The notes under the pieces: model-generated
The model's database searches: none
What the model was told of the DNA's origin: nothing
What the model saw: only the letters and a program-made list of their open reading frames with translations
NCBI RefSeq assembly: GCF_002706795.1
Contig: NZ_CP017705.1
Coordinates: 2,575,001 to 2,639,000 of the forward strand
DNA length: 64,000 nt
Origin: Brevibacillus laterosporus DSM 25
GTDB taxonomy: Bacteria > Bacillota > Bacilli > Brevibacillales > Brevibacillaceae
Direction of reading: 5' to 3'
Translations under genes and position numbers: made by a program
Shown here: piece after piece, positions 1-64,000 of the stretch
How the letters are laid out: each line of letters opens with the position of its first letter
Numbering within the stretch: position 1 is the first letter of the stretch

Positions 1-1945
<1,945 letters not shown>

Positions 1946-2004
1946 ACATTGCCTTTATGCTGACTTCATTATCTAGTTTTGAAAGAACAATTATTTCATA
2001 CTGT

Positions 2005-2079
2005 TCCTCAGTAGCTCAATGGTGGAGCAACCGGCTGTTAACCGGTAGGCTGGCGGTTCGAGTCCGTCCTGAGGAGCCA
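2005..2079 (+). tRNA. tRNA-Asn (GTT)
   Basis: Cloverleaf with acceptor TCCTCAG/CTGAGGA, anticodon GTT at 2037-2039 and an encoded CCA. It is the first gene after the 23S rRNA, about 60 nt downstream, and starts a run of 13 tRNA genes in one orientation. Confidence 0.95.
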
Positions 2080-2085
2080 TTATAA

Positions 2086-2176
2086 GGAGAGTTACCCAAG
2101 AGGCCGAAGGGGACGGTTTGCTAAACCGTTAGTATGCGTAAGCGTAGCGAGGGTTCGAATCCCTCACTCTCCGCCA
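2086..2176 (+). tRNA. tRNA-Ser (GCT)
   Basis: 91-nt class II tRNA with acceptor GGAGAGT/ACTCTCC, anticodon loop TTGCTAA (GCT), a long variable arm and an encoded CCA. Decodes AGC/AGU. Confidence 0.94.
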
Positions 2177-2197
2177 TATTGTTTTTCTCTCGATCGT

Positions 2198-2274
2198 GGC
2201 GGTGTAGCTCAGCTGGCTAGAGCGTTCGGTTCATACCCGAAAGGTCGGGGGTTCGATCCCCTCCGCCGCTACCA
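2198..2274 (+). tRNA. tRNA-Met (CAT), elongator
   Basis: Acceptor GGCGGTG pairs fully with the 3' strand, so it lacks the 1-72 mismatch of the initiator found at 2573. Anticodon loop TTCATAC (CAT); CCA encoded. It resembles the B. subtilis elongator Met tRNA, but a CAT tRNA modified to read AUA (Ile2) cannot be excluded from sequence alone. Confidence 0.9.
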
Positions 2275-2290
2275 GTTTTTTATAACTCCT

Positions 2291-2375
2291 GCGGTCGTGG
2301 TGGAATTGGCAGACACACCATCTTGAGGGGGTGGCGGGGCGACCCGTGCGAGTTCGAGTCTCGCCGACCGCACCA
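2291..2375 (+). tRNA. tRNA-Leu (GAG)
   Basis: 85-nt class II tRNA with acceptor GCGGTCG/CGACCGC. Anticodon stem CCATC/GGTGG holds loop TTGAGGG (GAG). CCA encoded. Reads CUC/CUU. Confidence 0.92.
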
Positions 2376-2394
2376 TTAAGAGAACAATTATCTT

Positions 2395-2471
2395 GGCCCG
2401 TTGGTGAAGCGGTTTAACACAGCAGCCTTTCACGCTGTCATACAGGGGTTCGAATCCCCTACGGGTCACCA
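2395..2471 (+). tRNA. tRNA-Glu (TTC)
   Basis: Acceptor GGCCCGT/ACGGGTC, anticodon stem GCAGC with loop CTTTCAC (TTC), encoded CCA. Confidence 0.94.
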
Positions 2472-2478
2472 TTTATCT

Positions 2479-2554
2479 GGAGGATTAGCTCAGCTGGGAG
2501 AGCATCTGCCTTACAAGCAGAGGGTCGGCGGTTCGATCCCGTCATCCTCCACCA
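2479..2554 (+). tRNA. tRNA-Val (TAC)
   Basis: Acceptor GGAGGAT/ATCCTCC, anticodon loop containing TAC, encoded CCA. Confidence 0.95.
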
Positions 2555-2572
2555 TTTTCATTTTCATATTGT

Positions 2573-2649
<77 letters not shown>

Positions 2650-2656
2650 AAATTTT

Positions 2657-2733
2657 GGAGCTGTGGTGAAGTTGGAGTTCACGCCGGTCTGTCACACCGG
2701 AGGTCGCGGGTTCGAGTCCCGTCAGCTCCGCCA
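2657..2733 (+). tRNA. tRNA-Asp (GTC)
   Basis: Acceptor GGAGCTG/CAGCTCC, anticodon loop containing GTC, encoded CCA. It is followed by the longest spacer in the array (63 nt). Confidence 0.95.
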
Positions 2734-2796
2734 TTTATTAACTTGGTGGAATAAAGATTCTATCTTGTATAGGAATCTCTGTTAGAGAAATAATAA

Positions 2797-2872
<76 letters not shown>

Positions 2873-2883
2873 TTGTACATAAT

Positions 2884-2959
2884 GCCGGTGTAGCTCAATT
2901 GGTAGAGCACCTGACTTGTAATCAGGGGGTTGTGGGTTCAAGTCCTATCGCCGGCACCA
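2884..2959 (+). tRNA. tRNA-Thr (TGT)
   Basis: Acceptor GCCGGTG/CGCCGGC, anticodon loop CTTGTAA (TGT), encoded CCA. Confidence 0.95.
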
Positions 2960-2965
2960 TTTTGG

Positions 2966-3040
2966 TGGGGTATAGCCAAGCGGTAAGGCAACGGACTTTG
3001 ACTCCGTCATTCCCAGGTTCAAATCCTGGTACCCCAGCCA
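2966..3040 (+). tRNA. tRNA-Gln (TTG)
   Basis: Acceptor TGGGGTA/TACCCCA, anticodon loop CTTTGAC (TTG), encoded CCA. Confidence 0.95.
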
Positions 3041-3044
3041 TTAT

Positions 3045-3120
3045 GAGCCATTAGCTCAGTTGGTAGAGCATCTGACTTTTAATCAGAGGGTCGAAGGTTC
3101 GAGTCCTTCATGGCTCACCA
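3045..3120 (+). tRNA. tRNA-Lys (TTT)
   Basis: Acceptor GAGCCAT/ATGGCTC, anticodon loop CTTTTAA (TTT), encoded CCA. Only 4 nt follow tRNA-Gln. Confidence 0.95.
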
Positions 3121-3129
3121 GTTTCATAT

Positions 3130-3212
3130 GCGGGTGTGGCGGAATTGGCAGACGCACCAGATTTAGGTTCTGGCGGGCGACCGTGGGGGTTCAAGTCCCT
3201 CCACCCGCACCA
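3130..3212 (+). tRNA. tRNA-Leu (TAG)
   Basis: Class II tRNA with acceptor GCGGGTG/CACCCGC and anticodon arm CCAGA-TTTAGGT-TCTGG (TAG). CCA encoded. It is the last tRNA of the array and is followed by an intrinsic terminator. Confidence 0.94.
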
Positions 3213-3227
3213 CATATTTAAAGCAGG

Positions 3228-3254
3228 AAGCCGCAAATATTGCAGGCTTTTTTT
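3228..3254 (+). terminator. intrinsic terminator of the rRNA-tRNA operon
   Basis: Hairpin AAGCC-GCAA / TTGC-A-GGCTT followed by a run of seven T. It lies 15 nt past the last tRNA and is the natural end of the rRNA-tRNA transcript. Confidence 0.85.
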
Positions 3255-3294
3255 GTTTTATATAATTTATTGTCACGTAAAGCATTTGAAAAAC

Positions 3295-3322
3295 GTCATA
3301 TAAAGAGTGTCATATAAAGAGT
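3295..3322. repeat. 14-bp perfect tandem duplication
   Basis: The unit GTCATATAAAGAGT occurs at 3295-3308 and again at 3309-3322 with no gap. It lies between two terminators in the spacer after the tRNA array. Function unknown; probably a replication-slippage duplication. Confidence 0.9.
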
Positions 3323-3354
3323 TACCTGTACACATTTAATTCCTACAAACGTAT

Positions 3355-3389
3355 AAAAGCTTCGTCAGCATTTTTGATGAAGCTTTTTT
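3355..3389 (+). terminator. second intrinsic terminator-like hairpin
   Basis: AAAAGCTTC and GAAGCTTTTTT flank a short loop and end in a T-run. It could be a backup terminator for the stable-RNA operon, shielding the downstream moxR operon. Confidence 0.7.
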
Positions 3390-3708
3390 CTACTATTAAG
3401 AGGTATATTGCATTATTGTTGATTGAATCTCAATATAGCTATGCCTTTTTAATTGATTAGAAGCGTAGACAAGTGTTTTGCTTTCCTATTCATATAGATT
3501 TCTTTGATTCACGTAAGATGATATATGGCGCAGGAAATGGCGAGTAAAAACCGAATGTTTTATTCAATAGAAATGTAATTAAATCTTTCATTTTATAGGT
3601 ATTTACTAAAAATTAACACTTGTTCTTCCATATATCTTCCAGTAAGTTGGTAGAAGGAAACAATCATTATACGAGACATTAAAATGTAATCAAAAAGGGG
3701 TTGTAAAT

Positions 3709-4662
3709 ATGAGTATGATCCAGATGGATCGTCCCCATCATTCTATAGAAGATCTAATACTGAATATTGAAAAAGTCCTTATTGGTAAAAGGAAAATGAT
3801 AGAGCTTGGTTTAGTTGCTTTATTGGCAAAAGGTCATGTTTTGTTAGAGGATGTCCCAGGTGTAGGGAAAACTATGTTTGTTCGAGCATTAGCTAAATCG
3901 ATTGGTGGAGAATTTAAAAGGATTCAGTTTACACCTGATCTCCTTCCTACTGATGTGACTGGTGTTTCTATTTATAATCAAAAATCAATGGAGTTTGAAT
4001 TCCGTAAAGGCCCTCTGTTTGCAAATGTGGTGCTTGCTGATGAAATTAACCGCACCTCACCAAAAACGCAATCTGCCCTATTAGAGGCGATGGAGGAGCA
4101 CTCTGTAACGATTGATGGCAATACATATGAATTAAATCAACCGTTTTTTGTTATGGCTACTCAAAATCCTCTTGAGTATGAAGGAACATTTCCGCTTCCA
4201 GAAGCTCAGTTAGATCGTTTTTTATTGCAACTGCAGCTTGGATATCCAACAGAAAAAGAAGAAATGGCTATTCTAACTCGTATGGGAGCAGTTCACCCTA
4301 TAGAAAGCTTGAAGGCCGTTATTAGTGTACAGGAAATCGTTCAATTACAAGCGATGATTACCCAAATTAAAGTAACCGACTCGGTGAAAGAGTATATGGT
4401 AAGGCTTTCTCAGAAAACAAGGAGTAATCCAAGTGTCTATTTAGGAATTAGCCCTCGTGGAACATTGGCTCTGTGTCGCGCTGCTCAAGCGTATGCGTTT
4501 ATCCAGGGACGTGATTACGTTATCCCAGACGATGTAAAGGAGCTGGTACCGCCTATCTTTAGACACCGCCTTATTTTGAAGCCAGAGGCGCGTATGGATG
4601 GGGAAACACCGGAACGTTTTATCAACCGGTTGTTACAGGAGACACGAGTCCCTGTACATTGA
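3709..4662 (+). CDS. MoxR family AAA+ ATPase
   Basis: A 317-residue cytoplasmic AAA+ ATPase of the MoxR class, thought to act as a chaperone with a partner that has a von Willebrand or DUF58 domain. Walker A is PGVGKT (about residues 50-55), Walker B is VVLADE (107-112) and sensor 1 is MATQNP (149-154). The C-terminal lid domain follows. The ATG has the site AAAAGGGG 8 nt upstream. The next gene (DUF58) starts 15 nt after the stop and a transglutaminase gene follows, a common MoxR operon layout. The precise client is unknown. Confidence 0.92.
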   Translation: MSMIQMDRPHHSIEDLILNIEKVLIGKRKMIELGLVALLAKGHVLLEDVPGVGKTMFVRALAKSIGGEFKRIQFTPDLLPTDVTGVSIYNQKSMEFEFRKGPLFANVVLADEINRTSPKTQSALLEAMEEHSVTIDGNTYELNQPFFVMATQNPLEYEGTFPLPEAQLDRFLLQLQLGYPTEKEEMAILTRMGAVHPIESLKAVISVQEIVQLQAMITQIKVTDSVKEYMVRLSQKTRSNPSVYLGISPRGTLALCRAAQAYAFIQGRDYVIPDDVKELVPPIFRHRLILKPEARMDGETPERFINRLLQETRVPVH

Positions 4663-4677
4663 GAGGACGGTGTCTAA

Positions 4678-5886
4678 ATGAAACAGAGAAAGTTAAACAA
4701 AGCTCTATTGGCGCTGTTAGTGCTGATTTGTTATGTATATGCACAGTTTCAAGGGGGATTCGTCAGTTGGTTTTTATTTTATAGCGCTTGTATCCTCGGA
4801 ATTTATGAAGGATTAACATATTTGTTGATGTTTGCAACCTTGGAGGTTACGCGAGAGGTGAATCGCCAAAGACTAAAAGATGGCGATGATGTTATGGTTA
4901 CACTAACCTTCCGTCGACGATTTTGGTTTCCACTTGGCTGGAATTTAATTGTCGAGCCGCTACCTGATAAATTATCCGGTTATTTTGAACCACATCAACA
5001 AGTTATTTTTCCTGGATTTAAAAGAGAACAGGTCATTCATTATTTAATTCCAGCGATCCCTCGTGGGCATTACCAAATGAAAGAATGCATTCTGGTTGGT
5101 GGTGACTTTTTTGGTTTTTTACATCGACAGAAAAAAATTGAGTTATGCAATGATTTTTTAGTTTATCCTAGCTATAAGCAAATTAGCCATTGGTCCTCAG
5201 GAGATGGGCGTATCAGTGGTAATGTACATGTTGCACATTTGCGCTCAGACGATGTAGCAGCTGTAAGAGGCGTCCGAGAGTACCAGAGAGGGGATCGGTT
5301 AAGCCAGATTCATTGGAGGGCTTCTGCAAGGGGCCACGGGCTTAAAACAAAGGAATTTGAACATCAGGCAATGAATCAATTAATCTTCTTTCTAGATGTG
5401 CAAAAGCCTGCTTCAACACAAATTCACCATCATATTTTTGAAACCAGTGTGAAACTAACTGCCAGTCTAATTTACTATTCAAGTATTAATATGCATTCCT
5501 ATGGTTTTGTAGCCCGTGGAAAAGAGCGAATCGTTATTCCACCAGCTATTTCACAGCAACATTTTTTTCGGGTATTTGACCAATTAGCCAGAGTTCACTC
5601 GGACGGCGAAGATTCATTTGCGCGAGTGATCGGAAGGGAAACAATGGAGTTTCCCAAAGGATATACGTTAGTGATGATTACCTCTGCATTGACGAAAGAC
5701 CTAGTGATACAGTTGGGCCATTTAGCTAGGTCTGGACGTAATGTTCAACTGTTCTGGGTACACGATCATGTGATTCCAACTGTGGAGGAGAACGAGGCAT
5801 TAAAGCGTTTAAGATCTGTAAAAGTAATGTGTACCCCAGTTCATGTGGACGCATATGAAGAGCTAAAACAGATAGGGGGTGCCTAA
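4678..5886 (+). CDS. DUF58 domain membrane protein
   Basis: A 402-residue protein with two hydrophobic segments at the N-terminus (about residues 10-55) and a large cytoplasmic region ending in a DUF58 domain. The domain signature YQRGDRLSQIHWRASAR lies near residue 205. DUF58 proteins pair with MoxR ATPases and are related to vWA domains. The gene follows moxR by 15 nt and its stop lies next to the start of the transglutaminase gene, so the three are co-transcribed and probably translationally coupled. The biochemical role is not established. Confidence 0.88.
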   Translation: MKQRKLNKALLALLVLICYVYAQFQGGFVSWFLFYSACILGIYEGLTYLLMFATLEVTREVNRQRLKDGDDVMVTLTFRRRFWFPLGWNLIVEPLPDKLSGYFEPHQQVIFPGFKREQVIHYLIPAIPRGHYQMKECILVGGDFFGFLHRQKKIELCNDFLVYPSYKQISHWSSGDGRISGNVHVAHLRSDDVAAVRGVREYQRGDRLSQIHWRASARGHGLKTKEFEHQAMNQLIFFLDVQKPASTQIHHHIFETSVKLTASLIYYSSINMHSYGFVARGKERIVIPPAISQQHFFRVFDQLARVHSDGEDSFARVIGRETMEFPKGYTLVMITSALTKDLVIQLGHLARSGRNVQLFWVHDHVIPTVEENEALKRLRSVKVMCTPVHVDAYEELKQIGGA

Positions 5887-5887
5887 G

Positions 5888-8128
5888 ATGTCGGGAGCAT
5901 CCTTTTGGAAACCAAAAAAAGGGCTGGACTGGCTAGCTGCCTTGTTTTTGTTTTTCCTGTTACGTGAGTGGTTGTTACCGCTACCTTCCCTTTCAGATAC
6001 GGGGAGTATTAGTTGCTTTCTTTATCTGGTAGCGGGGATCATCTTAGTAGATATGATCTTCCGTAGTCACTGGATGGGTTTATTGATGAAAGGCATTTTA
6101 GCTATTGTCATCTTCCATGCCGCGTTTGTGGAAATTTCTTTTTTTAATCCTGAGTGGATTTCGGAAACATGGCGAGCAGTTAGTGAAGACTTTACTAAGA
6201 TATTTAATCAAGATTGGGCAAATATGAGTATTATTTCAAGAAATCTGCTGTTTTCGGGCATGATTTTAGTGTTGGTAACCCTGCTTGATTTCTTAGTATT
6301 AGAACAAAGACAAGGTTTATGGTTTGTATTTATCACCATTTCTTATCTTGCTGTATTAGACACCTTTATGCCTTTTAATAGTAGTGGAGCGATTATGCGG
6401 ACGTTGTTAATTGGCTTCATGCTAATCACAACCTTACATCTATCATCTATCCAAAAGGGATTTACCTATAGAGGAACCCAATCTGCAATTTGGAAAACGC
6501 TTGTGGTTCCGCTCATGATTATTTCACTCGCAATAGGTGTAGGATACGCGTCACCAAAGGCAGAACCCAATTGGCCTGATCCGATCGGTTTTTTGCAAGG
6601 AAAGTCTGGAATTGGAAAGAGCGACGTGATTCGTAGAGTGGGTTATGACACCAATGATAAGATGTTGGGAGGACCTTTTCAACAGGATGATACCAAGGTA
6701 TTTACCGTAACAACTAATGATAAATACTATTTGCGCGGGGATGCTAAAGATGTATATACCGGCAAAGGTTGGATAAAAAGCGATAAACAATTGGAATCAA
6801 TTGTATATCCTAAAAACTACATTTGGAATGATACGCTTTTTTCTGGATTGGAAACAAAAAAGGTCATGGCTGTTGTGCAGGCTGAGGGAGAACAGTTACC
6901 GGCTATTTTTTATCCAGGACAGCTTAAAAGTATTGAAGAGGTAAACCCAGAAAATGTGACGTTAACCTATGACACCATTTCTCAGGGGATTCTTACCTTT
7001 AATGGAGCTATGCAAAAGGATTCAAATAGTCGATCGTTTGTTGAAAGAGACGATAGCACCTTGATTCCGACGCCTGTTCAACAGTACATGGATCATTATC
7101 AGCTACAAGCTGAGATTCCAGTGATTAGTGAAAAGAAAATCATTGCGGCGGGTACCAATTATCCTAGAGAGATAGAAGAGAGGTATCTACAACTACCTAA
7201 TAGTCTCCCTGGTCGAATAAAGAAGCTAGCTGAAAAAATTACGGAAACGTCAAACAATCCATACGACAAGGCGAGGGCAATAGAGAATTATTTGCGTGAA
7301 GGAAGATATCGGTATGAAACAAAAGATGTTCCGATACCTAAGGAAGGACAAGATTTCGTAGATCAGTTTCTATTCGATACCATGAGGGGATACTGTGATC
7401 ATTTTTCAACTTCTATGGTGGTCATGCTTCGCTCAATTGATATACCTGCCCGTTGGGTAAAAGGGTTTGCTCCAGGTCAAGAGATTGGCCGTGATGCCAA
7501 CAATAATATCACCATTGAAGTAAGAAATAGAGATGCACACTCATGGGTCGAGGTTTACTTTCCAGGTAGCGGTTGGATACCGTTTGAAGCAACTGCTTCT
7601 TTTACATCTCCTCTACAAGTAAATTATGATCGCCTTTCCAATGAGTCAAGTCAGATAAATATTCCCGCTTCCACAGAGGAAAAAGAAGTGAATAAACCAA
7701 AACAAATGGACCGACTGGAAGAAGCAGATAAGCCTGTAGTGAAAACGAGTGCAGGATTCTCATGGGTTTGGCTAGGGTTAATTGGTATTTTGCTAGCAGT
7801 GGGTGTTTGGATTCTGTGGAAAAAACGTCAGGAGATGTATTTATGGTGGTTACACCGCAAAATGACACAATACGCTCAGGATGATTTTCCACGTAGATTT
7901 ACGTTGGTTCTAACGATATTTGAAAAAATGGTTTCACCCCGTCATTCTGGTGAAACATTACGCGAATATGTGAATCGCCTCCAAATTAGTGGAGATAAGC
8001 GTCAGGATTTACTTTATTTAACAACCATCTATGAAAAAATGCTATATGGCTTGAAAGAAATGGAAGGGAAAACAAGATCGTTGTGGCAGCAGACCATTGA
8101 GCGTTTAATACGCCAAATGAAACCTTGA
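5888..8128 (+). CDS. TgpA-like transglutaminase-domain membrane protein
   Basis: A large membrane protein (746 aa) with about six N-terminal membrane segments and an extracytoplasmic transglutaminase-like domain. The Cys is in RGYCDHFST, the His in NRDAHSWVEVYFPG and the Asp/Glu region in WIPFEATASF. A further membrane helix near residue 625 precedes a cytoplasmic tail. This matches the TgpA/DUF3488-transglutaminase-DUF4129 layout. A GTG at 5879 would also be in frame, but the site AGGGGG (5873-5878) sits 9 nt before the ATG at 5888, so that start was chosen. Third gene of the MoxR-DUF58 operon. The substrate is unknown. Confidence 0.88.
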   Translation: MSGASFWKPKKGLDWLAALFLFFLLREWLLPLPSLSDTGSISCFLYLVAGIILVDMIFRSHWMGLLMKGILAIVIFHAAFVEISFFNPEWISETWRAVSEDFTKIFNQDWANMSIISRNLLFSGMILVLVTLLDFLVLEQRQGLWFVFITISYLAVLDTFMPFNSSGAIMRTLLIGFMLITTLHLSSIQKGFTYRGTQSAIWKTLVVPLMIISLAIGVGYASPKAEPNWPDPIGFLQGKSGIGKSDVIRRVGYDTNDKMLGGPFQQDDTKVFTVTTNDKYYLRGDAKDVYTGKGWIKSDKQLESIVYPKNYIWNDTLFSGLETKKVMAVVQAEGEQLPAIFYPGQLKSIEEVNPENVTLTYDTISQGILTFNGAMQKDSNSRSFVERDDSTLIPTPVQQYMDHYQLQAEIPVISEKKIIAAGTNYPREIEERYLQLPNSLPGRIKKLAEKITETSNNPYDKARAIENYLREGRYRYETKDVPIPKEGQDFVDQFLFDTMRGYCDHFSTSMVVMLRSIDIPARWVKGFAPGQEIGRDANNNITIEVRNRDAHSWVEVYFPGSGWIPFEATASFTSPLQVNYDRLSNESSQINIPASTEEKEVNKPKQMDRLEEADKPVVKTSAGFSWVWLGLIGILLAVGVWILWKKRQEMYLWWLHRKMTQYAQDDFPRRFTLVLTIFEKMVSPRHSGETLREYVNRLQISGDKRQDLLYLTTIYEKMLYGLKEMEGKTRSLWQQTIERLIRQMKP

Positions 8129-8225
8129 TCATTTCCCAATCATCTGCTAGAATTTTTGACAATATGATACTTTGGTAGCAGTAAGCAGGAGAAACGGCAC
8201 TGCCTCTTTTTTGAATGACAACGTT

Positions 8226-8294
8226 AAAGACAGGGACATTTGCCCTTAGAAGATGTCAGACGATTTCATCTACGGGTAGGTGGCCTGTCTTTTT
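8226..8294 (+). promoter_or_regulatory. terminator-like structured leader upstream of guaA
   Basis: AAAGACAGG (8226-8234) pairs with CCTGTCTTT (8284-8292) and runs into a T-run. The 49-nt loop holds a second small stem, GACAT (8235-8239) with ATGTC (8253-8257). It may simply terminate the upstream operon or be an attenuator of guaA. It does not match the purine riboswitch core, and no ligand class can be named. Confidence 0.45.
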
Positions 8295-8416
8295 GATGGA
8301 ACGGGAGAAATTTTTTTCTTCATACCAAAAAAGAGAAAGGGAGATAATATCTTCAAGAACGTTTTGGACATGTCTACTGAGTGCACAAGTATACAAGGTT
8401 AAGGGAGGATCTTTCC

Positions 8417-9955
8417 GTGGAAAAGCCGTTGGAATTAGTGGTAGTAATAGATTTTGGGGGGCAATATAACCAATTGATCGCAAGACGTGTACGTGATTTA
8501 GGCGTATACAGTGAGTTGTTGCCTTTCAATACGCCAGTGGAGAAAATTAAGGAGCTTAGCCCAAAAGGGATTATTTTCTCTGGAGGACCGGCTAGTGTAT
8601 ACGAAGAAGGAGCACCGCAAATTGACCCAGCGATTTTTGACTTAGGTGTACCTATCTTGGGTATTTGCTATGGAATGCAATTAATGTCCCAAACATTGAA
8701 GGGAAAAGTAGAACGTGCCGGTAAACGTGAATACGGAAAAGCGGAAATACGTCTTGAAAACCAACATGGTCTATATAGTAACTGGGAATCTTCTGAAGTA
8801 GTATGGATGAGCCATACTGATAAAGTAGTAGAATTGCCAGAGGGCTTCGTTATCGACGCAGTGAGCGACTCTTGCCCGATTGCTGCTATCAGTCATCCAG
8901 AGCGTAATCTATATGGTGTACAGTTCCACCCAGAAGTTCGTCATACCGTAAAAGGACATGAATTTGTAAGTAACTTCTTGTTCAATATTTGTAAGTGCAC
9001 TGGCGACTGGAGCATGACTACATTTATTGAAGACAAAATCAAAGATATTCGTGAGACTGTTGGAAATAAAAACGTATTGTGTGCTTTGAGCGGCGGAGTT
9101 GATTCCTCTGTAGTAGCGGCTCTCATTCATCGTGCGATCGGTGATCAGTTAACGTGTATGTTTGTTGATCATGGTTTGTTGCGTAAAGGTGAAGCGGAAA
9201 GCGTAATGGAAACGTTCGTAGGCAAATTTGATATGAAAGTAATCAAAATTGATGCTCGTGACCGCTTCTTAAACAAATTAAAAGGTGTAACTGACCCAGA
9301 ACAAAAACGTAAGATCATCGGTAACGAATTCATCTATGTATTTGATGAAGAGGCTACTAAGCTTACGGATATGGACTTCCTAGCTCAGGGTACACTTTAT
9401 ACGGACATTGTTGAGAGTGGGACAGCTACGGCTCAAACGATTAAATCTCACCACAATGTAGGCGGTCTACCAGAAGACATGACGTTTAAGCTAATCGAGC
9501 CTTTGGACACGTTATTCAAAGACGAAGTACGTAAACTGGGTTCAGAGCTAGGCCTACCTGATGCAATTGTATGGAGACAGCCTTTCCCAGGTCCAGGTCT
9601 TGGTATTCGTGTTTTAGGCGAGATTACTGAAGAGAAGTTAGAGATTGTTCGTGAATCTGATGCTATCCTGCGTGAAGAAATTCAAAAAGCTGGTTTGGAT
9701 CGCGAAATTTGGCAATACTTCACTGCTTTGCCTGACATGAAGAGTGTAGGGGTAATGGGTGATGCACGTACGTACTCTTACACAGTAGGGATTCGTGCGG
9801 TAACATCTATCGACGGTATGACAGCCGACTGGGCTCGTATTCCATGGGATATACTAGAGAAAATCTCTGTACGTATTGTAAACGAAGTGGATAACGTAAA
9901 CCGTATTGTGTACGATGTTACTTCTAAACCACCTGCAACTATTGAGTGGGAATAG
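8417..9955 (+). CDS. guaA: GMP synthase (glutamine-hydrolysing)
   Basis: Converts XMP to GMP using ATP and glutamine, the last step of guanine nucleotide synthesis. The N-terminal class I amidotransferase has the nucleophile motif GICYGMQLM and a HPEVRHT His. The ATP-pyrophosphatase domain has the PP-loop SGGVDSSVV, and the C-terminal dimerisation domain contains [16 protein letters not shown]. Length is 512 aa, matching the family (513 in B. subtilis). An upstream ATG at 8381 is in frame, but the GTG at 8417 has the site GGGAGGAT 6 nt before it and gives the family N-terminus. Single gene, followed by a very long hairpin that overlaps the pbuG promoter. Confidence 0.97.
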
Positions 9956-9987
9956 TAAATACGTATAATTATTATTAAAATAACGTG

Positions 9988-10002
9988 AACGTTCGTGTTT
10001 TA
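9988..10002 (+). promoter_or_regulatory. PurR box upstream of pbuG
   Basis: AACGTTCGTGTTTTA matches the reverse of the Bacillus PurR box (AAAANCCGAACAAT type) and shares GTTCGTGTT with sites before purE, purC and purH. It lies just upstream of the -35 hexamer, so repressor binding would overlap polymerase binding. Confidence 0.7.
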
Positions 10003-10004
10003 TG

Positions 10005-10033
10005 TTGACAGCGTGCGATGTTCTTGTTAAACT
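10005..10033 (+). promoter_or_regulatory. sigma-A promoter of pbuG
   Basis: TTGACA (10005-10010), a 17-bp spacer and TAAACT (10028-10033). The purE promoter has a near-identical layout, TTGACG with TTGTTAAACT. Expected start of transcription is near 10040. The spacer and -10 lie inside the left arm of the long inverted repeat at 10012-10113. Confidence 0.7.
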
Positions 10034-10120
10034 TTCGTTGTAAGAAAGAAGTTCGAGTTTTTATTCGGATTTTCGACTTATAACGACTTGTTTAGCAGGA
10101 ATTATCGCACGTTTTTTTGT
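10012..10120 (+). terminator. very long imperfect hairpin plus T-run after guaA
   Basis: CGTGCGAT (10012-10019) pairs with ATCGCACG (10106-10113). The stem continues inward: GTTCTTGTTAAAC pairs with GTTTAGCAGGAAT through U-G wobbles, and CGTTGTAAG pairs with CTTATAACG. The 3' arm ends in seven T. In guaA read-through RNA this makes a stem of some 30 pairs and an intrinsic terminator. The left arm also holds the pbuG promoter spacer and -10, so a transcript starting at pbuG lacks the outer 5' arm. Confidence 0.65.
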
Positions 10121-10209
10121 TTTTACCGAATGTTATTCGTCATTATTCGAATAAAGCTTGTCTTTTTAGCAAATATGACTTGAGAGGTTACTATTAGGAG
10201 GGACAAAGG

Positions 10210-11580
10210 GTGCGTAAGTATTTTGAGTTTGATCGACATGGCACCACGTATCGTCGAGAGATTATTGCTGGTTTAACAACCTTCTTGGCAATGGCATATA
10301 TTTTAGCCGTAAACCCAAACATTTTAAGTGGGGCAGGATTGCCACCAGAATTACAGGCAAAATTCCCTCCACATGATGCCGTGTTTACTGCTACAGCACT
10401 GGCAGCGGCTATAGGTACACTTATTATGGGGATTGTCGGTAAATTACCGATCGGTCAAGCACCAGGTATGGGTTTAAATGCGTTCTTCGCCTTTACCGCA
10501 GTTCTTACCATGCAGATTCCTTGGCAACAAGCCTTGGCTGGTGTATTTGTTTCTTGTACTTTGTTCCTGATCCTATCTTTAACGGGTATTCGTTCGCAGA
10601 TTATTGATGCGATTCCGCAGAACCTAAAGAATGCTACAACAGCAGGTATCGGATTATTTATTGCTTTTATGGGTCTGAAAAATGCTGGTATTATCGTAGA
10701 TTCTCCAGCTACTCTGGTCACAATGGGACATTTAAGCTTTAAAGAAGGCATGGATGCTACTCAAATTCTTACAGTTAAAAATGCGTTGTTAGCAGTCTTT
10801 GGATTGCTTGTTACGGGGGTTTTATTAGCAAGACGCATTCACGCTGGAGTATTCGTTGGAATGTTGATCACAGCGGTTGCTGGTATGATTTTTGGAGTGG
10901 TAGAGCTTCCTTCACAAATAGTATCTGCTCCACCAAGTTTGGCTCCTACGCTTGGTGTTGCCTTACCATATTTATTAGATCCAAGTGTGATTTTTTCTCA
11001 AGGCATGTTCATAGTTGTGTTCACGTTCCTATTTGTTGATTTCTTTGATACAACCGGTACTTTGCTAGGCGTATGCAATCAGGCGGGACTTTTGAAGGAT
11101 GGTAAGCTGGAGCGTCCTGGATCAGCACTTGCTTCTGATGCTGTTGCTGGAATGGCTGGTGCGCTGTTAGGTACCTCTACAACAACAAGCTACATTGAAT
11201 CGACTGCTGGTGTGGCAGCAGGTGGTAGAACTGGTTTTACAGCGGTTGTCATTGGATTTATGTTCCTGCTGTCTCTGTTCTTCTTTCCATTACTGTCTGT
11301 TATTACTCCCGCTGTTACAGCACCTGCCCTGATTATTGTTGGTGTGTTGATGGCTAGTAGCTTACGTAACATTGAGTGGGATAAATTAGAAGAGTCGTTG
11401 CCTGCTTTCCTTACCATGCTGATGATGCCTCTATCTTCTAGCATCGCAGCTGGTATTGCTTGTGGATTCATTTTCTATCCAGTGACTAAAGCATGTAAAG
11501 GCCAAGCACGTGAGGTACACCCAGCGATGTATGTACTATTTGTCATCTTCCTGGTTTACTTCATTTGGTTCCGTGAATAG
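10210..11580 (+). CDS. pbuG: NCS2 family purine (guanine/hypoxanthine) permease
   Basis: A 456-residue integral membrane transporter of the AzgA-like NCS2 branch, which imports hypoxanthine and guanine by cation symport. It begins MRKYFEFDRHGTTYRREI and continues TTFLAMAYILAVNP, typical of PbuG. About 12 membrane segments and the loops PIGQAPGMGLNAFFAF and FVDFFDTTGTL (substrate-site helices) are seen. Start is GTG at 10210 with TAGGAGGG 7 nt upstream. A PurR box and a sigma-A promoter precede the gene, so control by PurR is likely; no purine riboswitch core is present. It stands alone between guaA and purE and ends at the hairpin near 11654. Confidence 0.93.
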   Translation: MRKYFEFDRHGTTYRREIIAGLTTFLAMAYILAVNPNILSGAGLPPELQAKFPPHDAVFTATALAAAIGTLIMGIVGKLPIGQAPGMGLNAFFAFTAVLTMQIPWQQALAGVFVSCTLFLILSLTGIRSQIIDAIPQNLKNATTAGIGLFIAFMGLKNAGIIVDSPATLVTMGHLSFKEGMDATQILTVKNALLAVFGLLVTGVLLARRIHAGVFVGMLITAVAGMIFGVVELPSQIVSAPPSLAPTLGVALPYLLDPSVIFSQGMFIVVFTFLFVDFFDTTGTLLGVCNQAGLLKDGKLERPGSALASDAVAGMAGALLGTSTTTSYIESTAGVAAGGRTGFTAVVIGFMFLLSLFFFPLLSVITPAVTAPALIIVGVLMASSLRNIEWDKLEESLPAFLTMLMMPLSSSIAAGIACGFIFYPVTKACKGQAREVHPAMYVLFVIFLVYFIWFRE

Positions 11581-11653
11581 GTTGTTTTGTCAGAGCTAGT
11601 AGCTTTGATATTTACAATATATGATTTTGGAATATCACTAGATTGTCACCATG

Positions 11654-11704
11654 AAAAAGTCTTCTTGAACTGTCTTCTTTTGAGTCAGATCGGAAGGCTT
11701 TTTC
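11654..11704 (+). terminator. intrinsic terminator after pbuG
   Basis: AAAAAGTCTTC and GGAAGGCTTTTT form a hairpin ending in T5, between pbuG and the purE control region. Confidence 0.75.
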
Positions 11705-11756
11705 TATTTTATGTGAGTAATTAGATAAAGAAGAATGAAATTTAAATATAAAACTA

Positions 11757-11814
11757 AAATGTTCGTGTTTTGTTGACGTTTTGTAATTTTTTTTGTTAAA
11801 CTGAACGTGAAATG
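11757..11814 (+). promoter_or_regulatory. purE promoter with PurR box
   Basis: The PurR box AAATGTTCGTGTTTTG (11757-11772) abuts the -35 TTGACG (11773-11778). The -10 is TTAAAC/TAAACT at 11796-11802, with a spacer of 17-18 bp. A second half-site of opposite sense, CTGAACGTGA, begins at 11801. The paired layout fits PurR control of purEKB. Confidence 0.72.
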
Positions 11815-11863
11815 ATCTTAAAAACGTAATATAACGAAAATGGAAGGTCAAGGGGGAAGCGGC

Positions 11864-12358
11864 GTGGTTGCACCGATTGTAGGAGTTATCATGGGAAGTA
11901 CTTCTGATTGGGAAACAATGAAGGAAGCTTGCCACATACTAGAGGAGATGCAGATTCCATATGAAAAGCAGGTAGTTTCTGCTCATCGTACGCCTGATCT
12001 TATGTTTACGTATGCAGAGACTGCTCAAGAGAGAGGCTTGAAGGTGATTATTGCTGGGGCCGGTGGAGCAGCTCATCTTCCGGGAATGGTAGCGGCTAAG
12101 ACCATTCTTCCTGTCATCGGTGTACCAGTAAAATCAGCCGCTTTAAACGGATTAGATTCTTTATTATCGATCGTGCAGATGCCAGGGGGCGTTCCGGTTG
12201 CTACCGTAGCGATTGGCAAGGCTGGGGCTACGAATGCTGGTTTGCTAGCAGCTCAAATCGTCGGGACGAATGACGCGGAGATAAGTCGGCGTTTAACCGA
12301 ACGAAGAGAAGCTACACGAAAAAAGGTTATGGAAGAGAGCGAGTTGCCCCATGAATAA
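11864..12358 (+). CDS. purE: N5-carboxyaminoimidazole ribonucleotide mutase
   Basis: Class I PurE, which rearranges N5-CAIR to CAIR in IMP synthesis. The motifs [19 protein letters not shown] and [13 protein letters not shown] line the active site of the family. The ORF is open from an ATG at 11840, but AGGGGGAAG (11851-11859) points to the GTG at 11864. That start gives 164 aa and the expected N-terminus ([13 protein letters not shown]). First gene of the purE-purK-purB unit; its end overlaps purK by 8 nt. Class I PurE is consistent with the presence of PurK. Confidence 0.96.
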
Positions 12359-13487
12359 AGAAAAGCAGATCAAACCAGGTAGTACCATTGGCTTGTTAGG
12401 CGGAGGACAACTAGGAAGAATGATTTCACTCGCTGGTAGAGCGATGGGATATCGGTTTGTGGTGCTAGATCCTACAGAGGATTCACCATGTGGTCAAGTA
12501 AGCGATCAGCAAATCGTTGCTAGATATGATGATCAACTGGCAGCTCGTAAATTGGCACAACTTAGTGATGTGATTACGTATGAATTTGAGAACGTAGATG
12601 CTGGAGTAGCAGCCATTTTAGAAGAGGAAGCTTTTGTGCCACAGGGAAGTAAGCTATTAAGCATTACACAACATCGCGTTAAGGAGAAGACTACTCTTCA
12701 AGCCTGTGGTCTGCCTGTAGCACCATTCCGAGTCGTAGCTTCAGCAGAGGATGTACGAGCGGCTGTTGTGGAATTGGGTTTACCTGCTGTTATGAAGACA
12801 GCTACAGGAGGCTATGACGGTAAGGGGCAGTGGGTATTACGCTCTTTTGAAGAAATAGAAGAAGCTTTTTCATGTCTTGCAAAAGCTAAAACAGAACTGA
12901 TCGTGGAAAAATTTGTCCCTTTCACCAAGGAGTTATCTGTTATCGTAGCTCGTAATGTATCAGGGGAAATAGCAGTCTTTCCTATAGCTGAAAATATTCA
13001 TCGAGAAAACATTTTGCATCAGAGTATAGTCCCCGCTCGGATTGAAAGGGAGATTCAACAGCGAGCTGAGCGATTAGCCATTGAGTTGGCAGAAAAGCTG
13101 GAGATGGTTGGGTTACTTGCTGTGGAAATGTTTCTTACGGAGGATGGGGGGCTTTATATAAACGAGATGGCTCCGCGTCCGCACAATTCTGGTCATTATA
13201 CAATGGATGCCTGCTTGACCTCGCAATTCGAGCAGCATATTCGAGCGATTAGTAACTTACCACTTGGCTCCACGAAGTTGCTTAGTCCGGTCGTTATGGT
13301 TAATATTTTAGGTGAGCATGTAGCACCTTTATTCAAAAAAATAGATCAACTACCCAAGAAAGCAAAATTGCATTTGTACGGGAAACAAGAGGCCAAGGAA
13401 AAACGAAAAATGGGTCACATAAATCTTGTTGCCGAATCGGTAGATGTAGCACTGCAACAGGCGGAAAAACTTGGAATATGGTCATAA
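12351..13487 (+). CDS. purK: N5-carboxyaminoimidazole ribonucleotide synthase
   Basis: ATP-grasp enzyme (378 aa) that carboxylates AIR with bicarbonate and ATP to N5-CAIR, the substrate of PurE. The nucleotide-fold start [12 protein letters not shown], the glycine-rich loop [12 protein letters not shown] and the metal-site segment [14 protein letters not shown] identify it. The ATG at 12351 overlaps the end of purE by 8 nt, indicating translational coupling. purB follows after 16 nt. Confidence 0.96.
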
Positions 13488-13503
13488 ATGGAGGAATGAA
13501 CGA

Positions 13504-14811
13504 ATGATTGAACGCTATACAAGACCAGAAATGCGCGCCATCTGGACAGAAGAAAATAAGTATAAGGCATGGCTAGAAGTAGAGATTTTGGCGTGTGAAG
13601 CATGGGCAAAGTTAGGGGTTATTCCAAAAGAAGATGTTGAAAAGCTATGGAAGAATGCTAGTTTTGATGTTAATCGTATTTATGAAATCGAACAAGAGAC
13701 ACGCCATGACGTAGTAGCCTTTACCCGTGCTGTCTCAGAAACGATGGAGGGCGATGAAAAAAAATGGGTTCACTATGGTCTAACCTCTACCGATGTAGTA
13801 GATACGGCACTTGGTTACCTGATTCGACAAGCAAACGAAATTATTGAAAAGGATATTGTGGATTTTATTGAAGTCTTAAAGCAGAAGGCGATTGAACATA
13901 AGGATACAGTCATGATGGGCCGTACACATGGAGTTCATGCTGAGCCAACTACTTTTGGTCTGAAGGTAGCACTATGGTATGAAGAGATGAAACGTAATTT
14001 GGCCAGATTCCGTTCTGCACGTGTGGAAGTAGAAGCGGGTAAAATGTCAGGGGCAGTTGGTACGTATGCAAATATTGATCCATATGTAGAGCAGCATGTA
14101 TGTAAGAAGCTTGGTCTGACAGCAGCTTCAATCTCGACGCAAACCTTACAGCGCGATCGTCATGCAGAGTATATGGCTACGCTTGCGTTGATTGCTACTT
14201 CCTTAGACAAATTTGCTACTGAAATTCGGGGCTTACAAAAGAGTGAGATTCGTGAAGTGGAAGAGGCATTTGCAAAAGGTCAGAAGGGTTCTTCGGCGAT
14301 GCCGCATAAACGCAACCCGATTGGCTCTGAGAACATCTCTGGACTTTCGCGTGTTATCCGTGGTCATATGATGTCTGCTTATGAGAATGTACCACTTTGG
14401 CATGAGCGTGATATCTCGCATTCTTCTGTAGAACGTGTTATTTTACCAGATGCAACACAACTACTTAACTATATGCTGCGTCGCTTTATGAACATCGTGA
14501 AGAACCTGACGGTGTTCCCTGAGAATATGAAACGCAACATGGATCGTACGTTTGGATTAATTTATTCTCAACAAGTATTGCTTAAATTGATTGATAAAGG
14601 CTTGAGCCGCGAAAAAGCTTATGACACGGTACAACCACGTGCGATGCAAGCGTGGGAGGAGCAACGTTCATTTAAAGAGATTATCAGTGTGGATGAAACG
14701 GTGAAGGAAATGCTGACCACAGAAGAGCTGGAGGCTTGCTTCGACTATCGCTACCATCTGAAGCATGTAGATACTATTTTTGTCCGTTTGGGATTGATTG
14801 AAGGTAGGTAA
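13504..14811 (+). CDS. purB: adenylosuccinate lyase
   Basis: Acts twice in purine synthesis: it splits SAICAR to AICAR and adenylosuccinate to AMP, each time releasing fumarate. The superfamily signature [12 protein letters not shown] lies near residue 263, and TSTDVVDTA and [10 protein letters not shown] supply the other active-site regions. An earlier in-frame ATG at 13471 overlaps purK, but the ATG at 13504 is preceded by TGGAGGAA and gives the family N-terminus [14 protein letters not shown] (435 aa). Last gene of the first pur unit. In B. subtilis purC follows directly; here transcription ends at a bidirectional terminator. Confidence 0.97.
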
Positions 14812-14841
14812 TCACCCTTTTTCGTTAATAAACTGCAAAAC

Positions 14842-14886
14842 AATAGGCTTTTCAGAGCTCAATCAGAGTTCTTGAAAAGCCTATTT
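14842..14886. terminator. bidirectional terminator between purB and ampS
   Basis: AATAGGCTTTTCA and TTGAAAAGCCTATTT form a long stem with A/T-rich flanks on both sides. It sits between convergent purB (+) and the aminopeptidase gene (-). Confidence 0.8.
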
Positions 14887-14936
14887 CATTTTATTTACCT
14901 TCTTCAAAAGAATGGTTCTCTCAAACCTGGTTTCTT

Positions 14937-16049
14937 TTAGACCAAATTCTCAGGATTCAAGCCTTTCAGTTCAGGCAAGACGAATATACCATCCTTGCGA
15001 ATCAATACATCATCAAACCAGATTTCGCCACCGCCATACTCAGGACGTTGGATTTGTACCAAATCCCAGTGGATAGAGGAGCGGTTACCGTTGTCAGCGA
15101 TATCATAGGCATTACCAGGTGTAAAGTGGAAGCTTCCCGCGATCTTTTCATCGAACAAGATGTCGCCCATTGGCTGTAGGATGTGAGGGTTAAAGCCGAT
15201 TGCAAACTCCCCAATGTAGCGGGCACCTTCATCTGTATCTAGAATCGTGTTTAGCAATGCTGTATTACTGCTAGTAGCTTCAACAATTTTGCCCTCTTTA
15301 AACGTGAGCTTCACGTCTGTAAAGGTCGTACTATGGTAATTGGTTTTTGCATTGTAATAGACAGTACCTTCAACGGAATTACGTACAGGAGAGGTATAGC
15401 ATTCACCATCCGGTATATTTGCTTTACCATCGCATTTGATAGTTGGTATTCCTTTAATAGAGAATCGTAGATCAGTTTCTGGACCCACAATGCGTACCCG
15501 GTCTGTTTTGTTCATCAATTCTACTAATGGGTCCATTGCTTTGGACATTTTGGCATAGTCCAGATTGCATACGGAGAAGTAGAAATCTTCAAAGCCTTCC
15601 AAGCTCATATTAGCAGCTTGTGCCATAGCTTTGTTTGGATAACGAAGTACGACCCAGCGTTTATTTGGAACGCGCTCTTTAAGATGAACCGTGCTGTAAT
15701 AAACGCGGGAGTAAAGCCCCATTTTCTCTTCTGGAATATCAGAGTACTCATTTACATTTTCGAAGGCACGTACCCCAATGTATGCGTCCATATCTTCCAT
15801 GCGCGCTAACTCATGCTTAGCAAAAAGTGCCATGTGCTCTTCGCTTGAGCCCATGATCAAGGAGCGCATAATTTCCTGATCTTTTACAGTGACAACAGGA
15901 AGAGCTCCTACTGCAAAAGCTTCACGTACCAGCGCTTTAACTAATGCGGGCTGGAGTCCAATATTTTCGATTAGCACCTTTTCCCCTTTTTGTAAATCGA
16001 GAGAGTAACGAATTAATCGACTTGCAAGTTCATTGATGCGTGAATCCAT
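14937..16049 (-). CDS. ampS: M29 family aminopeptidase
   Basis: A 370-residue cytosolic metallo-aminopeptidase of family M29 (AmpS/aminopeptidase T type), which removes N-terminal residues from peptides. Metal-ligand regions are visible as the Glu in DGECYTSPVRNSVEG, the Glu in RYIGEFAIGFNP and the His-Trp-Asp in SSIHWDLVQI. Start ATG at 16049 with AAAGAGGTG upstream. It lies on the minus strand 60 nt downstream of an alcohol dehydrogenase gene, and the pair interrupts the B. subtilis-type pur order. The preferred substrate cannot be told from sequence. Confidence 0.9.
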   Translation of the reverse strand: MDSRINELASRLIRYSLDLQKGEKVLIENIGLQPALVKALVREAFAVGALPVVTVKDQEIMRSLIMGSSEEHMALFAKHELARMEDMDAYIGVRAFENVNEYSDIPEEKMGLYSRVYYSTVHLKERVPNKRWVVLRYPNKAMAQAANMSLEGFEDFYFSVCNLDYAKMSKAMDPLVELMNKTDRVRIVGPETDLRFSIKGIPTIKCDGKANIPDGECYTSPVRNSVEGTVYYNAKTNYHSTTFTDVKLTFKEGKIVEATSSNTALLNTILDTDEGARYIGEFAIGFNPHILQPMGDILFDEKIAGSFHFTPGNAYDIADNGNRSSIHWDLVQIQRPEYGGGEIWFDDVLIRKDGIFVLPELKGLNPENLV

Positions 16050-16110
16050 GCTTTAACACCTCTTTTTATAATATGTATAACATGAATATATTATCAAAGA
16101 TTATTCCTTC

Positions 16111-17307
16111 CTATAAGCAAGTCTCATAGATGCGAAGGACGTCATCAGCTGATAACGCTCTTGTACTTGGAATGTGGTCAACGCCTCCACCGGTACGAAT
16201 TGCCTCGTGAGCCAGACGTGGCAAATCTTCGTGAGAAATACCAAAGTCGGATAAGCGCTGAGTAATTCCCATCTGCTGATACCAATGAGCAACAGCTTGG
16301 ATGGTAGCCTGTGCTGCGGTCTGATCAGATTCGGCTGTTACCTGGAAGCACTGTCGTCCTAAACGGGCGAGCCTCTCAGGGCGATCTATTGCTACAAACT
16401 GCTCGAAGTATGGCAGGGAAAGGATAGCAAGTCCACGTCCATGAGACATATCGAAATGTCCGCTTAAAGGATGTTCGATCTTGTGTAGTGGATACCCTGC
16501 ATTTCGACCTGCTCGGGCAAATGGAGAAATGCCAAGTGTGCTTGCCCACAATAAGGTGGAGCGGGCTTCTTCGTTATGAGGTTCAGCGATAGCAACCGTA
16601 GAAAACTGAACGACTAAACGAATCAATGCTTCTGTGACGCCGTCTTGTACATGAGCGTCATTGGGACCAACCAAATATTCTTCAAATAAATGCGAAAAGA
16701 TATCTGCAGAAGACTCAGCTGTCACCCGAGCTGGGACTGTGTAGGTTAGAGATGGGTCAAGAATAGCTACTTTAGGGAATAGGGCTGGACCTGAAAAGGA
16801 GCTTTTTTCATGGGTCTCCCAGTGAGTTAGTACAGTGATGTTGTTAGCTTCAGAGCCTGTTGCCGCCACAGTGGGAATTGTCAGTAAAGGTAGAGCTTCA
16901 GTTACGGGAACCAGTTCTTTGGCTGTGTTCTGAGGATTACCACGCAAATATTCATAACTGGATCGACCGGACAGAGCTACGGCAGCAATGGCTTTCGCTG
17001 CATCCATGACAGAACCGCCACCAAGTGCAATGACGAAATCGCAGTTTGTTTCGCGGGCAAGCTGTCCTCCGCGGTCTACGGTGGAGGTGCGTGGATTTGG
17101 TTCTACCTGATCAAATAGTTGGTAAGGTAGTTTTGCAGCTTGTAGTAACTGTTCTACCTTTGCTAATAGTCCTGTTGATTTGGCTGATCGTCCGCCTGTC
17201 ACCAACAAAGCTTTTGTTCCTAATGCACGTGCCTTCGTACCGACATGTGCAAGCTCACCGACTCCAAAGTAGATGTGAGTGGGAAATTGAACCTGGAAAG
17301 GGTACAT
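16111..17307 (-). CDS. iron-containing alcohol dehydrogenase
   Basis: Group III (Fe-dependent) alcohol dehydrogenase, 398 aa, oxidising or reducing alcohols/aldehydes with NAD(P). The nucleotide-binding GGGSVMDAAKAIA lies in the N-terminal half. Metal ligands are expected in SADIFSHLFEEYL and in HKIEHPLSGHFDMSHGRGLA. The ORF extends up to 17397, but the ATG at 17307 has the site AGAGGCGA and gives the family N-terminus MYPFQVQFPTHIYFG. A PurR-like box lies about 50 nt upstream on this side of the divergent region with purC. The physiological substrate is unknown. Confidence 0.9.
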   Translation of the reverse strand: MYPFQVQFPTHIYFGVGELAHVGTKARALGTKALLVTGGRSAKSTGLLAKVEQLLQAAKLPYQLFDQVEPNPRTSTVDRGGQLARETNCDFVIALGGGSVMDAAKAIAAVALSGRSSYEYLRGNPQNTAKELVPVTEALPLLTIPTVAATGSEANNITVLTHWETHEKSSFSGPALFPKVAILDPSLTYTVPARVTAESSADIFSHLFEEYLVGPNDAHVQDGVTEALIRLVVQFSTVAIAEPHNEEARSTLLWASTLGISPFARAGRNAGYPLHKIEHPLSGHFDMSHGRGLAILSLPYFEQFVAIDRPERLARLGRQCFQVTAESDQTAAQATIQAVAHWYQQMGITQRLSDFGISHEDLPRLAHEAIRTGGGVDHIPSTRALSADDVLRIYETCL

Positions 17308-17353
17308 GGTACCATCGCCTCTTTTCATTAGAAAACAGTTTCGTGTTCGAAAG

Positions 17354-17369
17354 AAAATCCGAACATAAA
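17354..17369. promoter_or_regulatory. candidate PurR box between adh and purC
   Basis: AAAATCCGAACATAAA fits the PurR box AWWWCCGAACWWT very well. It lies in the divergent region, nearer the dehydrogenase start than purC, about 75 bp from the other box at 17429. It may act with that box on purC or repress the dehydrogenase gene. Confidence 0.55.
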
Positions 17370-17428
17370 TCGTGTCTATATTGTACCACAATGGCATTTT
17401 GGCAATCTAAGAAGAAGTGCAAAGCTAT

Positions 17429-17443
17429 AAACACGAACAATTG
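17429..17443. promoter_or_regulatory. PurR box upstream of purC
   Basis: AAACACGAACAATTG is the same motif as the purE and purH boxes read on the other strand (GTTCGTGTTT). It is followed by an opposite-sense half-like element, AATATTCGTT, at 17461. Confidence 0.65.
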
Positions 17444-17468
17444 TCGAATATATCCTTTATAATATTCG

Positions 17469-17497
17469 TTGATTATCTGTTTGGTTTATGTTTTAAT
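17469..17497 (+). promoter_or_regulatory. candidate sigma-A promoter of purC
   Basis: TTGATT (17469-17474), a 17-bp spacer and TTTAAT (17492-17497), placed just downstream of the PurR box. About 60 nt of leader precede the purC start. Confidence 0.5.
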
Positions 17498-17560
17498 CAA
17501 GTTGAAAGTGATTTGTTGACTAAAACACGCATAAAGCTTGTAGCGGGAGGAGAATTTTTC

Positions 17561-18280
17561 TTGGAAAAGCGCGAGCAGCTATATGAAGGAAAAGCGAAGC
17601 AGGTTTATCTTACTTCAGATCCAGATGTGTATTGGGTGGCTTATAAGGATGACGCCACTGCTTTTAATGGCGAGAAGAAAGGGACAATAGTGAATAAAGG
17701 AAGATGGAATAATCAGATTAGCGCGATTTTATTTAAGGCGTTGACTGAAAAAGGCATCGCCAATCATTTTATCCGCCTGTTATCTGAAACGGAGCAATTG
17801 GTTAAAAAGGTCGACATTATCCCGTTAGAAGTGGTTGTGCGTAACATTGCTGCCGGGTCCTTAGCCAAGCGTTTGGGGTGGGCTGAGGGCGTACAATTAG
17901 ATGAACCAATCATAGAATTTTATTACAAAAGTGATGAACTAGGAGATCCGCTCATTAATAATGACCACATTGCTATTTTAAAGATTGCCACAGTTCAAGA
18001 ACTAACGGTAATGAAAGAGACGGCTTTGCAGGTCAATGAATTTTTACAGGAATATATGGGTGCAAGAGACATACTTGTTGTTGATTTTAAATTAGAATTC
18101 GGCAGAACCTCAGATGGAGAGGTATTGTTAGCAGATGAGATATCACCGGACACCTGCCGTTTCTGGGATGCAGAGACGATGGAAAAGCTGGACAAGGATC
18201 GTTTTCGTCGCAACTTAGGAAACGTTGAAGAGGCGTATCAAGAAATGCTGAAACGATTAGGAGGAGAAGTTCATGTGTAA
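17561..18280 (+). CDS. purC: phosphoribosylaminoimidazole-succinocarboxamide synthase
   Basis: SAICAR synthetase (239 aa) joins CAIR and aspartate using ATP. Family motifs in order: [10 protein letters not shown] at the N-terminus, [17 protein letters not shown] and [12 protein letters not shown]. The ORF stays open far upstream to 17417 through the control region. The TTG at 17561, with GGGAGGAG about 9 nt before it, gives the expected start ([13 protein letters not shown]). First gene of the purC-S-Q-L-F-M-N unit; overlaps purS by 8 nt. Confidence 0.96.
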
Positions 18281-18530
18281 AGCTGTTATCTATGTTACCT
18301 TGCGTGAAAGCGTACTAGACCCTCAAGGGCATGCGATACAAGGAGCCCTTCATACCTTAGGATTTCAACAAGTAAAAGATGCTCGCATCGGAAAATATAT
18401 CGAATTGACACTAGATACAAACGATCACCAAGCAGCCGAAAAGCAAGTGAAAGAGATGTGTGAAAAGCTACTAGCTAATACTGTCATTGAAGAATACCGC
18501 TACGAGCTGGTAGAACTGGTGGAGGGATAA
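18273..18530 (+). CDS. purS: phosphoribosylformylglycinamidine synthase, PurS subunit
   Basis: Small (85 aa) structural subunit that bridges PurQ and PurL in the three-part FGAM synthase of Gram-positive bacteria. The segments [23 protein letters not shown] and [12 protein letters not shown] are diagnostic. It overlaps purC by 8 nt and ends one base before the purQ start. Confidence 0.96.
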
Positions 18531-18531
18531 G

Positions 18532-19224
18532 ATGAGAGTAGCTGTTATCGTATTTCCCGGCTCTAATGCAGATGTGGACATGTACAACGCAGTAGAAGAT
18601 TGCATGCAGGTGCCTGTTGATTACGTATGGCACTCCGAAACAGATTTATCAGCTTACGATGTCATTCTTTTACCAGGAGGGTTCTCCTACGGTGACTACT
18701 TACGCTGTGGTGCAGTAGCCCGCTTCTCACCTGTTATGGAGCAAGTGGTTAAGGCGGCACAGGAAGGTAAATTAATTATGGGAGTCTGCAATGGTTTTCA
18801 AATCCTGTTAGAAACAGGCTTGTTACCGGGGGCTATTTTACGGAACACCTCGCTTACTTATCGCTGTAAATTGTCTACATTACGTGTAGAAAATAATCAG
18901 ACTCCATTTACCAATGCATTTGCCAAAGGGGAGCGAATTGAAATCCCGATTGCGCATGGAGAGGGTAACTATTTCTGCGAAGAGGAAACATTAAGAAGTA
19001 TGCAACAAAACGGACAGATTGTCTTTCGCTACGATGGAGAGAATCCAAATGGCTCCTTGGACGATATCGCAGGGATTACGAATGAACGCGGAAATGTACT
19101 TGGTATGATGCCACATCCAGAGCGTGCTGTGCATAGCTGGATGACATCAGCCGACGGTCGTACCATGTTTACCTCAATTCTGAATGCCTGGAGGGAAAAA
19201 AACGGTGTCACAACTTACGCATAA
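18532..19224 (+). CDS. purQ: phosphoribosylformylglycinamidine synthase, PurQ glutaminase
   Basis: Class I glutamine amidotransferase subunit (230 aa) that passes ammonia to PurL. The nucleophile Cys is in [13 protein letters not shown] and the His-Glu pair in HPERAVHSW. The N-terminus [16 protein letters not shown] is typical. Its 3' end overlaps the purL start by 20 nt, so translation is probably coupled. Confidence 0.97.
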
Positions 19225-21445
19225 CGAACCATCAGCAAACCGTATTGCAAAAGAACGTCTATACCGTGAACTAGGTTTAACAGATGAAGAATACCAAAGC
19301 GTTGTCCGCTTGCTAGGCAGACAGCCAAATTGGACAGAAATTGGGCTATACAGTGTGATGTGGTCTGAGCACTGTTCTTATAAAAACTCTAAACCAGTGC
19401 TTCGTCGTTTTCCAACCAAAGGTCCTCGTGTTTTGCAAGGACCGGGTGAGGGAGCAGGTATTGTTGATATCGGTGATAATCAAGCTGTAGTTTTTAAAAT
19501 CGAAAGCCATAATCATCCTTCAGCTATCGAACCTTATCAGGGAGCAGCAACCGGTGTTGGTGGTATTATTCGCGATGTATTCTCGATGGGGGCTCGTCCG
19601 GTAGCGTTATTGAATTCCTTACGTTTCGGGGAATTAAAAACACCTCGGGTCAACTATTTATTTAAAAATGTTGTGGCTGGGATTGCAGGGTACGGCAACT
19701 GTATTGGAATTCCTACCGTAGGAGGAGAGATCAGTTTTGATCCAACCTATGAAGGAAATCCACTTGTGAATGCTATGTGTGTGGGGTTAATTGATCATGA
19801 CAAGATTCAAAAAGGTGTAGCTAAAGGAATTGGTAACCCAGTAATATATGTCGGGGCCAGCACTGGTCGGGATGGTATTCATGGTGCTACTTTTGCTTCT
19901 GAGGAACTGAGTGAGGAATCAGAGAAAAAACGTCCTGCTGTGCAGGTTGGCGATCCTTTTATGGAAAAATTACTATTGGAAGCTTGCCTCGAGTTAATTG
20001 AAACAGGTGCAGTTACAGGTATACAGGATATGGGAGCGGCGGGCCTTACCTCATCAAGCGCAGAAATGGCCTCCAAAGCAGGTAACGGAATTGAAATGAA
20101 TTTAGATGTAGTACCTCAGCGTGAAAAAGGGATGAGCGCTTATGAAATGATGCTATCCGAATCACAAGAGCGCATGCTGGTAGTCGTAGAAAAGGGAAGA
20201 GAGTCAGAGGTTACAGCCATTTTTGAAAAATGGGGACTCTATTCCGCAGAAATTGGGCGTGTAACGGATGATGGCATGTTGCGCTTACTTCATCATGGCG
20301 AAATTGTTGCCAATGTACCAGTAGATAGCTTAGCAGAAGATGCACCCGTCTATCATAAACCTTCAAAGGTACCTGCTTATTACGAGCAGAATGCAGCTAT
20401 AGATTCTACAGACTTCGAAATGCCAACTGATCTAAATCAAACGCTAGTCCAATTGCTAGCACAACCAACAATTGCTAACAAAGCGTGGGTATATGAGCAA
20501 TATGATCACATTGTTCGTGCCTCAACTGCTGTAACGCCAGGTTCGGATGCAGCAGTGGTGATGATCCGTGGAACTCGTAAGGCGCTGGCTATGAGTACGG
20601 ATTGTAATGGTCGATATGTTTATCTTGATCCAGAAGTGGGTGGAGCAATCGCGGTTGCCGAATCAGCACGGAATGTGGTTTGTTCGGGTGCTGAGCCATT
20701 AGCTATCACAGACTGCCTGAACTTTGGAAATCCAGAAAAACCAGAGGTTTTCTGGCAATTTGAGAAAGCGGTAGAAGGTATGAGTGCTGCATGCAACGCA
20801 TTGTCTACTCCGGTTATTGGCGGAAATGTTTCACTCTACAACGAACGTAGTGGTGAGGCAATTTATCCCACACCGGTAGTTGGAATGGTTGGTCTTATTA
20901 CAGACGTGGACCATATTACGACACAAGAGTTTAAACAAGAGGGAGACATCATTTTGTTGTTGGGTGAAACTCACGCAGAAGTAGGTGGCTCAGAGTATCA
21001 AAAGCTACTGACAAGTAACATCTCCGGTCGCCCTCCACAAATTCATTTGGAAAAGGAAGCAAATGTTCAAAAAGTAGTGTTGTCTGCAATTCGCGCAGGG
21101 TATGTACAATCAGCTCACGACTTGGCGGAGGGTGGATTGGCTGTCGCTCTTGCTGAGAGCTGCTTTGGAAAAGAGATTGGGGCAACGATTGACCTAACTG
21201 ACGACTTACGCGCTGATCTGGCACTATTTAGCGAGTCACAATCACGTATTCTAGTGAGTACAACGCAAGACAATGTTAATCAAGTGAAACGGATAGCAGA
21301 AGAGCAGGGAGTGGCTTGCCAAGTACTAGGTACAACAGGATTAGACCATTTGGTTATCACACATCAAGGCAAAGAAATCGTGAACGCATCACTTACTCGC
21401 CTAAAATCAGCATGGAAGGATGCGATACCATGTTTGATCCAATAA
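19205..21445 (+). CDS. purL: phosphoribosylformylglycinamidine synthase, PurL subunit
   Basis: Synthetase subunit (746 aa, small Gram-positive form) that converts FGAR to FGAM with ATP and ammonia from PurQ. Contains [14 protein letters not shown] and [20 protein letters not shown], the conserved catalytic and nucleotide segments. An ATG at 19184 is in frame, but the GTG at 19205 is preceded by GGAGGG at a proper distance and gives the usual N-terminus. It overlaps purQ at the start and purF at the end. Confidence 0.97.
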
Positions 21446-22854
21446 TCTGGGATAAGTTAAATGAAGAGTGCGGTGTTTTTGGAATATACAATCACAAGGA
21501 GGCAGCCCCACTTACTTATTTGGGGCTGCATGCTCTTCAACACCGTGGTCAGGAGAGCGCCGGAATCTGTTCATCCGATGGAGAAAAATGGTATAAGCAT
21601 CGTGGAATGGGATTAGTAAGTGAAGCGTTTGGGCAAGGAGAATTAGCTAAGTTCCATGGGCATTTAGCTATTGGACATACACGTTATACTACACAAGGCT
21701 CAAGTAGGATTGAAAATGCACAACCTTTATTTTTTAATTATGCACAAGGTAGCATGGCTGTTGCTCACAATGGAAATTTGGTAAACGCAGGAGTTATTCG
21801 CAAGGAACTGGAGAAAAAAGGCTCTATTTTTCAAACAACCAGCGATACAGAAGTGATTGCGCATCTTATTGCCCGTTCATCGAAGAAGGATTTACCTTCC
21901 GCGGTTAAGGAGGCCTTACAGGAAATTAAAGGCGCCTATGCTCTTTTGGTAATGAACGAGGATCAGTTAATTGTAGCGCTTGATCCAAATGGATTACGAC
22001 CACTATCGCTTGGAACATTGGGAGAAGCGATTGTAGTTGCTTCAGAAACCTGCGCTTTTGATATCGTAGGAGGTTCCTATTGGCGTGAGATCGAGCCAGG
22101 TGAGTTATTGGTTATTGATCAGCATGGTATCCAATCCCACCGATTTGCACCGAAAATAAACCGTACGCTATGTACTTTCGAATATATTTATTTTGCACGA
22201 CCAGATAGTGACATTGATGGTATTAATGTACACATGGCTCGTAAACGACTTGGGAAGCAATTAGCTTATGAAGCACCAGCAGAAGGTGATGTGGTAATCG
22301 GTGTACCCGATTCTAGTACTTCAGCGGCGATTGGTTTTGCTGAGGCGACAGGCATTCCATATGAGATTGGTTTTATTAAAAACCGTTATGTTGGTCGCAC
22401 CTTTATTCAGCCTTCTCAAGAGTTACGTGAGCGTGGAGTTCACATGAAATTGTCAGTAGTTCGTAAAGTTGTAGAAGGTAAACGAGTGATCATGATTGAT
22501 GATTCGATCGTACGCGGAACGACGAGTAGTCGTATTGTACAGATGCTACGAGATGCAGGAGCTGCTGAAGTCCATGTTCGAATCAGTTCCCCACCTGTAA
22601 AAAATCCGTGTTTTTATGGAATTGATACATCATCCTTTGATGAATTGATTGCATCGAATAAATCTGTTGAAGAGATTCGGCAGTATATTGGAGCGGATTC
22701 ATTAACCTTTATGACACCACAGGGCATGATTGATGCTATTGGGCGTATAGACAGTGATAAAGCACCGAATCGGGGGCATTGTCTGGCTTGCTTTACAGGT
22801 AATTACCCGACGGAGGTTAACTTCGAGGAAGCCTTACCAATCACGAAATGCTAG
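21430..22854 (+). CDS. purF: amidophosphoribosyltransferase
   Basis: First committed enzyme of purine synthesis: PRPP plus glutamine to phosphoribosylamine. It is the Bacillus-type, iron-sulfur form (474 aa). A short propeptide ending NEE precedes the nucleophile CGVFGIYN. The PRPP loop is [13 protein letters not shown]. The four cluster Cys are in [16 protein letters not shown] and GHCLACF. Start ATG at 21430 has GGAAGGATG upstream and overlaps purL by 16 nt; the longer ORF from 21316 is not used. The Fe-S cluster suggests oxygen-sensitive turnover as in B. subtilis. Confidence 0.97.
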
Positions 22855-22870
22855 AAGGGAGCGATTACAG

Positions 22871-23914
22871 ATGAGTCAAGCATATAAAGAAGCTGGTGTT
22901 GATATCGCTGCCGGCAATGAAGCGGTTGAGCGAATGAAAAAACACGTTAAACGCACGTTTCGTCCCGAAGTGATGAGTGGACTCGGTGGATTTGGTGCCT
23001 TGTTCCGTCTAAATGTAGCAGAGTATAAGCAGCCCGTGCTTGTATCTGGAACCGATGGTGTAGGGACTAAGCTAAAGCTCGCTTTTCAAATGGATCAACA
23101 TGATACAATTGGCATTGATGCAGTAGCGATGTGTGTCAATGATGTTGTGGTACAAGGTGCTGAGCCTTTATATTTTTTAGATTATGTTGCATGTGATAAG
23201 GTAATCCCGATGAAGCTGGAATCCATTGTGAAGGGAATTGCGGACGGCTGTGAGCAAGCGGGCTGTGCCCTGATTGGTGGAGAAACGGCTGAGATGCCTG
23301 GTATGTATGCAGGTGGAGAATATGATATCGCTGGTTTTACTGTTGGGGTTGTTGAGGAATCAAAAATAATTGATGGAAGTAACATACAAGCAGGGGATAT
23401 GTTAATCGGTATTACATCAAGTGGTGTTCACAGTAATGGATTTTCTTTGGTACGAAAGGTATTGTTGCAGGATGCTGGATTTTCGTTGCACGATCAAATA
23501 GAAGGTTTTGAAAAAAGTTTAGGTGAGGTCTTACTCACTCCCACAAAGATTTATGTCAAACCAATTTTGTCCTTATTAAAACAGGTTGATGTTAAAGGAA
23601 TGGCGCATATTACGGGTGGTGGATTTACGGAGAACATTCCACGAATGCTACCGGATGGACTACAAGCTTCCATTACATTAGGGAGCTGGCCAGTATTACC
23701 GATTTTTAAATTGATCGAAAAAACAGGTAATATCAACCAGCAGGACATGTTCCTTACTTTTAACATGGGAATTGGAATGGTACTTGCTGTAGCCCAGAAG
23801 GATGCTGAGTACGTATTAAAAATGCTTCAGGAAGCTGGAGAGGAAGCGTATCTGATTGGGGATGTACAGCAAGGCGACAGTGGGGTTGTATATGTGGAAG
23901 GGGAGCACCGATGA
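22871..23914 (+). CDS. purM: phosphoribosylformylglycinamidine cyclo-ligase
   Basis: AIR synthetase (347 aa) closes the imidazole ring of FGAM with ATP. Contains [14 protein letters not shown], the segment [17 protein letters not shown] and [13 protein letters not shown]. The ATG at 22871 has AAGGGAG upstream and gives the family start [12 protein letters not shown]; the in-frame extension to 22754 lies within purF and is rejected. Overlaps purN by 4 nt (ATGA). Confidence 0.97.
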
Positions 23915-24516
23915 GGATAGCGGTGTTTGCTTCAGGAAGCGGATCTAACTTTGAAACGATTGTGCAAGCGACTCGAGATGGACGTCTTCCTTCCTTAGAG
24001 GTAGCTTTGTTAGTCTGCGATCAAGCTAAAGCATATGCGATTAAGAGAGCAGAGCGGCTGGGAATTCCTGTGTACTTGTTTTCAGCCAAGGATTATATAT
24101 CGAAGGAAGCGTTTGAACAAGAGATTTTAGCTCAATTGAAGCTATTAGAAATTGAATTTATTGTACTAGCTGGCTATATGCGATTGATAGGAAATGTATT
24201 GCTTACCGGCTATGAAGGGCGGATGATCAATCTGCATCCGTCTCTATTACCGGCATTCCCAGGAAAAAATGCTATTAAGCAAGCATGGGAGTACGGGGTA
24301 AAAGTGATGGGAGTGACTGTTCATTATGTCGACGAGGGAATGGACACAGGTTCCATCATTGACCAAGAAGTCATTTTTGTTCACAAGAATGATACGATAG
24401 AGAGCTTAGAACAAAAGATACATGAAATAGAGCATAGGCTGTTGGTTCGTGTGTTACAAAATATTAGTGAAGAAGCCCTGATAGGAATAGAAGGTAAGGG
24501 GAATCTATCTAGCTGA
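23911..24516 (+). CDS. purN: phosphoribosylglycinamide formyltransferase
   Basis: GAR transformylase (201 aa) that uses 10-formyl-THF. N-terminal [13 protein letters not shown], the active-site segment [15 protein letters not shown] and [17 protein letters not shown] are all present. The start overlaps the purM stop. Last gene of this unit; a strong terminator follows, whereas in B. subtilis purH and purD come next. Confidence 0.97.
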
Positions 24517-24540
24517 ACAACCTGGTGTAGCAACATAATT

Positions 24541-24578
24541 AAAGCGTTCTCCTTCAGGATGAAGGAAAACGCTTTTCT
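24541..24578 (+). terminator. intrinsic terminator after purN
   Basis: AAAGCGTTCTCCTT and GAAGGAAAACGCTTTT form a 12-14 bp stem with a T-run. Ends the purC-purN transcript. Confidence 0.85.
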
Positions 24579-24714
24579 GTGTTTGATTCGTATCGGAGTA
24601 GAATGATCTCAACCACCTAAAAGTATCTTTCCACGACTTTCCCACTCACCAACTGCTTGCCTCATTCATACGATAAAGTAAGTGGGCACGCACACAAGGA
24701 GGCGAACAACTGGA

Positions 24715-25161
24715 ATGGCAGATATCGTATCCAATTTGCTGAGCAAGCTTAGTGAGCGAACAGGCAGAGAGTGGAGCATTCATGACATTTATCGTTTGGC
24801 GCAAAAGCTACCTGAAGTAAATAGTCAAAATATAACTTCAGTACTAAATGAGATATCTGACATGGGATTGAACGTGTCCAAAGAGGCACGTGATCAGGTA
24901 TTAACTAAAGTAAAAAACAAGGATTATACAGGAATTAAAAATGAAGTGCTACAACATCCTGTTGATGAGGAAGAATCACCTACCGAATGTAGCATGGATA
25001 AAAAAGAGAAAAAAGCAAAAAAAGAGAACAAAGCAAGTCAAAAAGCAAAAGGAGAATCTGCAAAAGTTGCTTTGCATCAAAAATCGAGAAAAGGATCTGA
25101 AGGTCTCTATCATAGTGAAAAAAAACTAAGTAAAAAAAAAGAAAAAAAGAAGCGTGTGTAA
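24715..25161 (+). CDS. SpoVIF-like protein with lysine-rich tail
   Basis: 148 aa. Residues 1-80 (SNLLSKLSERTGREWSIHDI, then RLAQKLPEVN and SKEARDQVLTKVKNKD) resemble the stage VI sporulation protein F family, small spore proteins of about 85 aa. The second half is an extremely charged tail dominated by Lys with Glu and Ser, ending in a near-continuous Lys run. AAGGAGG at 24696-24702 precedes the ATG at 24715 by 12 nt; an in-frame GTG at 24682 lies upstream of that site and is less likely. The family assignment is from memory of the motif, so moderate. The tail may bind nucleic acid or spore polymers. Confidence 0.6.
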   Translation: MADIVSNLLSKLSERTGREWSIHDIYRLAQKLPEVNSQNITSVLNEISDMGLNVSKEARDQVLTKVKNKDYTGIKNEVLQHPVDEEESPTECSMDKKEKKAKKENKASQKAKGESAKVALHQKSRKGSEGLYHSEKKLSKKKEKKKRV

Positions 25162-25171
25162 AATAAAGGAA

Positions 25172-25204
25172 AACCGTACAGCCCGCGTTATGGGAGGTAC
25201 GGTT
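25172..25204 (-). terminator. terminator of hemAT
   Basis: AACCGTAC and GTACGGTT form a perfect 8-bp stem. On the minus strand it is followed by a T-rich stretch, so it fits the end of hemAT; on the plus strand it may also end the SpoVIF-like gene. Confidence 0.65.
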
Positions 25205-25221
25205 ATTCCTAGCAAAGGTTT

Positions 25222-26541
25222 CTATAACGTATCCATTACCTCAGATAGGTTCTCTGCTGAATGTGCGACATGAGAAACAGCCTGATTCATTTCTTCAATT
25301 ACGCGTGAAAAAGTGACAAGCTCTTGTTCAATCAGGTTGCTACGTTCCTTACTAATACTGACCGCTTTTTGGATATTTGCAAAAAAGCAGGTTATTTCGC
25401 TCATCGAAGACGTAGAGGAAGTAATCAATTCTTCTACACGGTCGAGAAGCGAAGACACTCTGGAGGTTTGATTATTTGTTTTTTCAATCAACTGAGTTAC
25501 ACCAGAGACCGACTTTTTCGTTTGTTCAGCGAGCTTGCGTACTTCATCTGCAACCACAGCGAACCCCCTCCCTTGTTCACCAGCACGAGCTGCCTCGATG
25601 GCTGCATTTAAGGCAAGGAGATTGGTTTGTTCGGCGATACCAGTTACTACACTAACAATTCCACGAATTTGTTCTGAAGTATTTTCTAGGGCTTTCATTT
25701 CGACGGAGATTTCTTTCATACTAGACTGGAGCAGGTCGAATTGGCTTACCTGCTCGTCAAGCTTGTTGGTACCCTCTATGGATAAATTTTGCGCTTCGAT
25801 AGAGGATGCGGTTCCTTTCTTCGCATGAATCACAAATTCGCCAGCTTGAGCACTTAGCTCCTGGACAGCAGCACTCGTTTCTTCAGAGATAGCAGCTAAT
25901 TCCTGAGCGGATTGGTTGACTTTTTCACGGACAATCACTTTCTTATCTTCCTCTAAACCACGTAAACGGTTTATTTCATCTTGGTAAGCCTCCAACACAA
26001 TTTGTTGCTCAATACTTAATAATTTAGTAATTGCTGTCACTGATTTATGGTAATCAGATTTACTGTCTATATGTATGTCTAGCATATTGAACAACGAAAT
26101 GGATAAATCCTGAAAGGCACATAAATACCATTTAGGTAAAAGACCGATTTTTACATGAGCTATGGCAATGCGTTTACGCTGCTGCAGGAAGTTCTCATCA
26201 ATAATACCGTTAAACAATTGTAAAATATGAGTACGCAAAGTTGATTTTAAACGGTCAATGGAGCTGTGGCGTTCAATAATGACCATCAAGGAAGGCTCGT
26301 GCTTCAGATTCTTATAAAATTGATTTACCATCTCATCGATATGTTGTTCAACGAATGGTTGCAGACATCGGGCAATGCGAAGATCAGATTCGGAAAGTTG
26401 AATCATTTCTAATTGTTTCATGACATCGGAATGTTTTGACACGGTTAGAGATACATGCTCTGCATGCGCTTGCTCATCTAGTGAGAATGCTTTCTTATTG
26501 TGGTTAGAACCAAAAAATGCGGAAAAAGGTTTGGCGCACAT
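25222..26541 (-). CDS. hemAT: globin-coupled aerotaxis transducer HemAT
   Basis: Soluble methyl-accepting chemoreceptor with an N-terminal heme-globin sensor for oxygen. Residues about 30-190 form the globin domain; the proximal His is His129 in [16 protein letters not shown], as in B. subtilis HemAT. The C-terminal half is a chemoreceptor signalling domain with the hairpin tip [20 protein letters not shown]. 439 aa (B. subtilis 432). The ORF runs 80 codons further up to 26781, into an insertion sequence, but the ATG at 26541 has GGGGGG upstream. An IS3-family element is inserted 103 nt before the start, which may have changed its promoter. Confidence 0.93.
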
Positions 26542-26655
26542 GAAATACCCCCCGGAATAATGAGACAGCAGTTTTTGATCTGATTGTCCGTTGCAATCTC
26601 TTTTGATTGTAATATATATAATATAAAATAAGTGATTCCCTATCATATGAACTGT

Positions 26656-26705
26656 GACCCGTAAGATGGACATTTTGAAAAAAGTGACCTTCTTACGGGT
26701 CTTTT
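26656..26705 (+). terminator. terminator in the left end of IS element A
   Basis: GACCCGTAAGA (26656-26666) and TCTTACGGGTC (26691-26701) make a perfect 11-bp stem followed by TTTT. Its position just inside the IS end would stop outside transcription from reading into the transposase. Confidence 0.75.
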
Positions 26706-26746
26706 GTGTTTTAATCAACTTATTAAAATAAAGCGAGGAAAGAATT

Positions 26747-27184
26747 GTGGGAAAAACAAGAGCTAATTCAAAGGTTTTCACGGAACAAGAAATGAAACAT
26801 CTTGAAGCTAACCCTTATGTTCAGCATGTAACGTACAAAAGTATTACTTATGCACCAGCATTTAAGGTAGCAGCTGTCAAAGCGTATCAAGAGGGACAAA
26901 CACCTATGGAAATTTTTTGTGGTGCTGGTTTTGACATAGACGTTATTGGTCATGACAAACCAAAAACATGCTTAAAACGTTGGCGTAATGTGTATCAAAT
27001 TCATGGAGAGATCGGCCTTTTAGAAGAACAACGAGGAAAGAAAAGTACGGGTAGACCCTCGACAACGGAGTTGTCCGTAGAGGAAAAGCTTAAACGAGCT
27101 GAGGCGCGTATCAAGTTTTTAGAGGCGGAGAACGACTTTTTAAAAAAGCTCGACGCGCTCGAAAAGCAGAAGTTGCAGAGGTAA
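26747..27184 (+). CDS. IS3-family transposase OrfA (element A)
   Basis: 145-aa DNA-binding OrfA with a helix-turn-helix region and a C-terminal leucine-zipper-like coiled coil ([21 protein letters not shown]). GTG start at 26747 with GAGGAAAG upstream. Near its 3' end the heptamer A-AAA-AAG at 27142-27148 is in the correct phase for -1 ribosomal slippage, which would fuse OrfA to OrfB without meeting a stop. Confidence 0.88.
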
Positions 27185-28068
27185 CGTTATCCCCCTCCGA
27201 GCGCTATCAAATCATTAATCGCACCATACGTCAGTACAATTTGCGTGATGTAACACGATATCTTTGTAAACTTGCATGTGTTAGTGCGAGTGGCTACTAC
27301 CGTTGGCTTCGTGCGGAGAAAACTAGACAGCTACGAGAGGATGCGGACGAGCATGACATTAAACTTATCAAGAAGCACTTTGACGCTCTTCGTGGTAAAG
27401 CAGGAGCATTAGTTATTAAGATGCGACTTGAGCGTGAAAGTGGAGTGATCATGAATCATAAAAAGATTCGTCGATTGATGCGAAAGTATAAACTTGTTGC
27501 TACCATTCGCCAAGCCAATCCCTATAGAAAATTAGCTAAGGCAACGCAAGAGCACCAAACATGTCCCAACCTGTTGCAGCGTCAGTTTGATCAGGGAGAA
27601 CCTGAAAAAGTACTGCTCACCGATATTACGTATATGTATTACGGTAATGGTCAATGTGCCTACCTGTCGGTAGTCAAGGATGGGGCAACAAAACAGATTT
27701 TAGCTCACTATCTTTCTTCTTCTTTAAAGCTTCCATTGGTGAGGATTACTTTGAAACGACTGTTCCAACGTCTAGATGGCAACATTCACCCCGAAGCCAT
27801 TCTACACTCAGACCAAGGTCTGCATTATACCCACTTTAAAACCCGTCGCTTAATCAGGAAAGCAGGCTTTAGGCAGTCCATGTCCCGTAAGGGAAACTGT
27901 TGGGATAATGCTTCCATGGAAACTTTTTTTGGTCATATGAAAGACGATTTGGAATATAAGACATGTCAAACGATACAAGAGTTGAGGGATCGAGTAGACA
28001 GTTACATTGATTATTACAATTCTGAACGTTACCAGTGGTCATTAAAAAAGATGACCCCTGATGAATGA
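27148..28068 (+). pseudogene. IS3-family transposase OrfB (element A), 3' end cut by nested IS
   Basis: DDE integrase reached by a -1 frameshift at 27142-27148; the frame is open from there, and a TTG at 27241 is the first internal start codon. Catalytic D, D and E are in LLTDITYMYY, LHSDQGLHYT and ASMETFFGHMK. The frame stops at once after KKMTPDE because element B is inserted there. Joining 28065 to 29368 restores the usual ending (FRSHLLAA then stop), so the last eight codons are missing. Activity may be lost or reduced. Confidence 0.85.
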
Positions 28069-28108
28069 TCTTGCCCCTGTCAAGTAGACAACTTTAAACA
28101 AGCCCCAT

Positions 28109-29008
28109 CTAGGCTACCTGAGTTCGGTATTCTATCGGACTCAGGTTTTTTAATCGAGATTGAAACCGTTGCTGATTATAGAAATTAATGTAACCGTGAA
28201 GAGCTTCTTCCACTTCTTTATCTGTTTGAAACGAATGAAGGTACAAACACTCTGTTTTTAAATGCCCAAAGAACCCCTCAATACAGGCGTTATCTAAACA
28301 GTTACCTTTTCTAGACATACTTGCTACGATTTTATATTGCTGAAGGAACTGGTTATACTGCTTTGAGGTGTACTGGTATCCTTGATCACTGTGTAGGAGG
28401 ACTCCGCTTACATCCCGCTTTTTAATCGCTAATTTTACGGTATCCATTACGAGTCGTAAATCATTACGTTTGCTTGTTTTGTAGGCAACAACTTCGTTGT
28501 TATACATGTCGTATATGACAGACAGATAAAGACGGCGACCATTAAATAGTATGTAGGTAATATCTGTAGCCCATTTCTCATTTGGCCGTGAGGCGCAAAA
28601 ATTTCGATTCAGCTTGTTTTCGGAGATGACAACCTTCTCTTTGCGCCCAAAGAATTTTCGTTTTTTACGGATTAGCGCTTGTATCCCAAGTTCCTTCATA
28701 ATGCGATACACACGTTTATGATTGACTTTTAGCCCGTACCTTCTAAATAACCACACTTTTATTCGGGGATACCCGTAAATACCTTTGACCTCTTGATGAC
28801 ACTCCATGATCATTTCTCTTAATTTTTCATTTACCAATTGTTTTGAGGTGGGGTGTTTCTCACGAGAAAGCCACTTGTAAAAACCACTACGAGATACTTT
28901 CGTAATTTTACACAATAAAGTAATAGAATACTTTTTAGACAATTCTTTAATAAGCTCGAAAAAACAGCATTTATCTTTCGGTTTCACCTCTTTTCTAGAC
29001 CTAGCCAC
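28109..29008 (-). CDS. IS3-family transposase OrfB (element B)
   Basis: 299-aa rve-type integrase with the D-D-E triad in KWATDITYILF, LLHSDQGYQYTS and ACIEGFFGHLK. The typical C-terminus LSPIEYRTQVA is intact. The frame begins at a GTG (29008) inside the orfA slip site, so the working product is probably an OrfAB fusion made by -1 frameshifting. An N-terminal HTH_21-like segment (CCFFELIKELSKKY onward) precedes the catalytic core. Confidence 0.92.
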   Translation of the reverse strand: MARSRKEVKPKDKCCFFELIKELSKKYSITLLCKITKVSRSGFYKWLSREKHPTSKQLVNEKLREMIMECHQEVKGIYGYPRIKVWLFRRYGLKVNHKRVYRIMKELGIQALIRKKRKFFGRKEKVVISENKLNRNFCASRPNEKWATDITYILFNGRRLYLSVIYDMYNNEVVAYKTSKRNDLRLVMDTVKLAIKKRDVSGVLLHSDQGYQYTSKQYNQFLQQYKIVASMSRKGNCLDNACIEGFFGHLKTECLYLHSFQTDKEVEEALHGYINFYNQQRFQSRLKNLSPIEYRTQVA

Positions 29009-29292
29009 TTTTTTAAGAATTCGTTCTCTGCACGTAATCGAACTATCTCTTCCTCCGTACTCTCTGGCCTTATTCGTGGTCTTCCTCTAAGAGGATTTTT
29101 TGTTCTCCCGCGTTTTTCATCTAGTCCCTGTATACCTTCCTTTCTATAATGATCAACCCATCTTCTTAAAATAGAAGGGTCACTAATGCCGAGATCCCTT
29201 GTAAGTGTTTTGTACCCTTGTTCACCGCTCAAATAAAGCCGTACGGCTTTTAACTTAAAATCCTTTGAATATGTTTTTCTAATTTCCCCCAT
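28984..29292 (-). CDS. IS3-family transposase OrfA (element B)
   Basis: 102-aa OrfA with a helix-turn-helix (YSKDFKLKAVRLYLSGEQGY region), the linker RGRPRIRPE and a terminal coiled coil. ATG at 29292 with CTAGGAGGGG upstream. The heptamer A-AAA-AAG (minus strand, 29014 to 29008) is in slippage phase, and orfB overlaps the end by 25 nt. Confidence 0.9.
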   Translation of the reverse strand: MGEIRKTYSKDFKLKAVRLYLSGEQGYKTLTRDLGISDPSILRRWVDHYRKEGIQGLDEKRGRTKNPLRGRPRIRPESTEEEIVRLRAENEFLKKWLGLEKR

Positions 29293-29580
29293 AGAAAATT
29301 CCCCTCCTAGTTAATACAGTAAGGGGTCTTGCTTCTTACTGTCTACTAAAAGGGGATAATATCAGAATTCAGAAGTCATCTTTTAGCTGCCTAGTTAGGT
29401 ATTCTTTTAAAACTGTCTACAAATAGGGTCACAGTTCACATATAGAACTATAGTAGCTTCTATTTAAAATTAATATATCCTCTAGTTATATCGGTACCTT
29501 TTTTGTAAAAAGTAAGGTGTTTATACAGTTTCAGTATTTTATTTGTAAATAAGAATGTCAAGTGGTCGTGAGGTGAGAAC

Positions 29581-29850
29581 ATGAACTCATTTTGGCGATT
29601 TATTACTTCCTATTTTGTTGCCACACTGATATGGGTACTTATGTGGAGTAAAGCTGAGGGAATGATACCTGCTATTCAAGTAGCCTGGTTTACCATCGGT
29701 GTTGTATCTGGATCTATTTTAATCATGAATGTAAAAAACACATACCCAAGAAACCAACAAATCCTTTATCTGTTACTCGGCTGGCTGAGTATTTATGCAA
29801 CCATTCATTTATTCGAATGGAAGCTAAAGGTGATAATCATGGCCTTTTGA
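29581..29850 (+). CDS. small hypothetical membrane protein (89 aa)
   Basis: Not recognised. The protein is almost wholly hydrophobic, with about three membrane helices separated by short polar loops (WSKAEG, NVKNTYPRNQQ, FEWKLK). ATG is preceded by CGTGAGGTGAGAAC, a good ribosome binding site. It lies just right of the nested IS pair and converges with a 50-residue membrane protein gene. Function unknown; real on the strength of its ribosome site and membrane topology. Confidence 0.65.
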   Translation: MNSFWRFITSYFVATLIWVLMWSKAEGMIPAIQVAWFTIGVVSGSILIMNVKNTYPRNQQILYLLLGWLSIYATIHLFEWKLKVIIMAF

Positions 29851-29864
29851 TGGTAAGGAGAAGT

Positions 29865-30017
29865 CTATTGGCATTTTTTGGATTCTTTATTATTCCTCTC
29901 TATTACAAGGGCGAGGAAGGCTAGTACAGAACTGATGATGCTAAGTATAGCGGCCCAAAATGCTAAATTTTCTGATGAAACACCAAGATTCCCCACTAAA
30001 TCGGATGTTGCTGGCAT
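29865..30017 (-). CDS. 50-residue single-pass membrane protein
   Basis: A short minus-strand ORF. ATG at 30017 is preceded by AGAGGAGGAAGAGTC, a near-perfect ribosome binding site. The product starts MPATSDLVGNLGVSSENLA, continues with one hydrophobic helix of about 20 residues (FWAAILSIISSVLAFLALVI) and ends in a polar, basic tail (ERNNKESKKCQ). It lies 84 nt downstream of the SDR gene on the same strand. The shape resembles small holin-like or type I toxin-like peptides, but no family was recognised. Confidence 0.6.
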   Translation of the reverse strand: MPATSDLVGNLGVSSENLAFWAAILSIISSVLAFLALVIERNNKESKKCQ

Positions 30018-30101
30018 GACTCTTCCTCCTCTCTGTCGACCTAGTAATCAGTTTATGTCTGCATACACAACGAGGGACTAGGCAGATATACGTACTGTAG
30101 A

Positions 30102-30785
30102 TCAGGATTTAGGAAAACGTGATTGAGCAATATCATGTATAAGAGATGATTTGTACACATGATTTCCGACAATGCTTTGTTGGGCGGCTTGGTACATGCT
30201 ATAGGCTACTTCTTCAGCAGGGATAGCACGATAAGTCGCCAATGGGCCTATTAACAAGGGAGAGAGAAAAGGAACCAGCTTACCTGCCCAATGTTCGGCA
30301 AATCGATACTCATGACGTTTACCTAGTAATAGGGAAGGACGAAAGATTAAGGTAGTAGGCAGCTGGAGATGTGTAATGTCTCGTTCCATCCTTCCTTTTA
30401 ATTGATTGTAAAAGAAAAGAGAGTTCACATTTGCACCTAGAGCAGAAACCAATAGAAATTTTTCAGCGCCTTGTTGTTTAGCTAGGCGAGCCATGGTCAA
30501 TGGATACTCATAATCAACACGTTGAAACTGTTCCTTACTTTTGGCCTTTTTTCGTGTGGTACCAAGACAACAATAGATATGCGTACAAGAGAAAAGAGAG
30601 CCGTATTGATCCAGATTTTCAAAAGAAAGAACAGCTTGTTCGAGTTTAGGATGATCAATAGGTAGTGCCTTACGTACAACCACATATATACGCTCATATT
30701 CAGAAGCTTCTAACAAGAAAGAGAGTAAATGTCCTCCTACCAGTCCGCTTGCACCCGCAAGAAGGGCTGTTTTCTTTTGGAGCAT
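30102..30785 (-). CDS. NAD(P)-binding oxidoreductase, atypical SDR family
   Basis: A 227-aa Rossmann-fold protein of the HTATIP2-like/atypical SDR group. The nucleotide loop GASGLVGGHLLSFLL lies at residues 10-25, followed by a strand ending VVVRK. CCLGTTRKKAKS and VSALGANVNSLFFYNQLKG hold the usual Ser and Tyr-x-x-x-Lys (YNQLK). It is like the NAD-dependent epimerase/dehydratase proteins of unknown substrate found in Bacillales. ATG at 30785 with AAAGGATT upstream. Confidence 0.85.
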   Translation of the reverse strand: MLQKKTALLAGASGLVGGHLLSFLLEASEYERIYVVVRKALPIDHPKLEQAVLSFENLDQYGSLFSCTHIYCCLGTTRKKAKSKEQFQRVDYEYPLTMARLAKQQGAEKFLLVSALGANVNSLFFYNQLKGRMERDITHLQLPTTLIFRPSLLLGKRHEYRFAEHWAGKLVPFLSPLLIGPLATYRAIPAEEVAYSMYQAAQQSIVGNHVYKSSLIHDIAQSRFPKS

Positions 30786-30916
30786 GTCAACAATCCTTTC
30801 TGACTTATTCCATCTTTCTTATTATCTCCTATTTTTTACAGAAAAAAAAGAACATCATGACGGAAAGAAATTAGAAAGTAAATAAAAGGTAATTGGCGAT
30901 TTTAGTAGTAAAAATG

Positions 30917-30969
30917 TTGAAAAAAACGTACGTTTATAATATGATTAGCTTGAAATGTTCGTGTTAAAC
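30917..30969 (+). promoter_or_regulatory. purH promoter with PurR box
   Basis: TTGAAA (30917-30922), a 17-bp spacer and TATGAT (30940-30945). The PurR box AAATGTTCGTGTTAAAC (30953-30969) covers the expected start of transcription and is identical to the purE box over 11 bases. Confidence 0.7.
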
Positions 30970-30999
30970 GATTTAATTACATGTCAGGAGGTTCTTTCC

Positions 31000-32556
31000 G
31001 TGGGGAAAAAGAGAGCACTGATTAGCGTATCTAACAAAACAGGTGTGGTGGAATTTGCGAGCCAGCTTGTCAAGCTAGGTTTTGAGGTCATTTCAACTGG
31101 GGGTACAGCGACGCTTTTAGCTGATGCAGGTGTTAAGGTAACAGGAATATCAGAGGTAACTCAGTTTCCAGAAATGATGGATGGACGGGTAAAAACTCTG
31201 CATCCAGCTATTCACAGTGGTTTGCTGGCAGTTCGTGATAATAAAGAACACGTGGAGCAAATGGCGACCCAAGGTTTTGAATATATTGATATTGTAGCTG
31301 TAAATCTTTATCCGTTTAAGGAGACGATCTCTAGAACAGATGTTAGCTATGAGGATGCGATTGAAAATATTGATATCGGTGGCCCAACTATGCTGCGCTC
31401 CGCTGCAAAGAATCATGCATACGTGACTGTAGTTGTTGACGCCAATGACTATGAGCTTGTGTTGACTGAAATTCGAGAAAAACAAAACACCAGTCTAGAA
31501 ACCCGCAAGCGTCTAGCGGCTAAAGTATTTCGTCATACGGCAGCCTACGATTCTCTCATCTCACGTTATCTAAGTGAACAAACAGGTGAGGAATTGCCAG
31601 AGAGCTTTACTGTTACCTATGAAAAAGCCCAGGAACTCCGCTATGGAGAAAATCCTCATCAGATGGCAGCCTTTTATCGAGATGCGTTGGCTACTAGGGG
31701 CAATATCGCTACATGCAAACAACTTCACGGCAAAGAACTTTCCTATAATAATATTAACGATGCTAATGCTGCACTAGCTATATTGGCTGAATTCAGCGAA
31801 CCAACAGTAGTTGCAGTAAAACATACCAATCCATGTGGGGTAGGTGTGGGAGTGACAATTCACGAGGCTTACCAAAAAGCGTATGATGCTGACCCTGTCT
31901 CTATTTATGGAGGGATCGTAGCAGCGAATCGCCCGATTGATCGTGAAACAGCTTTATTACTAAAAGAAGTATTTTTAGAAATTATTGTAGCGCCAGCTTT
32001 TGAACCAGAAGCGTTGATTATTTTGCAGGCAAAGAAAAATGTACGTTTACTTCAGATGGACACAATAGCTTCTTCTGAGCATAAAGGTATATTAAGCTCG
32101 GCTTTTCAAATTACTTCTGTGCATGGTGGAGCGCTTGTGCAAGAATGGGATCGCAAAGCGCTTGACCCTACTGCTATAATGGTCGTAACTGAACGTTCGC
32201 CAAGTGAAGAAGAGCTAACTCAACTAGAGTTCGCTTGGAAGGTGGTCAAACACGTTAAGTCTAATGCGATCGTTCTAGCTAAATCAGATAAAACGATCGG
32301 TGTTGGTGCGGGGCAGATGAACAGAGTAGGTTCAGCTCAGATTGCGATCACGCAAGCTGGAGAAGAGGCCAAGGGAGCAGTTCTTGCCTCGGATGCTTTT
32401 TTCCCAATGTCTGATACAGTAGAAGCGGCAGCCCAAGCAGGAATTACAGCTATTATTCAACCTGGTGGCTCTATTCGAGACCAAGAATCGATCGATGCGT
32501 GCAATCGTCATGGCATTGCTATGATTTTCACAGGTGTCCGTCATTTTAAACATTAA
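31000..32556 (+). CDS. purH: bifunctional AICAR formyltransferase / IMP cyclohydrolase
   Basis: Carries out the last two steps to IMP (518 aa). The N-terminal cyclohydrolase (MGS-like) domain has [19 protein letters not shown] and [14 protein letters not shown]. The C-terminal transformylase has [12 protein letters not shown] and [12 protein letters not shown]. An upstream ATG at 30955 lies within the operator; the GTG at 31000 with AGGAGG at 30986-30991 is the start. Operon with purD, 16 nt downstream, driven by its own PurR-boxed promoter. Confidence 0.97.
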
Positions 32557-32572
32557 GGGGAGGACAAATAGG

Positions 32573-33862
32573 ATGAAAGTTTTGGTAGTAGGCAGCGGGG
32601 GAAGGGAACACACCCTCGTGTGGAAACTGGCACAAAGCCCTAAAGTGGAGAAAATATTCTGCGCTCCGGGTAATGGCGGAACCGCTGCTCTGGTGCAAAA
32701 CGTTCCGATCCAGGTGACAGATTATGCGGCACTGGCTCAGTTTGCGAAAGACGAGGAAATTGATGTTACCGTTGTCGGTCCTGAAGATCCACTTTTAGGA
32801 GGGATTGTAGATTTCTTTACTCTACGTAACCTACCTATATATGGTCCAAGTGCAAAAGCTGCAAAACTGGAAGGCAGCAAGTCCTTTGCTAAATGCCTGA
32901 TGAGAAAATATGATATTCCAACTGCGGAATATGAATCTTTCCTCGATTTTGAATCTGCTATTGCTTATGTAAGAGAAAAAGGGGCCCCCATTGTTATTAA
33001 GGCGGATGGTCTGGCACAAGGAAAAGGTGTCATTCTAGCTTTTAGCTTAGAGGAAGCAGAAGAAGCAATCCGCCAGATCATGCAGGATAGTAAGTTTGGT
33101 CAAGCTGGAAGCCGCATTGTTATTGAAGAGTTTATGCAAGGAGAAGAATTAACGTTGCTCTCATTTATTGATGGAGAGACCGTTAAACCAATGATTCCTT
33201 CTCAGGATCATAAAACGGTATTTGATGGAGATAAAGGACCTAATACCGGTGGAATGGGTGCGTATGCTCCTGTACCTCAAGTAAAGGATAGCGATATACA
33301 ACATATGATAGATACGATTGTTCAACCAATGGCTTCTGCTATGGTAGCGGAAGGCATCCCATTTCGTGGTATTTTGTACACGGGAATAATGCTTACCGAG
33401 GAAGGGCCTAAGGTTGTAGAATTTAATGCCAGATTTGGCGATCCAGAAACACAAGTCGTATTGCCTTTATTGGAAACGGATTTAATAGATATTATTATGG
33501 CCACATTAAATGGAAGCTTGGCCGACTTAGACATCAATTGGAGTAAACAGAGTGCGGTTACAGTTGTTATGGCTTCACCAGGATATCCGGGGGATTATCC
33601 TAAGGGGGCTATCATTACTGGTGTGGACGTGCCTGTAGCCGATTCGCCTAAACAAGACAATCAGGAGATCGTGTTTCATGCTGGTACGAAACAAGAAGCT
33701 GATCATTTTGTAACAAGTGGTGGACGGGTACTGGCGGTAACTGCTTTAGCAGACTCCTTACAGCTAGCAAAAGAAAAGGCGTATCAGGCTGTAGCAAAGA
33801 TATCCTTTACAGGTGCACATTATCGTAGAGATATTGCTGATAAAGCTTTTAAAAAGGTATAG
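32573..33862 (+). CDS. purD: phosphoribosylamine-glycine ligase
   Basis: GAR synthetase (429 aa), an ATP-grasp enzyme joining phosphoribosylamine and glycine. N-terminal GSGGREHTLVWKL, ATP-grasp loop KADGLAQGKGV, PNTGGMGAYAP and metal-site segment FNARFGDPETQVVLP are present. ATG at 32573 with GGGGAGGA upstream; the ORF extension to 32534 lies within purH. Last gene of the pathway here; a strong terminator follows. Confidence 0.97.
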   Translation: MKVLVVGSGGREHTLVWKLAQSPKVEKIFCAPGNGGTAALVQNVPIQVTDYAALAQFAKDEEIDVTVVGPEDPLLGGIVDFFTLRNLPIYGPSAKAAKLEGSKSFAKCLMRKYDIPTAEYESFLDFESAIAYVREKGAPIVIKADGLAQGKGVILAFSLEEAEEAIRQIMQDSKFGQAGSRIVIEEFMQGEELTLLSFIDGETVKPMIPSQDHKTVFDGDKGPNTGGMGAYAPVPQVKDSDIQHMIDTIVQPMASAMVAEGIPFRGILYTGIMLTEEGPKVVEFNARFGDPETQVVLPLLETDLIDIIMATLNGSLADLDINWSKQSAVTVVMASPGYPGDYPKGAIITGVDVPVADSPKQDNQEIVFHAGTKQEADHFVTSGGRVLAVTALADSLQLAKEKAYQAVAKISFTGAHYRRDIADKAFKKV

Positions 33863-33893
33863 GAAGACTAGTATAACATTTAGTCTGGACTGA

Positions 33894-33943
33894 ACAAACA
33901 AAAGGGATTGGGCCTCTGTGGCCTTATCCCTTTGTTTGTTTTT
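33894..33943. terminator. bidirectional terminator after purD
   Basis: AACAAACAAAAGGGATTGGGCC pairs (in two blocks) with GGCC and ATCCCTTTGTTTGTT, followed by a T-run. A-rich on the left and T-rich on the right, so it can serve purD (+) and the convergent DUF2892 gene (-). Confidence 0.85.
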
Positions 33944-34478
33944 ACTCAGCATCATGAGTAGACGAATTCTTATTCTGTGATTGATCAAGATGTGAGCTGT
34001 TTTGATGAGTAGATTGCTTTTGAGATGCTTGATCACTTTGTTTTTCGCTTTCTACAAAGCTTTCGAAAGCCTTACGAGCAAGCTCTTCAACATGCGTATT
34101 TTGAGAGTTATGGTCTGTTGCTTGCTCATTTTCAGAATGTACCTGTTGATCTGTAGAGGTGCGCTTCAATGCTCGGTTTTTCATCGACGAGGTAGCCTCT
34201 CGGGTCTTGTTGTAAAGAGAAAGGCCTGTTGGAATAATTTTATCCATTGCTTGACGGACTAAATCCTCTTTTCTTGTGCTGATACCAAACGCTAAAAGGA
34301 TTGGACAAAAGCGTGTGATTCCTTCGGCTACTTTCATAGCTGACCATAGTAAGAGACCATAAGGCTTTTTACCATAACGATAATTTGACATTTTGCTAAT
34401 AGCGCATCCTAAACCAACTAGTCCCAATGTTATACGAATATAGGCATCAAACCTACCAACATTCTTTTTCATGCTCAT
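33942..34478 (-). CDS. DUF2892 (YgaP-like) membrane protein with polar tail
   Basis: 178 aa. The N-terminal 65 residues match the DUF2892/YgaP-type membrane domain, with KKNVGRFDAYIRITLGLVG at the start and two hydrophobic segments. The rest is a long hydrophilic tail rich in Ser, Gln, Asn, His and Glu, likely disordered. ATG at 34478 has AAGGAGGCTGG upstream. Convergent with purD. Function unknown. Confidence 0.75.
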   Translation of the reverse strand: MSMKKNVGRFDAYIRITLGLVGLGCAISKMSNYRYGKKPYGLLLWSAMKVAEGITRFCPILLAFGISTRKEDLVRQAMDKIIPTGLSLYNKTREATSSMKNRALKRTSTDQQVHSENEQATDHNSQNTHVEELARKAFESFVESEKQSDQASQKQSTHQNSSHLDQSQNKNSSTHDAE

Positions 34479-34614
34479 CCAGCCTCCTTCCTTGTGTTAG
34501 TTTGTGTTGAGAAGCGATTGTCCACCCAAGGAAAAAATGGTAGGAAAGCAGGGATCGCTTAGCATACCATATAACTAGTAAATGACGATGCTAACAAGAG
34601 AGGAGAGGGAATGA

Positions 34615-36375
34615 GTGAGGGCAAGAAAACTAACAGAAATTGCTTATAAACAATTGATTCGTACGGCAAAAGGACTTGAAGCTGCTAGTGTGTGGATTAC
34701 TGGAGGGACAATATTAGATGTATATACGAAGTCCTGGCGAAAAGCAGACATAGTCTTGGCTGGTGAGCGTATTGCTTATGTGGGAGAAAAAGTACCACTA
34801 GTGAATGATGATACAATTTGTATAAATGCAAAGGACAAGTATATCGTTCCTGGATACATAGAGCCACATGCTCATCCTTTTCAATGGTATAACCCGTTCA
34901 CTTTAGCTGATTATGCCCTACAAACAGGGACTACGACAATGATAAGTGATAGCTTATTCTTTTTTCAATTGTTGCCGTATGACAAGCTCTCTTCGCTTTT
35001 TGGTGAAATAAATAAGCATCCTATGAAGCAATTTTTTTGGGCCCGATTGGATTCACAAACGTTACCTGATCCAGAAGGTGTTTTCCAACGTGAAAGGATA
35101 AAGGAGCTGTTAGATCACCCTTTAGTGATTCAGGCCGGAGAATTAACCGATTGGAGAGGCATATTGGATGAACGAGAAGAGTTGTTAGAGGGCATGCGTT
35201 ATGCTCTGGATCTAGGTAAGCGAATAGAGGGACATCATCCAGGTGCTTCTTATCAGACATTGGCTCTAGCAGCTGCTCATGGGGTAGGGGCTTGTCATGA
35301 AAGTATGAAGGCGGAGGAGCTGTTGCACCGCTTACAAGTGGGAATGTATGCCACACTTCGTCATTCCTCCATTCGACCTGATCTGCCCAAATTGATCACA
35401 GAATGGCTAGAGTTAGATTTACCTTGGTCGCCTCGTATGATGCTGACATCCGATGGAGCAACAGCTCCGATGCTTCGAAACGGAGTAATGGACTACACGA
35501 TCCGAGTTGCGATTGAGTCAGGTATGCCAATTGAGGAAGCCTATGTGATGGCAACCCTGAATTCTGCTACGTATTATGGCATGGATACCGAAATAGGTGG
35601 AATTGCTCCAGGTCGTCTGGCTGATATATTGTTACTTACGGAAAAAAATAATCCAACCCCAGAAACAGTCATTGCAAATGGTCTTATTATCGTACAGGAG
35701 GGGCAGGTAGTTGCAAAGGTACCAAAGAGTCAAATGAGTGATTATGTTTCTGGTAGTCTCATCATGGAAGAAATGGTGTCTGATCAATGGTTTTTGTTTC
35801 CAGATAAGACGCAAGCCCTTTCCTTAGATACTCTTCCTGTAATCTGTATGATTAATGCGGTTATTAGTAAATTAGATGAAACAACCGTTATTCATGATTG
35901 GGAGGAGCTTATTCAAATACCGGATGCGATGCTTGCAGTATTAATTGATCCAAAAACGAAACAATTGACGAAGGCTATTTTACGAGGCTTTGCAGTTGAG
36001 CTGGAGGCATTAGCTACCAGTTTTCATGCATCCACAGAATTTCTCGTGCTAGGTCGTAATCCTCAATCGATGAAAGCGGCCCTACAGGAGATCATGGCAT
36101 CAAAAGGTGGAGTGGCGATCATCGAAAAGGGGGAAGTGCTTTTTCATATACCCTTACCTATAGGAGGGAAAATGACAGATGAATCGATGGAGATCGTTAT
36201 GGAAAAAAGCGAGCGCTTTACCACTTTAATGAAGGAACGTGGATATCGATTTGATGATCCAATTTATTCCTTATTATTTTTTACTGCCACCCACTTACCC
36301 TTTGTTCGTTTTACCAAGGCTGGAATCTATGAAGTGAAGACTGGTTCCTTGATTTATCCTGCTACTCCGCTCTAA
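34615..36375 (+). CDS. yerA: adenine deaminase-like amidohydrolase (YerA type)
   Basis: 586-aa amidohydrolase-superfamily protein, related to adenine deaminase (adenine to hypoxanthine). Metal-site motifs: PGYIEPHAHPFQW, EGHHPGASYQ, ACHESMKAEE and LTSDGATAP. The small flanking beta-domain and C-terminal Ade domain are present. EPHAHPF rather than the HxHIESS of true Ade marks the YerA subgroup, whose substrate is not certain. GTG start at 34615 with AGGAGAGGG upstream; an ATG at 34611 is out of frame. In B. subtilis yerA lies close to purD, as here, linking it to purine salvage. Confidence 0.85.
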   Translation: MRARKLTEIAYKQLIRTAKGLEAASVWITGGTILDVYTKSWRKADIVLAGERIAYVGEKVPLVNDDTICINAKDKYIVPGYIEPHAHPFQWYNPFTLADYALQTGTTTMISDSLFFFQLLPYDKLSSLFGEINKHPMKQFFWARLDSQTLPDPEGVFQRERIKELLDHPLVIQAGELTDWRGILDEREELLEGMRYALDLGKRIEGHHPGASYQTLALAAAHGVGACHESMKAEELLHRLQVGMYATLRHSSIRPDLPKLITEWLELDLPWSPRMMLTSDGATAPMLRNGVMDYTIRVAIESGMPIEEAYVMATLNSATYYGMDTEIGGIAPGRLADILLLTEKNNPTPETVIANGLIIVQEGQVVAKVPKSQMSDYVSGSLIMEEMVSDQWFLFPDKTQALSLDTLPVICMINAVISKLDETTVIHDWEELIQIPDAMLAVLIDPKTKQLTKAILRGFAVELEALATSFHASTEFLVLGRNPQSMKAALQEIMASKGGVAIIEKGEVLFHIPLPIGGKMTDESMEIVMEKSERFTTLMKERGYRFDDPIYSLLFFTATHLPFVRFTKAGIYEVKTGSLIYPATPL

Positions 36376-36624
36376 AAAGTCTTCCTAATAGGTTATCAAT
36401 AAAGCTTCTCATCCTTGTTGATATGTGTAAAATAGTGCTAATAGTGCGGTAGAATCGATTCGATAAAAATTATTTTTTTCTTGTAAATTTTCAGATTTAT
36501 TTTACAATAAAAAATAATCATTAACACAAAACGGTTCTTCTTACCTAAAGTTGTCAAAACCCGAATGATCTGTGAATAAACTGGTTTAGTTGAAAGAAAG
36601 TACAAATAAGGGGGATCTGATTCC

Positions 36625-37794
36625 ATGAACAAGAAAGGTAGCATGGGACTCTTTACCGCCATATTGACTACTGGATTAGTTTTATCAGGCTGTACAGGAG
36701 CAGGCCAAAGCACTGGAAAAGAGGTAATTAAAATAGCTACACAAAGCCCACTATCTGGTGCATACGCAAACATTGGTGACGCGATTAAACAGGGAGCAGG
36801 ATACGCACTTCAGGAGGAGAAGGAAGAATTTGCGAAAATGGGATTCGAACTACAGCTATTTCCTCAGGATGATCAGGCTGATCCTAAACAAGGTGTTACC
36901 AATGCCCAGCTACTGGTTGCCAACAAGGACGTACTGGGGGTGATCGGTCACTACAACACCGGTGTTGCTGTTCCGTCCTCTTCAAAGTATGAAGCTGGCA
37001 AACTAGTTATGGTCTCTCCCGCTAACACAGGCATTACACTCACAGAAGAAGGGAAGAAGACAGTCCATCGCATTTGTGCACGAAATGATGTACAAGGCCC
37101 CGCAGCTGCCAGATACGCCAAAAATACGCTTGGTGTAAAAAACGTATTCATTATTAATGATAAGACAGCGTATGGTACAGGATTAACTGACCAAGTAAAA
37201 GCTCAATTTGAAAAGGATGGGGTGGGAATACTTGGTTTAGAAGGCATTACTGTAGGCGAAAAGGATTATAGTGCTGTGATTAATCAGGTAGTCTCTAGCA
37301 AACCAGATCTGGTCTTCTTTGGGGGGATTTATTCGGAAGGAGGTCTGTTATTTAAGCAGGCTCGTGATAAGGGATATCAGGGGATTTTTATGGGTGGGGA
37401 TGGAATCGATTCCTCTGAATTAGTGACGATTGCTGGCAGTGCTGCTGAAGGGGTTATCTATACATCGGCAGCGGGGGACGTTACCCAGACTGCTGAAGGA
37501 AAAAAATGGGCTGAGGCTTATGAAAAAGCAACTAACAAAAAACCAGAAACCTATTCCGTTTACGGTTATGATGCGATGAAAGTATTACTGAATGGTTTGA
37601 AAAATTCTATTAAGGCAAATGGTAATAAAAAGCCTAGCCGAGAGCAAGTGTTAGATGCTGTTCATAAAACGAAAGACTTTCAAGGACAATTTACCAAAGT
37701 CACCTTTACAGAAAAGGGGGACAATGAATTCGCCCAGGTATTCGTCTACAAATTTGAAAATGGAAAAGCCACTTTTGTAACCAAAGCAGAGTAG
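36625..37794 (+). CDS. livJ: branched-chain amino-acid-type ABC transporter substrate-binding lipoprotein
   Basis: Periplasmic-binding-type lipoprotein (389 aa) of the Leu/Ile/Val family. The signal peptide ends in lipobox LSGC with Cys23. The binding fold starts IKIATQSPLSGAYANIG, and the ligand-loop SPANTGITLT is seen. It captures the substrate for the LivHMGF permease encoded downstream. ATG with AAGGGGGATC upstream. A strong hairpin follows the gene, so it is probably made in excess over the permease. The ligand could be a branched-chain amino acid or a related compound. Confidence 0.92.
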   Translation: MNKKGSMGLFTAILTTGLVLSGCTGAGQSTGKEVIKIATQSPLSGAYANIGDAIKQGAGYALQEEKEEFAKMGFELQLFPQDDQADPKQGVTNAQLLVANKDVLGVIGHYNTGVAVPSSSKYEAGKLVMVSPANTGITLTEEGKKTVHRICARNDVQGPAAARYAKNTLGVKNVFIINDKTAYGTGLTDQVKAQFEKDGVGILGLEGITVGEKDYSAVINQVVSSKPDLVFFGGIYSEGGLLFKQARDKGYQGIFMGGDGIDSSELVTIAGSAAEGVIYTSAAGDVTQTAEGKKWAEAYEKATNKKPETYSVYGYDAMKVLLNGLKNSIKANGNKKPSREQVLDAVHKTKDFQGQFTKVTFTEKGDNEFAQVFVYKFENGKATFVTKAE

Positions 37795-37803
37795 TATCAC
37801 GGA

Positions 37804-37856
37804 GGACGCTTTCTACCGTTGTAGTAAGGGGACGACGCGTAGAAGCGCCCTTTTCT
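37804..37856 (+). terminator. hairpin between livJ and livH
   Basis: GGACGCTTTCTAC and GTAGAAGCGCCC pair around a 22-nt loop and are followed by a T-rich run. Probably a partial terminator that sets the ratio of binding protein to permease. Confidence 0.75.
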
Positions 37857-37951
37857 TTTAAGAACGATTGAGGAAAAGCCCTATTTGTTGTAGGGAAAAT
37901 GATCTGCATTTACAGTGAAAAGAAAAATACAAGAGAAATGAGGGAATGTAC

Positions 37952-38899
37952 ATGTGGCAGATCCTACCTCAAGTGTTGGTTGACGGACTTACCCTCGGCT
38001 TCATGTATGCAGTTGTGGCCTTGGGTTACACAATGGTGTATGGAATCTTAGAATTTATAAACTTTTCACATGGAGAAATTTTTATGGTGGGAGCGTTTGT
38101 AGGGACAGAAGTGCTTCTTGTTATGGAAGCTAATGGGGTATTGCAAGGAATGAACCCATTTTTGGCTCTGATTCTTGCTCTGATTATCAGTATGGTGTTA
38201 ACCGGTTTATTGGGTATAGGGATTGAACGGGTTGCTTATCGGCCTCTACGGAATGCCCCGCGATTAGTCCCACTGATATCTGCCATTGGTGTATCCTTCT
38301 TCTTGCAGGATGTCGTTCGTTTTGCAGAAGCGATTCATCGGGATGCCTTTTATTTAACAGGCCCTATTTTATTCCCTGGAAAGATCGATATCGGTATCGC
38401 TCAAATTCCCTCAAAAGCTGTGATTGTTGTTGTCGTAGCTATTGTCATGATGATTACATTAACACTATTTATTAACAAGACAAAATGGGGCATCGCGATG
38501 CGTGCCGTTTCACAAGATCAATCCACAGCATCACTTATGACCATAAATGTGGACAAAGTTATTATGTTAACCTTCCTTATTGGTTCAAGCTTAGGTGGAG
38601 CGACTGGTGTGCTGTTCGCACAAAATTATGGAACGATTGATCCCTACATCGGCTTCATTTTGGGAATGAAAGCTTTTACTGCTGCTATCTTAGGCGGTAT
38701 TGGTAATCTTAGAGGGGCGATGCTAGGAGGGGTGCTTCTTGGATTAATTGAGTCATTGGCTGGTGCGTATATGGGGCCGTTAACAGGAGGAGCATTCGGT
38801 GGAGAGTATAAGGATGTCATCGGATTTGCCATTCTCATTCTAGTGCTTCTGTTCAAACCCGAGGGTCTGCTTGGGGAAGCCATAAAAGAGAAAGTGTAG
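37952..38899 (+). CDS. livH: branched-chain amino-acid ABC transporter permease LivH
   Basis: Membrane permease (315 aa) of the LivH family with about eight helices. The signature VVALGYTMVYGILEFINFSHGEIFMVGAF lies near the N-terminus (given here as two overlapping parts of one motif around residues 20-48), and AAILGGIGNLRGAMLGG is the cytoplasmic EAA-like loop. The ATG at 37952 has AGGG 7 nt upstream; an in-frame ATG at 37946 is too close to it. Followed directly by livM. Confidence 0.92.
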   Translation: MWQILPQVLVDGLTLGFMYAVVALGYTMVYGILEFINFSHGEIFMVGAFVGTEVLLVMEANGVLQGMNPFLALILALIISMVLTGLLGIGIERVAYRPLRNAPRLVPLISAIGVSFFLQDVVRFAEAIHRDAFYLTGPILFPGKIDIGIAQIPSKAVIVVVVAIVMMITLTLFINKTKWGIAMRAVSQDQSTASLMTINVDKVIMLTFLIGSSLGGATGVLFAQNYGTIDPYIGFILGMKAFTAAILGGIGNLRGAMLGGVLLGLIESLAGAYMGPLTGGAFGGEYKDVIGFAILILVLLFKPEGLLGEAIKEKV

Positions 38900-38908
38900 G
38901 TGAAAGAA

Positions 38909-40192
38909 ATGGGAACTCTTAAAAATGTGCTAGCAAAAGAAAAACCAATCCCACTTCTTCTTACGCTGGTGTGGATTGTTGGATGCTCTGTAGCGCTCTA
39001 TTTTTTACAGCAATCGGTAACAAGCTTTGTGGGGCTTATTTTTTCAGTACTGCTAATCTACTACACGAATACGAATAAAAGGGCACAAGTACTTTTAGGG
39101 GTGTTAGTTTTATTCGGTCTCATTCCAATACTTGCTTATGATAATAGCTATTATATGGAAGTAGCGACCAATATTGGTATTTATGTTGCTATGGCGCTTG
39201 GTTTAAACATTGTGGTTGGATTTGCTGGACTATTGGATTTGGGATACATTGCTTTTTTTGCCGCTGGTGCATATGCATATGGCATATTTGCTACCGCACA
39301 GGCTAATCATTTTATTCCGGGAGACTTATTTCCGTTAAGCGGAGAGTGGTTTTGGGCATTTTTAGTGGTTGGATTGCTGGTAGCTGCTATCTTTGGAATT
39401 CTGCTAGGACTCCCCGTTCTTCGGGTAAAAGGAGATTATCTAGCCATTGTTACATTGGGATTTGGTGAAATTATCAGAATAGTCTTTAATAATTTGGATA
39501 AGCCTATCAATATAACAAATGGACCTCAGGGGATAACTTCAATCAATGCTCCACAAATTATGGGAGAATCATTTTCTGATGCTTTTCATTTCTATTTTAT
39601 TGTGTTAGTGGTTATTTTATTGATTGTACTTGCCAATATCCGCTTGGAGCATTCTAAACTAGGGCGCGCTTGGATTGCGATTCGAGAAGACGAGCTGGCG
39701 GCGCAGTCTATGGGGATTTCTCTCTTAAAAACGAAGTTAGCGGCATTTGCTACAGGAGCATCCTTTGCTGGGGTAGTTGGGGTTATCTTTGCGGCAAAAC
39801 AAACCTTTGTTGACCCTACCTCTTTTACGCTGATGGAGTCATTTAGCATATTGGTAATGGTTATTTTAGGTGGGAGTGGTAGCATCCCTGGTGTTATCTT
39901 AGGTGCCACGTTTGTTACACTGCTACAGGTTCAAATTTTAAAGGAGCTGTCCAATTATCTGCATGAGTTGTCACAATTAGGTATCCTATACCTCCCAAGT
40001 CAATTGGACCCGTCTAAGCTGCAACGAATGGTGTTTGGAATTCTACTGGTATTAGCGGCCCTATATCGTCCGAACGGATTAATTCCAGCAAGGAGAAAGA
40101 AAGAAAACATCGAGAACATTAAAAATCACGCTCAAGTTGAACAACGGCAGGGCATTCTTGCTAAGCTGAGCGGACGAAACAAATTGGGCTAG
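38909..40192 (+). CDS. livM: branched-chain amino-acid ABC transporter permease LivM
   Basis: Second membrane subunit (427 aa), about ten helices. ALGLNIVVGFAGLLDLGYIA and GDYLAIVTLGFGEIIRI are family signatures, and VILGGSGSIPGVILG is the ATPase-contact loop. The C-terminus carries a polar basic tail. ATG at 38909 with AGGTGA 6 nt upstream is preferred over a GTG at 38900 that touches the livH stop. livG starts 13 nt after the stop. Confidence 0.92.
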   Translation: MGTLKNVLAKEKPIPLLLTLVWIVGCSVALYFLQQSVTSFVGLIFSVLLIYYTNTNKRAQVLLGVLVLFGLIPILAYDNSYYMEVATNIGIYVAMALGLNIVVGFAGLLDLGYIAFFAAGAYAYGIFATAQANHFIPGDLFPLSGEWFWAFLVVGLLVAAIFGILLGLPVLRVKGDYLAIVTLGFGEIIRIVFNNLDKPINITNGPQGITSINAPQIMGESFSDAFHFYFIVLVVILLIVLANIRLEHSKLGRAWIAIREDELAAQSMGISLLKTKLAAFATGASFAGVVGVIFAAKQTFVDPTSFTLMESFSILVMVILGGSGSIPGVILGATFVTLLQVQILKELSNYLHELSQLGILYLPSQLDPSKLQRMVFGILLVLAALYRPNGLIPARRKKENIENIKNHAQVEQRQGILAKLSGRNKLG

Positions 40193-40205
40193 AGGAGGTA
40201 GTAGT

Positions 40206-40982
40206 ATGGCATTGTTAGAAGCGAGACATTTAACCAAGAGATTCGGTGGTCTGGTGGCCAACGAAGACGTGTCGATTGATATTGAAAAAGGCAGCATCAC
40301 GGCAGTCATCGGTCCGAACGGGGCAGGTAAAACCACCTTCTTTAATATGGTTACAGGTTTTTACGAGCCAGATGAGGGGGATGTTGTATTAAATGGAAAG
40401 AGTATGAAAGGCCTTCAACCCGATCAAATAGCAACCCGGGGAATTACACGGACGTTTCAAAATGTCAGATTGTTCAAACAAATGACGGCATTAGAGAACG
40501 TGATGATCGGCCAACATGGGCGGCTACAAGCAGGTCTTCTTGGTATTTTGTTTCATTCAAAACGGATAAGGGAAGAGGAGGAACGAGCCCGTGTTGAAGC
40601 TTATCAAATTCTTGAATATGTGGGAATTGAACATATTGCTAATGAAACCGCAGGTAGTCTGCCGTATGGATTGCAGCGCAGATTAGAGATTGCTAGGGCT
40701 TTGGCTACGAATCCACACATTATTTTGTTAGATGAGCCAGCAGCAGGGATGAACCCGAGAGAGACGGTGGAAATGACCGATTTTATACGTCAGCTAAAAC
40801 GCGAATTAGAATTAACCATTATTTTAATAGAGCATGACATGAAGCTGGTTATGGGGCTTTCCGAGTATATTCATGTTCTGGATTATGGAAGGAAAATTGC
40901 TGAGGGTACACCAGACGACATAAGAACAAATCCAAAGGTTATTGAGGCGTACTTGGGCAAAAGCGCAACAGAAGCTTCGTAG
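40206..40982 (+). CDS. livG: branched-chain amino-acid ABC transporter ATP-binding protein LivG
   Basis: ATPase subunit (258 aa). Walker A GPNGAGKTT, the LivG-type signature LPYGLQRRLEIARAL in place of a classic LSGGQ, and Walker B IILLDEPAAGMNP. Begins LEARHLTKRFGGLVA, typical of LivG. GAGGAGGTAG precedes the ATG. Works as a heterodimer with LivF on the LivHM channel. Confidence 0.94.
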   Translation: MALLEARHLTKRFGGLVANEDVSIDIEKGSITAVIGPNGAGKTTFFNMVTGFYEPDEGDVVLNGKSMKGLQPDQIATRGITRTFQNVRLFKQMTALENVMIGQHGRLQAGLLGILFHSKRIREEEERARVEAYQILEYVGIEHIANETAGSLPYGLQRRLEIARALATNPHIILLDEPAAGMNPRETVEMTDFIRQLKRELELTIILIEHDMKLVMGLSEYIHVLDYGRKIAEGTPDDIRTNPKVIEAYLGKSATEAS

Positions 40983-40994
40983 GAGGGAAGAGCG

Positions 40995-41702
40995 ATGGCG
41001 TTATTGGAATTGAAGGAGGTTCATACCTATTACGGAGGCATCCATGCGTTAAAAGGTCTAAGTATCACGGTAGAGCAAGGAGAAGTAGTAACTCTTATCG
41101 GTTCAAACGGAGCTGGAAAATCAACTACCTTAAAAACCATATGTGGTCAAGTTCATACAAAAGAAGGTCAAGTGTTTTTTGACGGGCAACCTATCACTGG
41201 TAAAAGGCCACATGATATCTCAGCATTAGGAATTGCCCATGTTCCGGAGGGCAGGCGTATTTTTCCAAAACTAACTGTAAGAGAAAACTTGGAGATGGGG
41301 GCCTTTTCTATCAAGGATCAGAAAGTGATTGAAGAGGGAATTGAGCGAGCCTTTCATTACTTTCCACGCTTAAAAGAACGGGTATCACAAAAAGGAGGCA
41401 CGATGTCTGGCGGTGAACAACAAATGTTGGCTATCGCTCGTGGATTGATGATGAAGCCAAAAATCCTGATGTTAGATGAGCCGTCAATGGGATTAGCTCC
41501 TATTTTAGTAGAGCAAATCTTCGAGATAGTCACGGAATTAAATCAAGAGGGTATGACCATTCTATTAGTAGAACAAAATGCAAATCAGGCACTTGCCGTT
41601 GCACATCGTGGCTATGTCATTCAGACTGGTGAGATTATTTTGAAGGATGATGCAAAAAATTTGTTATCAGATCCACAGGTACGAGAGGCATATTTGGCGT
41701 AA
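40995..41702 (+). CDS. livF: branched-chain amino-acid ABC transporter ATP-binding protein LivF
   Basis: Second ATPase (235 aa). Walker A GSNGAGKSTT, signature MSGGEQQMLAIARGL and Walker B ILMLDEPSMGLAP. N-terminal HTYYGGIHALKGLS is the LivF hallmark. AGGAGGGAAG lies just before the ATG, 12 nt after livG. Last gene of the import operon, followed by a strong hairpin. Confidence 0.94.
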   Translation: MALLELKEVHTYYGGIHALKGLSITVEQGEVVTLIGSNGAGKSTTLKTICGQVHTKEGQVFFDGQPITGKRPHDISALGIAHVPEGRRIFPKLTVRENLEMGAFSIKDQKVIEEGIERAFHYFPRLKERVSQKGGTMSGGEQQMLAIARGLMMKPKILMLDEPSMGLAPILVEQIFEIVTELNQEGMTILLVEQNANQALAVAHRGYVIQTGEIILKDDAKNLLSDPQVREAYLA

Positions 41703-41790
41703 ACGGAGGCGGGAGTCATCACATTAGACTGACATGCGTTGCAATTGGATCAAGTGAGGAAGGTCGAATTGAACAGCTTGCATAGAATAT

Positions 41791-41835
41791 CAACAAAAAC
41801 CTTGAAATTCATTCTAGAATTCAAGGTTTTTGTTG
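41791..41835. terminator. bidirectional terminator between livF and the GH18 gene
   Basis: CAACAAAAACCTTGAA and TTCAAGGTTTTTGTTG are a perfect 16-bp inverted repeat around a 13-nt loop. The T5 in the right arm serves livF, and the A5 in the left arm gives a T-run for the convergent GH18 gene. Confidence 0.85.
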
Positions 41836-41854
41836 GTTACATCGAGGGGCTTTA

Positions 41855-43039
41855 TTAATGAATCGTATCTGTTTTCCAGACATTAATGTGGTTGGAAAGG
41901 TTATCCCAAATGGTTGGGTCCTCTAGTCCCAAGCGCCAAAAGGCTATTCCGGCCAAATCATATTTCTCAACCAAATCTAGCTTGGATCGCGTGCTAAAAG
42001 AGTTTTCAAACCAAGCGATATGCATATTGCCTTCTTCATCCATGTATTGCATATGGGGGGCGAGTCGTTCCTGATCCCAATTAAGAGTAGCTCCATGGCT
42101 TTTGCCTAGCTCCATTAGACTTTTATAGGATTGATATACGGCTTTTTCTCCGTTGCTGTTCCAATTCCAGCCATACCCAGCAACTCCAAGTAAGATTTTG
42201 TGTGCCGGTACACCTTGCGAGAGTGCATATCGCACTGTATCTTCTGCCCATTGAATGGAAGCAACAGGACCTGGTTTTGTTCGTGGGTTATGCTCATCGT
42301 AGGCCATGATCACCAAGCGATCAGCATAGCGACCTAGTAGCTTATAGTCAAACCAGGGAGACCACACATTGGCACGTTCATCACCTGTATTAGCAGGAAC
42401 ACTTACTGTGACGGTTTTGCCATGTTGATGCATCAATTGGGTTACATTTTTAACTAACTGAGTGAAGGCAAATTTGTCTTCTAAATATAGGTTCTCGATG
42501 TCTAAATTAATGCCGTCATAGCCTAGTGAAAGCACTTCACGTTCTAAATTACGCAAAAAATACCGCTGATTTGTAGGTTTACGTAAAATATCTCGGGCAA
42601 CATCTTTTCCTTTTTCTATAGAATCATAGAACAGATTGTGAATTAACAGATAGACTTGAACCTGATTGGCATGTGCTCGATCTATGACCTTTTTTTGTTC
42701 TTCTTTCGAAAGGGCCGTTTTTAAATATCCAGGATTTTTTTCATCCAGCTTACACCAAAAAGGCACAATCATACTAAGTTGTTCATGCTGAGCAGATAAG
42801 GTGGGGAGAGATCCAGGATAAGGATCTTCCGACTCTGTATAAAACCCAAGCACCTCTCTTGGTCGAGAGCTAGGTATTACGTTCTGTAAGGTAGTAGTCT
42901 GATGAACGGATGCAAAATGAGGAGAAGTACTTCTATCAGAGGTAGCAGATTTATAGGGAGAGCCAGTCTGACAAGAAGCTACCAGCAAAGAGCTAATCAC
43001 CAACAACAAGATGAAGACGCGTGAGAAGAGACGTGGCAT
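41855..43039 (-). CDS. glycoside hydrolase family 18 lipoprotein
   Basis: 394-aa surface lipoprotein with lipobox VASC (Cys23), a linker of about 40 polar residues and a GH18 TIM barrel. The catalytic motif DGINLDIE (the DxxDxDxE type) lies near residue 185, with AYDEHNPRTKPGPVAS and the terminal FWRLGLEDPTIWD also conserved. It resembles spore or cell-wall N-acetylglucosaminidases of the YaaH/YdhD group, but without LysM repeats. ATG at 43039 with AAAGGAGAG upstream. It lies downstream of the cssRS genes on the same strand but behind a terminator. Confidence 0.9.
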   Translation of the reverse strand: MPRLFSRVFILLLVISSLLVASCQTGSPYKSATSDRSTSPHFASVHQTTTLQNVIPSSRPREVLGFYTESEDPYPGSLPTLSAQHEQLSMIVPFWCKLDEKNPGYLKTALSKEEQKKVIDRAHANQVQVYLLIHNLFYDSIEKGKDVARDILRKPTNQRYFLRNLEREVLSLGYDGINLDIENLYLEDKFAFTQLVKNVTQLMHQHGKTVTVSVPANTGDERANVWSPWFDYKLLGRYADRLVIMAYDEHNPRTKPGPVASIQWAEDTVRYALSQGVPAHKILLGVAGYGWNWNSNGEKAVYQSYKSLMELGKSHGATLNWDQERLAPHMQYMDEEGNMHIAWFENSFSTRSKLDLVEKYDLAGIAFWRLGLEDPTIWDNLSNHINVWKTDTIH

Positions 43040-43158
43040 TTCTTCTCTCCTTTCTTATCATAAAGGTAGTTTTATCCTGATTGTTAGTTTTAACATACGG
43101 TAATTAACACAAAGTTATACACGTTTATGGGGAAGATAGGCTAATGCTAGAAGATATG

Positions 43159-43201
43159 AAAAAACGGTAACCCGGAAATTACTCCAGATTACCGCTTTTT
43201 T
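43159..43201 (-). terminator. terminator of the cssRS operon
   Basis: On the minus strand GCGGTAATCTGG and CCGGGTTACCGT pair and are followed by TTTTTT. The opposite strand also ends in T6, so it may work both ways. Confidence 0.75.
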
Positions 43202-44624
43202 ATTCCAAATGAAATTGCTTTTGTGGCAATGTTGCAATAAACATAACACCTTGCTGCTCAGATATGTTCTTGGCAGTAATAGATCCTTCATGGGCTTCCA
43301 GAACAGCACGCGCGATAGCAAGACCTAAGCCATGTTTACCAGTTTTACCTTTGCGAAAACGTTGGAAAAGGTAGGGCATGACGCTTTCTTCAATAGGTGG
43401 ACCGTCATTGGAGATAGCGATTTCGATCTGTTCTTTTACCACTTTGGCAGTGATGGTAATCGTGGTCTTGGCGTATCGTAGCTGATTTTCCACAATATTA
43501 GTGAAAGCACTGTAAAGCTGTTCACCATCACCTTTCATTGGTAGGGTATCAGGTATTTCGATCTGCCATGCTAAATGTGGGTGTAGAAGATGATAGCGCT
43601 GGTGTAACAGTCCAATCATTTCTGTCAAATCTAATGATGTAAAGGTCATCATTCTATCAACTGATTCTACTTTTGTTAAATACAATAGTTGTTCTACCAC
43701 ATTCTCCAAACGATTGCTTTCCTCCATAATAATGGACAAGCCTTTTTGTGCTTCAGCACCCTGAAAAACGCCATCTAGTAAGCCTTGTGCATAGCCTTGT
43801 ATCGCCATAATTGGCGTTTTTAATTCATGGGAGATATTTTGCACAAAGTGTTGCTGGGATTCGTCATGATCCTTCAATTGCTTTTTCATCATGTCAAAAG
43901 AGCGAGCTAATTGACCGATTTCATCCTTTCGATCCACCATTAGAGGAATATCAAATTGACGGCGTGCAATCTTTTGACAGGATTCTTCTAAACGGCGTAA
44001 GGGGGTACTCAAATACCCACTAAACCAACCAGCTAATAACAAACTGACAAAGATAAAAAAGGCAAAAATGATGAAGAATTGCTTGGTAAGCATGTTATTG
44101 ATCTGAATGATTTCCTTTTCCTTTGTGAAGATCACTAGGTAATAAGGGAATCCAAAGTAATCCATCTTCTGACTTACCATTAAGAAATTTTCATTATCCC
44201 ACTCGGTGCTCCCCTTATAAGGGGTCGAACCTTTATGAGCAGAAGCTTCTTTGAAAAGCCCATTCGCAACCTTGACTGGAACGCCCTCTTTTGGCATATG
44301 TTGAACCCCAATAAGTTGACCATCTTTACTAAAAACCATCATCTGAAAAGAAAAGTTATAGTTTTGTAACAATAACATCAATATCCGTGGAGAAGTGAAA
44401 GATGGTAGTGGTCCAAGCTCATGTTGTTGCGTAAAGGAGATTTGGTCAGACACCTTCTCAAATTCGTCCTCAAGCAATGAATACGTATTATCCAGTAGGA
44501 TCTGCTTTAAGGTATAGGGATAGAGGATGGCTACACTTGCCCCAAGCACGATCGTCAAAGATAAAAACAGTAAAAAAATCTGTTTGGCTAACGGCAGGTT
44601 TTGTAAAGAGAATTTTCCTCTCAT
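43200..44624 (-). CDS. cssS: sensor histidine kinase, CssS-like
   Basis: 474-aa membrane sensor. Two membrane helices (about residues 15-37 and 186-207) flank a roughly 150-residue extracytoplasmic domain. HAMP, the phosphoacceptor NISHELKTP (His near residue 268) and an ATPase domain with ENQLRYA, SNDGPPIEE and KHGLGLAIARAVLEAHEGS follow. These C-terminal segments resemble CssS of B. subtilis, which senses misfolded secreted protein. It overlaps the regulator gene by 4 nt. The CssS label rests mainly on the strong match of its partner. Confidence 0.8.
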   Translation of the reverse strand: MRGKFSLQNLPLAKQIFLLFLSLTIVLGASVAILYPYTLKQILLDNTYSLLEDEFEKVSDQISFTQQHELGPLPSFTSPRILMLLLQNYNFSFQMMVFSKDGQLIGVQHMPKEGVPVKVANGLFKEASAHKGSTPYKGSTEWDNENFLMVSQKMDYFGFPYYLVIFTKEKEIIQINNMLTKQFFIIFAFFIFVSLLLAGWFSGYLSTPLRRLEESCQKIARRQFDIPLMVDRKDEIGQLARSFDMMKKQLKDHDESQQHFVQNISHELKTPIMAIQGYAQGLLDGVFQGAEAQKGLSIIMEESNRLENVVEQLLYLTKVESVDRMMTFTSLDLTEMIGLLHQRYHLLHPHLAWQIEIPDTLPMKGDGEQLYSAFTNIVENQLRYAKTTITITAKVVKEQIEIAISNDGPPIEESVMPYLFQRFRKGKTGKHGLGLAIARAVLEAHEGSITAKNISEQQGVMFIATLPQKQFHLE

Positions 44625-45334
44625 TTGGTCATCCGGTAGCCAAAGCCATACACCGTCTCCAATGGAAATTCAGGCATCTTTTTACGAATGCGTTTCACCA
44701 GATCATCCACGGCACGATCTGATCCGATATAGTCATCGCCCCAGACAGCCGTAAGGATTTGCTCGCGTTGCAAAGCCTGGCCCTGATTTTTAATAAAGTA
44801 AAGCACCAAATCAAATTCTTTTGTGGTCAAGTCAATCATTTGCTCGTTTTCTTTAACCAGTCTCCCTTTTTCTGAAATGAAATACTGCGAGACGTTTATC
44901 CAGTCCTCATACACTACGGGAGGTTGGGTAGCTGTTACAGGAGGGCTAGTCTTTTCATAGGTACGATGCAACAAACGCTGTGTACGGATGACTAGCTCAC
45001 GAGGCAAAAAGGGCTTTGCCAAATAGTCGTCGCTACCTAGCTCCAGCCCGATAATTTTATCAATATCTTGATCACGAGCAGAAATGAACATGATTGGGAC
45101 GTCTTCCCATTTATTTCGGATTAGTCTAAGTAGTTCATACCCATCTATATCAGGCAACATAATATCAAGAATCCATAAGTGTGGTTTTGTATCATCTAGA
45201 ACAGCTAGAACCTCTTCACCGCTCTGGAAGGTTCTTACTTCAAAACCTGCCCGTACAAGGTAGGAGCGCAATAGCTCTAGCAAATTAGTTTCATCATCAA
45301 CTAGATAAACAAGATAAGGTGTGGTCTGAGTCAT
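44621..45334 (-). CDS. cssR: OmpR-family response regulator, CssR-like
   Basis: 237 aa. The receiver domain has acidic VDDE near residue 13, the phosphoacceptor Asp in LWILDIMLPD, the Thr/Ser position in FISARD and Lys in AKPFLPREL. The winged-helix output ends TVYGFGYRMTK. The run HLWILDIMLPDIDGYELL and the phrase FISARDQDIDKIIGLELGS closely match B. subtilis CssR, which induces HtrA-type proteases under secretion stress. The ATG at 45334 has GAAAGGAAGG upstream; a GTG two codons earlier is less likely. No htrA gene is in the window. Confidence 0.82.
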   Translation of the reverse strand: MTQTTPYLVYLVDDETNLLELLRSYLVRAGFEVRTFQSGEEVLAVLDDTKPHLWILDIMLPDIDGYELLRLIRNKWEDVPIMFISARDQDIDKIIGLELGSDDYLAKPFLPRELVIRTQRLLHRTYEKTSPPVTATQPPVVYEDWINVSQYFISEKGRLVKENEQMIDLTTKEFDLVLYFIKNQGQALQREQILTAVWGDDYIGSDRAVDDLVKRIRKKMPEFPLETVYGFGYRMTK

Positions 45335-45483
45335 GGTCACCCTTCCTTTCTATCTATCATAGTACCATAGCTTGTATAAAAACATGTGGGAACTAAATAG
45401 AAGGAATGTGGGAAAGTTGTGGCAGGAATTATACAGAAGTTGCTCGAAAAATAGTAGGGACAAAAAAGGAGTGAGGCATATAT

Positions 45484-46527
45484 ATGACACAGATCTGGAA
45501 GTATGCGGTTGTCGTTGTTACAGCATCGGCCTTATTGGTATCCTGCAATCCGTTTGCAAATAAAGAACAACCACCACAATCCAATCCGGTGACGCCACCA
45601 GTTTCTGAACCTTTGCAAGAGAAGACGTTTCCTTATACAGCTCCATTAACAGGAATGGGTGTGGATGAACGAATTGATCATCGTCCTGTAATGGTTATGA
45701 TTAATAATCATCCGAAAGCAAGACCTCAATCTGGACTGGATAAAGCTGATATCGTGTACGAAGTGCTGTCGGAAGGGGAAGTGACACGCTTTCTAGCCAT
45801 TTTTCACAGTCAAACACCTAAAACGATTGGACCAGTCAGAAGTATACGCCCGTACTTTATTAAATTGGGGAGAGGCTTGGACTCCATTCTGGTGCATGTT
45901 GGTGGAAGTCCAGATGCTCTTCAAATACTTAAAGGTGCAGATGACGATATTAATGAGATTAGTAACAGTACATACTTCTGGAGAGAAAAATTCCGTTCTG
46001 CTCCCCATAATGTATATACTGATCTAAGCCATATCGAAAAAGCGATGCAGGCTAAAAATATGCGTATAACTTCTGATCTACCGTTTTTTCCTTTCCTGCC
46101 TAAAGATTCCAAAATAGAAGAAGGACAGCCAGCGGCAGAAATTAAGGTGAAACCACATCCACAATATTCGCTCAGTTACAAATATGATACGGATAAGGAG
46201 AAATATTTACGCTATACACAAGGCGAGGTTCATAAGGATCTAACGTCAGATAAACAACTGGAAATTACGAATGTACTGGTGATCTCATCTAAACATAAGG
46301 TGCTAGATAATGAAGGCCGGCGTGAAGTCGATGTGACCGGCCCTGGGGAAGGGTATCTGTTCCAGCAGGGGAAGGCAAAACCAATCAAATGGGCTAGAAA
46401 AGATGGTATTATTCGAGCATATGAAGACGCTGCTTTAACGAAAGAAATACCTTTACTCCCAGGAAATACCTGGGTAAACATTGTGCCTAATACACCAAGC
46501 TTAGACCAGCATCTTAGCTTTCAATAA
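45484..46527 (+). CDS. yerB: DUF3048 lipoprotein YerB
   Basis: 347-aa lipoprotein with lipobox LVSC (Cys21), a proline-rich linker and the DUF3048 domain (PVMVMINNHPKARPQSGL onward). The second half includes VNIVPNTPSL at the C-terminus. In B. subtilis yerB lies just before yerC-pcrB-pcrA-ligA, exactly as here. AAAGGAGTGAGG precedes the ATG. Role unknown; exposed on the outer face of the membrane. Confidence 0.92.
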   Translation: MTQIWKYAVVVVTASALLVSCNPFANKEQPPQSNPVTPPVSEPLQEKTFPYTAPLTGMGVDERIDHRPVMVMINNHPKARPQSGLDKADIVYEVLSEGEVTRFLAIFHSQTPKTIGPVRSIRPYFIKLGRGLDSILVHVGGSPDALQILKGADDDINEISNSTYFWREKFRSAPHNVYTDLSHIEKAMQAKNMRITSDLPFFPFLPKDSKIEEGQPAAEIKVKPHPQYSLSYKYDTDKEKYLRYTQGEVHKDLTSDKQLEITNVLVISSKHKVLDNEGRREVDVTGPGEGYLFQQGKAKPIKWARKDGIIRAYEDAALTKEIPLLPGNTWVNIVPNTPSLDQHLSFQ

Positions 46528-46668
46528 CCAAACTTTAGGAAACAGATAAATTTGATGAACATCGTCTTGCGTAGAGAAGTCTTTTGCTCTATCATGAAAG
46601 CAGAACTTTAGTACTTAAAAACTTTACAGAGAGAAAAAGTTCCCAAGACGATCACGGGGTGATTTTTC

Positions 46669-46959
46669 ATGCAATTAGAGAAATTAAAGGGTAAGGGAAT
46701 TGAACAACTTTTTGAATCGATCTTGTCTTTAAAAGACATGGAAGAATGCTATAAATTTTTTGATGATCTATGTACGGTAAATGAGATGCAGTCACTTGCT
46801 CAACGTTTGGAAGTAGCGCGTATGCTACGTAAAGGATATACGTATAACCATATTGAATCGGAAACAGGGGCGAGTACAGCGACGATCTCTCGTGTTAAGC
46901 GATGCCTCAATTACGGTAATGATGGTTATCAACTGGCATTGGATCGGATCGGTAAATAA
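46669..46959 (+). CDS. yerC: TrpR-like DNA-binding protein YerC/YecD
   Basis: 96-aa helical protein of the TrpR-like superfamily. The helix-turn-helix (QSLAQRLEVARMLRKGYTYN, then IESETGASTATISRVKRCL) fills the C-terminal half. ATG is preceded by CACGGGGTGA. It starts 15 nt before pcrB and is probably co-transcribed with it. It may be a regulator of unknown ligand. Confidence 0.9.
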   Translation: MQLEKLKGKGIEQLFESILSLKDMEECYKFFDDLCTVNEMQSLAQRLEVARMLRKGYTYNHIESETGASTATISRVKRCLNYGNDGYQLALDRIGK

Positions 46960-46974
46960 AGCGGAGGTATCAAC

Positions 46975-47676
46975 GTGATTGAATTTAGCAACTGGCGACA
47001 TGTTTTTAAACTGGACCCAGAAAAGCCTATTGAGGATGATCAATTGGAGCAAATCTGCGAGTCAGGTACAGATGCGATTATTGTAGGGGGAACTCTCGGA
47101 GTCACATTTGACAACACGCTTGACCTAATGTCGCGTATTAGACGCTATGCTGTACCGTGTATGCTGGAGGTCTCCAATTTGCAGGCCATTGTTCCAGGCT
47201 TTGATGGGTATTTTATCCCCATTGTTTTAAATGCAAGCAACCCAGATGTGATTTTTGCTCCGCATATAGAGGCTTTAAGCTCACTCGGAAGCTATATACA
47301 TTGGGACGAAATTGTAGCGGAAGGGTATCTGGTGTTTAATCAGGACTCGGCTGTTGCTGAGGTAACCAGCGCTCGTACTATTTCGTCAAAAGCAGAAGCC
47401 AAGGCTTACGTGCAGACAGCTACAAAATTATGTCGTTTGCCAATCGTGTATATCGAATACAGCGGTACATATGGGGACCCACAAATGGTTGAGGCCTGCA
47501 AAACAGCTTTGGATGAAGGGCACCTTATGTATGGTGGCGGGATTACTAATGCAAGTCAGGCTCGAGAAATGGCAGCTATCGCTGATACGGTGGTTGTTGG
47601 CAACATCATCTATGATTCTCTCGAACAGGCTCTATCTACTGTTGCTGCGATAAAAGAGACAGAGCGTCGTTTCTAG
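46975..47676 (+). CDS. pcrB: heptaprenylglyceryl phosphate synthase
   Basis: PcrB (233 aa), a TIM-barrel prenyltransferase joining heptaprenyl diphosphate to sn-glycerol-1-phosphate. Contains RHVFKLDPEKPI, CESGTDAIIVGG, EYSGTYGDPQ, MYGGGITNASQA and VVGNIIYD, lining the phosphate and glycerol sites. GTG start at 46975 with GCGGAGGT upstream. Followed by a terminator, so pcrA has its own promoter. Confidence 0.95.
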   Translation: MIEFSNWRHVFKLDPEKPIEDDQLEQICESGTDAIIVGGTLGVTFDNTLDLMSRIRRYAVPCMLEVSNLQAIVPGFDGYFIPIVLNASNPDVIFAPHIEALSSLGSYIHWDEIVAEGYLVFNQDSAVAEVTSARTISSKAEAKAYVQTATKLCRLPIVYIEYSGTYGDPQMVEACKTALDEGHLMYGGGITNASQAREMAAIADTVVVGNIIYDSLEQALSTVAAIKETERRF

Positions 47677-47706
47677 TTTCGTTTTTCTAACACATGATTT
47701 TAAAGT

Positions 47707-47740
47707 AAACTCCTTGAGCCAATGCCGAGGAGTTTCTTTT
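47707..47740 (+). terminator. intrinsic terminator after pcrB
   Basis: AAACTCCT and AGGAGTTT pair around a 13-nt loop and lead into a T-rich run. Confidence 0.75.
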
Positions 47741-47884
47741 CTTTCACATATAAAATGGAATAAAAAAGGAGTCTTTTTTCCTAAAAGAGTGAGTGGCATA
47801 ACACGTCAAGTTATGACAAAATAGGAACATATGCTTTCTTTTGGGACGAAGGAAAAAGAAGCAAAGTGAAAGGTGGCTTACGGC

Positions 47885-52286
<4,402 letters not shown>

Positions 52287-52323
52287 GTGGGCTGAGGAGA
52301 TATTAAGCAAAGGTGTGAAGGTG

Positions 52324-53265
52324 ATGGATAGATTCACGCTTAAACAGCTGGGAGCAAGCGTTAGTGTGCTCCTTTTGCTCAGCGGTTGTGCAACTGCAAC
52401 GCAAAAGTCAGTTGAAACAGAAATTGTGGATGCGAGCCAAACGATAGAGGAGCCAGTTGCTAAACAATCGGTTAAATTGGCTCAGATAACAGGAGAATTG
52501 ACGTACCAGGATGTGCTGCAAAAAGGCGACAGTATAAATTCGTTGGCCCTAGATCAAGGTGGAGAACAAGTCTGGCTAGCAACTCATGCGGGACTCTATG
52601 CATCTGCGGATCATGGATTATGGGGAGCAGTGGCAGATGAGTTGGAGCATGCGGATGTTAAGACGATATATTTTGATCCAACGAAGTCTAAACGGGTATA
52701 TGTGGCTGGCGCGAAGGTTTGCAAGGTGTCTAAGGATGGAGGAAAAACCTGGAAAAAAATAGAAGGTGGTTTACCTCATGGTTATGACATTCAATCTCTA
52801 ATCGGAGTTCCAACTGATAAAGGTACATCTCTTTATGCATTTGTGAACAGAGAAGGCGTATACGAATCTAAGGATGCCGGTGCTAACTGGCGCTTACGAT
52901 TCCCGATCGATACAGTAGAAGGATATGATTTGGATTATGTACCCGGTGAGGAAAAATTGTACGTACTAACCCAAAACGAACTGTTGTCAATAGGTATCCA
53001 TGATGGCGAGTGGCAGGTTGAATGGCGGGAAAGCGATGCGCATATTTACTCTATTGCGGCTAATAAATCCTCAGACGCCTTATATGCAGCAAGTGATAAA
53101 GGTATCTTAATTAAGGATGGCAAAGAGTGGACTCTACTATCCTCAGAACTTCCAGAAAAACTGATTAATATCTCCTACGGTACAGCAGATACACCTATCA
53201 TCGGAATTGGAGAATCAGCCCAAATCTATAGATACAGCCAAGAAAAGTGGAAAAAGTGGGAGTAA
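52324..53265 (+). CDS. lipoprotein with BNR/beta-propeller-like repeats
   Basis: 313-aa lipoprotein (lipobox LSGC, Cys22) with repeated sialidase-type Asp-box motifs: SADHGLWGAV, SKDGGKTWKKIEGGLP and SKDAGANWRLRF. This indicates a beta-propeller exposed outside the membrane. It is placed 37 nt after ligA and 19 nt before camS, so it belongs to that operon. The ATG at 52324 is preferred to the GTG at 52315. Not part of the B. subtilis ligA-yerH order; function unknown. Confidence 0.78.
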   Translation: MDRFTLKQLGASVSVLLLLSGCATATQKSVETEIVDASQTIEEPVAKQSVKLAQITGELTYQDVLQKGDSINSLALDQGGEQVWLATHAGLYASADHGLWGAVADELEHADVKTIYFDPTKSKRVYVAGAKVCKVSKDGGKTWKKIEGGLPHGYDIQSLIGVPTDKGTSLYAFVNREGVYESKDAGANWRLRFPIDTVEGYDLDYVPGEEKLYVLTQNELLSIGIHDGEWQVEWRESDAHIYSIAANKSSDALYAASDKGILIKDGKEWTLLSSELPEKLINISYGTADTPIIGIGESAQIYRYSQEKWKKWE

Positions 53266-53284
53266 CAAGTAAGGAGTTTGCAAT

Positions 53285-54361
53285 ATGAAAACGAAAAGAA
53301 AGCTTGTACGCTGTCTTTGCATCCTGATGGCCTGTTCGGTGCTGTTGTCAGCATGTTCATTGCTACCGGGAAAGAAGGATAGCGCAGATCCGGTAGCACC
53401 TGCCGTGTCTTCCGTTTTACAGGTGGATGAGAATTACTACGGCAGCGCCGCCATGCCTTATCAAAAGAATCAAACGCGAGGCATGCTTAGCTCTAATCCT
53501 AAATATCGCATTGATTTTAGCCACTTAGAGTACGGCATGATGGAAATTGCAAAAGAGAGCTTCTCTCCGAGTCTGTACTTGTTTCAGGAAGGCCAGCGAA
53601 TCTCCCGTAAGCAGGTAACCACTTGGATTGAATGGGAAAAGAAGAACCCAGAAGGTTTAAATCCGGATAAAGCAAATAAATTGCTCGTCAATGTGTTGGA
53701 GCATAATTATCTTGATAAAAAAGATCAAAAGCTGGCAGGTATAGTTTTGGGTCTATCTTTATCCCCGATTTATCAAGATCCATCTGGTTTGGAAAAACGG
53801 TTAAGTGTAGACGAGCTACGGTCAAAAGGGCAACAAATCGCTGCAAAAATTGTTATGAAGGTAAGAGCGGAGAATCCGCAGATACCGCTTGTCGTAGCGA
53901 TGTATCAAGTACCTGAGTCAAGCTCCAATCTGGTACCGGGTAATTTTATTATGTCTGGTATCGTGAATGCGAATGATAGCAGCGTTGCAAAATGGCAACC
54001 AATCAATGAAGAATATTTCCTGCTACCAGGGGATGCGGCATACAGTAAGTATCCTCAAGCCTCCTTGCAATTCGAGAAATTGATGAAGCAAGGACAAAGC
54101 TTCTTCCAGGAATTTGTTGGAATGACAGGTACGGCACGCTTCTTAAATGGTGATTTGACGGAATTGACCATCAATGCAACCGCAGAGTATGATTCACGAA
54201 CAGAAGTGATTCAGTTCACACAAATGATTGCTCAAGCAATAGATCAATATATAGACAAAAAGGTTCATGTTAACTTTTATGTTCAGTCCATAAATCAACC
54301 ATTAGCAATTTATGTACGACCGGCTGATGGAAAGTCGTACATGCATATCTATCGAAATTAA
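53285..54361 (+). CDS. camS: CamS family lipoprotein (YerH)
   Basis: 358-aa lipoprotein of the CamS sex-pheromone-precursor family. Lipobox LSAC (Cys24). Conserved segments YGSAAMPYQKNQTRGM, LVNVLEHNYLDKKDQKL and VYVQ-like FYVQSINQPLAIYVRP are seen. The family name comes from the enterococcal cAM373 pheromone cut from its signal peptide; in Bacillus the mature role is unknown. TAAGGAGTTTGC precedes the ATG. Last gene of the ligA operon, as in B. subtilis (yerH). Confidence 0.9.
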   Translation: MKTKRKLVRCLCILMACSVLLSACSLLPGKKDSADPVAPAVSSVLQVDENYYGSAAMPYQKNQTRGMLSSNPKYRIDFSHLEYGMMEIAKESFSPSLYLFQEGQRISRKQVTTWIEWEKKNPEGLNPDKANKLLVNVLEHNYLDKKDQKLAGIVLGLSLSPIYQDPSGLEKRLSVDELRSKGQQIAAKIVMKVRAENPQIPLVVAMYQVPESSSNLVPGNFIMSGIVNANDSSVAKWQPINEEYFLLPGDAAYSKYPQASLQFEKLMKQGQSFFQEFVGMTGTARFLNGDLTELTINATAEYDSRTEVIQFTQMIAQAIDQYIDKKVHVNFYVQSINQPLAIYVRPADGKSYMHIYRN

Positions 54362-54382
54362 CACATGTGTATAAATGAAGTG

Positions 54383-54422
54383 AGACACCATTAGACAGAA
54401 CTGTTCAATTGGTGTCTTTTTT
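54383..54422 (+). terminator. intrinsic terminator after camS
   Basis: AGACACCA and TGGTGTCT pair, with partial pairing of the inner bases, followed by T6. Confidence 0.85.
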
Positions 54423-54449
54423 CGTACGTTTTTACATAATTATAAAGAA

Positions 54450-54466
54450 TGGCATATATCTTGCAT
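54450..54466 (+). promoter_or_regulatory. sigma-54 (SigL) type -24/-12 promoter
   Basis: TGGCAT-ATATC-TTGCAT: the invariant GG (54451-54452) and GC (54463-54464) are exactly 10 bases apart, as required for sigma-54. It lies 56 nt before the dehydrogenase start, and no sigma-A promoter is seen there. rocA-type genes of B. subtilis are SigL-dependent. A perfect palindrome ACACATGTGT at 54361-54370, about 90 bp upstream, might be an activator site. Confidence 0.75.
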
Positions 54467-54521
54467 ATATTATTTGATGTAACAAGTTGATCATGGAAGA
54501 TGAAGTAGGAGGCGAACATAA

Positions 54522-56069
54522 GTGCAAGTAGAATTCAAAAATGAACCGTTCGTTAATTTTAATCTGCCTGAAAATAAGCAAGCTTTCCAAGCCGCTTTGG
54601 ATAAAGTTGAAAGCGAACTTGGACGTGAATATGATTTAATCATTGGGGGAGAACGTATCAAGACGGAAAAGAAAAGCCGTTCCATGAACCCTTCCCAAAA
54701 AGATGAATGCATTGGGATTGTCTCTCAAGCTGATCAAGCATTAGCAGAGAAAGCAATTCAAGTAGCCGCAAGTACCTTTGAAACCTGGAAGCGTGTTGCT
54801 CCTACTGCTCGTTCTCGCTATTTATACAAGGCAGCAGCTATCCTGCGCCGTCGAAAACATGAATTTTCAGCTTGGTTGGTAAAAGAATCAGGTAAAAGTT
54901 GGCCTGAGGCTGATGCTGATACAGCAGAAGCAATCGATTTTATGGAGTACTATGCAAGACAAATGGATCAATTAAGCCAACGACATGCCCTACCGCGTAT
55001 TCCTGGTGAAGATAATGAGTTGTACTATATTCCATTGGGTGTAGGTATCGTTATTCCTCCGTGGAACTTTCCGCTTGCTATTATGGTAGGCATGACCACA
55101 GCCGCACTGGTAACAGGTAATACCGTTGTTCTGAAGCCAGCTTCTACTACTCCAGTCATTGCAGCTAAGTTTATGGAGATTCTTGATGAAGCAGGCGTTC
55201 CTGCTGGTGTTGTTAACTTTGTACCAGGTAGCGGAAGTGAAATCGGTGATTATTTAGTAGAACATACATTGACTCGTTTCATTTCATTTACGGGTTCTCG
55301 TGATGTAGGTCTGCGTATTAACGAATTGGCGGCGAAACATCGTCCAGGTCAAAAATGGATGAAGCGTTTAGTGGCTGAAATGGGTGGTAAGGATTCTATT
55401 ATTGTTGATAGCGATGCTGATTTGGAATTAGCTGCACAAGCTATCACAGCATCTGCGTTTGGCTTCTCTGGTCAAAAATGTTCCGCTTGCTCCCGCGCAA
55501 TCATTCATGTTGATGTATACGATGAAGTACTAGCACGTGTCGTTGAGCGTACAAAAGCATTAACAGTAGGAAATGTAAGCAACCCCGAGTTCTATACAGG
55601 TCCAGTGGTGGATGAAAAAGCATATAATAAAATTTTGGAATATATCGAGATCGGAAAACAAGAGGGTAGATTACTGGCTGGTGGAGTAAAAGGCCCAGAA
55701 GAAGGCTACTTTATTATGCCAACTGTATTTGCTGACGTAGCTCCAGATGCTCGGATTATGCAGGAGGAAATATTCGGTCCGTTTGTGGCTTTCTGCAAAG
55801 CTAATGATTTTGATCATGCTTTGGAAATTGCTAACAATACAGAATATGGATTAACTGGTGCCGTTATCAGCCGCAATCGTGCTCATTTAGAACGCGCACG
55901 TGAAGAGTTCCATGTAGGTAATCTGTATTTCAACCGTAAATGTACAGGTGCACTAGTGGGTGTACATCCATTCGGTGGCTTCAACATGTCAGGAACAGAC
56001 TCCAAAGCAGGCGGTCCTGATTACCTCTTGTTATTTACACAAGCAAAATTAGTGTCTGAATTACTGTAA
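54522..56069 (+). CDS. rocA: L-glutamate gamma-semialdehyde (1-pyrroline-5-carboxylate) dehydrogenase
   Basis: NAD+-dependent aldehyde dehydrogenase (515 aa) oxidising glutamate semialdehyde to glutamate in proline and arginine breakdown. [21 protein letters not shown], the Glu in AEMGGKDSI and the nucleophile Cys in [10 protein letters not shown] identify the RocA/PruA/YcgN group. GTG start at 54522 with AGGAGGCGAAC upstream. It is a single-gene unit behind a sigma-54-type promoter, implying control by an enhancer-binding activator encoded elsewhere. Confidence 0.93.
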
Positions 56070-56080
56070 GTATCGTGACA

Positions 56081-56127
56081 AAAAGAGGGAGCCCTGAGTA
56101 GATAAACTACATGGGCTACCCTCTTTT
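56081..56127 (+). terminator. intrinsic terminator after the P5C dehydrogenase gene
   Basis: AAAAGAGGGAGCCC and GGGCTACCCTCTTTT pair around an 18-nt loop. A T-rich tract follows on both strands, so it may also end the convergent regulator gene. Confidence 0.85.
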
Positions 56128-56173
56128 ATTTATGAATAAGAGTGAAAACTAGCTATCTATACGCTTGTGCAGG

Positions 56174-56218
56174 ATAGCTTGGCTGTATACCTCCCTATGA
56201 CTTGATCAGCCAAGCTAT
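56174..56218. repeat. perfect 12-bp inverted repeat
   Basis: ATAGCTTGGCTG (56174-56185) and CAGCCAAGCTAT (56207-56218) are separated by 21 bp, in the spacer between the dehydrogenase and regulator genes. No T-run follows on either side, so it is not a standard terminator. It could be an RNA hairpin at the end of the regulator mRNA or a protein-binding site. Confidence 0.75.
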
Positions 56219-56279
56219 GTATGCTCACTTGAACGCACAAGGTTTTAATGAAAGTGTAGATAACTTTATACCAGAGAAG

Positions 56280-57536
56280 TTATGATATATACTGTTCGTA
56301 CAGATAGTAAAAGGAGTCTATCTTGCCAAACTTTAAGTTTATTTTAGCTAACAAGGCGAGTCCTTTTAGTAAATAGCGCTGGGATTTGTATTCATTAAAG
56401 TAATGCAAAGCTTCTTCTAAATGTGATAGTGCCTCAGAGCCTTTCCCCATTTCACATAAGATAGAAGCATAGACTAGCTTAGCCTCTGCGTATGCATGCT
56501 CATTTATGGAATGCTCAAAGATTTCTAAGCACAGCTGGCTAGCCTCTTCATAGCGTTGTAAACCTTTTAGAATATTAGCATGTTCAATCTTAGACTCAAT
56601 CTGTTTCGCATGGTCTTGAGGAGAGTGAAGCGACATAGCGCGTGTGATATATTCATGTGCTAACTGATAATGCTTTTGCTCGGTATAAATGACGGCTAAA
56701 TTGTTGTAAATATTAGCCTCTAAAGCGAGAGACGGAGAGATTTTAAGAATATCTAACGATTTTTCGTAATAGCGCTGGGCTACTTCGTATTGTTTTAAAA
56801 TTTGTTGGCAAACTCCTAATAACAAATAAATAGATTCCATACGATAGATTGCACGTAGGCTTTTGCATATCTGTTCTGCTTGCTTGAGATGTTCGATCGC
56901 CGAATGGATTTCACCCATGGAGACGTGCATATAGCCAGCAGCATGTAATAAGGTAATATGTAATAGGCCATTAATTTGGTAACGATTGGTTAATTGCATT
57001 GCTTCGTTTAAATACGGAAGGGCTTTGTCGGCATTCTTTGCTTTGCAATAATGAAAGCCAAGTGAAGTAAGTATACGTACTTGCCATTCATATTTATCAA
57101 GCTCACGGGCTATTTTGATGCTTTCTTGAAAAAGGGATTCAGCAATATCAAAATGATTCCTATTTTCTGATAAAACAGCTTTCGACCAGAGATACATACA
57201 TGTTTGCTCAAGACTCATTTGGGCGCCTTCTAATTTATTGAACCACTTGTGGGCAATCTCCCAATCCTGTGTATCAATACTATTTACCAGATGGCGAAAA
57301 TTATTTTCGATTTCAATTTTAGTAAAGGCTGGCTTGACAGTTGGAGCAAAAATAGTGGAGAGATCGGTCTGTAATTTCTTAGCTAGTTCTTCTAGGATTT
57401 CAGGAGAAGGAACCACATCTCCTTTTTCTATTTGGCTAATATAACTACGGTTACAAATACCTTCAGCTAGCTCACCCTGGGTTAGGCCTAGCTTTTTACG
57501 ATATTCTCGAATTCCTTTTCCGATTTGATTGCTCAC
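56280..57536 (-). CDS. HTH/TPR transcriptional regulator (RRNPP-like)
   Basis: 418 aa. The N-terminal Xre-type helix-turn-helix (residues about 8-62, LGLTQGELAEGICNRSYISQ) is followed by about seven TPR-like helix pairs (for example ALPYLNEAMQLTNRYQINGL and AHEYITRAMSLHSP). This is the layout of PlcR/NprR/Rgg-type, peptide-sensing regulators. GTG start at 57536 with AGGGTGAGG upstream. The minus-strand -10 TATAAT lies at 57580-57575. No small secreted peptide gene was found directly next to it, so peptide control is only an inference. Confidence 0.82.
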   Translation of the reverse strand: MSNQIGKGIREYRKKLGLTQGELAEGICNRSYISQIEKGDVVPSPEILEELAKKLQTDLSTIFAPTVKPAFTKIEIENNFRHLVNSIDTQDWEIAHKWFNKLEGAQMSLEQTCMYLWSKAVLSENRNHFDIAESLFQESIKIARELDKYEWQVRILTSLGFHYCKAKNADKALPYLNEAMQLTNRYQINGLLHITLLHAAGYMHVSMGEIHSAIEHLKQAEQICKSLRAIYRMESIYLLLGVCQQILKQYEVAQRYYEKSLDILKISPSLALEANIYNNLAVIYTEQKHYQLAHEYITRAMSLHSPQDHAKQIESKIEHANILKGLQRYEEASQLCLEIFEHSINEHAYAEAKLVYASILCEMGKGSEALSHLEEALHYFNEYKSQRYLLKGLALLAKINLKFGKIDSFYYLYEQYIS

Positions 57537-57991
57537 CTTACCTCACCCTTTTTGTCAGAATTGTTCTATTGTTTATTATACAAGAATTTTCACTATTTTT
57601 ACATTTCTTATCCTTGATCTTCATATTCTTTTTGTCAACTTAATCGACAAATATGATAAACCGTCAGTTTTTGTAAAAAATGCTTGAATAATAACCGATT
57701 TGTTTCTTTTTTTAAATTTTTAAAATATATTTCGATAGAACTATGAAAATCTTACAACTATGGTACGATAAGTATGGTAGATAAATAAGAAATCATACTT
57801 TATACCTGTTTTGTTTCTTGTGAGAACAGAGAATCTAGGTAAGCCGATCTGGATTGGCTCCGCACAGCATGACCTACAAAATTATATATCCGTTGGCTGT
57901 TGGGATTGTACTATTTATTTTGTTATCATCAGAGGCGTTCTATATTACATCACATTCCTCTGGTGGTGTAGGGAAAAGGAGAGCTGCGGGA
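57537..57991. other. divergent intergenic region between regulator and chemoreceptor
   Basis: 455 bp, AT-rich, no supported gene. It holds the regulator's -10 (TATAAT on the minus strand at 57580-57575) and an inverted repeat TTTGTC (57631-57636) / GACAAA (57646-57651). An open frame in phase with the chemoreceptor extends up to 57854, but no ribosome site supports it. Confidence 0.6.
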
Positions 57992-59485
57992 ATGATCAAT
58001 AGGTTGATCAATGGAACAATTGATTTGGTACGAAATACGTTGACAAACAAAGAAGGATTTATGATCTTCATTTTATGGGACCATCTTTGGCTGTCAATCA
58101 TTTACTCATGGTTTACAGGTATATCCATCTGGAACCTTACGTCAGTAGGACTCATTGTGACACTGCTTGTTTCACCATGGTATTTTATCAAGAAGGATAG
58201 CATTTGGTTGCGTTATCTGGTTGCTGTAGGATTTGTCTTTTATTCACTATCCTTTGATCATTTTACACCGTATCCAGAAATGGCTATCTTACCAATCGTA
58301 GTGTTGGCATTGATGTCTGCTTATTTAGATTATAAAGTAGTGTTATTTACAGGCTTCTTGTATATAATCTCTATGCTAATCGGTTATCAGACGGATTGGT
58401 ATACCTTATTTAAAAGTGAGCATGATCTTATTAACCTGGGTCTGCGTCTTGTTGGTGTGGTATTTACTACAATCGTTTCCATCTACCTTTGCTTGTCGGG
58501 ACGTGCATCCTTACAGCGTGTAGAAGAGGCTCGTCAGGAAGCAGAGGTGAAAGAGGCTCAACTAACTGAGCTATTGTCCCGTGTTTCGAACATGATTGAG
58601 AATCTGGATGCGACCTCTAATGAAGTGAATGAAAATGCTGACATCACCAAACAAAATACGGATGAAATGCTGGGTGCCTTTAAAGAAGTGGCAACAGGTA
58701 TGGAACAGCAAGCCCATTCTACTGTGAAAGTGGAAGAGGATATCCAATCCATTGATCATGAAATACAGAAAGTAAATGAACAAGCAAATGAAATGAAAGA
58801 GGAAGCATTGCGCAATAACCGCCGTCTTTCTGAAGGAATTGATATGATGTCCGATCTTACGGCTCAAATGCAACATATTGTCAGTACGGTCGACTTGGCG
58901 TCAAACACTATTCATAAGTTAAATCAACAAGCTGGTCAGGTAGAAGCAATTGTAGAGACGATTAATCAAATTGCTACGCAAACCAATCTTCTAGCTCTAA
59001 ATGCAGCCATTGAATCTGCGCGTGCAGGTGAACATGGTCGAGGCTTTGGCGTAGTAGCAGACGAAGTACGTAAGCTAGCAGAACAGAGCGCAGGTGCTAC
59101 ACAACAGATCGCTAGAATTTTGGAAGCGCTACATCAGGAAACCCAAAATGCTGTCGTTCATATGAAAGAGGGAGAAACCTCTGTTTCTAAGGGGCAAGAA
59201 CTGGCGAACAAGACAGTTGAATCCATGGAAAAGGTACGTACTGGAATGGCGGGCTTTATGGGATCAGTTGAACTGGTACAGGTCAGCATGGTGCAAGTAA
59301 AGCAACGGTCCAGTGAAGTAACAGATGAAGTTTCTAGTATTACATCCATCACCGAAGAATCCGTAGCTAGTTTAGAGCAACTGTTCGCCTCAGCGGAGAC
59401 ACAACGTGATAAAATTAACAGTATTACGGAGGAAATTCACCAATTAAACGAGCTTTCACACTCTTTACGTCAGTCTTTGCATTAA
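57992..59485 (+). CDS. membrane-anchored methyl-accepting chemotaxis protein
   Basis: 497 aa. Five or six membrane helices fill residues about 20-195 with only short outer loops. A cytoplasmic signalling domain follows, with the tip [20 protein letters not shown] and flanking methylation helices rich in Glu, Gln and Ala. There is no large outer sensor or HAMP domain, so the signal may be sensed in the membrane. ATG at 57992 has AAAGGAGAG 9 nt upstream; the longer frame from 57854 lacks a ribosome site. Confidence 0.88.
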
Positions 59486-59573
59486 GGCTCATGCAGAAGG
59501 CCTCTGCTAATATTTGCCGGGAGCCTCCTGTCGTGGTAGAGTAGCAATGTATACCATGAGTAGGAGAGGTCTT

Positions 59574-60419
59574 ATGAAGAAACGTGTGTTTCAAGGGCTT
59601 ATAAACAAACTTCCGCAAAACGTAATGTCTAGACAAATGGGAAAAGTGGCTAACTCCCGTTTCAGCCGTTTTGCCATCCAAAAATATATCAATCATTATC
59701 AGATTGACGTGTCGGAAATTGAAAAGCCTGTTCGTGAGTATCGCTCGTTAAAGGAATTTTTTACACGCCGCCTGAAACCAGAAGCGAGACCTATCGATTT
59801 GAATGCTGAGGTAGTGAGTCCAGTTGATGGGAAAGTGTCTCAGATGGGGGAAATCCAACAAGGAACACTAATCCAAGCAAAGGGAAAAACGTATACGGTC
59901 AGCCAATTGCTTGGCAATGATGAACATATGGCATGCCGCTTCAATGGTGGCTCCTTTATGACCATCTATTTAAGTCCACGTGACTATCATCGCATTCATA
60001 TGCCAGTTGAAGGCAAGCTGTTTAAATACTCTTACCTTCCAGGCAAGCTTTATCCTGTTAATAATATGGGAGTCGAGCATGTAGAACAGCTCTTTGCACG
60101 CAATGAAAGGCTGATCACTTATGTTCAGAGTAAGGCATGTGGAAATGTAGCTGTGGTAAAGGTAGGAGCATTATTTGTAGGTAGCGTAAAAGTAACTTAT
60201 AATACACAGACCACGAACGTAAAAAATGGAAAACAAGTTTGTGAAGCGATTGGTGGCACACCTCTCTTTGAAAAAGGCAGAGAGCTAGGCTGGTTTGAAT
60301 TTGGTTCCACTGTTATTTTGCTATTTGAAAAAGGCGAAATGAATTGGGCAGAAGGAATTAAAGAAGGTAGTGTGCTAAAAATGGGCCAAAAAATCGCGAG
60401 TAGCGTAACTGTAGAATAG
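59574..60419 (+). CDS. psd: phosphatidylserine decarboxylase proenzyme
   Basis: Makes phosphatidylethanolamine from phosphatidylserine at the membrane. 281 aa. The self-cleavage motif is FGST (Gly244-Ser245) near the C-terminus, a variant of LGST. It would release a 37-residue alpha chain with a pyruvoyl group. VSPVDGKVSQMGEI, YLSPRDYHRIHMPVEG and the KVGALFVGSVKVT segment are conserved. AGGAGAGGTCTT precedes the ATG at 59574; the in-frame extension to 59514 is rejected. No pssA gene is adjacent. Confidence 0.94.
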   Translation: MKKRVFQGLINKLPQNVMSRQMGKVANSRFSRFAIQKYINHYQIDVSEIEKPVREYRSLKEFFTRRLKPEARPIDLNAEVVSPVDGKVSQMGEIQQGTLIQAKGKTYTVSQLLGNDEHMACRFNGGSFMTIYLSPRDYHRIHMPVEGKLFKYSYLPGKLYPVNNMGVEHVEQLFARNERLITYVQSKACGNVAVVKVGALFVGSVKVTYNTQTTNVKNGKQVCEAIGGTPLFEKGRELGWFEFGSTVILLFEKGEMNWAEGIKEGSVLKMGQKIASSVTVE

Positions 60420-60431
60420 GAACACATAAAA

Positions 60432-60486
60432 AGAAATCCTTTTTGCTACTTATCCTGGTGATAGTGAGCTGAAGGGATTTTTTGTG
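60432..60486 (+). terminator. intrinsic terminator after psd
   Basis: AGAAATCC...GCT and AGC...GGGATTTTTT pair as an interrupted stem ending in T6. Confidence 0.65.
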
Positions 60487-60663
60487 TTTTCTAGTAGCCG
60501 AAATTGTTTCATAATTTGCTGAGGTAATTTTTATTCGATATACTGGAATAGATATATGTCGTTTGAGCATTCGAGTAACAATTCATAACTGGCAGTAACA
60601 GATTTCATTGACGGGAATCGACCAAATAAAACAACACATCGAGAAAAGGAGAGTTAATAAGCT

Positions 60664-61353
60664 ATGGAGATCATTTGGCATGATATTAAGGACATTGAAT
60701 CACCGTTAATCCCTCACGCTTTAGCTTTGTATGAACAAATGTTTACCGAAGATCTACGTGAGCCTAATGACATATTGTTAAAAGGCCTGACCAATAAAGG
60801 GCCGATAGCTCCAGATACTTTTCATCTGTTAGTCGGAACGAATGAGAATCAACAAGTAGTTGCCGTTAGCACATTTCATTACCTAGCAACATGGAATTTA
60901 GGTTTTATTGTATATATGATGGTTAATCCTGCTATACAAAGCGGTGGCGTGGGTAGTAAAATGATGAATAAAATTGAGAAAATTCTGCAAGAAGATGCAC
61001 AAAAGCATGATGCAAAGCTGACTGGTTTTGTACTGGAGACAGAGCGTGAAGAGGATGCACACGATGAGGAAGAACAGATATTGACTCAGCGCCGATTGCG
61101 ATTCTTTAACCGAAACGGATTGGTACCTGTGAAAGGTATTCCTTACAAGCAACCACCGTTATGGGAGAATACGAAAGAGGTCCCACTTCATTTACTAGTG
61201 AAATGGACAAAGGACACGGACGGATTCTTACAGGAAGAGTGGTATCGTTTTGTCCAAGATGTTTATAAGGAAAAATACGGAAAAATAAATAACGTAAAAC
61301 CGGAAATTCTGCATGAAATGGAAGCCGAATTGCTCGCTAACCTCCAAGTTTAG
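60664..61353 (+). CDS. GNAT family N-acetyltransferase
   Basis: 229-aa acetyltransferase fold. The acetyl-CoA loop (VNPAIQSGGVGSKMM) lies near residue 95, after the strand GFIVYMMV. FVLETEREEDAHDEE and RLRFFNRNGLVPVKGIPY give the later motifs. AAAGGAGAG lies 10 nt before the ATG. Monocistronic by appearance; the acceptor substrate is unknown. Confidence 0.82.
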   Translation: MEIIWHDIKDIESPLIPHALALYEQMFTEDLREPNDILLKGLTNKGPIAPDTFHLLVGTNENQQVVAVSTFHYLATWNLGFIVYMMVNPAIQSGGVGSKMMNKIEKILQEDAQKHDAKLTGFVLETEREEDAHDEEEQILTQRRLRFFNRNGLVPVKGIPYKQPPLWENTKEVPLHLLVKWTKDTDGFLQEEWYRFVQDVYKEKYGKINNVKPEILHEMEAELLANLQV

Positions 61354-61416
61354 CAAATTTCTACTATTAAATTAAGATAATCTTAAGGTTTGTGTAAGAT
61401 TGATGAAAGAGTAACC

Positions 61417-62067
61417 ATGTATCATTGTACATGTAGGGACGGCACGAGAGATTTGGCAAACAGAATGCTATCATCTTACGTGCCTCCTCAACAACAATTA
61501 GGTGAAGTGGTGTTGAACATGGGTGTACCGATGCACGCTAAAACTCAGACAACTGAATACTATGAGGATCGCGAATTCCATGAATTGTATGATGAGTTTT
61601 TTGACCGAGTAAATCGTTATTTGCGTTGCCGCGTACATAATACCTGGGATGCCGACGATTTGACGACTGTTGTATTTATTAAGGCTTTGGAAAAATTCCA
61701 ACAATATAGCCGTACAAGTCCGTTCGCCGGATGGATTTTTAGCATAGCCCATCATACATTTATTGATTTTTGTCGAAAAAAGAAAGAATTACCAATGGAT
61801 CATACGGAGTTCTTTGAGAGCAGTATTGATAATACATGGAATCCGGAAGAACATGCTCTCTCAAATGAGGAGACGCTCCTTCTTCGTGAAACATTAGAAA
61901 AGCTGACACGCGACCAGCGTGATGTTTTGTCCTTGCGTTATTTCGGCGATCTTCGGATTGCACAAGTGGCTGACATCCTAGGAAAAACAGAAGCAAGCGT
62001 TAAAACGATTTCCCACCGTGGATTAAAAGAGTTACGTAAATTATATACAGGGAAAAAGCTGAAATAG
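61417..62067 (+). CDS. ECF-like sigma-70 family sigma factor
   Basis: Region 2 (YDEFFDRVNRYLRCRVHNTW, then DADDLTTVVFIKALEKF and SPFAGWIFSIAHHTFIDFCR) and region 4 (LEKLTRDQRDVLSLRYF, VADILGKTEASVKTI) are joined by a short linker. This is the two-domain ECF type. The start is unsure. ATG at 61417 (216 aa) has only a weak AAAGAG site, and ATG at 61519 would remove 34 residues that precede region 2. No anti-sigma gene follows; a hairpin with a T-run does (62068-62100). Confidence 0.82.
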   Translation: MYHCTCRDGTRDLANRMLSSYVPPQQQLGEVVLNMGVPMHAKTQTTEYYEDREFHELYDEFFDRVNRYLRCRVHNTWDADDLTTVVFIKALEKFQQYSRTSPFAGWIFSIAHHTFIDFCRKKKELPMDHTEFFESSIDNTWNPEEHALSNEETLLLRETLEKLTRDQRDVLSLRYFGDLRIAQVADILGKTEASVKTISHRGLKELRKLYTGKKLK

Positions 62068-62295
62068 GAGACTCATAGGCAGGGTCTTCTATTTTTTTTA
62101 TCCTTTTTGTTTGGATTCAATAAATCTTTTAAACAGGAGTTCCAGGGACTATAGGCTTTATCATATGGCACTATTTTATGTTACAATAATTGAATATAAA
62201 TAAAATCCGACTTCTAGCGATTAACGTTAATAAGAGATGAATAGGGTTGCCTCTCTAAGCATCATATATGAATGAAGAAAGTGGAGGGACTATCT

Positions 62296-63141
62296 TTGTC
62301 AGAAATTGCAATCATAACAGATAGCACCAGTTATATTCCAAAAGAGCTTCAAGAAGAATTACAGATTACAATAGTGCCTCTGCAAGTGGTTTATGGAAAC
62401 AAAGCGTATCGCGAAGAAGTAGAATTAACGGAAGCTGATTTTTACTCAAAGCTAAAAACGAGTAATCAGTTGCCAACGACGTCTCAGCCTCCGGTAGGCG
62501 AATTTTTAGAAGCTTATATGAAATTATCCAAAACTCATAAACGAGCAATTGCTATCCATATGTCAAGTGGTATTAGTGGAACCTATCAGGGATCGGTAAC
62601 AGCGACCACTATGGTTGATGATTTTCCAATTGATGTAATTGACTCTGAAATTACTACATATGCAATGGGTGCTGTTGTCGTGGAAGCAGCTAGAATGGCA
62701 CAAGCTGGTAAATCACGAGAAGAGATTCTGGAACGTATCGAATATATACGTACGCAAATGAAAACGTACTTTTTAGTTGAGGATTTAGATTTCTTGTACC
62801 GCGGAGGTCGCTTGTCAGCGGCTCAATTGATGTTGGGTAACATGCTTAAAATCAAGCCAATCCTAACGTTTGAGAATAAAAAGATTGTTCCATATCAAAA
62901 GGTAAGAACGCGTGTCAAAGCTAAGGCTGGGATCATGGATTTATTTGAGGCAGATGCCAAAGCAGGCAAACCTATGCAGGTTTCTATTATTCAAGCGCAG
63001 GTTCAAGAAGAAGCAGAGGAATGGAAGGCTTACATTGAATCAACCTATCCACATGTAACTGTTACAATAAGTCATTTTGGACCAGTTATTGCTACTCATG
63101 TGGGCCCAGGGGCCATGGGATTAACTTGGTATAATAAATAA
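62296..63141 (+). CDS. DegV family fatty-acid-binding protein
   Basis: 281-aa DegV protein. These bind fatty acids, and some act as FakB partners of a fatty acid kinase. N-terminal IAIITDSTSYIPKE, LPTTSQPPVGEF, HMSSGISGTYQGS and VEDLDFLYRGGRLSAAQ carry the ligand-contact Thr/Ser and Arg. TTG at 62296, 8 nt after GGAGGG, is preferred to ATG at 62272, which lies before that site. Monocistronic, with a terminator after. Confidence 0.9.
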   Translation: MSEIAIITDSTSYIPKELQEELQITIVPLQVVYGNKAYREEVELTEADFYSKLKTSNQLPTTSQPPVGEFLEAYMKLSKTHKRAIAIHMSSGISGTYQGSVTATTMVDDFPIDVIDSEITTYAMGAVVVEAARMAQAGKSREEILERIEYIRTQMKTYFLVEDLDFLYRGGRLSAAQLMLGNMLKIKPILTFENKKIVPYQKVRTRVKAKAGIMDLFEADAKAGKPMQVSIIQAQVQEEAEEWKAYIESTYPHVTVTISHFGPVIATHVGPGAMGLTWYNK

Positions 63142-63152
63142 GTTCGTAATAA

Positions 63153-63191
63153 TGCCGTTTTGCTTGAAAGAAGAGCATGCGGCGTTTTTTT
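63153..63191 (+). terminator. intrinsic terminator after the degV-family gene
   Basis: TGCCG...GCTT pairs with AAGAGC...CGGCG, followed by T7. Confidence 0.75.
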
Positions 63192-63348
63192 AACAGATAG
63201 GAAATGATAAAGGATAGTAGAAACCTCCTTTCATGCTTTAATGAAAAGAAGAAAAAGTAAGAGGTCAAATTGACTAACCTTGGATTTTTCAAGTAATATC
63301 AATGTTATGTAGAAACGTACAACTAGGTCATTTGGAGGTGGAAAAGAG

Positions 63349-63639
63349 ATGAGTAGGATTTCCCGACAAGAAGTAGAACACGTGGCTAAATTGGCACGAC
63401 TACGTTTAACGGAGGAGGAAGCGGAGCGCTACACACGTGAATTGGATGCGATTTTAGATTTTGCTGCCCAATTAAACGAATTGGATACGACCAATGTGAA
63501 GCCAACTAGTCATGCGTTTGACGTACGTAACGTTATGCGCCCTGACGTAAACCGTCCTTCCGTATCTAATGCAGAAGCACTGCGCAATGCACCAGATCAA
63601 GAAGATGGACAGTTCAAGGTACCGGCTGTTTTTGAATAG
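63349..63639 (+). CDS. gatC: Asp-tRNA(Asn)/Glu-tRNA(Gln) amidotransferase subunit C
   Basis: 96-aa GatC that clamps GatA to GatB. Contains [20 protein letters not shown] and the end segment [27 protein letters not shown] precedes the ATG. gatA follows 20 nt downstream; gatB is expected outside the window. Confidence 0.96.
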
Positions 63640-63659
63640 GAGAGAAAGGGGGAGACATT

Positions 63660-64000
63660 GTGTCCCTATTTGATAAACGCTTAGCAGATATACATAGCGA
63701 GCTAAAAAAGAAAGAGCTATCTGTCACAGATCTAGCTAATGAATCGCTTGCACGCATCCGTGAAGTGGACAAGGATGTACAAGCGACTTTGCTCGTTGAC
63801 GAGGAAGCTGCTCTTAGCCAAGCAAGAGCGATGGATGAAAAGCTAGCTAAAGGTACAGAGGATCTCGGCCTCTTGTTCGGCCTACCGGCTGGTGTTAAGG
63901 ATAATATCGTAACAAAAGGCTTACAAACAACATGCGCAAGCAAGCTTTTGTCTAACTATGATCCTATTTATGATGGTACAGTCAGCCAAAAGCTGAAGGA
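63660..64000 (+). CDS. gatA: Asp-tRNA(Asn)/Glu-tRNA(Gln) amidotransferase subunit A (5' part)
   Basis: First 113 codons of the amidase subunit, cut by the right window edge. Begins [19 protein letters not shown] and reaches [20 protein letters not shown], which includes the catalytic Lys of the Ser-cisSer-Lys triad. GTG start at 63660 with AAAGGGGGAG upstream. It liberates ammonia from glutamine to amidate misacylated tRNA. Confidence 0.95.

Follow-up and report, generated by a model that had tools for sequence, protein, structure and literature searches.

A probable intrinsic terminator carrying the promoter of the next gene in its 5′ arm between guaA and pbuG of Brevibacillus laterosporus

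The interval between guaA and pbuG in Brevibacillus laterosporus DSM 25 probably holds an intrinsic terminator with the pbuG promoter built into its 5′ arm, and whether a transcript terminates there would be set by the position at which it starts. The structure, the promoter, the covariation, the start-dependent folding and the absence of an aptamer were all established computationally, on the window (the whole stretch of 64,000 nucleotides that was analysed, from a genome of 5.4 Mb) and on related genomes. The constituent parts are ordinary; what is new is their arrangement, the covariation that runs through a promoter spacer, and the position of the element in the place of a riboswitch. Phrase searching of an open-access subset of the literature turned up neither an account of this locus nor any case of a promoter-in-terminator-arm layout, which is weak evidence of absence.

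The locus and its promoter

The features of the locus, all on the plus strand, are as follows.

8381-9955, +: guaA (GMP synthase), the upstream gene, from its ORF; the start codon of this longest ORF is unlikely to be the true one
9984-9998 (approximate), +: motif resembling PurBox 2 around GAACGTTCGTGTTTT, immediately 5′ of the -35, a candidate PurR site kept upstream of pbuG across relatives
10005-10010, +: -35 TTGACA of the pbuG promoter, from sequence; common to sister species
10010-10032, +: outer 5′ arm of the terminator stem (promoter spacer and -10), from fold and covariation
10028-10033, +: -10 TAAACT with extended TG, from sequence and comparison; TACACT in most relatives
10035-10086, +: inner hairpin, from fold and alignment; paired though its sequence has diverged in the most distant relative, G001
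10040-10042, +: expected pbuG transcription start, judged from the -10 position and falling in the hairpin's 5′ half
10090-10113, +: outer 3′ arm of the terminator stem, from fold and covariation
10112-10118, +: T-run, from sequence and start scan; here RNA reading through from guaA is predicted to end
10196-10212, +: ribosome-binding site AGGAGGGA and GTG start of pbuG, from sequence
10210-11580, +: pbuG (hypoxanthine/guanine permease family), an ORF with orthologues in relatives

The upstream gene is taken to be guaA on its recognisable GMP synthase sequence. PbuG shares 98% identity with its counterpart on a Brevibacillus laterosporus contig, and the gene that follows at 11840 is presumably purE, as recognised from its sequence. 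The pbuG promoter reads TTGACA-N17-TG-n-TAAACT (10005-10033) and is of a strong sigma-A type, with near-consensus -35 and -10 elements, a 17-nt spacer and conservation in relatives; the same promoter (TTGACA, TACACT) lies ahead of pbuG in family relatives. The leader that it would produce is about 170 nt long. A UC-rich stretch in the region 10155-10205, TTGTCTTTTT, could base-pair with the ribosome-binding site of pbuG, AGGAGGGACAA, in the window and in G003; in G001 and G002 this pairing is disrupted. A second promoter-like match, TTGAGT-16-TATAAT, is found at the 3′ end of guaA (9942-9969) and, if active, would yield a transcript of about 140 nt that stops at the hairpin.

PurR sites consist of two PurBoxes (14 bp, with a CGAA/TTCG core) separated by 16-17 bp and lying immediately 5′ of the -35, and B. 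subtilis pbuG is listed as a PurR-bound site (PMC8789054). The GAACGTTCGTGTTTT motif has the central TTCG in AT-rich sequence that the same paper describes (PMC8789054); when its criteria are applied by eye, the box-2-like GAACGTTCGTGTTTT is clear and box 1 is degenerate. In family relatives an upstream (A/T)ACGTTCGTATTTT motif, likewise PurR-box-like, stands beside TTGACA and TACACT. PurR may control B. laterosporus pbuG through this candidate site.

A long hairpin across the promoter

In plus-strand RNA, positions 10010-10113 form a hairpin of 44 pairs with a minimum free energy of -52.3 kcal/mol (fold of 10000-10130), compared with -25.4 ± 3.35 for shuffled sequence (z -8.04; 0 of 200 shuffles as stable). 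This is the fold that the original prediction had proposed for checking; its long stem was recovered, at a size greater than the roughly 30 pairs it had estimated. The 5′ arm is made up of segments 10010-10032, 10035-10044 and 10048-10058, and the 3′ arm of 10063-10073, 10077-10086, 10090-10101 and 10103-10113. The outer 5′ segment comprises the last base of the -35, which is a perfect one, the entire 17-nt spacer and all but one of the six bases of the extended -10, so the earlier claim that the left arm contains the spacer and -10 held. The stem also ends, as predicted, in seven T residues (10112-10118), followed by GTTTTT. A stable RNA hairpin with an immediate U-tract, as expected of an intrinsic terminator, is thus present at guaA-pbuG and is kept in five genomes. 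No further terminator-like site was detected after guaA in the scan, the only site of which lies inside guaA.

A 1.2 Mb sample of this genome (22%) was scanned for hairpins and promoters, giving 2103 terminator-like hairpins and 424 promoter-like sites. In six hairpins a -10 falls within the 5′ arm; five of these are weak (-9.8 to -19.1) and the sixth is the guaA-pbuG hairpin (-51.1), which is also the most stable of the long hairpins (>80 nt) in the sample. A promoter within the stem was rejected as a general design of the genome, a strong case elsewhere being absent from this 1.2 Mb (22%).

Conservation and covariation

Five genomes of a genus-level clade were compared (that of the window, G001, G002, G003 and G004). 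The hairpin pairing is kept in all five, as is the T-run directly 3′ of the stem, and the sister folds are likewise stable relative to shuffles (z -5.7 in G002 and -6.6 in G001). The outermost ten pairs are intact in 5/5 genomes despite differences in the spacer, which begins with GCGTGCGAT in three genomes, GCATGCAAT in G002 and GTACGTAAT in G001; the 3′ arm beside the T-run alters to match each spacer variant. Over the 22 pairs of the promoter-side stem and the five genomes, 96.3% of cells are paired. Changes on both sides with pairing kept occur at six pairs (eight cells), a level reached by none of 500 shuffles (mean 2.4), while controls in which the partner was slid by 1-3 columns were 34-47% paired with 0-1 both-side-changed pairs; the covariation check suggested beforehand therefore came out in favour of the pairing. 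Of the compensated pairs, five belong to the promoter spacer and the sixth to the -10, where A-U becomes C-G in G002, the -10 of which is TACACT. In G001 the base of the stem has fewer G-C pairs and the pairing of the -10 region is bulged. As three of the five genomes are nearly identical, the covariation rests on two independent divergences. Since the promoter spacer covaries, the pairing is testable by arm swapping.

An unlikely alternative is that the hairpin serves mainly in processing or stability, with RNase III cutting the double-stranded read-through RNA or the guaA 3′ end being protected, and little termination taking place. In its favour, 44 pairs is long for a terminator, a stem of this length is sufficient for RNase III and may be cut by it, and the structure is kept in all five genomes. 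The T-run directly after the stem in 5/5 genomes and the maintenance by compensation of the outermost pairs adjoining it are a better fit to termination, though processing and termination could coexist.

The strand on which the structure is more stable provides further information. In the window the plus strand folds at -52.3 and the minus strand at -26.1; the corresponding values are -37.3 and -23.9 in G002 and -44.3 and -30.9 in G001. The difference arises because the stem contains 6-11 G-U pairs per genome. This asymmetry fits selection on plus-strand RNA rather than on a DNA palindrome or cruciform and, with a T-run on the plus side only, bears out the description of the element as one-way. 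It is accordingly improbable that the dyad is a DNA element at the promoter (an operator or cruciform, for example an extended PurR-binding site) with the RNA pairing incidental. Such an element would account for the overlap of the dyad with the -10 and start region and for the small dyad around the -10, ACCTG...CAGGT, that riboswitch-bearing Brevibacillus also have; against it, 9/49 pairs of the folded segment are G-U and would not pair in DNA, the minus strand is 13-26 kcal/mol weaker in all three lineages, and the T-run is on one side only.

Dependence of folding on the RNA start

To follow the effect of the start, the RNA 3′ end was fixed at the T-run and the mean pairing probability of the last ten bases before it was computed for different 5′ ends. 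This probability is 0.96 for starts from 9800 to 10005, 0.49 at 10015, 0.00-0.05 from 10020 to 10035, and 0.23 at 10040. G003, G004 and G001 behave in the same manner, with 0.89-1.0 for upstream starts vs 0.21-0.42 for the +1 RNA. In G002 the +1 RNA retains a weak hairpin near the T-run (0.74), and escape may thus be partial there. The two folding claims of the original prediction agree with these values: guaA read-through RNA forms the stem beside the T-run at about 0.96, and RNA from about 10040, lacking the outer left arm, forms the T-run-side stem at about 0.2.

The proposed mechanism follows from this anatomy. RNA polymerase leaving guaA would already have transcribed the whole 5′ arm; as the 3′ arm emerges, the hairpin would zip up beside the T-run and the RNA would end near 10112-10120. 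An RNA started at the pbuG promoter (+1 near 10040) would be without the outer 5′ arm, its 3′ arm would be largely unpaired, and polymerase would read on into pbuG. On this start-dependent anatomy, RNA reading through from guaA should end at 10112-10120, and RNA started at about 10040 should continue into pbuG; termination at the T-run and a start near 10040 are both likely on sequence grounds. The two genes would be uncoupled, with pbuG relying on its own promoter and the PurR-box-like motif upstream. The element had been called a compact insulator. Insulation is apt for the pbuG message and inapt for the promoter itself, because polymerase from guaA has still crossed the promoter by the time it reaches the T-run, about 80 nt beyond the -10; termination downstream of the promoter leaves occlusion by read-through polymerase unprevented. 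Nor is the element particularly compact, as about 90 nt more of leader follow the hairpin.

There is little probability that the +1 leader is instead an unrecognised ligand-responsive attenuator standing in for the guanine riboswitch and terminating its own transcripts under some condition. Relatives do have a riboswitch at this position, the leader is about 170 nt long, and two further downstream pairings are possible, including that with the ribosome-binding site in the window. Without the promoter-side arm, however, no stem adjoins the T-run except weakly in G002; the interior sequence differs between G000/G002 and G001, unlike an aptamer, and the leader fold is unexceptional (z -0.24 for 10040-10130 and -1.63 for 10040-10215). 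A repeat or mobile-element origin was discarded, as the genome has no second copy and only chance matches of 14-32 bases, and so was another Rfam family at the locus, for which only sub-threshold chance matches were returned (MtlS, 22.4 bits vs a cut-off of 80).

The place of a riboswitch

In 14 of the 20 relatives' loci scanned, a purine riboswitch (RF00167) lies between the promoter and pbuG; in the same 20 loci it is absent from four of the same genus, from G005 and from G007, the last of which has what appears by eye to be a damaged aptamer remnant. The RF00167 covariance model gave no gathering-level match in the window and none at E<=10 in 9900-12000, and a hidden purine riboswitch at pbuG was rejected on the latter result. 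Two purine riboswitches are found at other loci of the B. laterosporus genome, where they presumably precede adenine deaminase and xpt-pbuX, judging by sequence recognition.

The parsimonious reading is that the aptamer disappeared from the clade while the promoter and a T-run stayed, and that a stem with the promoter as its 5′ arm then evolved; from the distribution, the hairpin probably replaced the riboswitch and not the reverse. A stem with its 5′ arm upstream of +1 would spare pbuG, whereas an ordinary unconditional terminator there would silence it. The fuller proposal has about an even chance of being correct: that in one clade the riboswitch was replaced by a start-site-dependent terminator laid across the downstream promoter, with spacer and arm co-evolving, forming an RNA "diode" between tandem genes that possibly grew from a smaller promoter-spanning dyad of the riboswitch-bearing relatives.

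Those riboswitch-bearing Brevibacillus (L014-L038) have the dyad ACCTG...CAGGT over the -10 and start, just before the aptamer, and it is sometimes lengthened by TTCTTCC/GGAAGAA; it is too invariant for covariation. In G005 (L033, another genus), also without the pbuG riboswitch, pairing is possible between the spacer TTTCTTGC and TTGCAAGAA immediately upstream of the ribosome-binding site, with no T-run. The guaA leader (8125-8300) is also without a purine aptamer in the window genome, G002, G003 and G004, where it keeps a promoter that aligns (TTGATC/TAGAAT, 8125-8153) together with a hairpin resembling an expression platform (AAAGACxGGGAC...T-run, 8207-8295); the aptamer is present in the guaA leader of G001 (C5:145670) and G007.

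Comparison with known systems

If the proposed reading is true, guaA-pbuG would be a clean natural case in which one DNA stops one transcript and launches another by RNA start alone, a route by which a gene may lose a riboswitch and yet stay insulated from the gene before it, and a model for building one-way insulation into synthetic operons. As in any intrinsic (Rho-independent) terminator, a stable hairpin and then a T-run follow the stop codon of a gene on the same strand; unlike the usual case, the stem is unusually long and its 5′ arm doubles as the promoter from which the next gene would be transcribed. The purine riboswitch RF00167 of sister Brevibacillus occupies the same place between promoter and pbuG and likewise has a terminator ahead of the gene, whereas the guaA-pbuG hairpin has no aptamer and termination would follow the RNA start site, not guanine.

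Self-protection of the IS10 (Tn10) transposase mRNA is a close parallel: the outer arm of a read-through RNA pairs with a downstream arm, hiding the ribosome-binding site, and RNA from the internal promoter escapes. At guaA-pbuG, too, the outer arm would be present only in read-through RNA, but here the pairing would end transcription. The choice at phage lambda int/sib depends on antitermination and RNase III, whereas at guaA-pbuG a promoter inside the stem would decide. The likeness to lambda int/sib retroregulation, which is mentioned in PMC3890552, is that RNAs of different history form different structures at one terminator.
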